Shown piece after piece: positions 1-40,235 of a stretch of 40,235 bases of DNA. Origin of the DNA: Candidatus Gastranaerophilales bacterium. GTDB lineage: Bacteria; Cyanobacteriota; Vampirovibrionia; Gastranaerophilales; Gastranaerophilaceae. The notes under the pieces are model-generated. The model had not been told where the DNA came from and made no database searches. It saw only the letters and a list, made by a program, of their open reading frames with translations. A program made the translations under genes and the position numbers. The DNA is taken from positions 1 to 40,235 of the forward strand of contig CALUWB010000013.1 of the NCBI GenBank assembly GCA_944324375.1, given 5' to 3'. Numbering within the stretch: position 1 is the stretch's first letter; every line of letters starts with the position of its first letter.

Positions 1-112
1 AAGTTCTGTTTTAAATCTAACAAAAAATATTGTCAAGTATTCGAAAAATTTAATTTAAATTTTAATAAAAATATGACTTGCAAATAAAACTTGAAGGAAT
101 AAAATAACAAAC

Positions 113-137
113 GGACCAGATAGTGGTTCTTTTTATT
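113..137 (+). terminator. Hairpin with T-run upstream of the formate channel gene
   Basis: A 6-bp stem (ggacca at 113-118 with tggttc at 124-129, one G-U pair) closes a 5-base loop and is followed directly by a T-rich run (130-137). It looks like an intrinsic terminator for a gene lying left of the window. A possible promoter (TTGCAA at 78-83, TAAAAT at 100-105) would start transcription right at this hairpin, so an attenuator is an alternative reading. Moderate confidence as a terminator. Confidence 0.45.
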
Positions 138-155
138 TAGGACAATTAAAGAGTA

Positions 156-205
156 TTGTACCGAGCGTTATAGGCCCAGTATAAACCGAGTTATCAATAA
201 CTCGG
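156..205 (+). promoter_or_regulatory. Putative focA promoter with palindromic operator
   Basis: TTGTAC at 156-161 and TATAAA at 180-185 (18-base spacer) would start transcription near 192. A perfect inverted repeat with 9-base arms (ccgagttat at 186-194, ataactcgg at 197-205) covers that start point, the position expected for a repressor operator. A related half-site, ccgagcgttat, lies at 161-171. The same palindrome could instead form an RNA hairpin in the leader. No known regulator consensus was recognised. Confidence 0.4.
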
Positions 206-250
206 ATTAGTTGTTTGTATACAGATTATTTTAGAAAAGGAGATAAAAAC

Positions 251-1114
251 ATGACTGAACAAAATTTAGATACCAAAGATTGTATTACTCCTAATGGAGT
301 TGCACATGAATTGGCTGACAGTGTAATGCCTATGAAGGCAGGATTTAGAAAATCAAAAGCGTTTGTATTAGCAATCGCAGCTGGTGCATTTATTGCTTTT
401 GGGGCTCAAGTATCATTAAACGTTATGACAGGAACTGAAGCTATTAGTTGGGGAATTGCAAAACTTGTTGGAGCTATGACTTTCGCAACTGGTCTTATGA
501 TGGTTGTACTAACAGGTGCTGAATTATTTACAGGTAATGTTATGATGACATTTGCTGTTATAGAAAAGAAAGTTAGCATTTGGAAATTATTAAGAAACTG
601 GTCTATTGTATATGTTGGAAATTTCGTTGGTTCAGTTATTTTAGCAACTTTAATTTACTTCTCAGGATGTTCTCATAACTCTCATGAAGCTTTGGGAGCA
701 TTAGGATTAACAACTGCATATACAAAAGCAACACTACCTTGGATTGAAGCATTCACAAGAGGTATTCTTTGTAACTGGTTAGTATGTTTGGCTATTTGGA
801 TGGCTTCATCTTCAAGACACGTTATAGGTAAAATATTTGCAATATTCTTCCCTATCATGACATTCGTTGCTTCTGGATACGAACACAGTATTGCTAATAT
901 GTATTTCTTAACTAACGGTTTATTCCTTAAACATACTCCTGCAATAGTTGCAGCATCTGGTTTAACACCTGAACAACTAACTGGTTTAACTTTAAAATCA
1001 TGCTTTATAAATAACTTGATTCCTGTTACTTTAGGAAACTTAGTTGGTGCTATAGTATTTGTAGTTCTTCTATTCTGGACAGCATACTTAAGAGATGATC
1101 ACAAAGAAGATTAA
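251..1114 (+). CDS. focA: Formate/nitrite transporter (FNT) family channel
   Basis: A 287-residue inner-membrane protein of the FNT family, whose pentameric channels move formate, nitrite or hydrosulfide across the cytoplasmic membrane. It shows the family hallmarks ELFTGN early in the protein and a late K-S-C-F-x-N-N-L-x-P-V-T-L-G-N segment, with about six hydrophobic segments. I chose ATG 251 because AAGGAG at 237-242 sits 8 bases upstream; the longer TTG reading from 215 would swallow that site. It appears monocistronic, between its own promoter with a palindromic site and a strong terminator at 1127-1149. Formate export in a fermenting cell is the most likely job, but the substrate cannot be read from sequence alone, so focA is a family-level symbol. 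Confidence 0.85.
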   Translation: MTEQNLDTKDCITPNGVAHELADSVMPMKAGFRKSKAFVLAIAAGAFIAFGAQVSLNVMTGTEAISWGIAKLVGAMTFATGLMMVVLTGAELFTGNVMMTFAVIEKKVSIWKLLRNWSIVYVGNFVGSVILATLIYFSGCSHNSHEALGALGLTTAYTKATLPWIEAFTRGILCNWLVCLAIWMASSSRHVIGKIFAIFFPIMTFVASGYEHSIANMYFLTNGLFLKHTPAIVAASGLTPEQLTGLTLKSCFINNLIPVTLGNLVGAIVFVVLLFWTAYLRDDHKED

Positions 1115-1126
1115 TTATGTATTCAT

Positions 1127-1149
1127 GGGGGATTTTATATCCCCCTTTT
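1127..1149 (+). terminator. Intrinsic terminator after the FNT gene
   Basis: A GC-rich stem of 6-7 bp (gggggat at 1127-1133 with atccccc at 1139-1145) with a 5-base loop is followed by TTTT at 1146-1149. It lies 12 bases after the FNT stop and before the porin start, so it separates the two genes and argues against any porin start upstream of 1150. Confidence 0.8.
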
Positions 1150-1164
1150 AAGAGAACATTAGCC

Positions 1165-2427
1165 GTGAAAAAGATTTTATTTTTAGTTGGGATATTATTA
1201 TTTAATTATTCATCAGTATTTGCAGCTGATGAAATTAAGCTTGACACAAATGGTTTTATACCAAATGTTGTTGCTCAAGTTAATAAAGAAAATACTGATG
1301 CAACGATTAAACTTCAAAGTGGTGCTAGTCAAGATCACGTTGTTGATATAAATTCTCCTGAATTTAACCCTGAAACAGTTCATAAACATTTACATGTTTA
1401 TGATGAACTTGCAAGAACTGCTCACGATGTTTATAACTTACAAATTGAAAACACAAAAGAACCGGCATGTTTATTAAAAGAGCCTCTTACTAAACATTTT
1501 GAACGAGGGCCAATAGATAGTATCCACACTTGGGGTGTTATTCAAATGAATAATGAAGTTAATGTCCCTGAATATGGTGGAGGGAATGATAGATTTAATG
1601 TTGGATTAATAAATGTTCTTTTTGATGGGAAATTTAAAGGGGGAAAAGAAAATTTCAGAATTATGTTAGATCCAACGCCTCAACATAAACGAGGTTTTTT
1701 CCAACAACTACCACAAGATGTTTATATTGAATCACACAGAATAAAAAATAATGTAATTTTATTTGGTAATTCTCGTGTTGGTGGCGGTATTGAAGCTACA
1801 CAATCACCTTATACTTTACCTTTTGTAAACCGTTCTCAAATCGCAAGAAACCTTGGTAACATAAGAAAATTTGGTATTAGATTAAAAGGTAATTATGCAT
1901 TAGTTGATTATGATTTAGGTGGTTATAGCTCTGATACTTATTTCTCAGAATTTTTCCCTGGTGTTGAATTCAATGGGTTAGTTAATTTTAAACCATTAGG
2001 TTTAACTGATGGTCGTTGGGGAAAAATGAGAATAGGTGGAGGTATAATTGCTGGAGATAGAAATGGTCAAGATTATTTTGTATCTAGTGCATATTTTGGA
2101 TATGAATATAAAAAATTCTGGACAAGAGTAGAATTTGCTGATTCTAATGGGTCAAATGGTGGTGATGGCCTTACATCAAAACAAAGACAAGGCTGGTGTG
2201 CTACTGTTGGGTATCACTTAACTAAGAAATGGGAATTACTTGCTAGATATGATGAATTTGATCCTGATAAGAATATATCTGGAAATAATAAAAGAGAATA
2301 TACTGCTGGTATCAACTATTACATTAAAGGACAGGCATGGAAACTTATCTTAAATTATGTATTTTGCCAAAATGAAAATGCCGCTGATAGCCATAGAATT
2401 GTTGTTGGTACTCAGATTGCTATTTAA
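1165..2427 (+). CDS. Outer-membrane porin, putative
   Basis: A 420-residue exported protein. From GTG 1165 it begins with a clean signal peptide (VKKILFLVGILLF..., predicted cleavage after SSVFA near residue 20). The region after about residue 120 alternates short hydrophobic/aromatic strands with turns rich in Gly, Asn and Asp, as in beta-barrel porins. The C-terminal third (FGYEYKKFWTRVEF, LARYDEFDPDK, YTAGINYYIKG) resembles phosphate-selective or carbohydrate porins. The open frame extends upstream to 1117, but that part spans the terminator hairpin, so GTG 1165 is preferred; a weak AGAGAA lies 8 bases before it. Its tail overlaps the convergent AmmeMemo gene by 8 bases. The substrate is unknown, and the porin assignment rests on strand pattern rather than a definitive motif. 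Confidence 0.65.
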   Translation: MKKILFLVGILLFNYSSVFAADEIKLDTNGFIPNVVAQVNKENTDATIKLQSGASQDHVVDINSPEFNPETVHKHLHVYDELARTAHDVYNLQIENTKEPACLLKEPLTKHFERGPIDSIHTWGVIQMNNEVNVPEYGGGNDRFNVGLINVLFDGKFKGGKENFRIMLDPTPQHKRGFFQQLPQDVYIESHRIKNNVILFGNSRVGGGIEATQSPYTLPFVNRSQIARNLGNIRKFGIRLKGNYALVDYDLGGYSSDTYFSEFFPGVEFNGLVNFKPLGLTDGRWGKMRIGGGIIAGDRNGQDYFVSSAYFGYEYKKFWTRVEFADSNGSNGGDGLTSKQRQGWCATVGYHLTKKWELLARYDEFDPDKNISGNNKREYTAGINYYIKGQAWKLILNYVFCQNENAADSHRIVVGTQIAI

Positions 2428-3760
2428 TATACTCGCTATAAAATCTATAAGCTTCAAATGTATCAGAAAAATAATCAGCACTCATGCCAGCTTTTAGCTT
2501 TAATGAAGTTAAAAATTGTTTTTTATCAGGTAACTGTTCCCAAACAGATGGTAGATATACAGCCTGATAACCTTTATCTTTTATAATAATACCATCCTTA
2601 AAAGGAACTATTTTGTCTAATAAATCTTCTTCATCTTTAAAATTCATTTTTGAAGGAGCTGATAATAAAGATACTGCTATTGATAAATCTTCAATTTCAT
2701 CCTTCTCTAATGGATTAAATCTTGGATCATTAAAAGCTGCAGCTCTTGCATTATGTATTAAATCATCTCTTAGAGATTGATGTGCAATAATAGAACCTAT
2801 GCAGCCTCTTAGATTATTTTGTTTCTCTAAAGTTACAAAACATGCTATCTTTTCATCAAATACATTTGGTAAATCTATATTATTAATAATTCTATCTTCC
2901 AATTTTGATATTATTGATTCACTACACAAAGATTTTATTTCTTCTGAATAATATTTTTTTAAATATTCATTAACTTCACCTTCATATAAGAACCAACCAC
3001 CATAACCAACAACACGAGATTTATCACCTGTTGCATTTGAAGAATTAATTAGTCCAATTCTAATTAATGAATATTTTTGACTAGATGCAAAAGCAGTTAA
3101 TGCACAAATCCCCATAGCACCACAAGCCTGTTTGTAAGAAAATTGAGATATATCACCACTTTCAATCATTTCTGCTGTCATTAAATCAATTTTTCGTGCA
3201 TCTTTATCTTCAAGAAAATGGCTCAAATCAGAAGAAATAACAAAACCTATATCTTTATTATTCCAATAATTCATAATTATTTCTAAAACAGAATTAATAT
3301 CAGCTTGCCCTACTAATATTGGAACAATATTGATATTATTAAACATTGATTGAATTAATGGCAATTGAATTTCAACAGCATGTTCTTCTGCAAAAGCTTC
3401 ATCAAAATAATCAATGAAAAAGTTTTCATTCAATTCTTGATTAATTTCTTGGTTAATTTCTATATTCCCTAAAGGTGTTTCCCATTCCTCGAATGAAGAT
3501 AAACACAAACCAGGAAATCCAACTCTATGAGTAGGCGCAAATATAAATAGTGTTTTTATATTTTTATTTAAAACACTTAAAGTATCAAAAGCTAATTGAC
3601 CTGAATAAACAAAACCGGCATGAGGTACAATTACAGCTCTTGATGAGTATTTACATTCTATTTTTGAATTTTGTTTAAAATTCTTTATTAAACTATTTAA
3701 TTCTTCTTTATCAGCAGGATAAAAAGTTCCTGCGACACTTGGTGATTTTATTTTATCCAT
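2420..3760 (-). CDS. AmmeMemoRadiSam system protein B-A fusion (MEMO1 + AMMECR1)
   Basis: A 446-residue fusion. Residues ~1-265 are a MEMO1-like domain (opening RxPxVAGTFYP-type segment, IVPHAGFVYSG, FAPTHRVG, ISSDLSHF), related to dioxygenase folds. Residues ~275-446 are an AMMECR1 domain with the hallmark LRGCIGS and AAFNDPRF. In bacteria these two proteins co-occur with a dedicated radical SAM enzyme, here the divergent neighbour at 3782; the biochemical role of the system is not established as far as I know. ATG 3760 is chosen because the upstream codons (to 3793) run through the shared promoter into the neighbouring gene, and residue 1 then matches the family N-terminus. There is no Shine-Dalgarno site; a -10 box ends 6 bases upstream, suggesting a leaderless message. 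Confidence 0.9.
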   Translation of the reverse strand: MDKIKSPSVAGTFYPADKEELNSLIKNFKQNSKIECKYSSRAVIVPHAGFVYSGQLAFDTLSVLNKNIKTLFIFAPTHRVGFPGLCLSSFEEWETPLGNIEINQEINQELNENFFIDYFDEAFAEEHAVEIQLPLIQSMFNNINIVPILVGQADINSVLEIIMNYWNNKDIGFVISSDLSHFLEDKDARKIDLMTAEMIESGDISQFSYKQACGAMGICALTAFASSQKYSLIRIGLINSSNATGDKSRVVGYGGWFLYEGEVNEYLKKYYSEEIKSLCSESIISKLEDRIINNIDLPNVFDEKIACFVTLEKQNNLRGCIGSIIAHQSLRDDLIHNARAAAFNDPRFNPLEKDEIEDLSIAVSLLSAPSKMNFKDEEDLLDKIVPFKDGIIIKDKGYQAVYLPSVWEQLPDKKQFLTSLKLKAGMSADYFSDTFEAYRFYSEYIK

Positions 3761-3766
3761 AAAAGC

Positions 3767-3774
3767 ATTATAAT
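3767..3774. promoter_or_regulatory. Palindromic -10 box shared by two divergent genes
   Basis: ATTATAAT is its own reverse complement, so it presents TATAAT on both strands (minus 3772-3767, plus 3769-3774). The minus-strand start codon (3760) is 6 bases from its box and the plus-strand start codon (3782) is 7 bases from its box. Both transcripts would begin at or within one base of the ATG. The whole intergenic gap is only 21 bases. Confidence 0.65.
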
Positions 3775-3781
3775 ACATTTT

Positions 3782-4783
3782 ATGAAATATCAAAATATAT
3801 TAAATGATAAAGTAACTCAATGTACTATCTGTCCTAGAAATTGTAAGTTAAAAGTAGGACAAGAAGGTTTCTGCAAAGTAAGAAAAAATATTAACGGGGA
3901 TATAATCTTAGAAACATATGGATACAATACAGGCATGGCAATAGATCCTGTAGAAAAGAAACCCCTATATCATTTTTATCCAAATAGTAATGTTTTATCT
4001 TTTGGAACAAATGGTTGCAATATGGGATGTCAATTTTGTCAAAATGCACATATTACAAAAGTACCCATAAATTATAATAATTTATACAAAGTATCACCAG
4101 AAGAAATAATAGAATACGCAATAAAATATAATTGTAAAAGCATAGCTTTTACTTATAATGATCCAATTGTATTTTTTGAATATGCAATAGATACTGCAAA
4201 GCTTGCAAGAAAATATGGAATAAAAACAATTGCTGTAACATCGGGGTTTATTAATATAGAACCTGCAAAAGAATTCTTTAACTATATGGATGCAACCAAT
4301 ATTGATTTAAAAGCATTCACAAATCATTTTTATAAGAAAAATTGTCTTGCAAATATTGATCCTGTATTGGAGGTCATTAAATATGTTAAAAATAATACAA
4401 ATTGTTGGTTAGAATTAACGACTCTATTAATAGAAGGAGAAAATTCCTCAAACGAAGAAATAGAAAATGAATGTAATTGGATATTAGAAAACTTAGGAAG
4501 TGATACCCCTATTCATTTTAGTGCTTTTACTCCCAGATATAAAATGCTAGAACACTCTTCAACTAAAATAGAAACTCTTATGCGAGCATATAATATAGCT
4601 AAAAACATAGGTTTAAAATACGCCTATACAGGAAATTTAAGAGATATTGATACATCTACTACATACTGCCCAAATTGCCAATGGCCAATGATAAAAAGAG
4701 ACGGATTCCAAATTATAGAAAATAATTTAATAGGAAACAAATGCAAACATTGTAATACAATTTGTGATGGTTGGTTTGAATAA
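3782..4783 (+). CDS. AmmeMemoRadiSam system radical SAM enzyme
   Basis: A 333-residue radical SAM protein related to pyruvate formate-lyase activating enzymes. The iron-sulfur motif CNMGCQFC (CxxxCxxC, about residues 79-86) follows the N-terminal Cys region CTICPRNC...GFCKVR that marks the AmmeMemoRadiSam subfamily. A C-terminal CPNC...CKHC segment could bind a second metal ion, probably zinc or a cluster. It stands back to back with the gene for the A and B partners, which is the usual genomic context of this system. No Shine-Dalgarno sequence precedes ATG 3782; TATAAT ends 7 bases upstream. The substrate modified by the radical chemistry is unknown; a protein or small-molecule target related to the MEMO/AMMECR1 protein is only an inference from linkage. 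Confidence 0.9.
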   Translation: MKYQNILNDKVTQCTICPRNCKLKVGQEGFCKVRKNINGDIILETYGYNTGMAIDPVEKKPLYHFYPNSNVLSFGTNGCNMGCQFCQNAHITKVPINYNNLYKVSPEEIIEYAIKYNCKSIAFTYNDPIVFFEYAIDTAKLARKYGIKTIAVTSGFINIEPAKEFFNYMDATNIDLKAFTNHFYKKNCLANIDPVLEVIKYVKNNTNCWLELTTLLIEGENSSNEEIENECNWILENLGSDTPIHFSAFTPRYKMLEHSSTKIETLMRAYNIAKNIGLKYAYTGNLRDIDTSTTYCPNCQWPMIKRDGFQIIENNLIGNKCKHCNTICDGWFE

Positions 4784-4800
4784 ATTATTTAATATATAAT
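4771..4800 (+). promoter_or_regulatory. Promoter of the EamA transporter gene
   Basis: TTGGTT at 4771-4776 and a consensus TATAAT at 4795-4800 are 18 bases apart. The -10 box ends 7 bases before ATG 4808, so the transcript would be essentially leaderless. The -35 overlaps the end of the upstream radical SAM gene. Confidence 0.55.
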
Positions 4801-4807
4801 ATTTATT

Positions 4808-5758
4808 ATGAAAAAGAAAATTTTTGCCAATATCGCACTATTTTTAACTGCCTTAATTTGGGGACTTTCATTTGTTGCTCAAAGAGCAGGCATGGATTAT
4901 GTTGGTCCATTCACATTTAATGCTGTCAGAAGTATTATTGGTGGTTTTAGTTTATTACCCGTAATATCTATTGTTAAACTTATACAGGAAGATACAAGAA
5001 CTAGAGAAGTAAGGCATCAACAACATGTAATGCTTGCAAAAGCAGGAATTCTTTGTGGTTTGGCTTTATTTATTGCAATGTCAATTCAACAATATTGTAT
5101 GTTATTTTCACCTGCTGGAAAAGCAGGATTTATAACAGCACTTTATATTATATATGTACCATTAATATCTATGTTGTTTTTAGGTCAAAAATTATCTAAT
5201 AATGTAAAAATTAGTGTAGGACTTGCTGTGATAGGTTTATATTTATTATGTTTTAAAGAAGATATAGGTGGTTTTAGCTATTATGATATACTTTTACTAA
5301 TCGCTGCGTTTTTCTATGGTGTTCATATTCTTGTAGTAAACTATTTTTCAGATAAAGTTAATGCTGTAAAAACATCTTGTATACAATTTTTTGTTGTAGG
5401 ATTATTATCTTTACCATTAATGCTTTTATACGAAACTCCAACTTGGTCAAGTATTGTTGCTTGTAAAACTCCAATATTATATGCAGGAATCCTAACTTGT
5501 GGAGTTGCATATACATTGCAAATCTTTGGGCAAAAATATACTGCACCTGTTATTGCATCATTAATTCTTTGTTTAGAATCTGTATTTGCAGTTCTAGGAG
5601 GTGCAATGATTCTAAATGAAACAATGACTATTAAAGAAACTTTAGGTTGCGTATTGATGATTTCAGCAGTAATATTATCCGAACTAAAATTTACTAAGAA
5701 AGAGCCTTTACAACCTCTTCTGCAAGAAGTAGAGCAGACTGTGGATTCTGTCCGGTAA
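4808..5758 (+). CDS. EamA/DMT-family transporter
   Basis: A 316-residue inner-membrane protein with about ten hydrophobic segments in two EamA repeats (the first opening LFLTALIWGLSFVAQRAG, the second near YYDILLLIAAFFYGVH), as in drug/metabolite exporters of the DMT superfamily. The natural family ending, just after the last helix (SAVILSELKFTKK), falls near residue 297. The reading frame then continues for about 20 charged residues to 5758, and that stretch is antisense to the conserved C-terminus of the DJ-1 gene (overlap 5694-5758, 65 bases). The tail therefore looks like a secondary extension into the neighbour. ATG 4808 has no Shine-Dalgarno site but a perfect -10 box 7 bases upstream. 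The exported substrate is unknown. Confidence 0.85.
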   Translation: MKKKIFANIALFLTALIWGLSFVAQRAGMDYVGPFTFNAVRSIIGGFSLLPVISIVKLIQEDTRTREVRHQQHVMLAKAGILCGLALFIAMSIQQYCMLFSPAGKAGFITALYIIYVPLISMLFLGQKLSNNVKISVGLAVIGLYLLCFKEDIGGFSYYDILLLIAAFFYGVHILVVNYFSDKVNAVKTSCIQFFVVGLLSLPLMLLYETPTWSSIVACKTPILYAGILTCGVAYTLQIFGQKYTAPVIASLILCLESVFAVLGGAMILNETMTIKETLGCVLMISAVILSELKFTKKEPLQPLLQEVEQTVDSVR

Positions 5759-6356
5759 TAATATTTTTATCTACACATACATGCTCAGACCAAGGAGTTG
5801 CATCTTCAAATCTTGCACCTAAATCTCGAATTTTTGATTCTAATAAAAAAGGAACATCTTCATCTTTTCTAACAATTTTTTCTTCTTTATTAGTAAAACA
5901 AGTAACTTTTTTATCTTTTAATATTGATTTACCATTTTTATCTTTTGCTAAGATTAATCCTGCAGGACCGTGACATACTGCAGATATTATTTTATTTTTA
6001 TCATAAAAATATTCAACAACTTTTTTTACCAACAAATCATTTGCCAAATCAAACATAGGTCCATGCCCACCTGGGAAAAATAGAACATCATAAGATTTAT
6101 AGTCTATTTCTGATAAAGGAGTGGTATTTCTTAAAAGTTTTATACAATCATCCCATTCCATTGGATTTGAGCAAGTAAGACTTTGAATATCAACAGGAGA
6201 TAATCCACCTTTAGGACTTGAAAGCGTAATATCATAACCAGTCTCTTTGAATACTAAATAAGGACTCGCAAATTCTTCTAACCAAACTCCAGTTTCTTTT
6301 ATATTAGAATCTTCAAAACCTGAATAATTTGTGGTTATTATCAATATTCTTTTCAT
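5694..6356 (-). CDS. DJ-1/PfpI family protein, Hsp31-like
   Basis: A 220-residue class I glutamine-amidotransferase-fold protein. The nucleophile elbow is AVCHGPAGL with Cys128 and His129; FFPGGHGPMFDL and the C-terminal HVCVDKNIITGQNP are also conserved. The N-terminal layout (NxKETGVWLEEFASPY...LSSPKGG...PVD) matches the Hsp31-type subgroup, whose members act as glyoxalase III/D-lactate dehydratase or as protein-repair and holding chaperones against methylglyoxal stress. ATG 6356 has AAGGAGT 7 bases upstream. The last 65 bases overlap the end of the convergent EamA gene. The in vivo substrate is not determined by sequence, but the catalytic Cys is intact. Confidence 0.85.
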   Translation of the reverse strand: MKRILIITTNYSGFEDSNIKETGVWLEEFASPYLVFKETGYDITLSSPKGGLSPVDIQSLTCSNPMEWDDCIKLLRNTTPLSEIDYKSYDVLFFPGGHGPMFDLANDLLVKKVVEYFYDKNKIISAVCHGPAGLILAKDKNGKSILKDKKVTCFTNKEEKIVRKDEDVPFLLESKIRDLGARFEDATPWSEHVCVDKNIITGQNPQSALLLAEEVVKALS

Positions 6357-6373
6357 AATTCAAACTCCTTTTT

Positions 6374-6384
6374 ATTATAATATA
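6374..6384 (-). promoter_or_regulatory. -10 region of the DJ-1 gene
   Basis: On the minus strand TATATT (6384-6379) and TATAAT (6379-6374) overlap. The first would start transcription near 6372, just keeping the AAGGAGT ribosome site at 6370-6364 intact; the second would start inside it. The ATTATAAT at 6374-6381 is again palindromic. Confidence 0.4.
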
Positions 6385-6464
6385 CAATTATTTATATTAT
6401 TAACATAGTAGACTTACTAAAAATTAATATACAATAGATTAATAGAAGTCTTTCTTTAAAAAAA

Positions 6465-6470
6465 TAATAT
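6465..6470 (+). promoter_or_regulatory. -10 box of the autotransporter gene
   Basis: TAATAT at 6465-6470 lies exactly 6 bases before ATG 6477; an overlapping TATAAT is at 6468-6473. No Shine-Dalgarno sequence exists in the preceding 30 bases, so a leaderless start is likely. Confidence 0.4.
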
Positions 6471-6476
6471 AATTTT

Positions 6477-9080
6477 ATGAATAAATTTAAAATTATATTA
6501 TTGGCATTTATATTTACAATTTCAAATTTAAAAGTAAAATCAAATGAAATTCAAGTTGCAACATTTGAGCAATTGATAAACTCTTCACCTATAAATGGAG
6601 ATACAATTAATGTAATAAATAATTTAAACTCATATGAATCAATAAATAATAACTTTCTAAATTTAGATATTAGCTTTCAAGGAAACAATTACTCACTTGA
6701 TGGTAACAATTCGTTTAGTGGATTCATTTTAAACAAAGAAAGCCTATTTAACCAATTAGAGATAAAAAACTGTAAAGGACAACGCTATACTAATTCAAGT
6801 TTTGCAGGTGCTGTTTTTAATAGCGGAGGAGATATGAATATACAAAATTCATCATTTAATAATAACTTTGTAGATTCAAGTGGCTTAAATTTTGGAGTAG
6901 GAGGAGCAGTTTATAATCTTAATGGAGGCACAGTCAATATAAATAATTCATTATTTGAAAATAATTATACTAATGGAGCATCTTCTTATGGAGGAGCTAT
7001 TGCAAACGGATATCAAAATACAGATGAATATATGACAATAAATAATACTATTTTTAGAGATAATTATTCCTATGGAAGTGCAGTTCCTTATGGAGGTGCA
7101 TTATATAATCAAGGAACAATAGATATTAATAATACACTATTTGATGGGAATTATGCAGAAGGCGAAGATAGGACATTTGTATATGGTGGTGCAATTTTTA
7201 ATACAGGGAATATGAATATCAATAATTCTACTATTACTAATAGTTATGCAACAGGAGGAAATAATTCTTATGTATTTGGAGGTTCAATATATAATGGTGG
7301 AAATTTAACAATTAATAATTCAAATATTGATAATAATACTGCAAATTGTACAACCTATGCTGATGGTGGAGCTATTTATAATTATGTTAATTCAACATTA
7401 ACTATATCAAATTCAACAATATCCAATAATAAAATATCAACTAATGCTCAATTTGGTGAAGGTGGAGCAATTAACAATTTAGGAACTCTTATCATTGAAA
7501 ATACAACTTTAGAAAATAATTATGGCTATAATGGAGAACAAAATGATATATATAACAATAGTTCTGGGGTAATAGATTTTAATTCTGATGGAATAACTAA
7601 TATATTAAGTGGTATTAAAGGTTCAGGAACTATTAATAAAAATGGAACTGGAGTCTTAAATTTAGGTGGTACAAATAATTCTTATACTGGAAATCTAAAT
7701 GTAAATGAAGGAACAATAAATTTACTTGCAGGTAGTAGTTATTTTAATGCGCAAAACACAAGTTTTGCAAATAATATAAACTTTAATATGCAAAATGGTG
7801 TTATTGATAATGTTAATTATGGTAATTTGAATGTATCAGGAATAGCTAATATTTATCCTGATGTTAACTTTAATACTAATACAATGGATACAATATCTGC
7901 ATCAAGTTTTTCAGGTAGTGGAAAATTATTTGTTCCTAATTTGGGAATTGAAGGTGTACCTCAAAGCGAATATATAACAATTCCATTTGCTGATTCTACA
8001 TTAAAGGATTATGTATTATATAATACAAGTACTATTAATACCCCTATTTATAATTATCAAGCAAGTTATAATTCTTCAAATGGCGATTTCGATTTTAGAA
8101 GAAATGGTTTTAATCCTTCAATATTGAATTCATCTGTAGCTACTCAATTAGGTGGTTATTTGTGTATGTTAGATACCTATAAAAATGTATTTTCTAATCT
8201 TGATATGGTAATGATTATGCCTCCAGAAGAAAACATTAGCTTTGAATTAAGAAATAAAACAGCAAATGCAAATAATTTAGTTTCTTTATCACCACTTGTA
8301 ATGCCAGAACAAAATAATGGTATATGGTTTAAACCATACTCAATATTTGAAACTGTAGGATTAAAAAATGGTCCAAAGGTTCAAAATATAAGCTATGGTA
8401 GTCTTATTGGTGGTGAAAGTGGATTAAGAGAATTAAAAAATAAATGGTATAACTTATATGGAGGTTATGTGTCTTACAATGGTTCCCATCAATATTATCA
8501 AGGAAACGGAATTTATAATAATGGTGGTTTATTAGGTGCTGACACTGTTTTTTATAAAGGGAATTTTTTCACAGCTTGGACTGCTAATGTAGGAGCTAAT
8601 GTTGCAGAAGCTAATACTAATTATGGAAAAGATGAATTTGCAATGTTAATGGCTGGAATTGCCCAAAAAACAGGGTTTAATTTTTATAGTAGAGAACGTC
8701 ATTTTGTTATTCAACCAAGTATCTTAACATCATATTCATTTGTTAATACATTCAATTATCATACAGCATCTAATGTTGCAATGAATACAGAGCCACTACA
8801 TGCAATTCATATAGAGCCTCAAATTAAATTAATATGGAATCTTAAAAATTTTTGGCAACCTTATGTTTCTGTATCAATGAACTGGAATATTATTGACAAA
8901 ACTAAATTCCAAGCAGATGATGTATTTTTACCAAATTTATCAGTAAAACCATTTGTTCAATATGGTTTAGGGATTCAAAAACGTTGGGGAGAACGATTAA
9001 CAGGTTTTGCAGAAGCTATGATAAGAAATGGTGGAAGAAATGGTATTGCATTACAAATGGGATTTAGATTTAGTCTTTAA
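6477..9080 (+). CDS. Autotransporter adhesin with Pmp-like repeats
   Basis: An 867-residue surface protein. Residues 1-~22 form a signal peptide. Residues ~110-350 carry at least seven GGA[IVL]/GGSI motifs (GGAVYN, GGAIAN, GGALYN, GGAIFN, GGSIYN, GGAIYN, GGAINN) alternating with FxxN-type motifs (FNNN, FENN, FRDN, FDGN), the signature of chlamydial polymorphic membrane proteins and right-handed beta-helix passengers. Residues ~370-420 contain an autotransporter-associated repeat (IKGSGTINKNGTGVLNLGG). From ~620 to the end is a beta-barrel-like translocator ending MGFRFSL. Extremely Asn-rich, as expected for a beta-helix in an AT-rich genome. It should be secreted through the outer membrane by the type V route and display an adhesive passenger. 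No catalytic motif is visible. Confidence 0.85.
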   Translation: MNKFKIILLAFIFTISNLKVKSNEIQVATFEQLINSSPINGDTINVINNLNSYESINNNFLNLDISFQGNNYSLDGNNSFSGFILNKESLFNQLEIKNCKGQRYTNSSFAGAVFNSGGDMNIQNSSFNNNFVDSSGLNFGVGGAVYNLNGGTVNINNSLFENNYTNGASSYGGAIANGYQNTDEYMTINNTIFRDNYSYGSAVPYGGALYNQGTIDINNTLFDGNYAEGEDRTFVYGGAIFNTGNMNINNSTITNSYATGGNNSYVFGGSIYNGGNLTINNSNIDNNTANCTTYADGGAIYNYVNSTLTISNSTISNNKISTNAQFGEGGAINNLGTLIIENTTLENNYGYNGEQNDIYNNSSGVIDFNSDGITNILSGIKGSGTINKNGTGVLNLGGTNNSYTGNLNVNEGTINLLAGSSYFNAQNTSFANNINFNMQNGVIDNVNYGNLNVSGIANIYPDVNFNTNTMDTISASSFSGSGKLFVPNLGIEGVPQSEYITIPFADSTLKDYVLYNTSTINTPIYNYQASYNSSNGDFDFRRNGFNPSILNSSVATQLGGYLCMLDTYKNVFSNLDMVMIMPPEENISFELRNKTANANNLVSLSPLVMPEQNNGIWFKPYSIFETVGLKNGPKVQNISYGSLIGGESGLRELKNKWYNLYGGYVSYNGSHQYYQGNGIYNNGGLLGADTVFYKGNFFTAWTANVGANVAEANTNYGKDEFAMLMAGIAQKTGFNFYSRERHFVIQPSILTSYSFVNTFNYHTASNVAMNTEPLHAIHIEPQIKLIWNLKNFWQPYVSVSMNWNIIDKTKFQADDVFLPNLSVKPFVQYGLGIQKRWGERLTGFAEAMIRNGGRNGIALQMGFRFSL
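6804..7526 (+). repeat. GGAI/FxxN repeat region inside the autotransporter gene
   Basis: About seven degenerate units of 28-40 residues, each with a GGA[IVL]xN turn followed by an INNSxFxxN or similar strand. They are protein-level repeats; at DNA level they are too diverged to recombine easily, though ggaggagc/ggtggagc and aataattc words recur. Confidence 0.75.
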
Positions 9081-9083
9081 ATT

Positions 9084-10463
9084 TTAAATAGTGATTTTAT
9101 TTTGTTCTCTGTTGTTAATTTGCGCTTGTTTAATAAACTTAAATAAGTTAGTATAATAACCAAATCCCATTATAGAAGCCCCTACAACCCACGCAGCAGG
9201 ACCAGCATAAAATACACTATAATAACCATAAATTGGTGCAAAGAATATTGCAATCCCACAGCGCATGAATAATTCAAGAATACTAGCCCATAAAGGGATT
9301 TTAGCTTCTCCCATACCTTGTAAGGCGTTTCTATGAATAAATATTTGACCTAAAAAGAAGTAAAATAATGCACTTATAAACAAATAATTCTTAGCAATAT
9401 TTAGTATATTTATGTCTTTAGCACCTAAGAATATAGCTACAATATTAGCTCCCAAAAAGTGCATTATAAACCCCATACAAATACTTATTATTAAACAAAC
9501 AAAAGATGTCTTTCTAACACCTTCATGAATTCGTTTAAATTTATTAGCGCCATAATTTTGAGCCACAAATGCAGCAACAGCAACGCCAAATGACATCATA
9601 GGCATAGTTGCGATTTGTTCAATTCTTAATGCAGCAGTCATTGCAGCAATTACATCCGAACCAAAACTATTACACACACTTTGAATAACTAAAATCCCTA
9701 AACCGATTATTGAAAATTGTAATGCCATAGGAAACCCTATTTTTAAGTGATCATAAATAAAATCTTTATCTTTTACTGTAAATTTCCAATCTGATTTTTT
9801 TAAATGAAGAATAGGAAATTTTATTTTTACATAAATAATACACATTAGAGCTGATATAGCTTGAGAAATAACTACAGCAATAGCTGAACCTGGAACCCCC
9901 ATATGTAAATTTAAAATAAAAAATAACGCTAAAATTATATTCAATAATGAAGCGAAAATAAGAAAATATAAAGGGGTTTTACTATCTCCTAAAGCTCTTA
10001 TTATACTAGCTAAAAGGTTATAAATATTAACTACAACCAAACCTAAAATTACAATAAAAATATAATCATAAGCATCTTTATAAATATTTTGTGGTACATT
10101 CATATAATTTAAAACAGGATTCATAAAAGCAATTAAAAAAAATGAAAATAAAAAAGTAAAAATTGTACTTAATAATGTAGATGCAGTGACAGAACGTCTT
10201 ACTCCTTCTTCATCTTTTGCTCCAAATCTTTGACCAGTAATTACAGCAAAGCCATTTGTTAATCCAACAATAATAAATGTAATAAAAAAGAAAACAGGTG
10301 ATATTGCCCCAACGGCAGCTAATGCATTTATCCCAATAGTTCTTCCTACTATTACTATGTCTGCAATATTATATAATTGTTGAAATATATTCCCTATTAA
10401 AAGAGGTACTGAAAACCAAAATATAAGACTTAAAGGACCCCCTTTTGTCATATCATTAATCAT
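9084..10463 (-). CDS. MATE-family multidrug/solute exporter
   Basis: A 459-residue inner-membrane protein with about twelve hydrophobic helices in two homologous halves. The opening MTKGGPLSLIFWFSVPLLIGNIFQQLYNIADIVIVGR is diagnostic of MATE exporters, with the matching second-half segment near residues 230-260 (FIYDHLKIGFPMALQFSIIGLG). Such proteins exchange drugs, dyes or metabolites for Na+ or H+. ATG 10463 is supported by AAGG 9 bases upstream; Met5 is the family-typical start but has no ribosome site of its own. Its tail is 3 bases from the convergent autotransporter stop. The substrate is not predictable. Confidence 0.9.
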   Translation of the reverse strand: MINDMTKGGPLSLIFWFSVPLLIGNIFQQLYNIADIVIVGRTIGINALAAVGAISPVFFFITFIIVGLTNGFAVITGQRFGAKDEEGVRRSVTASTLLSTIFTFLFSFFLIAFMNPVLNYMNVPQNIYKDAYDYIFIVILGLVVVNIYNLLASIIRALGDSKTPLYFLIFASLLNIILALFFILNLHMGVPGSAIAVVISQAISALMCIIYVKIKFPILHLKKSDWKFTVKDKDFIYDHLKIGFPMALQFSIIGLGILVIQSVCNSFGSDVIAAMTAALRIEQIATMPMMSFGVAVAAFVAQNYGANKFKRIHEGVRKTSFVCLIISICMGFIMHFLGANIVAIFLGAKDINILNIAKNYLFISALFYFFLGQIFIHRNALQGMGEAKIPLWASILELFMRCGIAIFFAPIYGYYSVFYAGPAAWVVGASIMGFGYYTNLFKFIKQAQINNREQNKITI

Positions 10464-10523
10464 AGTGCAAAACCTTATCTTTATTTTAATATTATTCTAA
10501 TATAAAAACTATTAAGTTTGTAT

Positions 10524-10529
10524 TAGAAT
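10524..10529 (+). promoter_or_regulatory. -10 box of the PHP phosphoesterase gene
   Basis: TAGAAT at 10524-10529 ends exactly 6 bases before ATG 10536, placing the expected transcription start on the A of the start codon. No Shine-Dalgarno site is present. Confidence 0.55.
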
Positions 10530-10535
10530 ATTTGT

Positions 10536-11384
10536 ATGATAAAAGCTGATTTACATATACATAGCAATTTTTCTGATGGAAGTGATACAATACCTGAATT
10601 GATTAAAAATATTAAAGTTGCAGGTATAAATATTTTTGCATTAACTGACCATGACACAATAGAAGGTCTTGCAGAAATTGAAAAATACCTGCCTAGTAAT
10701 ATTCAATTCATAAAAGGGGTTGAATTAACTTGTAAAACAAAAGATATAAAATGTCATATTCTTGGCTATAATATTAATCCTAAGAATAAAAAATTAAATG
10801 ATTTAATAGCACAAGGCAAAATTCTTAGACGAAATAAACTAGAAAAAAGAATTACTTATTTAAAAGAAGTTTGGAATATCCAACTTACAAAGGAAGAACT
10901 AGATTGGTTATATTCAAGACCAAGTGTAGTAAAAACCCATTTTGCAAACATTTTAGTAAATAGAGGCTTATCTGATAATAATCTTGATGCAATGAAAAAA
11001 TATTTAGATGGTTGTAAGACAGGAAATTCTAGATTTGATGGAGATGAAGCGATTCAAATAATAAAAGATGCAGGAGGAATTCCTGTTTGGGCTCACCCAT
11101 TAGGTGGCGAAGGAGAAAAGCATTTATCAGAAGAAGAATTTTTACCCAAACTTAAAACAATGATAGCAAGTGGCATCCAAGGTTTAGAATGTTATTATTC
11201 AAGATATAATCAACAAGAAATAGAATTTCTTATATCTTGTGCAAAAGAAAATAATTTATTTATAACTGGAGGCAGCGATTATCACGGTAATAATAAAAAG
11301 AATATTACCCTTGCAAAGCTAAACGTAGATAACACTCCAGTAGATGGCAATAATCTTACAATAATTAATACTTTACAAATTTAA
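10536..11384 (+). CDS. PHP-domain phosphoesterase (RNase AM/YciV-like)
   Basis: A 282-residue metal-dependent phosphoesterase. PHP motifs are all present: ADLHIHSNFSDG (motif I), ALTDHDT (II), GVELTC with conserved Glu, WAHPLG (III) and GGSDYHG (IV). Size and layout fit the stand-alone PHP proteins that include the 3',5'-nucleoside bisphosphate phosphatase/5'-3' RNase of E. coli (YciV/RNase AM). It acts in the cytoplasm on phosphoesters with two or three bound divalent metals. It is transcribed alone, divergent from the MATE gene, from an apparently leaderless promoter. Exact substrate (pAp versus RNA 5' ends) is an inference from family. Confidence 0.85.
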   Translation: MIKADLHIHSNFSDGSDTIPELIKNIKVAGINIFALTDHDTIEGLAEIEKYLPSNIQFIKGVELTCKTKDIKCHILGYNINPKNKKLNDLIAQGKILRRNKLEKRITYLKEVWNIQLTKEELDWLYSRPSVVKTHFANILVNRGLSDNNLDAMKKYLDGCKTGNSRFDGDEAIQIIKDAGGIPVWAHPLGGEGEKHLSEEEFLPKLKTMIASGIQGLECYYSRYNQQEIEFLISCAKENNLFITGGSDYHGNNKKNITLAKLNVDNTPVDGNNLTIINTLQI

Positions 11385-11415
11385 AATTAAAAATAATATT
11401 ACATATATATTTATT

Positions 11416-12258
11416 TTAAAAATTAAGTCTAGCTAAATAATTTTCTTTAGAACGTTGTAAACTTTCTAGCTTATCATATTGTTTTTCTTGCTTAGTTAAA
11501 TATGAATTTCTGTAATCTTGTTTCGACATAATATTATCAAGTTCTTTAACTATATTAATAGAAGCTTGATCTATATGATTAAAAGCACATATAGTATTGC
11601 AAGGTGGAATCTCTGCATTATTTCGTTTTATTTCATCTGCCCATATACCTATTCTTTTATACATCGGAGCTAAATCAATATTTTGTTCATTAATTGGTTC
11701 AGTATTAACTAGCAATTTTTCAACTTGGGCATTATTACATCTTATATTAATTTTATCAACATTATTATAATAAGCTTTTCGCCTTTCTTTAAGATTATTA
11801 GTTCGGTCTTTATTATTTTTATTAGTTTCTTCAATAGATACAAGAACAGTAAGAATATATGAAAATCTATTATCTATAGAACAAACTCTATCCTGTAATT
11901 CTGGAATATTTTCATATTTTAAAGCATTAAAATTAGTAAATATTTTTTCTAAATCTTTTTCTTTTACAGAGCTATTAAATAATTTAATTTGAGGAATTGT
12001 TTCACTTATAATCTTATTAGCAGCAACACAGCAATTAATTGCAAAAAAATATATAACTATAAAAATAATAGCCTTATTGAATTCTTCTAGTTCGTTTTTA
12101 AAAAAAATCTTATATAACCTTAATCGTAAACAAATAATTGTAAAAAATAATGGTGTTAGAAAAAAGCTTACATAATTATTGGCATTACAAAAAGCCCATA
12201 GCGATAGGGTAATGTAACAAAATAATTCAAACATAAGCCTTAGTGACGATCTATTCAA
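11416..12258 (-). CDS. Unknown membrane protein with long soluble C-terminal region
   Basis: A 280-residue protein I do not recognise. Three hydrophobic segments (about residues 8-25, 28-46 and 63-82) are followed by roughly 195 hydrophilic residues rich in Asn, Lys and Glu with several Cys (CSID, CNNA, CNTICAF) and probable helical content. TTG 12258 is taken as start because GGGAGG lies 4 bases upstream and a near-consensus promoter gives a transcript starting only 13 bases before it; ATG at residue 9 is the alternative. It is isolated between the convergent PHP gene and the tRNA. Base composition matches the surroundings. Function unknown. Confidence 0.6.
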   Translation of the reverse strand: MNRSSLRLMFELFCYITLSLWAFCNANNYVSFFLTPLFFTIICLRLRLYKIFFKNELEEFNKAIIFIVIYFFAINCCVAANKIISETIPQIKLFNSSVKEKDLEKIFTNFNALKYENIPELQDRVCSIDNRFSYILTVLVSIEETNKNNKDRTNNLKERRKAYYNNVDKINIRCNNAQVEKLLVNTEPINEQNIDLAPMYKRIGIWADEIKRNNAEIPPCNTICAFNHIDQASINIVKELDNIMSKQDYRNSYLTKQEKQYDKLESLQRSKENYLARLNF

Positions 12259-12277
12259 TTATCCTCCCTTTATAAAA

Positions 12278-12306
12278 AGTGTACCACAAACACTCAATAT
12301 TTTCAA
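12278..12306 (-). promoter_or_regulatory. Near-consensus promoter of the unknown membrane protein
   Basis: On the minus strand TTGAAA (12306-12301), a 17-base spacer and TACACT (12283-12278), with an extended TGG just before the -10. The start would be near 12271, leaving a 13-base leader that contains GGGAGG. It is the best-matching sigma-70-type promoter in the window. Confidence 0.75.
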
Positions 12307-12369
12307 GTTTACTTTATAATTTTGCTATAAATATTATTTCAGATTTATTAAAAACAAAAATTTACATAA

Positions 12370-12407
12370 ATAAAAGACCGAATAACAAACGTCATTCGGT
12401 CTTTTAT
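12370..12407 (-). terminator. Terminator of tRNA-Ala
   Basis: A perfect 14-bp inverted repeat (12370-12383 with 12394-12407) around a 10-base loop. Read on the minus strand it ends in TCTTTTATTTAT and begins at the last base of the tRNA CCA end, so the hairpin abuts the mature tRNA. It is A/T-flanked on both sides and could also work on the other strand. Confidence 0.85.
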
Positions 12408-12482
12408 GGTGGAGGTTAGGAGATTCGAACTCCTGACCCCCTGCGTGCAAAGCAGGTGCTCTACCAGCTGAGCTAAACCCCC
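12407..12482 (-). tRNA. tRNA-Ala (anticodon TGC)
   Basis: A 76-base tRNA with the anticodon loop TTTGCAC in a CCTGC/GCAGG stem, D-arm TAGCTCAGCTGGTAGAGC, T-loop TTCGAAT, and an acceptor stem GGGGGTT/AACCTCC. The third pair is G3-U70, the alanine identity element. Discriminator A73 and an encoded CCA end are present. It reads Ala GCN codons. It lies alone between the ftsH promoter region and a strong terminator. Confidence 0.97.
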
Positions 12483-12513
12483 ACGAGGTCGTAATCAATT
12501 ATCGATTACATTT

Positions 12514-12544
12514 ATTATAATACATGGTGATTTTTTTTTGTAAA
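12514..12544 (-). promoter_or_regulatory. Promoter of tRNA-Ala
   Basis: On the minus strand TATAAT (12519-12514) would start transcription near 12507, giving a 25-base pre-tRNA leader; TTTACA (12544-12539) is a possible -35 with a long 19-base spacer. The -10 lies in another ATTATAAT palindrome (12514-12521). The leader contains a short inverted repeat, gtaatc/gattac (12491-12509). Confidence 0.55.
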
Positions 12545-12601
12545 GTACCTTTTAAAAAAATAATTAATTAACTGATAAGACTATTACTATTTATATTTTT
12601 T

Positions 12602-12610
12602 TGATATACT
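12602..12610 (+). promoter_or_regulatory. Extended -10 promoter of ftsH
   Basis: TGA followed by TATACT (12605-12610) forms an extended -10 element; no convincing -35 is seen. The start would be near 12617, giving a ~25-base leader with TAGGAG at 12631-12636. Confidence 0.5.
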
Positions 12611-12641
12611 TATTTAGTAATTATTTTTATTAGGAGTGCTT

Positions 12642-14528
12642 ATGAATAAAAGTCAATCCGTTGGTATGTACGTTATATTAGGAGTTATGGTTCTAGCGTT
12701 TATATCAATGTTGTTTACTGGTCCAACTACGAATACTAAAGAATTAACTTATACAGAATTTGTACAAAAACTTGAAAATCACGAAATTAAAAGTGTTCAG
12801 ATGGATAGAGATTCATTATTGGCGCTTCCTATTAAACAAGATAAAGAAGTTAAACAGCAAAATGTTAATCCGTTATATGGTGCAACTAAAATAACCCCAA
12901 CACTTCAATATCATGTATTATTACCTAATTCATCTGATATAATGAAAAAATTGGAAAATGCTAACGTAAATATAAGCGTTAAAAAACCAAGCGAATCTTC
13001 TCAGTTAATAAATATTTTTGGTTCATTAATATTACCTTTATTATTTATTATATTTCTTGTTGTTATGGCTAAAAGTATTCAAGCTGGTGGATCTCAAGCA
13101 ATGTCTTTTGGGAAAAGTAAAGCTAAAATGCTACTAGATAGCAAGGTTAAAACAACTTTCAACGATGTTGCTGGTATTGATGAAGAAAAGAAAGAACTTG
13201 AAGAAATTGTTGATTTCTTAAAACATGGCGAAAAATATATGAAGCTAGGAGCAAAGATTCCTAAAGGTGTTTTATTAGTTGGTGCTCCTGGTACTGGTAA
13301 AACACTTATGGCAAAAGCTGTTGCTGGTGAAGCTGGTGTTCCTTTCTTCTCAATTAGTGGTTCAGATTTTGTTGAAATGTTTGTTGGGGTTGGTGCTAGC
13401 CGTGTAAGAGATTTATTTGATCAAGCAAAAAAACATCAGCCTTGTATTATATTTATTGATGAAATTGATGCAGTAGGACGTCAACGTGGTGCTGGACTTG
13501 GTGGTGGGCATGATGAAAGAGAACAAACTCTTAACCAACTTTTAGTTGAAATGGACGGTTTTGATAAAAATACAAATATTATAGTCATTGCTGCAACTAA
13601 TAGACCTGATATCTTAGATAATGCGTTATTAAGACCTGGAAGATTTGATAGGCAAATTGTTATTAATAAACCTGATGTGTTAGGTCGTGAACAAATTCTT
13701 AATGTTCATGCTGAAAATAAACCTTTAGCTAGTGAAGTTGATTTGAAGGTTTTAGCAAAAAGAACTCCAGGTTTTACAGGTGCTGATTTGCAAAATTTAT
13801 TAAATGAGGCTGCTCTTTTAGCTGCAAGACATGATAAAACAGAAATTAACATGCTGGATCTAGAAGAAGCTATCGATAAAGTTATGGCAGGTCCTGAAAA
13901 GAAAAGCAGAATTATATCAGAAGAAGAAAAAACAAATACTGCGTATCATGAAGTTGGACATGCTCTTTTAGCTAAACTTCTTGAAAATTGTGATCCATTA
14001 CATAAAGTTTCTATAATTCCACGTGGTATGGCTTTAGGTATAACTCTTACTTTACCAGAAAAAGATTACCTAACGATGAAAAAATCACAATTGTTAGACA
14101 GAATTACGATGACGTTAGGTGGACGTGTTGCTGAAGAGATTATTTATGGAGGAGAATCCGTAACAACAGGAGCTTCTAACGATTTAGAAAAAGTATCTGA
14201 TATAGCTCGTAAAATGGTTACTTCATATGGTATGAGTGAAAAAATGGGTAATCTTACTTATGGAAAATCAGAAGAACATGTATTTATGGGACGTGATTTC
14301 GGACATACTAGAAATTTCTCAGAAGAAATTGCTGCTGAAATTGATAAAGAAATTAAGCGTATTGTAGATGAAAGATATCAAATTGCAAAAGATTTATTAT
14401 CACAAAATCGCGATATGTTGGAGTTTATTTCTAAAGCTTTATTAGAACGTGAAACCCTTGATGAAAAAGAGTTTGATGATTTGATGAATGAAGTTTATAG
14501 AAGAAGAGAAAATCATATAGAAGGATAG
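12642..14528 (+). CDS. ftsH: ATP-dependent membrane zinc protease FtsH
   Basis: A 628-residue membrane-anchored AAA+ protease that degrades misfolded and regulatory membrane and cytosolic proteins. Visible in order: TM segment ~7-26, periplasmic region, TM ~122-142, Walker A GAPGTGKT (~215-222), Walker [10 protein letters not shown], second region of homology [19 protein letters not shown], then the M41 peptidase with zinc motif HEVGH in [13 protein letters not shown] and the third-ligand region with TTGASND. Length is typical. ATG 12642 is preferred, with AGGAG 7 bases upstream; the GTG two codons earlier overlaps that site. The following small membrane-protein gene begins 6 bases after the stop, so the two are probably cotranscribed. 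In many bacteria ftsH follows tilS-hpt; here those are about 24 kb away. Confidence 0.97.
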
Positions 14529-14534
14529 AATATT

Positions 14535-15008
14535 ATGTATGAATCAGAAAAACTAAATTTAATAATGCAACAATATAAGCTTTATACTGAACAAAAAGAT
14601 GCTTTTATAAAGAGAAGTTTTAGTGTTAATCGTTTTTACATGGTTCTTGTAATTATATTGTTATTACTAGTTAATCTAACTAAAAATGTTGCTTTTGTTT
14701 ATTCTATATCTCTACCTTTTATCTTTTCTATTATTGGGGTTGGAGTATGTGTTCTGTGGTGGATGAATATGGATTCTTATAATCTTCTTATAAAAATTAA
14801 ATTTGCAAAGGTTATAGAAGAAATAGAAAAACAATTACCTGTTCAACCATATACTATGGAACATAATGCAATTGATGAGTTTAGGGAAAATAAAAAAGAA
14901 TTTTTATTTTCAGATATGCAAAAAGTATTTGCAACTATTATGTTTATCGCATTTTTTGTTTGCTTTATAGATGAATTGATTCCATTGATAATTAAGCAAT
15001 TTATTTAG
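14535..15008 (+). CDS. Small membrane protein, RipA-like family
   Basis: A 157-residue protein with a membrane hairpin: segments at about residues 33-50 and 56-75, then a cytosolic stretch and a further hydrophobic C-terminal segment (~133-152). The sequence MDSYNLLIKIKFAKVIEEIE followed by KQLPVQPYTMEHN resembles the conserved W/SY-x-LN-x-KF-x-VI-x-E-E-x-LPxxPYxxE pattern I associate with the RipA family of octameric membrane proteins; this match is from memory and moderate. AAGGAT at 14521-14526 lies 8 bases before ATG 14535 and overlaps the ftsH stop, so it likely belongs to the ftsH transcript. Its last 8 bases overlap the convergent TrmB-family gene. Function unknown; proximity could mean a partner or substrate of FtsH. 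Confidence 0.7.
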   Translation: MYESEKLNLIMQQYKLYTEQKDAFIKRSFSVNRFYMVLVIILLLLVNLTKNVAFVYSISLPFIFSIIGVGVCVLWWMNMDSYNLLIKIKFAKVIEEIEKQLPVQPYTMEHNAIDEFRENKKEFLFSDMQKVFATIMFIAFFVCFIDELIPLIIKQFI

Positions 15009-15834
15009 AGGTAAATGAGTGTATATTGTATGGGTTGTTAACTCCAAGGATTTTGTCGTGTAAACGTTTAAATCCTTTACCATATGTATATCTTAGTTCT
15101 TCTAATAGATTACTTTGTATATCTAATAAATACATGTCATGAACGATTAGTTCTTTAATTAAGAATATAATATCTTTATTTTGTGTCCACATTACATTTG
15201 TAGCATCTGCTTTTGTTGAATGAATTCTTCCCATCAATGCTTCTTTATTATCAACACATAGTATAACCATTCTTCCATCTAGTGTATTTTCTATGTTTTT
15301 AGAGAAAGGATGTTCATAAATCAAACCAAAATTAGGCTTTAAGTTTCCATAACTAACGATTCTAATTTCAACATTTCGATCATATGCTTTGAAAAGTTCT
15401 TCTTCTATTACAGGAAAATCTTGAGGCCAAACTTCTAAATATATTTCATGTTGAGCAGATCTAACTATTTCTATTGCTTTTTTTTGAATATTTAATTCAC
15501 CTTTCAAATTTAAAATAGGTTCATTATAATCTTCTTTTACTTCTGGTAAATGATTATCTAAGTATTCAATAGTAGAGAGCATTTTACGTTTAAATCTTTT
15601 AGTAAGCTCTTTGGGATTAATTGGTGAATATTCTGCAGGTTTTGAATTAGTTGCAATAATAGCCTTCTTTTCTAACAATGCTTTCAAAGTATCATATGTT
15701 CTTGATTGAGGGATATTAGCTATTTTGCTAATTTCATAGCCAGTTGTGGGGTGTTTTTTTAATAGAGCCACATATACTTTTGACTCGTATGTATTAAAAC
15801 CTAATTCTTTTAAATTCTCGATTAACTTATCCAT
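15001..15834 (-). CDS. TrmB-family transcriptional regulator
   Basis: A 277-residue regulator. Residues ~1-75 form a winged helix (LGFNTYESKVYVALLKKHPTTGYEISKIANIPQSRTYDTLKALLEKKAI), the TrmB/PF01978 type common in archaea and some bacteria. Residues ~105-250 form the effector-binding half with a phospholipase-D-like fold (AQHEIYLEVWPQDFPVIEEEL, NVEIRIVSYG), which in relatives binds sugars or similar ligands. It is divergent from the keto-acid decarboxylase at 15922 across an 87-base gap, making that gene its likely target. ATG 15834 is preceded by an extended -10 TGATAGAAT ending exactly 6 bases upstream and no Shine-Dalgarno sequence, so it appears leaderless. Confidence 0.85.
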   Translation of the reverse strand: MDKLIENLKELGFNTYESKVYVALLKKHPTTGYEISKIANIPQSRTYDTLKALLEKKAIIATNSKPAEYSPINPKELTKRFKRKMLSTIEYLDNHLPEVKEDYNEPILNLKGELNIQKKAIEIVRSAQHEIYLEVWPQDFPVIEEELFKAYDRNVEIRIVSYGNLKPNFGLIYEHPFSKNIENTLDGRMVILCVDNKEALMGRIHSTKADATNVMWTQNKDIIFLIKELIVHDMYLLDIQSNLLEELRYTYGKGFKRLHDKILGVNNPYNIHSFTSK

Positions 15835-15840
15835 TACTAT

Positions 15841-15849
15841 ATTCTATCA
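15841..15849 (-). promoter_or_regulatory. Extended -10 of the TrmB-family gene
   Basis: TGA plus TAGAAT (minus strand 15849-15841) ends 6 bases before ATG 15834, placing the start of transcription on the start codon. Confidence 0.55.
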
Positions 15850-15909
15850 AAAATATCTAATAATTTTAATAAGATATTAAGATAATATAAATGCACAAAA
15901 TCATTATGT

Positions 15910-15915
15910 TAATAT
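15910..15915 (+). promoter_or_regulatory. -10 box of the keto-acid decarboxylase gene
   Basis: TAATAT at 15910-15915 is exactly 6 bases before ATG 15922; an overlapping TATAAA is at 15913-15918. There is no Shine-Dalgarno site. The 60 bases between the two divergent -10 boxes (15850-15909) are the likely place for a regulator site; I see no convincing palindrome there. Confidence 0.4.
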
Positions 15916-15921
15916 AAAAGT

Positions 15922-17580
15922 ATGAAAGTAGCAGATTATTTAATTAAGGTATTAGTAAAACTTGGGGTAACAGAATATTTTGGGTTGCCTGGTGATTTTA
16001 ATTTTGATATTTTATATTCAATTCAAGAAAATGAAGATACGACTTGGATTGGTTGTACAAATGAACTAAATGCAGGTTATGCTGCAGATGGATATGCAAG
16101 AGTAAAAGGATATGGTGCAGTTGTAACTACATATGGTGTTGGGGAATTAAGTGCAATGAACGCTATTGCTGGTAGCTTTGCTGAAAATGTTCCTGTAATT
16201 CATATCGTCGGAGTTCCTGCAACTAATCATATTGAAAATAATGTTTTATTGCATCATAATTTTCAAAATCCAAATTATTATGCATTTCAAAAAGCATTTG
16301 AACCTGTTGTTGAAACAACAGCTTATTTAACGAAAGATAATGCAAAACAAGAGATTGATAGGGTAATTGAAATATTTAGAAAAACAAAAAGACCTGTTTA
16401 TCTTGCAATTCCTATGGATGTTGCTTTAATGAATATTGCAGAAGAAGTAGCTCTTAGTGAGATTAGAAGTGATGAATTGGTATTAAAAGAATTCTTAAAT
16501 TCAGCTTCAGAGATTATTAATTCTGCAAAATCGCCTGTAATAATTGGCGATACATTGATAAAAAGATATCAATGTGAAGAATTATATAGAAATTTTGCAG
16601 AAGAATCTAATATCCCAACAAGTAATTTCTTAATGGGAACTGGTATTATTGATTTTGATAAAAAGAATTATTTAGGGACATATATAAGTGCTTTCGGGAA
16701 TGATACAGCTTGTAAATATTTAACAGAAACAGATTGTGCAATTTCTGTGGGTCCTATTTATAGTGATTTAAATACTTTTGGTTTTTCATTACCATATAAA
16801 CCAGATGACCATATTGCAATTTATGGAACCTATTCTATTATTAAAAATAAAAAATATGACAATATAATGATGGAAGATGTTTTAAGAGGTTTGGTTGAAC
16901 TTGTAAATCCACGTAATAATGATATAAAAGTCTCAGATGTTGGTTATACAGAATCTCAATTAAAAGGTGAAAAATTGACATCGGAATATATATATCCAAG
17001 ATTACAAGAATTTTTCAAAGCAAATGATTTGTTGTTTATTGAAACTGGTATAATCATGCATGGTTTTTCTGGTATGAAATTACCTTCAAATATAATAGCA
17101 AACACTCAAACATTATGGGGTTCAATCGGTTGGGCGACCCCTGCAACATTAGGTGGATGTTTGGCTGATAAAACAAGAAGAGTCGTATTATTTACAGGAG
17201 AAGGTTCTCATCAGTTAACAGCTACTGAAATTGGTAATATGATGCGTCAAGGTGTTAAACCTATAGTAATTGTTTTAAATAATTCAGGGTATACAATTGA
17301 AAGAATTTTATCAAATGATCCTGAAGATGAATTTAATAATATTTCTAATTGGAATTATTCAAAACTTCCAGAAGTTTTTGCAGGTGATGTTTGGACTGCA
17401 CAAGCAACAACTGATAAAGAGTTTGATACAGCGTTAAAATTAGCAGAACATCAAGACAAGCTTTGTTATATAGAAATATTTACGGATAAAATGGATTTAC
17501 CTTTTATTACTGCAAAAACAATAGAAAGGTTAAATAAACAAAAACAAGATGCACTTGAAAAAACACCAAGTTTTAGCTAA
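15922..17580 (+). CDS. Thiamine-dependent 2-keto-acid decarboxylase (PDC/IpdC family)
   Basis: A 552-residue thiamine-diphosphate enzyme of the pyruvate/indolepyruvate/branched-chain keto-acid decarboxylase group, which releases CO2 from a 2-keto acid to give an aldehyde. Conserved features: FGLPGDFNFDIL, catalytic Glu48 in CTNELNAGYAADGYAR, the histidine pair His111-His112 (LLHHNF), LWGSIGWATPA, and the cofactor motif running from GEGS (426-429) to NN (453-454) and GYTIER. The usual metal-binding Asp of GDGS is Glu427 here. Together with an alcohol dehydrogenase it could make ethanol or fusel alcohols; whether pyruvate or a larger keto acid is preferred cannot be read. It is divergent from a TrmB-type regulator and is followed 11 bases later by gmk. 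Confidence 0.9.
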   Translation: MKVADYLIKVLVKLGVTEYFGLPGDFNFDILYSIQENEDTTWIGCTNELNAGYAADGYARVKGYGAVVTTYGVGELSAMNAIAGSFAENVPVIHIVGVPATNHIENNVLLHHNFQNPNYYAFQKAFEPVVETTAYLTKDNAKQEIDRVIEIFRKTKRPVYLAIPMDVALMNIAEEVALSEIRSDELVLKEFLNSASEIINSAKSPVIIGDTLIKRYQCEELYRNFAEESNIPTSNFLMGTGIIDFDKKNYLGTYISAFGNDTACKYLTETDCAISVGPIYSDLNTFGFSLPYKPDDHIAIYGTYSIIKNKKYDNIMMEDVLRGLVELVNPRNNDIKVSDVGYTESQLKGEKLTSEYIYPRLQEFFKANDLLFIETGIIMHGFSGMKLPSNIIANTQTLWGSIGWATPATLGGCLADKTRRVVLFTGEGSHQLTATEIGNMMRQGVKPIVIVLNNSGYTIERILSNDPEDEFNNISNWNYSKLPEVFAGDVWTAQATTDKEFDTALKLAEHQDKLCYIEIFTDKMDLPFITAKTIERLNKQKQDALEKTPSFS

Positions 17581-17591
17581 AATTCAAACAA

Positions 17592-18152
17592 ATGAGTACA
17601 AATAGCAAAGCAAAATTATTAGTTATATCTGGTTCATCAGGTGTTGGCAAGGGAACTGTTATAAAATCCCTTTTAGGGAAATGTTCCAATATAAATTTGT
17701 CAATTTCTTGTACTACAAGGAAACCTAGGCCTGGAGAAATTGATGGTGTAAATTATTTCTTTTTATCAAAAGATGAATTCCAAGAAAGTATTGATAATAA
17801 TGATTTTCTTGAATGGGCTGAGTTTTCTGAAAATTTTTATGGTACTAGAAAGTCTTATATAGAAAAGTGTTTAAATAATAATCAAAATGTTTTGTTAGAG
17901 ATAGAAACACAAGGAGCATTACAAGTTAAAGCTAAAATGCCAGAGGCTGTTTTAATCTTTATTGCACCACCATCTATCGAAGAATTAGAGGCAAGATTAA
18001 GAGGACGTCATACTGAGACTGAAGAGGCTATTCAAAAAAGGCTTAATTTTGTTAAGTTAGAAATGGAAAACTCAAAAAAATACGATTATATTGTCGTGAA
18101 TGATACTGTCGAAAATGCAGTAAATAAGATTATTGAAATAATTGGAGTATAA
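17592..18152 (+). CDS. gmk: Guanylate kinase
   Basis: A 186-residue enzyme that phosphorylates GMP (and dGMP) with ATP for nucleotide synthesis. P-loop GSSGVGKGT (13-21), GMP-binding SCTTRKPRPGEIDGVNYFF, GTRKSYIE, and lid-region RLRGRHTETEEAIQKRL are all present; length is typical. ATG 17592 has no Shine-Dalgarno site; TAAAAT at 17578-17583 (overlapping the decarboxylase stop) ends 8 bases upstream, so it may have its own near-leaderless promoter besides read-through. It begins a tight series with coaBC and the Nif3 gene. The rpoZ gene often found between gmk and coaBC is absent here. Confidence 0.97.
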   Translation: MSTNSKAKLLVISGSSGVGKGTVIKSLLGKCSNINLSISCTTRKPRPGEIDGVNYFFLSKDEFQESIDNNDFLEWAEFSENFYGTRKSYIEKCLNNNQNVLLEIETQGALQVKAKMPEAVLIFIAPPSIEELEARLRGRHTETEEAIQKRLNFVKLEMENSKKYDYIVVNDTVENAVNKIIEIIGV

Positions 18153-18153
18153 A

Positions 18154-19329
18154 GTGTTAAAGGGTAAAAATATTTTAGTTGGTATATCAGCAGGAATTGC
18201 TGCTTATAAAATATGTGAGCTTATAAGAATGTATAAAAGAGCAGGTGCTAATGTAAGAGTTATGATGACTCCAAATACTTTGAATTTAGTTACTCGATTA
18301 ACATTAGAATCTCTTTCTCAAAATGAAGTATTTGTTGAAAATTTTGATATAAAAGAGTATAAACCTGAACATATTTCATTGTGTGATGAATCTGATATAT
18401 TGGTTTTAGCTCCTGCAACAGCGAATACAATTTCAAAAATTGCAAATGGATTATGTGATAATCTTTTAACATCAACTGTTTGTGCGTTTAATAAACCAAT
18501 AATTGTTGCTCCTGCAATGAATACAAATATGTGGAACAATAAATTTGTTCAAGAAAACTTACAGAAATTATCTGAGAATAATTATTATATATGTAATCCA
18601 GAATCAGGTTTTCTTGCATGTGGTACTGAAGGTGTTGGCAGATTATGTAAGTTAGAAACAATATTTGATAAAACGGTTGAGGTTCTAAATAATGATAAAA
18701 AATTGCTAAATAAGAAAATAGTTATTACTGCAGGAGGAACTGTTGAAAAGATTGACCCTGTAAGATATATTTCAAATTTTTCATCAGGAAAAATGGGAGT
18801 TGCATTAGCTGATGTTGCATATCAAATGGGTGCTGATGTTACTTTGGTTTCAACTTTTGATATAGAAAAGCCTTATAATGTTGTAAATGTTCAATCAGCA
18901 ATAGATATGGAAGAAGAAGTAACTAAATATAATAACAATGTTGATTGTATAATAATGGCTGCAGCTGTTGCAGATTATAGAGTAAAAGATTACAGCGAAC
19001 AGAAGATGAAAAAAACTTCTGATGATGAAATAACAATTCAATTAGTAAAAAATCCAGATATATTAAAGAAAATTTCATCAGAAAAAGATACAACAAAAAT
19101 TGTTGGATTCTGTGCAGAGAGTGAAAATTTACTAGAAAATGCCAAGATAAAGATTAAAAATAAAGGTTGTGATTATTTAATAGCAAATGATATTTCAAGA
19201 AAAGATATCGGTTTTTCAAGTGATGAAAATGAAGTTTATATATTAGATAATAACTTAAATATAGAACATATTGAAAAAAATTCAAAAGTAAATATTGCAC
19301 ACAAAATATTGGAGAAAATTTTTGAATAA
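18154..19329 (+). CDS. coaBC: Bifunctional phosphopantothenoylcysteine decarboxylase/synthetase
   Basis: A 391-residue coenzyme A biosynthesis enzyme. The N-terminal CoaC flavoprotein half (~1-180) has GISAGIAAYK, the PAMNTNMW motif and the substrate-clamp region GFLACGTEGVGRL with the catalytic Cys. The CoaB half (~185-391) has ITAGGTVEKIDPVRYISNFSSGKMG and the KNPDIL segment. It adds Cys to 4'-phosphopantothenate and then decarboxylates the product. GTG 18154, one base after the gmk stop, is chosen because GGAG at 18144-18147 sits 6 bases upstream; the TTG at 18142 overlaps gmk and has no site. It overlaps the Nif3 start. Confidence 0.96.
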   Translation: MLKGKNILVGISAGIAAYKICELIRMYKRAGANVRVMMTPNTLNLVTRLTLESLSQNEVFVENFDIKEYKPEHISLCDESDILVLAPATANTISKIANGLCDNLLTSTVCAFNKPIIVAPAMNTNMWNNKFVQENLQKLSENNYYICNPESGFLACGTEGVGRLCKLETIFDKTVEVLNNDKKLLNKKIVITAGGTVEKIDPVRYISNFSSGKMGVALADVAYQMGADVTLVSTFDIEKPYNVVNVQSAIDMEEEVTKYNNNVDCIIMAAAVADYRVKDYSEQKMKKTSDDEITIQLVKNPDILKKISSEKDTTKIVGFCAESENLLENAKIKIKNKGCDYLIANDISRKDIGFSSDENEVYILDNNLNIEHIEKNSKVNIAHKILEKIFE

Positions 19330-19984
19330 GTATGAATTAGTATCAAAGATAGAAAAAATTGCACCGTTAGAAACTCAAGAAGATTGGGATTGTTCTGGTT
19401 GGGTGGTAGATACTAAAAATTCTGAAGTTAAAAAAGTAATGTTAGCATTAACTATTACTGATGATATTGTAAATCAAGCAAAACAAAGAGGATGTGACTT
19501 TATAATATCTCATCATCCAATGTTTTCTGTTCCGTTGAAATATAAAGATATTAATATTTATGCCTCTCATACTCCAATGGATAAGGCTAAAGGTGGTACA
19601 ACAGAAACTCTTATACAAGAGTTAGGTTATAATGATATAGAATTTATTAATGATTTTGTAAGAAGAATTCAAACAGATATTAGTGTAAATGATTTTAGAA
19701 AAAAATTAGAGCAAATATCAAATAATGTAAGGTTAATTAATAATAATTCTATTGAACGTATAAACAAAATAGATTTTTGTTCTGGTTCTGGTTCTGATTT
19801 TATTGAAACTACAGATGCTGATGCCTTTGTTACAGGAGATTTAAAATATCATACAGCAGTTGAAACTAATAAAGTTGTGTTTGATATCGGACATTTTGAA
19901 AGTGAAATATTAGTTCTTAATACATTTAAAGAAATTTTAGGAATTGATGTGGAGATAGCAGATGAAAAAAGTCCTTTTATATAG
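19322..19984 (+). CDS. Nif3-like dinuclear metal-centre protein
   Basis: A 220-residue member of the Nif3/YbgI (DUF34) family, which forms hexameric toroids with a dinuclear metal site; related proteins have been linked to GTP cyclohydrolase-like or tRNA/nucleotide-related functions, but the role is unsettled. Metal ligands are visible: His64-His65 in IISHHPMF, the ASHTPMD segment, and the C-terminal DIGHFESE. It is the short version, lacking the central insert of longer homologues. TTG 19322 is chosen: GGAG (19311-19314) is 7 bases upstream, and the product then starts at the family N-terminus. It overlaps coaBC by 8 bases and the next gene by 23, implying translational coupling. Confidence 0.9.
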   Translation: MNKYELVSKIEKIAPLETQEDWDCSGWVVDTKNSEVKKVMLALTITDDIVNQAKQRGCDFIISHHPMFSVPLKYKDINIYASHTPMDKAKGGTTETLIQELGYNDIEFINDFVRRIQTDISVNDFRKKLEQISNNVRLINNNSIERINKIDFCSGSGSDFIETTDADAFVTGDLKYHTAVETNKVVFDIGHFESEILVLNTFKEILGIDVEIADEKSPFI

Positions 19985-20513
19985 TTTAATTTTATCATTC
20001 TTTCTTTCGCTTGCTGCGATTGCATATGAAACAATTATTATTGATTTTCCTAAAAAAACAAAGTGGGATGTAGCTTTTTATAGAAATATTGGAACAGAAG
20101 CAATATTGCAATATGTTCCAAGTGGTGAAAGTTATAGTAAATGGACACAAACTGTAATAGTTCATTCTTATAAAGATTATACATACCCAGCAAACCAATT
20201 ATCTGATATGTTAACAGCACAATTGCAAAGGCAAAATCCTACAGGAAGGTATAATTATCTTAGATATACTGGTGTTGATGCAATTGCCGTAAGAACAACA
20301 AATAATTATAATAAAATTTTAGGTCAATCTGAAATTTTTAGAACAACTAAAGCTGCTGAAGGTTTAATGACAATACAGTATATTGATAAAAATAAAACTA
20401 GATTTAAAGAAAATTATAATATGTGGCTTAAAATAATAAGAGACGCTAGGACATATAATAGTTATTGGCGTGATAATAGAGTTTTAAATAAAGGTGAAAG
20501 TTATGAATTATAG
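19962..20513 (+). CDS. Small exported protein of unknown function
   Basis: A 183-residue protein that I do not recognise. It begins with a typical signal peptide (MKKVLLYSLILSFFLSLAAIA, cut near residue 21), and no further membrane segment follows. The mature part (~160 residues) is mixed alpha/beta in appearance, rich in Tyr, Thr and Asn, with a Tyr/Trp-rich end (YNMWLKII, YNSYWRDN). GGAGAT lies 6 bases before ATG 19962, and the start overlaps the Nif3 gene by 23 bases, so it is cotranslated at the end of the gmk-coaBC-Nif3 series. Its tail overlaps the convergent oppF by 13 bases. It should be periplasmic, or secreted. No lipobox Cys and no catalytic motif is apparent. Confidence 0.7.
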   Translation: MKKVLLYSLILSFFLSLAAIAYETIIIDFPKKTKWDVAFYRNIGTEAILQYVPSGESYSKWTQTVIVHSYKDYTYPANQLSDMLTAQLQRQNPTGRYNYLRYTGVDAIAVRTTNNYNKILGQSEIFRTTKAAEGLMTIQYIDKNKTRFKENYNMWLKIIRDARTYNSYWRDNRVLNKGESYEL

Positions 20514-21448
20514 CTGTTACATAAAACTTTATGTGTATTTGTTATAATTTTGTATTCAGGTTTCTTTTCTTTGCATATTTGATTTTTATAATTACATCTT
20601 TCATAAAATTTACAATAATTTGTATTATCAAAAGAAATTTCTGATAAATCTATTTTTTTAGGTTTGTTATTGATATTTGGAATAGAATCTAATAGTAATT
20701 TAGTATAAGGATGTTGTGGATTATTAAAAATTTCATCCTTTGTACCAATTTCTACTAATTCTCCTAAATACATAATTCCTACTCTATCTGCGATATATCT
20801 AATTACATTTAAGTCGTGAGATATAAATAATATTGTAATATCGTATGTCTTTTGTAGATCTTTAATCAAGTTAATAATTTGAGCTTGAATACTAGCATCT
20901 AAAGCACTTACAGGCTCATCAGCTATAATAAATTCCGGATTAAGCATAAGTGCTCTAGCTATTGCAATTCTTTGTCTTTGTCCACCTGAAAATTCGTGAG
21001 GATAAAGAGATAAGTGGTATTCAGAAAGTCCAACTTGTGTGATTTTTTCTAAAACTATTTTGTTTATTTCATCTTTTGTTAAATTTGTATTAATAATTAA
21101 AGGTTCTGCGAGTATATCTTTAATTTTCATTTTAGGATTTAAACTAGCATAAGGATTTTGAAAAATCATTTGAACTTTTTGGGTGAATCGTTTAGTTTGT
21201 ATTTTATTTAGTTTAAGAATATTATTGTTATTATAAACAATTTCACCAGACTCTGGTTTTACAAGCTTGATAATTGCTTTTGACAGTGTTGATTTCCCAC
21301 AACCTGATTCTCCTGCAATTGCAAGAATTTCACCTTTATTTATTGATAAGGAAAAATTATCAACAGCTTTTATTGTTGTTTTTTGTCCAAGATTAGATGA
21401 AGTATAAGTAACATTTAAGTTTTTTATTTCTAAAATTTTTTCAGACAT
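20501..21448 (-). CDS. oppF: Oligopeptide/dipeptide ABC transporter ATP-binding protein (OppF/DppF type)
   Basis: A 315-residue ATPase. Walker A GESGCGKST, Q-loop QNPYASLNP, signature FSGGQRQRIAIARAL, Walker B FIIADEPVSALD and the switch His in FISHDL are all present. The C-terminal extension with HPYTKLLLDSIP and a Cys-rich end (CKFYERCNY...C...C) is typical of OppD/OppF-type subunits, some of which bind an iron-sulfur cluster. It would drive peptide or nickel uptake with permeases and a partner ATPase that are not in this window. It follows recR by 15 bases; no Shine-Dalgarno site precedes ATG 21448. An ATTATAAT palindrome ends 4 bases upstream, too close for a standard leaderless start. 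Confidence 0.9.
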   Translation of the reverse strand: MSEKILEIKNLNVTYTSSNLGQKTTIKAVDNFSLSINKGEILAIAGESGCGKSTLSKAIIKLVKPESGEIVYNNNNILKLNKIQTKRFTQKVQMIFQNPYASLNPKMKIKDILAEPLIINTNLTKDEINKIVLEKITQVGLSEYHLSLYPHEFSGGQRQRIAIARALMLNPEFIIADEPVSALDASIQAQIINLIKDLQKTYDITILFISHDLNVIRYIADRVGIMYLGELVEIGTKDEIFNNPQHPYTKLLLDSIPNINNKPKKIDLSEISFDNTNYCKFYERCNYKNQICKEKKPEYKIITNTHKVLCNSYNS

Positions 21449-21463
21449 ATCATTATAATTTAA

Positions 21464-22060
21464 CTATAATTCTCTTCTTCCTTCAATTGCCTTAGCAAGG
21501 GTAACCTCATCGGCATATTCTAAATCTGCACCTACAGGTAAACCAAAAGCAATTCTCGATATTTTAATACCAAAAGGCTTAATAAGTTTAGTCAGGTATA
21601 AACTTGTAGCTTCTCCTTCTACCGATGGTGATAGTGCGAGTATAACTTCTTGAACTCTATCATCTGTTAATCTTGTTAAAAGCTCTTTAATTCTAATATC
21701 ATCAGCGCCAATTCCATCCATTGGTGAAATTAAGCCTTGTAAAACGTGATATAGTCCATTATATTCATTTGTTTTTTCAATCGCAATTAAATCTTTAGTT
21801 TCTGCAACGACACATATAACAGATTTATTTCTGCTTGAAGATGAACATATTTCACAAGGACTTGATGTAGATAGATTGAAACAAATTTCACAAGCTTTTG
21901 TTTGTTCTTTTGCAACAACAAGAGCTTCCGCAAATTTTTGAACTTCGCTCATAGGCATTTTTAATATATGAAAAGCCATTCGTTGAGCTGATTTAGGTCC
22001 AATTGACGGAAGCTTTTGAAATTGTTCTATTAAAGCTGCTATTGCTTTAGGATATATCAT
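21464..22060 (-). CDS. recR: Recombination mediator protein RecR
   Basis: A 198-residue protein that works with RecO (and RecF) to load RecA at gaps during recombinational repair. Visible in order: N-terminal helix-hairpin-helix ([17 protein letters not shown]), a four-Cys zinc finger (CEIC...CEIC), the Toprim domain ([38 protein letters not shown]) and the C-terminal Walker-B-like part ([26 protein letters not shown]). Length is standard. ATG 22060 is used: it shares one base with the ybaB stop (TAATG), a classic coupled arrangement, and the two TTG/CTA codons before it are not needed. ybaB-recR is one of the most conserved bacterial gene pairs. Confidence 0.97.
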
Positions 22061-22392
22061 TAGCAAAGTCCTGGAATACTAATACCACCAGTTACAGCTT
22101 TTAATTTAGTTTCCATTTCTTTAGAAGCTTTTTCGCTTGTTTGTAAAATTGCAGTAGTAATTAAATCTTCTAAAGTTTCTAATGTATCATCATCTACAGA
22201 TTCAGGATTTTCAGGATTTAGTAATTCTTTAGATAGTTTTATTGATTTAAATTTACCTTGTCCATCACAAGTAACTTTTACTGCTCCTCCTGCTGCTTCT
22301 CCATTAATTTCAGCAGATGCTAATTCTTCTTGTACACTTTTTAATCTTTTTTGTATATTTTGTGCTTGTTGCATCATTTGCATCATGTTCAT
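22060..22392 (-). CDS. ybaB: YbaB/EbfC family nucleoid-associated protein
   Basis: A 110-residue DNA-binding protein that forms tweezer-like dimers and helps organise the nucleoid. It shows the family pattern: Met/Gln-rich start ([20 protein letters not shown]), the [27 protein letters not shown] core, and the ending [15 protein letters not shown] lies 8 bases before ATG 22392, a full-consensus ribosome site. Its promoter (-10 TATAAT, 22424-22419) overlaps that of the divergent metalloprotease. It is cotranscribed with recR. Confidence 0.95.
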
Positions 22393-22418
22393 AACAAATT
22401 ACCTCCTGAGTATTTTTT

Positions 22419-22428
22419 ATTATACAAT
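22419..22428. promoter_or_regulatory. Overlapping divergent -10 boxes (ybaB and metalloprotease)
   Basis: On the minus strand TATAAT (22424-22419) starts a ~20-base ybaB leader carrying AGGAGGT. On the plus strand TACAAT (22423-22428) ends 7 bases before ATG 22436, giving a leaderless transcript. The two boxes share two bases, so transcription in the two directions probably competes for one melted region. Confidence 0.55.
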
Positions 22429-22435
22429 AAATATT

Positions 22436-23215
22436 ATGAAAAACAAAACATATCTTAACGAAAGTGTAAAAAACGGATATCTTTTAAAGTGGCATAAAAT
22501 GCCTATAAATGTATATATTGCTCCTATGAAATTTTATTCAAAACAAGGTGAAGATTTAATATACAGAAAAATGGTTGTAGATGCCCTAGAAGAATGGGAA
22601 AATGCAAGTGAAGGATTAGTTCAATTTAATCTTGTTAATACTTTGCTTGAATCACAGATAAATGTTGATTGGAAAAGAGTTGATAGAAGTGCATTAGGTC
22701 ATTGTACTTATAACTATGATAATTATAAAAGGTTATATGGAGCAGAAGTTTCAATCGGTTTAACAGATGGATTGATTCATGAAAAATATAATTCAAATGA
22801 AGAAGTTTACCATACAATACTTCATGAAATAGGTCATTCTATTGGTTTAGGACATAGTCCTTATGATACCGATATTATGTATACACCTCATAAATATGGT
22901 GTTGTATCATTATCTAATAATGATAAATATTCTGTTCAATGGTTGTATCGACTTCCTTCTGCAACTGAAGTTAGAGCTATAGGGCAGCAATTTTCTATAA
23001 TGACTGATTCTGATATTGATATGATTATAAACAAAATTGATAATCAAGATGATTATGAAAAATATGAGGATAACCAGTCAACTAAATCAACTAGAAATTT
23101 ATTAGATGAAACAGATAATATCGCAAATGTAAAACGTTATAATATGATGATTCAGCATGTTGGAATATCAGAAGATATGCGTCAATTCTTTATTAATAAA
23201 AACAGAAAAAAATAG
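22436..23215 (+). CDS. Matrixin-type (M10-like) zinc metalloprotease
   Basis: A 259-residue metzincin. The zinc motif HEIGHSIGLGH (130-140) matches HExxHxxGxxH exactly, and the Met-turn follows as DIMYTP (Met148). The segment before it (KWHKMPINVYIAP, DALEEWENASEGLVQFNLV) is the usual N-terminal half of a matrixin catalytic domain. From ATG 22436 there is no signal peptide. An upstream in-frame ATG at 22385 would add a short hydrophobic stretch but overlaps the ybaB start and its ribosome site, so I prefer 22436, which sits 7 bases after a -10 box. The ~90 residues after the catalytic domain (from ~170) are charged and unrecognised. Substrate and export route are unknown. Confidence 0.8.
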   Translation: MKNKTYLNESVKNGYLLKWHKMPINVYIAPMKFYSKQGEDLIYRKMVVDALEEWENASEGLVQFNLVNTLLESQINVDWKRVDRSALGHCTYNYDNYKRLYGAEVSIGLTDGLIHEKYNSNEEVYHTILHEIGHSIGLGHSPYDTDIMYTPHKYGVVSLSNNDKYSVQWLYRLPSATEVRAIGQQFSIMTDSDIDMIINKIDNQDDYEKYEDNQSTKSTRNLLDETDNIANVKRYNMMIQHVGISEDMRQFFINKNRKK

Positions 23216-23229
23216 AAATAAATTTATTC

Positions 23230-25221
23230 TTATTTTGTTTTTAACATTTCACGCAATTTTTTAAGTTGGTCGCGAATTTCAGCAGCTCGTTCAAAGTCTA
23301 GAATTTTTGCAGCTTTATGCATATCTTTTTCTAATTTATCAATTAATTTTGGTAAATCTTTCTTATCAATATTCAAATCAACCATTTCTTCTGCAATAAT
23401 ATCTTCTAAATCTCTATAACTTGCAACAAGAGATAATAAATTATTTTCGATAGGTTTCTTAATTGTTTTAGGGATAATTCCATATTTTTTATTGTATGCA
23501 ATTTGCACTTCACGACGTCTATTTGTTTCATCAATTGCGCGTTGCATAGAGCCTGTAATTTTATCAGCATACATAATAACTTCACCACAAGCATTACGGG
23601 CAGCACGACCGATTGTTTGAATCAAACTTGTATCAGAGCGCAAGAAGCCTTCTTTATCAGCATCCATAATCGCTACTAATGAAACTTCTGGGATATCTAG
23701 ACCTTCTCTTAATAGGTTTACACCGATTAATACATCAAATTCTCCCAGTCTTAAATCTCTTAAGATTTCAACACGCTCAATTGATTTTATATCACTATGT
23801 AGATATCTTACCTTTATATCTTGTTGTAAGAAATAATCGCAAAGTTCTTCTGCCATTTTCTTTGTTAAAGTTGTTATCAAAACTCTCTCATGCCTGTCAA
23901 CTCGTTTATTTATTTCTGTTATTAAATCATTAATTTGAGTATCAATAGGTCTTACACTAATTTTAGGATCTACAAGTCCTGTAGGTCTGATGATTTGTTC
24001 AACTAATTGCTGAGAAGTTGATGTTTCAAACTCTGCAGGAGTTGCGGATATATATATTTTTTGATGAACTCTTTCAAAAAATTCTTCATCTTTTAATGGT
24101 CTGTTATCTTTTGCACAAGGTAGCCTAAAACCATAATCTACAAGTACATTTTTTCTTGCTCTATCTCCATGATACATACCTCTTAATTGAGGAATAGTAA
24201 CATGTGATTCATCTATAACAGTTAAAAAATCTCCTTGAAAATAATCTAATAAGGTTGCAGGTGGTGTTCCTTCTGGACGGCGTTCTATTATTCTTGAATA
24301 ATTTTCGATTCCTGAACAGTAACCCATTTCTTTTATCATTTCAATATCATATTTAACTCTTTGTTGTAATCTTTGAGATTCTAAGATTTTGTTTTCGTTT
24401 TCTAATTCTGCAACTCTATTTTTTAACTCCTGTCTAATTATTGCAATCGTTTCATCAACATTATCATCATCAGAAAGGTAGTGAACAGCCGGATATATTA
24501 CAACCTTATCTGGAGTTTCAAGTATTTCTCCTGATACAGGATCAATCCTTACAATTTTTTCTACTTCATCACCAAAGAAGCAAATTCTTGTAATAATTTT
24601 TTCGTATGCAGGCATGATCTCAACGACATCGCCACGAACTCTAAACATTGCTCTATCTAGCGCAACATCGTTTCTTGAGTATTGAACACTTACTAAATGT
24701 TTAATTAAATCGTCTCTATCTATTTCATCTCCTAAATTAATTTCAACAGAACCTTTGAAATAATTTTCTGGTAAACCTAAGCCATATATACAACTAACAG
24801 ATGCAACAACAATAACATCATTTCTTTCATACAAACTTCTGGTTGTGTTATGTCTTAGTTTATCAATTTCATCATTTATACTTGCAGATTTTTCTATATA
24901 AGTATCTGTTCTTGGAATATATGCTTCCGGTTGATAATAATCATAGTAACTAATAAAATATTCAACAGCATTTTCTGGGAATAATTCTTTTAACTCACTG
25001 TATAACTGGGCAGCCAAGGTTTTGTTATGAGCTATTACCAATGTTGGTTTTTGAACTTTTTCTATAACATTAGCAATAGTAAATGTTTTTCCTGAACCTG
25101 TGATCCCTAAGAGAGTTTGAGAATCATAACCATCTTTAATCCCTTGAACTAATTTTTCAATGGCTTTGGGTTGATCTCCTGCAGGTTTATATTTAGAATG
25201 TATTTTAAATTTTCTATCCAT
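23230..25221 (-). CDS. uvrB: Excinuclease ABC subunit B
   Basis: A 663-residue helicase-like subunit of nucleotide excision repair, which verifies damage after UvrA loading and positions UvrC. Visible: [15 protein letters not shown], Walker [11 protein letters not shown], the beta-hairpin region ([32 protein letters not shown]), DESH box, helicase motifs V-VI ([23 protein letters not shown]) and the C-terminal UvrC-interacting UVR domain ([24 protein letters not shown], wrapping two segments). ATG 25221 is chosen over the upstream codons to 25266 because the product then starts as in homologues and a consensus TATAAT ends exactly 6 bases upstream. No Shine-Dalgarno site: apparently leaderless. 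Confidence 0.97.
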
Positions 25222-25227
25222 AAGATT

Positions 25228-25233
25228 ATTATA
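25228..25233 (-). promoter_or_regulatory. -10 box of uvrB
   Basis: Consensus TATAAT (minus strand 25233-25228) ends 6 bases before ATG 25221, so transcription should start on the start codon. A weak TTGTAA-like -35 lies about 16 bases further upstream. No LexA-like palindrome was recognised. Confidence 0.6.
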
Positions 25234-25295
25234 CAACTTGTAAATTTTTTTACAAAAAACTAGCAAATTATTTTTTGTTCATGTTTTTATCATGA

Positions 25296-25320
25296 TATAA
25301 GTGTGTAGAAAATAAGGAGA
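25296..25320 (+). promoter_or_regulatory. -10 region and ribosome site of the unknown 347-residue protein
   Basis: TGA followed by TATAAG (25296-25301) is an extended -10-like element, and AAGGAGA at 25314-25320 lies 8 bases before TTG 25329. The strong ribosome site decides the TTG start, as no ATG lies within 100 bases. Confidence 0.5.
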
Positions 25321-25328
25321 CTTGATAG

Positions 25329-26372
25329 TTGGTAGGAATAAATAGTAAATTCCAAGGCCTAGAGAATTTTAGAAGTTCTCAAAAAGGGAATGGGCAAGTA
25401 AAAGAATCAAAAAAGGTAAAAGTAGCTAAAGATGATATTTACATGAAATGGCCACTTAGAGGTTTAGCGTATTCTAATGAAATTGGTGAAGTTATTCGAC
25501 CAATGAGTGGGCTATTAGCTAATTTATTATGGGTTCCAGCTATCGGTTATATTGCTGCTGATGTTGGTGATAAATATAAACATAATGAATATGGAGAACA
25601 TGATCCAAGTAAAAAAAGAGCTGGAAAACAACTATCATTCCAAATGCTTGCTAGTGTATTCTTACCTACTGCAGCAGTAAAAGTTGGTCAAAAACTTACA
25701 AATATAATTTCTTCTAAAGGTAAAAACAAATTAGCATTTAACCATAGAGAAGATATTACAAATAGAATTCTAGATTCTATGAACAAAGGTACACACGAAA
25801 AATTTGTTGATGCTAGTACAGGTCTTGTTGATAGAGCTAAATATACTCAACATATAATGGAAAACTTTGCAGAAATGGATAAACATAAGAAAACACATAA
25901 TAAAATGTTTGAACCAATTGCTAAAGTTATGGATTTTATAAAAAGACCATTTGAAGCAAAACCAAAAACAGAAAATATTCAAAAATATGTTGCTAAAACA
26001 GTTGATAATGTAATGGATATGCGAGAAGCATTACTAGAAGGTAAAAAACCAACAAATGTTTCTGAAAAATTATTCAAAGCATTTGAAAAAGCTGCTAAAG
26101 GTGGAAATTTAGAACAAAAGAAAAGTGCAGCATTTAATGTTATCAAAAAAGCTCAAGGTAATAAATTATTCAAAAATAATGCATTAAAATCTTTAGGAGG
26201 TTTTATAGCTCTAGGTCTTGCAATGAAACCTATTGATAATTTTGTAGAACATGTATTAATTGAAAAATATATAGGTCCAACAATTGATAAATTAGGATCA
26301 AATAAACCTTGGAAACCATTATCAGAAGTAGCGAAAGCTGATAACAATGAAAATAAAACCTCAGCTGCCTAA
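25329..26372 (+). CDS. Unknown protein with two to three hydrophobic segments
   Basis: A 347-residue protein that I do not recognise. After a basic, hydrophilic N-terminus it has a hydrophobic stretch at ~61-79 (GLLANLLWVPAIGYIAADVG), a second at ~105-120 (QMLASVFLPTAAVKVGQ) and a third at ~285-305 (SLGGFIALGLAMKPIDN). The middle (~140-280) is Lys-rich and probably helical. No signal peptide and no catalytic motif is visible. TTG 25329 is supported by AAGGAGA 8 bases upstream. Its last 12 bases overlap the end of recG. Composition suits a peripheral or integral inner-membrane protein of lineage-specific type. Divergent from uvrB but with no obvious functional link. Confidence 0.6.
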   Translation: MVGINSKFQGLENFRSSQKGNGQVKESKKVKVAKDDIYMKWPLRGLAYSNEIGEVIRPMSGLLANLLWVPAIGYIAADVGDKYKHNEYGEHDPSKKRAGKQLSFQMLASVFLPTAAVKVGQKLTNIISSKGKNKLAFNHREDITNRILDSMNKGTHEKFVDASTGLVDRAKYTQHIMENFAEMDKHKKTHNKMFEPIAKVMDFIKRPFEAKPKTENIQKYVAKTVDNVMDMREALLEGKKPTNVSEKLFKAFEKAAKGGNLEQKKSAAFNVIKKAQGNKLFKNNALKSLGGFIALGLAMKPIDNFVEHVLIEKYIGPTIDKLGSNKPWKPLSEVAKADNNENKTSAA

Positions 26373-28733
26373 AAGTAATGTTCCATCAAGGGTTAATGTA
26401 GTAGTTTCTTTAAGTTGTGGGTAATCATCTAATTGATTATCCACAACAAATTTTATTGCTTCATTTCTTGCAAGTTCAAGAATTTTGGAATCTTTTACAA
26501 TATCTGAAATTATTAAATCTGGAAGTCCACTCTGTCTTACTCCTAAAAATTCTCCAGGACCTCTAAGTTGTAAATCTTTTTCTGCGATAACAAATCCATC
26601 ATTAGTTTCTGTCATTATAGATAATCTATTTCTTGTCTCTTGAGATTTTGAAGAAGTTGAAATAATGCAATATGACTGTAAATTACATCTCCCAACACGT
26701 CCTCTTAATTGATGTAATTGAGGTAAACCGAATCTTTCAGCATTTTCGATTACAATTACTGTTGCATTAGGAACATCAACCCCAACTTCTACAACTGTTG
26801 TTGATACTAAAATATCATACTCTTTATTTTTAAATTTGGTCATTACTTCATCTTTCTCAGAATTTTTCATTTTTCCATGTAATAAACCAACTTTTAGATG
26901 AGGAAATACACTATTTTGTAACCTTTCAGCCTCAACTGTTGCAGCTTTTGCTGACAATGTTTCACTTTCTTCTATAAGAGGATAAACAACATACGCTTGA
27001 TGTCCAGCCTTAACTTCCATTTCGATTAAGTCGTAAATTTGTTTTTTAGGAACTCCCATTTTAGTTATAATAGGCTTTCTTCCTTTGGGAAGTTCATTAA
27101 TAATTGTTAAATCTAAATCCCCATTCATTGTAATTGCAAGTGTTCTTGGTATTGGTGTAGCTGTCATTGTAAGAATTTGTGGGTTTTGTCCTTTTTTTCT
27201 TAGTGATAGTCTTTGTTTTACTCCGAACCTATGTTGTTCATCTATGACAACTGCTCCTAGATTTGCAAAATCAATATTTTCTTGTATTAATGCTTGAGTT
27301 CCGACAGCTATATCTAATTGTCCGTTCCTTAATGATACTTCTGATAATTCTCTTTGTTTTTTACCTATGCTTCCAATAAATAATCCAACACTCAAACCTA
27401 ATGGTGTTAACCAATTTACAAAGTTATTATAATGCTGTTGCGCAAGTATTTCTGTAGGTGCCATAATTGCAGCTTGATAACCATTTTCAATTGCTGCTAA
27501 TAACATAATACAAGCAACTACAGTTTTACCAGAACCAACATCCCCTTGTAATAGTCTTTGCATTGGTTCTTCTGAGCTCATGTCTGATAAAATATCATTA
27601 ACTGCTCTTTTTTGAGCAGAAGTAAGTTCAAATGGAAGTTGTTTTATAAATTTATTAACAAGACCATTTTCTTTTATTTTTAATGGTAATGCTTTATTTT
27701 CAGTTTTATTTTTTTCTCTAATCATTGCAAGTTTTAGCTGAATTAAAAAGAATTCTTCAAAAACTAATGTATATCTTGCTTTTTCCAACATTTCCATACT
27801 ATCGGGGAAATGGATTTGTTCTATTGCATCTCTTTTGTTTAATAAATCATATTTTTTTATCAAATAATCAGGTATAACATTTACAATAGATGATTTATAA
27901 AGTTGAATTGCATTATATATAGCTTTTCGCAATGTTTTTAAATTCATATTCTCACAAAGGGGGTAAATCGGAACAATTCTTCCTATGTTCAAATCAGTCT
28001 TTGTTAAAAAATCTTCTGACATTATTGAATAATTTACATTTTCAAGTGTTTTTGAATAATCATAGTTATTTATTTTAACAGTTCCTGAAATAATTATTCC
28101 TGCTCCTTGTGGAAATTGTCTTTTTGTTCTTTCAAGTGCATATTGGTTGCTTTTATTGAAAAAGTTTAATATAAAACTCCCAGTTTCATCTTGTATTTTT
28201 ACTTTAATAACTCCTAGCCCTTTGGGTGTTGTAAAGGCTTCAACTCTTTTTATGTACCCAAAAACTGTAGTATTTTCGCCTTCTACCAAATTTTTTATCA
28301 AAGTTCTTTTAGAATAATCAATATGTTTTCTTGGTAAATAAAATAACAAATCACTTGCTGTAAAAATCCCAAGTTTATTTAATATTGCAGCAACCTTAGG
28401 TCCAACACCTTTAACATAAGTAACAGATGAAAAAGGATTTAATTTTGCATCTACTTGTTTTTTATCTTCTTCTTGTTGTTTTAATTCTGATTTAATTGCA
28501 TTTATTAGATATTCGATAGACTTTTTTCTTTGTGGCATTGTATCCATTGAATATTGTTCAAAATGTGATAAAACAAATTTCCATCTTTCGGGTATAGAGG
28601 ATGTTTTGATAAACTTCCTAATTTCGCCACGTATAAAACTAGAAAAACATTTTGTCTTTCCTCTTATATCAATATATTTATACTTAGCCTCTATCTCAAT
28701 AGCTTTTTTAATTTGCTCTATATTACTATCCAA
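26361..28733 (-). CDS. recG: ATP-dependent DNA helicase RecG
   Basis: A 790-residue helicase that reverses stalled replication forks and remodels recombination intermediates. Visible: a ~95-residue N-terminal extension, a KGVGPKVAAILNKLGI helix-hairpin-like segment, the OB-fold wedge domain (TTVFGYIKRVEAFTTPKGLGVIKV), Walker A QGDVGSGKTVVA, DEQHRFG (DExH), TATPIPRTLA, and the RecG-typical C-terminus (QLRGRVGR, LRGPGEFLGVRQSGLPDL). It is about 100 residues longer than the E. coli enzyme; similar N-terminal extensions are known in cyanobacterial and plant RecG. It starts at TTG 28733, inside the end of the adenylate cyclase gene (8-base overlap), with GAGG 12 bases upstream, so coupled translation is likely. 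No nearby ATG fits. Confidence 0.95.
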   Translation of the reverse strand: MDSNIEQIKKAIEIEAKYKYIDIRGKTKCFSSFIRGEIRKFIKTSSIPERWKFVLSHFEQYSMDTMPQRKKSIEYLINAIKSELKQQEEDKKQVDAKLNPFSSVTYVKGVGPKVAAILNKLGIFTASDLLFYLPRKHIDYSKRTLIKNLVEGENTTVFGYIKRVEAFTTPKGLGVIKVKIQDETGSFILNFFNKSNQYALERTKRQFPQGAGIIISGTVKINNYDYSKTLENVNYSIMSEDFLTKTDLNIGRIVPIYPLCENMNLKTLRKAIYNAIQLYKSSIVNVIPDYLIKKYDLLNKRDAIEQIHFPDSMEMLEKARYTLVFEEFFLIQLKLAMIREKNKTENKALPLKIKENGLVNKFIKQLPFELTSAQKRAVNDILSDMSSEEPMQRLLQGDVGSGKTVVACIMLLAAIENGYQAAIMAPTEILAQQHYNNFVNWLTPLGLSVGLFIGSIGKKQRELSEVSLRNGQLDIAVGTQALIQENIDFANLGAVVIDEQHRFGVKQRLSLRKKGQNPQILTMTATPIPRTLAITMNGDLDLTIINELPKGRKPIITKMGVPKKQIYDLIEMEVKAGHQAYVVYPLIEESETLSAKAATVEAERLQNSVFPHLKVGLLHGKMKNSEKDEVMTKFKNKEYDILVSTTVVEVGVDVPNATVIVIENAERFGLPQLHQLRGRVGRCNLQSYCIISTSSKSQETRNRLSIMTETNDGFVIAEKDLQLRGPGEFLGVRQSGLPDLIISDIVKDSKILELARNEAIKFVVDNQLDDYPQLKETTTLTLDGTLLLGS

Positions 28734-30657
28734 TTAGACTGATAACCTCATACAAGTCCATTTTTTTAGATTTTCCTCTAATGGTTACATTAGAAATTTT
28801 TATTACATCTACAATATTTTTAACGCAAGCGTATGTAGAGCTACTGATTAAAAAGTTTGTTTTATAAGTCTTATTGTAGCTTTCAATTCTGCTTGCTAAG
28901 TTTACCATATCACCTATTACTGTATATTCCATTCTTTTTTCGGAGCCGATATTACCAACGAATGCTTCTCCTGTATTAATCCCTACTCCGATTTCAATTT
29001 TAGGTTTTCCTTCGCTTAACCATTTTTGTTGTAATTCATTAACTTTTTCAAGCATTTCTGCAGCACATCTTATTGCATTTACAGGGTGGTTTTCATCTTG
29101 TATTGGTTCTCCAAATATAACCATTACAGCATCTCCAATAAATTTGTTAATTACACCATGGTGTTTTGTAACAATAGGTTCCATTTCTGTAAAATATTCG
29201 TTTAATATTACAGAAACTTCATCAGCAGATATTTTTTCACTGATTGAAGTAAAACCTCTAATATCAGAGAATAAAACTGTTACGTTTGCTTTTTTCCCTC
29301 CAAGTTTTAATTCATCAATGTTTTTAACAACACTCTTCATAATATCTTCAGAGATATATTTACCCATAGCAGTTTTGATTTTTTCTTTATTTTTACCTTC
29401 TAAAATAAATCTATGAGAATAAGCAAAAATCATTGTTATTAACTCTAAAGAAATAGGTGTTATAACACTAATAGCAATACCATTGTGGAAACAATTTGAA
29501 CATATTAAAAGGTAAGTAATAGTTATTAGCAAAATTAATGTAGCAGATGCAAATACTGAAAAATTTCGAATTAATAAATATGCAAGAATCATGATAGTAA
29601 ATGTAATTAGAAAATTTTTCCCTGCATCGATTTGAGTCATAAAATCTTCAGATAATAAGTTATCTAAAACTGTCGCTTGAACATCAACTCCTGAATGTTC
29701 ATTGCTAACAGGTGTTCTTTGAATATCTGATAAACCTGTTGCTGCTGCTTTAACATTTGCTCCGACAAAAACAATTTTGTTTTCAAATTCTTTTGGATTG
29801 ATAATAGGCTTTTGACCTGATTTTATTTGATCATAGGATTCCATTATATCCACAGCTGAATATGTTTTGTGTGAATAATTTGTATTTCCATACTTTTTAT
29901 AAAATTTGATTAATGTATATATTCCACCTAAATCATTATTTCTTGGGATTTTAATCTTAGAGTTTTTACCTATTATATAGTTATCATAAACAATATATCC
30001 TTCATTTCCGTGTAGAAAAGAATATGTTCTTAATGCTAGTGATTGATAAAGTTTATTATCATATTGAATTACATATGGTATGCTTCTTAAAAAGCTATCT
30101 TTACTAACAGGTGTTTTTACGGAACCAACCATTTTTATAGAATTAAAATATGGTTGAGGGAACGGTAAAATTTCTTTGTAGTAGTTCCCCGATTTAATAG
30201 TTCTTTTATCTGTTATATCAAGTTTAAATTTTTTATCAAATTTTTTATCATATTCATTTGAATTTACAGATCTTGGATTTATTAATAAATCGAAACCTGA
30301 TATAAGGTTATCAATTTTATTTATTGAATTAAAATATTTAATATCAGATTTAGGATTTTCAATGTCAGGGGTTACAAAAATGGAATCACTAACTATAGCC
30401 GAAGGCTTAGCGTATACGTTAAGATAATCAAAAATTTTACAATATAATTCTCTTTTCCAAGGCCAACGATATTTCCCAATAGATTTATCGTCAATTACAA
30501 TAATTACAGTATCTTCTCTAGCTTGCTTTGTTGCTGTAAAATTTTTTACCATGAAATTAAAAGCTTTAGGTTCAAAAAAATTATTAGATATTGAATATGC
30601 AATTAGCATAAAAATAAGTATTGATATGAATATGATTAAAGCTTTTAAAAATTTCAT
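28726..30657 (-). CDS. CHASE2-domain adenylate cyclase
   Basis: A 643-residue membrane receptor cyclase. One N-terminal TM (~5-24), a periplasmic CHASE2 sensor (~35-335, with AIVSDSIF and NKIVFVGANVKAAATGLSD), three closely spaced TM segments (~345-415), then a class III cyclase domain (~455-625). Metal ligands are FSDIRGFTS and FIGDAVMVIF; the adenine-specifying EKRMEYTVIGD and transition-state NLASRIE residues are intact, so it should make cAMP rather than cGMP. AAGGA is 7 bases before ATG 30657. It is divergent from the aldolase operon over an overlapping promoter and shares its end with recG. The ligand sensed is unknown. This architecture is frequent in cyanobacteria and relatives. Confidence 0.9.
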   Translation of the reverse strand: MKFLKALIIFISILIFMLIAYSISNNFFEPKAFNFMVKNFTATKQAREDTVIIVIDDKSIGKYRWPWKRELYCKIFDYLNVYAKPSAIVSDSIFVTPDIENPKSDIKYFNSINKIDNLISGFDLLINPRSVNSNEYDKKFDKKFKLDITDKRTIKSGNYYKEILPFPQPYFNSIKMVGSVKTPVSKDSFLRSIPYVIQYDNKLYQSLALRTYSFLHGNEGYIVYDNYIIGKNSKIKIPRNNDLGGIYTLIKFYKKYGNTNYSHKTYSAVDIMESYDQIKSGQKPIINPKEFENKIVFVGANVKAAATGLSDIQRTPVSNEHSGVDVQATVLDNLLSEDFMTQIDAGKNFLITFTIMILAYLLIRNFSVFASATLILLITITYLLICSNCFHNGIAISVITPISLELITMIFAYSHRFILEGKNKEKIKTAMGKYISEDIMKSVVKNIDELKLGGKKANVTVLFSDIRGFTSISEKISADEVSVILNEYFTEMEPIVTKHHGVINKFIGDAVMVIFGEPIQDENHPVNAIRCAAEMLEKVNELQQKWLSEGKPKIEIGVGINTGEAFVGNIGSEKRMEYTVIGDMVNLASRIESYNKTYKTNFLISSSTYACVKNIVDVIKISNVTIRGKSKKMDLYEVISLIG

Positions 30658-30680
30658 AAAAAAGTCCTTTTTATTCTTTT

Positions 30681-30690
30681 ATGATATAAT
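30681..30690. promoter_or_regulatory. Overlapping divergent -10 boxes (cyclase and aldolase operons)
   Basis: On the plus strand an extended -10, TGA plus TATAAT (30685-30690), would start transcription near 30697 for the aldolase operon. On the minus strand TATCAT (30686-30681) would start near 30674 for the cyclase-recG operon. Both leaders are 17 bases long and hold AAGGA-type ribosome sites. Confidence 0.5.
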
Positions 30691-30713
30691 AAATTTAAGA
30701 AAAAGGATAGATT

Positions 30714-31322
30714 ATGAGTAGAAATTTAATAAAATTAATATCAGAAGAAAAAATATACCCAATAATTCGTTGTAATGATGCATCAAAAGCAGAAGATATA
30801 GCTAATGCATTAATCGAAGGTGGAATAAAAGTATTAGAAATAAATATAGAGAATGCTTCTTTATATGAAGTAATAGAAAGGGTATCTAAAAAAGCAACTG
30901 TTTGTGCTGGAAGCATAATTACAAATCTTCAAGCTACACAAGCATTTAAATCAGGAGCTATGTTATTTTCTTCTCCAATATTCCAAATGAATATGGTAAA
31001 AATATCAAAAAATATTGGTGTTCCTTTTATTGCTGGCACCTCAACTGCAAATGAAGCATATAATGCTTGGAAAGCAAGAATTCCTCTAATAAAATTATTC
31101 CCCGTAACTGCAATGGGTGGAGTTCAATATTTTGAAGAATTAATGCGACAAATGCCGTTTTTAAATCTTATGCCTATGGGAAATATAAAATTAGGCGATG
31201 TCAAAGATTATATAAAAGCAGGGGCTACTTCTGTTGGTGTAGGAAGAGATTTTTACGAAAATCTTTCATTAAATCAAATTACAGAAAGAGCAAAAGGTAT
31301 TTTAGCTAAAATTAAGGAATAA
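30714..31322 (+). CDS. KDPG/KHG aldolase family protein
   Basis: A 202-residue class I aldolase related to 2-keto-3-deoxy-6-phosphogluconate aldolase, which yields pyruvate and glyceraldehyde 3-phosphate. The Schiff-base Lys127 (PLIKLFPVTAMGG) and general acid/base Glu42 (VLEINIEN) are present. Several residues that contact substrate carboxylate or phosphate in E. coli Eda differ by my alignment: Arg49 to Glu46, Thr73 to Ser67, the PTGG motif to PMGN (154-157), and the GGS loop to GVGR. It is followed by a KDG-kinase-like gene 5 bases later, supporting a role in keto-deoxy sugar breakdown, but the substrate may not be standard KDPG. AAGGA lies 6 bases before ATG 30714. Confidence 0.8.
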   Translation: MSRNLIKLISEEKIYPIIRCNDASKAEDIANALIEGGIKVLEINIENASLYEVIERVSKKATVCAGSIITNLQATQAFKSGAMLFSSPIFQMNMVKISKNIGVPFIAGTSTANEAYNAWKARIPLIKLFPVTAMGGVQYFEELMRQMPFLNLMPMGNIKLGDVKDYIKAGATSVGVGRDFYENLSLNQITERAKGILAKIKE

Positions 31323-31327
31323 TTTTA

Positions 31328-32251
31328 ATGGAAAAAGTTCTTGATATTATTGCGATAGGAGAATGTTTATTAGAATTATCAACTAATGCCCCATTTGAAA
31401 CGACAGAATCGTTCAATCTTTCTTATGGTGGTGATGTTGTAACGTCAGCAGTTGCAGCTAAAAGATTAGGTTCAAACGTAGGGATTTTAACTTCAATTGG
31501 TGAAGATCATTTTAAAAATATCTTAATTGAAAGATTAAATTATCAAGGGTTAGATATTTCAAATATAAAAATATCTAATGAAAAAAATGGTTTATACTTA
31601 TGTAGTCATTCTGATAAAAAACAATTAATTACTTATAGAAGACGAGTAGCAAGTAATTATTTAGCATTTGAAGATTTAAATTTAGATTATATATTGTCAA
31701 CGAGAACAATTTATTCAACTGGAATTACTCAATCTTTGTCAATGCAGTCTAATCAGCTCGTAAAGAAAGTTTATCAATTCGCACGTGAAAATGAAATTAT
31801 GACAGCTTATGATCCTAATTATTCATCATCTTTTATGACTACTTATGATACAAAAGAGTATTTAGAAGATATTATTGAAAATATAGATATATTATTTTTA
31901 AGTCTAAAAAATGATGTAGAAGTTTTGTATAATCTTACTTCAATAGAAAAAATTGTGAATTATTTTACAGATTATGGTGTAAAAATAATTGTTGTAAAAT
32001 CTCATTTAGAAAATGGTTATTATATTCATCATAATGGTAAAACAGAATTTTCTCCTTTCTACAATGAACAAAATGTAATTCATACAATGGGGTCGGGTGA
32101 TGTTTTTAATGGTGGATTTCTCTCTGCTATAAATAGTGGTTACACTCCTTTTGAGGCTGCTAAAATAGCTGCTAAGCAAGCTGGTATATATATTGATAGA
32201 TTAGGACTTATTAATAATATTCCGACATCGGAAGAATTATCGAGGTTATAA
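31328..32251 (+). CDS. PfkB-family sugar kinase, likely 2-keto-3-deoxygluconate kinase
   Basis: A 307-residue ribokinase-family enzyme. The N-terminal GECLLELS and YGGDVVTSAVAAKRLGSNVGILTSIGEDHF segments, the YRR...SNYLAFEDL...STGITQSLS region typical of KDG kinases (the GGD rather than GGxxxN form), and the C-terminal anion hole/catalytic base GSGDVFNGGF are all visible. It likely phosphorylates 2-keto-3-deoxygluconate, feeding the aldolase encoded just upstream (semi-phosphorylative Entner-Doudoroff type or uronate breakdown). AAGGA is 9 bases before ATG 31328. Its stop overlaps the csaB start by one base (TAATG). Fructokinase or another 2-keto sugar kinase is the alternative. Confidence 0.8.
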   Translation: MEKVLDIIAIGECLLELSTNAPFETTESFNLSYGGDVVTSAVAAKRLGSNVGILTSIGEDHFKNILIERLNYQGLDISNIKISNEKNGLYLCSHSDKKQLITYRRRVASNYLAFEDLNLDYILSTRTIYSTGITQSLSMQSNQLVKKVYQFARENEIMTAYDPNYSSSFMTTYDTKEYLEDIIENIDILFLSLKNDVEVLYNLTSIEKIVNYFTDYGVKIIVVKSHLENGYYIHHNGKTEFSPFYNEQNVIHTMGSGDVFNGGFLSAINSGYTPFEAAKIAAKQAGIYIDRLGLINNIPTSEELSRL

Positions 32252-33273
32252 TGAAAAAAATATTAATTTCTGGTTACTATGGGTTTGATAATTTTGGTGA
32301 TGAAGCAATTTTAGATGTATTATTAGCTCATTTAAAAGGTCAAAATATTACTGTTTTGTCAGCTAATCCTCAAATAACAGGGAAACGTCATAATGTTAAT
32401 TCTATTAATTCATTTAATCCAGAATTAATAATGAAAAAACTAAATGAGTTTGATATTTTAATATCTGGAGGTGGAAGTTTACTTCAGAATGTAACAAGTA
32501 ATAAGAGTTTATTCTACTATTGTGGTTTGATATATATGTTTGCATCTTTGAAAAAAGATGTAATTATATTTGCACAAGGAATAGGTCCAATAAATGGTTT
32601 TTGGGGTAATTTTATTGCAAAAAGGGCATTGAAAAAATGTAAATACATATCTGTGCGTGATGAAAAAAGTTTAGAACTTTTGAAAAGCTGGGGAATTCCC
32701 CAAGCAAAATTAGTTTGTGATCCAATTTTTGACTTACAATTACCGGAACGTCATAAAACTAGAAAAATTGGTATTCAGTTAAGAAAATTCCATACTTTAA
32801 CAGACGAATTATTTGACGAAATAATAAAACAAATAGCTTTGAAATTTAGTGATAGAGAAATTGAATTGATTTCTTTTCAAGATTCTGAAGATGTAGGAAT
32901 ATCACAAGTTTTTATAAATAAGCTAAAGAAAAAGAACCCTACTGCAAATGTTAAATTGATTCAAAATCTAACTAATGGACAGATAATTCAAAGGGTTTCA
33001 GAGTATGATTATTTAATTGCAATGAGATTTCATGCCTGTCTTTTAGGGTTAAAATATGGAATAAAAACATTGGCAATATCGTATGATCCTAAAGTGGAAA
33101 ATCTTGCAAAAGATGCTAAAATTCCTTACTTATTAATGGATTCTAAGAAAAATAATTATGTAAAAGCCTTTGAAGATTTAGATAATTTAACAGCTTTTAA
33201 TCTTTTAAATTATGTCAATACAAAAGTATTTGATTGGGAAGATACAGGTATTGATGCATTAATTAATGGTTAA
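32251..33273 (+). CDS. csaB: Polysaccharide pyruvyl transferase CsaB
   Basis: A 340-residue transferase that adds ketal-linked pyruvate from phosphoenolpyruvate to a cell-wall polysaccharide, which then anchors SLH-domain surface proteins. The opening ISGYYGFDNFGDEAILDVLL, the ISGGGSLLQ motif, FAQGIGPI, SVRDEKSLELLKSWGI and the C-terminal AMRFHACLLGLKYGIKTLAISYDPKV are all CsaB hallmarks. CsaB is shared by Firmicutes and the cyanobacterial lineage. Its start overlaps the kinase stop (TAATG), and its end overlaps the convergent uvrC by 4 bases. No SLH protein or polysaccharide operon is within the window, so its placement behind keto-sugar genes is unexplained. Confidence 0.92.
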   Translation: MKKILISGYYGFDNFGDEAILDVLLAHLKGQNITVLSANPQITGKRHNVNSINSFNPELIMKKLNEFDILISGGGSLLQNVTSNKSLFYYCGLIYMFASLKKDVIIFAQGIGPINGFWGNFIAKRALKKCKYISVRDEKSLELLKSWGIPQAKLVCDPIFDLQLPERHKTRKIGIQLRKFHTLTDELFDEIIKQIALKFSDREIELISFQDSEDVGISQVFINKLKKKNPTANVKLIQNLTNGQIIQRVSEYDYLIAMRFHACLLGLKYGIKTLAISYDPKVENLAKDAKIPYLLMDSKKNNYVKAFEDLDNLTAFNLLNYVNTKVFDWEDTGIDALING

Positions 33274-34928
33274 TCATTAATTGCAGATTTAGAACGTAAT
33301 TTCCTATGATATGTAATTGCAAATCTATGGGCTTCATCTCTTATTCTTTGGATTAAAAACATTACGTTTGAGTCCATTGGGATTCTTATTGATTCTGATT
33401 GATGAGGTAAAAATACTTCTTCTTCTCTTTTTGCAAGTGAAACAAAATCTATATCATTCATTCCAATTTCTTCTACAATTTGCATAACCGAAGATAACTG
33501 TCCTTTTCCTCCATCAATAATAATAAGATTTGGTTTTGCCCATTTTGGTTCTCCCATACGAGCAAGTCGTCTTGATAAAACTTCTTTCATTGAAAGAAAA
33601 TCATCAGGTTTCCCTTCTGTTGACTTAACTTTAAATCGACGATATTCTGATTTCTTAGATTGTCCATTTTCAAATACTACCATTGAAGCAACAGTATTTG
33701 TTCCTTGAATATGAGATATATCATAACATTCAATTCTGTGTGGAAATGTTCTTAGTTTAAGTTTTTCCATTAGGTATGAACCAACTTCATTAAAATCATT
33801 TCTTATACTTGTAAGTTTTTTTATTTTTGCAGTTTCAAGTAAATTTCTAGCATTCTTGTGAGCCAGTTCTGTTAATTCTTTACCTCTTTGAGTTTTTCCG
33901 TAGCTTATTTTTATATTTTTGCCTGATAAAATCTTTAACCATTCTTGATAAAGTTCTTTTTCTCCGATATTTTCTAGGTCATTCGATACGATTTTATCAG
34001 GAAATTCTAACATTAAATTAGAATAATATTCTCTAAAAAATGTTTTAAATAGTTCTGTTGTATCTTCATTTTCTTCATAATATGTAAAATCTTTTTTATC
34101 TATCAAGCGCCCTTCTCTAATTAAAAGAATAGTAATTGCTAAAATTCCATCTTCATGGATTGTTGAAATAATATCTTGATTTAATTTTGTATTTTCAAAT
34201 ACTACTTTTTGGCGTTCTAATGTTTTCTGTAAATCTAAATAACTATCTCTTAGTTTAGCAGCTTTTTCAAATTGTTCATTCGAAGCATATTTTTCCATTT
34301 GTTCTTTTAATTTTTTTAATAGCTCTGATTGTCTACCAGATAAAAATAGTTCAACTTGAGATACTAATGCTTTATAATCTTCTGATGAGATTTTATTTTG
34401 ACAAGGTGCCATGCAACGACCAATATGGTAATACAAACAAGGTCTATTAGAAAATTTTGGGGTTTTGCATTGTTTTAGTGGAAATATCTTTTTTAGAAAA
34501 TCCAATGTAGAATGCATTGCTCTTATATCAGTATATGGCCCATAATACTTACCTTTTTCAGGATTCATATTCTTTTTACGAACTATTGTAATTCTAGGAT
34601 AATCTTCTGCAGTTATTAAGAAATATGGATATTTTTTATCATCTTTTAGTAATATGTTGTATTTTGGTTTATATTTTTTTATTAAATGTGATTCTAATAT
34701 TAATGCTTCAACTTCAGAATCAGTGATAATGTATTCCATTCTTTCAATTTGTGAAACCAGAACAGTAACTTTTACACTATCATGTTTTTTATGAAAATAG
34801 CTATATACTCTTCTTTTTAAATTTTTAGCTTTTCCAACATAAATAACTTCATTTTCGTTATTATAATATATATAACAACCAGATAACGTTGGAATAAGTT
34901 TTAGAGTTTCTGCTAATTGTTCGTTCAT
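33270..34928 (-). CDS. uvrC: Excinuclease ABC subunit C, lacking the C-terminal HhH domain
   Basis: A 552-residue dual-incision nuclease of nucleotide excision repair. The N-terminal GIY-YIG domain (GCYIYYNNENEVIYVGKAKNL, 3' incision), Cys-rich region (CKTP...CLYYHIGRCMAPC), UVR domain (LLKKLKEQMEKYASNEQFEKAAKLRD, two segments), and RNase H-like domain with catalytic Asp residues (RIECYDISH, IIIDGGKGQL; 5' incision) and final His (RDEAHRFAITYHRKLRSK) are present. The protein ends nine or so residues after that point, whereas UvrC normally continues ~55 residues through a tandem helix-hairpin-helix. No frameshifted HhH remains downstream, which is the csaB end. ATG 34928 has no Shine-Dalgarno site and an extended -10 box 7 bases upstream. 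Confidence 0.95.
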   Translation of the reverse strand: MNEQLAETLKLIPTLSGCYIYYNNENEVIYVGKAKNLKRRVYSYFHKKHDSVKVTVLVSQIERMEYIITDSEVEALILESHLIKKYKPKYNILLKDDKKYPYFLITAEDYPRITIVRKKNMNPEKGKYYGPYTDIRAMHSTLDFLKKIFPLKQCKTPKFSNRPCLYYHIGRCMAPCQNKISSEDYKALVSQVELFLSGRQSELLKKLKEQMEKYASNEQFEKAAKLRDSYLDLQKTLERQKVVFENTKLNQDIISTIHEDGILAITILLIREGRLIDKKDFTYYEENEDTTELFKTFFREYYSNLMLEFPDKIVSNDLENIGEKELYQEWLKILSGKNIKISYGKTQRGKELTELAHKNARNLLETAKIKKLTSIRNDFNEVGSYLMEKLKLRTFPHRIECYDISHIQGTNTVASMVVFENGQSKKSEYRRFKVKSTEGKPDDFLSMKEVLSRRLARMGEPKWAKPNLIIIDGGKGQLSSVMQIVEEIGMNDIDFVSLAKREEEVFLPHQSESIRIPMDSNVMFLIQRIRDEAHRFAITYHRKLRSKSAIND

Positions 34929-34935
34929 ATTGTTA

Positions 34936-34944
34936 ATTATAGCA
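34936..34944 (-). promoter_or_regulatory. Extended -10 promoter of uvrC
   Basis: TGC plus TATAAT (minus strand 34944-34936) is a textbook extended -10 that ends 7 bases before ATG 34928, giving a leaderless message. It lies in the 18-base gap after ctpA and overlaps that gene's stop region only marginally, so uvrC need not depend on ctpA transcription. Confidence 0.65.
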
Positions 34945-34946
34945 TA

Positions 34947-36173
34947 TTATTTAACAATCATTTCTGACAATAATTTTTCAGCTTTTTCTCTTTGTGGATC
35001 TTTATGTGCAATAAAATCTTTTTCGGTGTATTTAACAATGTAATCAGGAGCTATACCTTTTTCATTAATATCAGATCCATTTGGTGTTAAATATTTTGCT
35101 ATTGTAAGATTTAAACCTGTTGAATTTGGTAATGGTATAATTCTTTGAACCATTCCTTTCCCAAAAGTCTTTGTTCCAACAAGAACTGCTTTATGATGGT
35201 CTTTTAATGCTCCTGATAAAATTTCGCTTGCACTTGCACTTGCTCCATCTACTAATATCACAACAGGTTTATCAATTATAATTGAGCTATTCTGAGCTTT
35301 AATATTTTCAACTTTTCCGTCTCGTGAAACAATGTTAACGATTGTTCCTTTGTCTAAAAACATATTAGCAACAAAAATAGCATTTGCTAATAACCCTCCT
35401 GTGTTTCCTCTTAAGTCTAGTATTAGCCCTTTGGTATCTTTTGTCTTTTCTAATGCTGTTATAAATTCTGTAGGTGTTGATGTTGCAATAAAACTTGATA
35501 TCTGTATGTATCCAATATCCTTTTTTACAGAAGATTTAACAGATTCAATTTTTATTGATTTTCTTTTAACAGATTTTATAATCTTTTTGTTTTTTCTCTG
35601 AATTTCAAGTGTAACTGTTGAACCTTCTTTCCCTCGAACTAAGCTTGCAACATCTGCAATGTTCATACCACTAACATTTTTACCATCAACTTTAATTATT
35701 ATATCGTTTGCTTTTATTCCTGCTTCTTTCGCTGGAGTATTATCTAATACACTAAATACAATAATTTTACCGGCATCATTCATTATATTTACTCCAATAC
35801 CTGAAATTTTAGATTCAATAGAACTATTTTGTTCTGCATATTCTTTTTTATTCAAGTATTTAGAATAATCATCATCTAAACTTGCAATCATAGTATCTAT
35901 TGCAACTTTAGCATCTTCATCCGTTTTAATTTTTCCTTTGTAATGTTTTTTCCAATAAGACCAATCTTGAGAGTTTAGAGTTGAATCATAAAAACCAGAA
36001 TTAATTTCTTTCCAAGTTCTCTCAAATAGTTTTTGTGGTTTTATTTGAGTTTTATTTGTCAATGTATCAGGGTTAATATTTGGGGGACCAGCTAAAAAAC
36101 TTACAAATAGCTGGTTCGCAATAAATAATATTAATATTGTTAATATGAAAATGAAACCTTGTTTTTTTATCAT
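34947..36173 (-). CDS. ctpA: C-terminal processing serine protease (S41, CtpA/Prc family)
   Basis: A 408-residue periplasmic protease anchored by an N-terminal hydrophobic segment (~7-27). A PDZ domain (~120-200, ISGIGVNI...DNTPAKEAGIKANDIIIKVDGKNV) is followed by the S41 core with RGNTGG, nucleophile Ser314 in the SASASE segment and Lys339 in TFGKG, spaced 25 residues as in characterised family members. It trims or degrades envelope proteins after recognising their C-termini. In cyanobacteria CtpA processes photosystem D1, which would not apply in a non-photosynthetic relative. ATG 36173 lacks a Shine-Dalgarno site; TTAAAT ends 6 bases upstream, a weaker leaderless candidate. The gene is followed by uvrC after 18 bases and preceded by a secreted HExxH protein. 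Confidence 0.92.
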   Translation of the reverse strand: MIKKQGFIFILTILILFIANQLFVSFLAGPPNINPDTLTNKTQIKPQKLFERTWKEINSGFYDSTLNSQDWSYWKKHYKGKIKTDEDAKVAIDTMIASLDDDYSKYLNKKEYAEQNSSIESKISGIGVNIMNDAGKIIVFSVLDNTPAKEAGIKANDIIIKVDGKNVSGMNIADVASLVRGKEGSTVTLEIQRKNKKIIKSVKRKSIKIESVKSSVKKDIGYIQISSFIATSTPTEFITALEKTKDTKGLILDLRGNTGGLLANAIFVANMFLDKGTIVNIVSRDGKVENIKAQNSSIIIDKPVVILVDGASASASEILSGALKDHHKAVLVGTKTFGKGMVQRIIPLPNSTGLNLTIAKYLTPNGSDINEKGIAPDYIVKYTEKDFIAHKDPQREKAEKLLSEMIVK

Positions 36174-36228
36174 AAGTTAATTTAACATCAAGGAAAAATA
36201 TTAATCAATACACAATAAGGTAATTATT

Positions 36229-36900
36229 TTATAGTTCTTGGAATCCTGGAGATGTTAATGGTAAACCTTGATATCCTTTATTTGCATATACTGCTTTTTT
36301 TATGTATTGATTTGTGTATCCACCTTTTTCAAATAATTGTTTTAAAGTATTTTCACGTTTAACCAAAGGATCATCTTCTTTATTTGATTCTGGATATAAA
36401 TCTCTCATTTCACACCAAACTGCAGCTTCCATAGTCCACGCATAAGTTTCTTCAGATAATGAATTATATTCATCTTGATGCAATGCTTCATGTGCTAGTA
36501 ATGCTGCAAGTGCTCCTGGAGGGGCATATTGATGCTTTGGATTGATATATATGTATAATTTTTTCTTTTTCTTCCATCCAATTGCATCAAAATCTGCATA
36601 ATCTTTATTTATTGTGGATAAATCTTTAAATTCTATTTTTACAGGATAACCTGATAAATTATTTCCTAATAATGCTTTTCTTGAAAAATCACCTTCAGTT
36701 CCTTTTAACATATCTATTGCGACATAAATAAGTTCATGTTTACCTGTGCATTTATATTCTTCTGTTATGTATTTAATATACTCTTGGGTATATTTAGAAG
36801 GTAATTTAACTGTTGGTGGAACTGGCTCAGGATCGCCCCAACTGAACGCAGGTGTTGTTATAAATATTATTGATAATAATGTTAATATAAATCTTTTCAT
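36229..36900 (-). CDS. Secreted protein with HExxH motif, putative metallopeptidase
   Basis: A 223-residue exported protein. Residues 1-20 are a signal peptide (MKRFILTLLSIIFITTPAFS, cut before WGDPEP). Residues 130-160 contain an Ala-rich helix with HEALH (137-141) followed by EE at 150-151, consistent with a gluzincin-like zinc site (HExxH plus a downstream Glu) and preceded by a strand (KKLYIYINPK). This suggests a small periplasmic or secreted zinc peptidase, but no named family is recognised. ATG 36900 is preferred over GTG 36906 because AAGAGAG lies 5 bases upstream. It sits 55 bases upstream of ctpA on the same strand; both act in the envelope. Confidence 0.65.
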   Translation of the reverse strand: MKRFILTLLSIIFITTPAFSWGDPEPVPPTVKLPSKYTQEYIKYITEEYKCTGKHELIYVAIDMLKGTEGDFSRKALLGNNLSGYPVKIEFKDLSTINKDYADFDAIGWKKKKKLYIYINPKHQYAPPGALAALLAHEALHQDEYNSLSEETYAWTMEAAVWCEMRDLYPESNKEDDPLVKRENTLKQLFEKGGYTNQYIKKAVYANKGYQGLPLTSPGFQEL

Positions 36901-36971
36901 ACTCACTCTCTTAATAAATCTCTATATTTTATTATTATAACTATTTTAAATGAAAAGACAAATGAATAAAT

Positions 36972-37619
36972 TTAATTAAATAGTTTTTCAATTAATTCAA
37001 TATCTTGAGGGTTATCTATTTCAAATAGTGTTTTATCATTCATTTCCCAAAAATCTACAGGAGGAGTTATTCTGCATTGTGATTTTAAAATATTTTCTCT
37101 TGATGAAATATAAAATGCTCCATTTTCAATATAATATCCATCCCAATCTTGTCTTCTGGGTCTGTTTTGTGGGTTATAATTTAATGGCTCTCCATTTACA
37201 CCCCATATAAATTGAGAACGTTTTACAACAGAAATCAATGATTTCTTATCGGATTTCAAATATTTTTCTAATGCTTTATTTATATCTACAGCTGTTGTTA
37301 GTGGTGATGTTGCTTGTAAAAATACTACATTATCAAATTTATAATTTTCGCAAAATTCTAATAATGCAGTTTCAGATGTTGCTGTATCTGAGGATGAATA
37401 TTCACTTCTTGGTATTACTTCAATTTTATTAAATCCAAATTCTTCTACTGTTTTTTTTATATCTTCCCCATCTGTTGATACATATACTTTATCTAAATTT
37501 GAAACTTGTGCAGCTAATGTTGTCCAGTATATTAATGGTTTATTATTTACTGGACTTATATTTTTATTAATAATTGATTTGCTTCCTTTTCTTACAGGAA
37601 TAAAAGCTACATTATACAT
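36972..37619 (-). CDS. Acylneuraminate/nonulosonate cytidylyltransferase (NeuA family)
   Basis: A 215-residue enzyme that activates a nine-carbon keto acid (sialic, legionaminic or pseudaminic acid) with CTP. The nucleotide-binding start FIPVRKGSKSIINKNI (R-x-GSK...KN), VYVSTDGEDI, FLQATSPLT and the late ENGAFYISSREN segment match the family. The usual RGGSKG is RKGSKS here. The gene begins inside the end of hpt (8-base overlap) and is the only sugar-activating gene in the series; synthase and transferase genes are not in the window. A KdsB-like or other cytidylyltransferase role is possible but less likely given the motifs. It implies a nonulosonic-acid-containing surface glycan. Confidence 0.85.
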   Translation of the reverse strand: MYNVAFIPVRKGSKSIINKNISPVNNKPLIYWTTLAAQVSNLDKVYVSTDGEDIKKTVEEFGFNKIEVIPRSEYSSSDTATSETALLEFCENYKFDNVVFLQATSPLTTAVDINKALEKYLKSDKKSLISVVKRSQFIWGVNGEPLNYNPQNRPRRQDWDGYYIENGAFYISSRENILKSQCRITPPVDFWEMNDKTLFEIDNPQDIELIEKLFN

Positions 37620-38145
37620 CTACATAACCTATATATGGAATATTACGATAAAAGCCTTCGAAGTCTAAGCCATAGCCTACTAAAAATTTATCATCAACAA
37701 TAAAACCAGAAAAATCAGCATCTACATCAACAACTCTTTTTGATTTTTTGTTTAATAGTGAGCAAAATTTTGTAGTTTTTGTTTTAAAATTGTGCCCAAT
37801 AAAATCTAATAAAAATTTAGCAGTATGACCTGTATCGATAATATCTTCTACTATTAGTACATTTTTATCATTTACATCTGGTAAAGATAAATTTACAGCC
37901 TTAACTTTTCCTGAGGAAGAATAATTTGAACCATAACTAGATAATCTAATAAATTCCATTTTTAAAGGCATTGTTAAATGTTTTACTAAATCAGTGAAGA
38001 ACATAACAGAACCTTTAAGTACACATACTGCAAAAATTTCTTCTCCATTATAATGTTTGTTTAGTTCTTCTGCTAAATCTTTTATCCTTTTTTGAAGATC
38101 TTCTTCTGAATATAAAACATGTATATCATCAGGTGTTATTATCAT
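37612..38145 (-). CDS. hpt: Hypoxanthine(-guanine) phosphoribosyltransferase
   Basis: A 177-residue purine-salvage enzyme that makes IMP or GMP from the free base and PRPP. The PRPP-binding motif VLIVEDIIDTGHTAKF (96-111), the CVLKGSVMFFTDL loop and the base-specificity segment DKFLVGYGLDFEGFYRNIPYIG are intact; length is normal. ATG 38145 overlaps the tilS stop (ATGA, 4 bases), the usual coupled tilS-hpt arrangement. Its end overlaps the next gene by 8 bases. In many bacteria ftsH follows; here a nonulosonate cytidylyltransferase takes that place. Confidence 0.95.
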   Translation of the reverse strand: MIITPDDIHVLYSEEDLQKRIKDLAEELNKHYNGEEIFAVCVLKGSVMFFTDLVKHLTMPLKMEFIRLSSYGSNYSSSGKVKAVNLSLPDVNDKNVLIVEDIIDTGHTAKFLLDFIGHNFKTKTTKFCSLLNKKSKRVVDVDADFSGFIVDDKFLVGYGLDFEGFYRNIPYIGYVDV

Positions 38146-39476
38146 AATTTTTTACCTCTCAAACTTATTTTATGTGTTGGTTTATCTGTAACTTGAATTT
38201 TATTACTTAAACCAATTCCTGCAACCCAAAGAACTTCATTATCTTTGCATAATAAAATTAAATCATCTTTTTTATGTTGAGGGACTGATTTAGAAATTAA
38301 ATATTTTTTTAATTTCATACTTCCTGTCATACCTAAAGGATTAATAATATCTCCATCCCTTCTTGTTCTTAGTGTTAAATCTAAATCAATATCACCAAGA
38401 TTTATAAATGCAGTATAAGAATTATCATCTGGAAATTCTTCAATATTTTCTCCTGCGTATGTTGAAATTTCAAAGATTTTATTTCCTATTTCATAAGTAC
38501 CTTCTAGTCTAACTAAAATTTCATCTTGAACTTTTTCAGTTTGAGCAATAATTTCTATAATTCTAGAACTTACATATAGCCATAAACCTTTAGTTAGTGA
38601 TGTTTTAACGCCACTATTTGATGATATATTATCATTTATAAATTCATACAAATTATAAATTTTTTCAGAATCGTAATCAATATTATATGATGTTACTAAA
38701 TCATATAATAATCTTCGTTTTACAGGTTCAGATAATGCAAGATAATTAGGAGTTAATATACTCGCATCTTGCATTACTGCAGACTTTACGTATTCCAGGT
38801 ATTCATCAATAATACTTATTTCATCTGTTGCAACTTTTGATAATGAGACTATAGAATCTATCGCATTTTCGTTAATTTCTTTTGCTAATGGTAATAACTT
38901 GTGTCTTATAAAATTTCTTTTATATTTTGTATTCTCATTTGATGAATCATTATTTGGAATTAAATTATTATCTGCGCAGTATGAATCAATTTCATCTCTT
39001 GTTATATCTAATAGTGGTCTATATATGTAATCTCTTTTTTCGGCAATACCTTTTAACCCTTTTACTCCTGTGCCTTTTATTATTCTATATAAAACAGTTT
39101 CGGCATTGTCATTTTTATTATGCGCAGTTATTAATCCATCAGCATTAAATTCTTTTATTGCTTTATCAAAAAAATCATATCGCATTGCTCTTGCGACTGC
39201 TTCTGATTGTTTCATATTAAGAGATGCTGTTTTAGTATAAAAAGTAATATTTCTATCTTCACAAAATTTTCTACAAACATCTTGTTCTTGTTTTGACTCT
39301 TCTCCTCGCCAATTATGATTGAAATGTGCTGCGATTAATTTTATATTTGTCGTATTTTCTAATTTATATAAGATATCTAAAAGACACATTGAATCATGTC
39401 CACCAGAAAATCCAATAATAAGTTTCTTATTATAAAGATTATGCTTATTTAGAAAATATAAAATTTTATCTTTCAA
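38142..39476 (-). CDS. tilS: tRNA(Ile)-lysidine synthase
   Basis: A 444-residue PP-loop ATPase that converts C34 of tRNA-Ile(CAU) to lysidine so that it reads AUA codons, which are frequent in this AT-rich sequence. The PP-loop SGGHDS is at 24-29; HFNHNWRGEES, ITAHNKNDNAETVLYRIIKGTGVKGLKGI and YRPLLDITRDEIDSYC follow, then the C-terminal TilS domain (RTRRDGDIINPLGMTGSMKLKKYLISKSVP). TTG 39476 is the first codon at the family N-terminus, 2 bases after the stop of the Clp-N gene, with AAGAGA about 10 bases upstream, so translation is probably coupled to that gene. No nearby ATG fits. Confidence 0.96.
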   Translation of the reverse strand: MKDKILYFLNKHNLYNKKLIIGFSGGHDSMCLLDILYKLENTTNIKLIAAHFNHNWRGEESKQEQDVCRKFCEDRNITFYTKTASLNMKQSEAVARAMRYDFFDKAIKEFNADGLITAHNKNDNAETVLYRIIKGTGVKGLKGIAEKRDYIYRPLLDITRDEIDSYCADNNLIPNNDSSNENTKYKRNFIRHKLLPLAKEINENAIDSIVSLSKVATDEISIIDEYLEYVKSAVMQDASILTPNYLALSEPVKRRLLYDLVTSYNIDYDSEKIYNLYEFINDNISSNSGVKTSLTKGLWLYVSSRIIEIIAQTEKVQDEILVRLEGTYEIGNKIFEISTYAGENIEEFPDDNSYTAFINLGDIDLDLTLRTRRDGDIINPLGMTGSMKLKKYLISKSVPQHKKDDLILLCKDNEVLWVAGIGLSNKIQVTDKPTHKISLRGKKL

Positions 39477-39478
39477 AA

Positions 39479-40235
39479 TTATTCAATCTCTTTTAATATA
39501 CCATATTTAATTTCAACAGCATCGACACCAAGTTGTTCTAAAATTTTCATAGCGAGTGCTGATGGATCTGCTGTAATAGCAAGTAACAAATCTTCTGATG
39601 CAATTCTATCTCTATTTTCTTTTTTTGCTAGTTCCCATGCTCTTTCAAGAACAGCTTTAGCTCGTTTAGTGAAAACGATTTCGCTATCAAAATAGTCATT
39701 ACCATAACCTAATTGAGATTCTATGATTTTTCTTGCATCTTGCAATGTTATCTCTAATTTATTTAAAACTCTAGCTCCAACACCAGCACCTTCTGAAATT
39801 ATTCCTAAAAGAAGCATTTCAGTTCCAACTACTTTTTTCCCGATTCTTCTTGCTTCTTCTTTGGCTAACTTAAGTATAACAAGTGTTTCTGGCATTTGTT
39901 TTTCAATAGGTTTTATAATTGCATTGATTAAATCTTCTTCTTTAACATTTAATTGTTCAAGAACTTCATAAGCAACCCCTTTTTTACTTTTTAAAATCCC
40001 TAAAGCTAAATGTTCAGGAAGAACCTTTGATGAACCTAATTCTTTTGCTATTTGAAGAGCTGTACTCATTGCAACAAATGCTTTTGGAGTGAAAACTACT
40101 CTTTTTGAATCGTATTCAGCAGTTCTTGAACTGATTGTCTTTAAGTGTTCATCAAAACTTGCTGAGGTTACACCGAAACTTTCAAAGATTTTTGATAAAT
40201 TAGAATCAGAATCTTCTAAAATAGACGCTAAGATT
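39479..40235 (-). CDS. Multi-repeat Clp-N domain protein without AAA+ domain (partial)
   Basis: The reading frame enters from the right edge and ends at 39479, giving at least 251 residues. It contains the tail of one Clp repeat (ILASILEDSDSNLSKIFESFGV), then three full repeats: FTPKAFVAMSTALQIAKE..., LVILKLAKEEARRIGKKVVGTEMLLLGI..., and FTKRAKAVLERAWELAKKENRDRIASEDLLLAI.... This pattern is two tandem double Clp-N modules, the part of ClpC/ClpA that binds adaptors and substrates. The stop comes right after the last repeat, with no Walker motifs or AAA+ module, and tilS starts 2 bases later. An internal ATG at 40069 is not the start. It may act as an adaptor, decoy or chaperone related to ClpC, comparable in idea to plant ClpT proteins. 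The N-terminus is outside the window. Confidence 0.85.
   Translation of the reverse strand, partial: ILASILEDSDSNLSKIFESFGVTSASFDEHLKTISSRTAEYDSKRVVFTPKAFVAMSTALQIAKELGSSKVLPEHLALGILKSKKGVAYEVLEQLNVKEEDLINAIIKPIEKQMPETLVILKLAKEEARRIGKKVVGTEMLLLGIISEGAGVGARVLNKLEITLQDARKIIESQLGYGNDYFDSEIVFTKRAKAVLERAWELAKKENRDRIASEDLLLAITADPSALAMKILEQLGVDAVEIKYGILKEIE

Follow-up and report, generated by a model that had tools for sequence, protein, structure and literature searches.

Is a run of Clp N-domain (Clp-N) repeats that ends without an AAA+ motor a real protein, and if so, what might it do? The question is raised by the last gene of a 40,235-nucleotide stretch of DNA (the window), which is one complete contig (G000:C13:1-40235) of a genome from the Gastranaerophilales, non-photosynthetic gut relatives of cyanobacteria. 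An open reading frame (ORF) on the minus strand, at 39479-40234, remains open at its 5' end in the window, and the contig stops at 40235. Because the contig ends inside this gene, which we call ClpN6, only the last 251 residues, spanning four Clp repeats, are visible.

A Clp-N gene at a contig end

The gene and its downstream neighbors were laid out as follows:

39479..40234, minus strand: last 251 residues (195-445 of the full-length protein) and stop of ClpN6, a poly-Clp-N protein without AAA+; relatives are 442-470 aa
40148..40234, minus strand: second half of Clp repeat 3 (module 2), truncated where the contig stops; 17.8 bits
39914..40060, minus strand: Clp repeat 4 (module 2); 42.6 bits
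39707..39865, minus strand: Clp repeat 5 (module 3, ClpC-NTD-like, with the Glu of VGTE kept); 41.4 bits
39488..39634, minus strand: Clp repeat 6 (module 3); 24.1 bits
38142..39476, minus strand: tilS (tRNA-Ile lysidine synthase); Pfam ATP_bind_3 and TilS_C on the 444-aa orthologue
37612..38145, minus strand: hpt (hypoxanthine phosphoribosyltransferase-type); Pribosyltran on the orthologue

As a whole, the visible piece matched Pfam Clp_N (PF02861) over four stretches (E=2.9e-30, 104.6 bits). Searched repeat by repeat, three repeats exceeded the family cut-off of 20.7 bits (42.6, 41.4 and 24.1 bits), with repeat 3 falling just under it (17.8 bits) because it is cut by the contig end. The clean stop reported ahead of tilS in the initial annotation is a TAA, separated by 2 bases from the start of tilS at 39476. 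Downstream of it, no AAA+ sequence was found in any frame; tilS and then hpt occupy that position, overlapping by 4 bases, and the earlier proposal that the three genes are laid out as one operon is supported. Histone-fold matches that appeared in the Pfam scans were set aside as chance similarity of helical repeats, being below the cut-off wherever a cut-off was shown. Further downstream of hpt, the window encodes a probable nucleotidyltransferase-type protein (36972-37619, named from sequence) and an S41 C-terminal processing protease with a PDZ domain (34947-36173, identified via the orthologue at locus L042).

Six repeats in three double modules

Relatives reveal the true start of the gene: their complete ORFs are 442-470 aa long and contain six Clp repeats, arranged as three double modules, with no further domain. 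A free-standing tandem Clp-N protein without a motor, as originally suggested, is therefore what the family consists of, with Clp_N matched in 65/65 aligned members (178.8 bits for the reference, above the Pfam gathering score) and AAA in 0/65. The earlier count of at least four repeats is correct for the visible piece, but the whole protein of ~445 aa has six. Relative to ClpC, both AAA+ modules and the M-domain are missing, and the ORF simply stops at ~445 aa.

In the aligned relatives, module 1 covers residues 1-141, followed by a linker (~142-160), module 2 (161-308) and module 3 (309-445). The AlphaFold2 (AF2) model has a mean pLDDT of 83, with the linker poorly predicted; modules 2 and 3 are joined by a nearly continuous helix, and module 1 is set off by the flexible linker. 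The nearest solved structures are ClpC N-domains, led by 5gui (1.3 A over 136 columns) and followed by ClpC NTD complexes with cyclic peptides, MecA and phosphoarginine. The best-matched module superposes at 1.1-1.5 A on many ClpC N-domain structures. The protein is probably cytosolic.

Conservation and distribution

ClpN6 was present in 53 of 57 sampled Gastranaerophilales genomes, counting the window's own, with the stop, length and AAA-less architecture recurring; the four genomes without it were G009, G040, G047 and G053. It was also found in every genome of the window's family in a sample of the class. Other orders of the class gave matches only at ClpC-level scores (up to ~160 bits, over module 3) or via other Clp_N proteins, and in Cyanobacteria proper the search likewise matched only ClpC or other Clp_N proteins. 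Most of the best 80 named matches carried the label Candidatus Gastranaerophilales or Melainabacteria, many of them coming from animal guts, and we take the few other labels (for example, Heliobacteriaceae and Acinetobacter) to be misassignments. Between close relatives dN/dS was 0.026-0.060, a range that leaves out the comparison with L019, which was out of register; ClpN6 is under strong purifying selection.

These patterns bear on whether the gene is a truncated ClpC or a product of assembly or sequencing error. The gene is indeed cut by a contig end in the window's assembly, but the identical stop and length recur in dozens of independent genomes with no AAA+ sequence downstream, an intact ClpC sits on another contig of the same genome and dN/dS is only 0.03-0.06. 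With recurrence, a separate intact ClpC and low dN/dS ruling it out, we assign this explanation a vanishingly small probability; ClpN6 is real and conserved. A mobile or defense origin was also rejected: no PADLOC model for anti-phage defense matched at E<=0.01, and plasmid matches were weak (~30% identity over ~440-640 bases, one module's worth), with no tandem protein among the matches listed. The literature that we searched contained no study of Clp proteins in the Gastranaerophilales lineage and no description of ClpN6.

Operon and neighborhood

In the core family, ClpN6 lies in an operon with the order standalone ClpX-type zinc finger, ~530-aa protein, ruvX, DUF1292, ClpN6, tilS and hpt. 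Median gaps range from -13 to 14 bases (-1 base between ClpN6 and tilS), and this tight spacing suggests a single transcript. ClpN6 was found with tilS at 63 of the best 80 named loci, the remainder being contig ends or deeper clades.

Such a layout might mean that ClpN6 acts outside the Clp system, in translation or the modification of tRNA, together with TilS and the ruvX-DUF1292 operon. However, in the deeper clades (L052-L061 and L129-L140) ClpN6 stands alone, away from tilS, so the linkage is not essential to its function, and housekeeping genes such as tilS and hpt are typical passengers. Nor did we find a fusion of the two proteins: long open frames at L144 and L147 (884 and 877 aa) proved to be separate ORFs, with the ClpN6 TAG stop followed directly by a tilS GTG start at L144 and likewise two ORFs at L147. 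We consider a TilS-linked role very improbable. By the same token, housekeeping-type expression, as predicted from the operon, is a reasonable guess in the core family alone, since the deeper clades lack the tilS linkage.

The first gene of the operon encodes a standalone ClpX-type C4 zinc finger (PF06689) of ~80-110 aa without AAA+ (in relative G003, L042:6884-7174). It was found across the order, including in genomes without ClpN6, and most of 38 genomes have both this protein and a full ClpX, which retains its own zinc finger. In the window's genome it is located on another contig (G000:C33:1039-1140), as would be expected if an assembly gap splits the operon. The co-occurrence of a detached zinc finger and ClpN6 in one operon is suggestive, and the operon may conceivably be a dedicated control unit for Clp proteolysis, in which the motorless zinc finger and the triple N-domain jointly replace ClpS-like adaptors and route substrates to ClpX and ClpC, although we hold this to be rather unlikely. 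The conserved ~530-aa protein encoded next (L042:7178-8770 in G003; AF2 pLDDT 86.5) had no Pfam, PADLOC or PDB sequence match, no NCBIfam match over the cut-off and no significant PDB fold match.

Origin of the modules and their pocket residues

Module 3 is the most ClpC-like, sharing 41% identity with the organism's own ClpC NTD over 133 residues (E=3e-36), compared to 27% for modules 1 and 2. It is also the most conserved, with mean column identities of 0.57, 0.70 and 0.73 for modules 1, 2 and 3, respectively. A tree of 125 modules left many of its deeper forks unresolved and brought several long branches together; in it, modules 2 and 3 each formed one well-supported clade, and module 1 formed one group with weak support. 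Together with the conservation, these separate groups indicate that the arrangement of three modules goes back at least to the origin of the order. We propose that duplication of Clp N-domains, with loss or lack of the motor, gave rise to ClpN6. In G009, one of the genomes without a full ClpN6, a lone 143-aa single-module ORF (L211:1264-1695, minus strand) has 19 best matches that are all module 1, so this module appears able to persist alone.

The activity of ClpC is controlled via NTD residues Thr7, Glu32, Glu106 and Lys85, as well as via a hydrophobic groove, and its resting state is held by contacts of the NTD to the M-domain and AAA1 that involve Thr7, the Glu32/106 pockets and Lys85 (PMC12583610). 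Module 1 retains the equivalents of all four: Thr6 in 74/74 relatives, Glu31 in 71/74, Glu105 in 73/74 and Lys84, at the Lys85 position, in 90% or more. In module 3, Glu333 is present in 74/74 and K387 (the Lys85 equivalent) is invariant, the Thr7 equivalent is lost and the Glu106 equivalent is Glu in just 23/74. By inspection, the organism's own ClpB N-domain carries the same Thr/Glu/Lys/Glu set as module 1, so the set does not single out ClpC ligands, and such residues may be common to Clp-N repeats in general. A decoy specifically for phosphoarginine was not supported, given the variable Glu106 equivalent of module 3 and the presence of the module 1 pocket residues in ClpB. Inspection of the alignments for the cyclomarin-contact residues F2, F80 and E89 found no single module with all three: module 3 has the F80 and E89 equivalents (F382 and E391) and lacks F2, and module 1 has F79 and mostly F2, with the E89 position mostly Lys.

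The retained module 1 positions could mean that ClpN6 regulates the assembly of ClpC (or ClpB) directly, its modules docking on the M-domain and AAA1 surfaces that the unfoldase's own NTD uses at rest and thereby shifting the balance of inactive and active assemblies. Against this, the same positions occur in the ClpB NTD, a separate protein must compete with a tethered NTD and one carrier of ClpN6 (G218, below) has no detectable ClpC, though two ClpB-like proteins remain. We therefore judge direct control of assembly unlikely.

Clp partners in ClpN6 genomes

The window's genome encodes its own ClpC (829 aa, NTD plus AAA+) on contig C65 and a ClpB on contig C22, and ClpC is present in nearly all carriers of ClpN6. 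We identified no known adaptor. ClpS was found in 0/38 genomes with working controls. The search for the McsB family was empty, but the control genomes were silent too, among them Bacillus subtilis, which is known to have both ClpC and McsB and was also silent for Clp_N; the empty search therefore does not show that McsB is absent.

The exception regarding ClpC is genome G218 (99% complete, 10 contigs), which has an intact ClpN6 at G218:C1:250814-252160. No ClpC orthologue was detected there, only two ClpB-like proteins; the closest matches to ClpC in it share 51-53% identity, the level of ClpB, whereas a relative's true ClpC matches at 87%. This is a single genome, in which an assembly gap is possible, but nothing else hints as strongly that the role is not exclusively ClpC-based.

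G218 would fit if ClpN6 were a general ATP-independent holdase or client scaffold that works independently of ClpC. The N-domain groove of ClpB/Hsp104 binds unfolded proteins, module 1 also matches ClpB/Hsp104 N-domains and G218 keeps ClpN6 with ClpB-like proteins as its only Hsp100s. However, the strongest and most conserved module, module 3, is ClpC-like. We view a ClpC-independent holdase as unlikely; the activity itself would be compatible with the binding of ClpC ligands that we consider next, the two not being exclusive.

A putative binder of ClpC N-domain ligands

On homology and analogy, we tentatively favor the view that ClpN6, working without ATP, binds ligands of the ClpC N-domain at multiple sites and either competes with ClpC for them or supplies it with them. 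A soluble protein with three ClpC/ClpB-type N-domains in a row would bind the kinds of ligand that the ClpC NTD binds, namely unfolded segments, adaptor proteins and possibly inhibitory peptides, at several sites at once. By buffering, competing for or pre-concentrating these ligands, it would set the amount that reaches ClpC-ClpP. On this model ligands would be shared with ClpC, and the effect on ClpC may be to inhibit or to assist it. The roles put forward in the initial annotation (capture of substrates or adaptors, regulation of ClpC and action as a decoy) all fit ClpN6 as putative roles.

Supporting this reading, each module is homologous to ClpC/ClpB N-domains, module 1 retains the regulatory positions of the ClpC NTD, and the motorless protein ClpC2 binds a ligand of the ClpC1 NTD and protects ClpC1 (PMC10030653), with ClpC2 and ClpC3 sharing a site and competing (PMC10864484). 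Gene linkage adds no direct support, because ClpN6 adjoins tilS rather than clp genes. Counting against a role based on ClpC ligands, G218, a real counter-hint, keeps ClpN6 without a detectable ClpC, module 3 no longer has the Thr7 equivalent and has Glu at the Glu106 position in a minority of relatives, the residue set of module 1 recurs in ClpB, and no known adaptor was identified.

Relation to other motorless Clp-N proteins

The motorless Clp N-domain proteins known from mycobacteria (ClpC2 and ClpC3) and plastids (ClpT) have a single module. ClpN6 shares its fold and repeat with the ClpC NTD (PDB 5gui, 2y1r and 5hbn), but has three tandem modules and neither AAA+ nor M-domain, and its module 3 lacks the leading MFERFTE segment. 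Like ClpN6, ClpC2 and ClpC3 are homologues of the ClpC N-domain without a motor, and have been proposed to act as a competitor or sponge for ligands (PMC10030653; PMC10864484). ClpC2, however, has one C-terminal module after a non-homologous N-terminal part, and binds its own promoter and represses its own transcription; in ClpN6, Clp-N begins at residue 1, there are three modules and no other domain, and the gene lies inside an operon. The best reading of these comparisons is that ClpN6 may work like mycobacterial ClpC2/ClpC3 without being a member of that group.

Chloroplast ClpT1, ClpT2 and ClpT4 are motorless double Clp-N accessory proteins of the Clp system, and ClpN6 could similarly be an accessory factor of the ClpP core, sitting on the peptidase ring or aiding its assembly and competing with the unfoldase. 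Profile searches matched 4y0b, 4y0c and 7eko, and 4y0b was recovered as a fold match at rank 49; ClpT1 also binds Hsp100 partners (PMC4243950). But ClpT proteins are restricted to plants and algae and have one module, compared to three in the bacterial ClpN6, and their match is far weaker (51 bits versus 165 for the ClpC NTD). A ClpT-like function thus appears improbable.

Detached Clp-N proteins are a recurrent theme in the class. In family f8, motorless poly-Clp-N ORFs of 619 and 523 aa lie just upstream of clpC (L192:2772-6528), and an 829-aa motorless ORF has about five modules (L196:2654-7791); in a third family, a 142-aa single-module ORF lies just upstream of clpC (L193:4076-4504). These proteins share Clp-N modules without AAA+ with ClpN6, but differ in the number and order of modules, show no tilS context and are not supported as its orthologues in the module tree. 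The position of the L192 and L193 ORFs beside clpC favors a Clp-related role. Counts of Clp_N repeats per genome were 6-27 in f8 (genomes of ~3-8.5 Mb), 7-13 in the window's family and 2-5 in other families outside the order.

Compared to the single-module proteins known so far, ClpN6 is an order-wide bacterial family with three modules per chain and strong conservation. It would make the question of whether detached N-domains can set the specificity of AAA+ proteases testable in another lineage, a sister group of the photosynthetic cyanobacteria.
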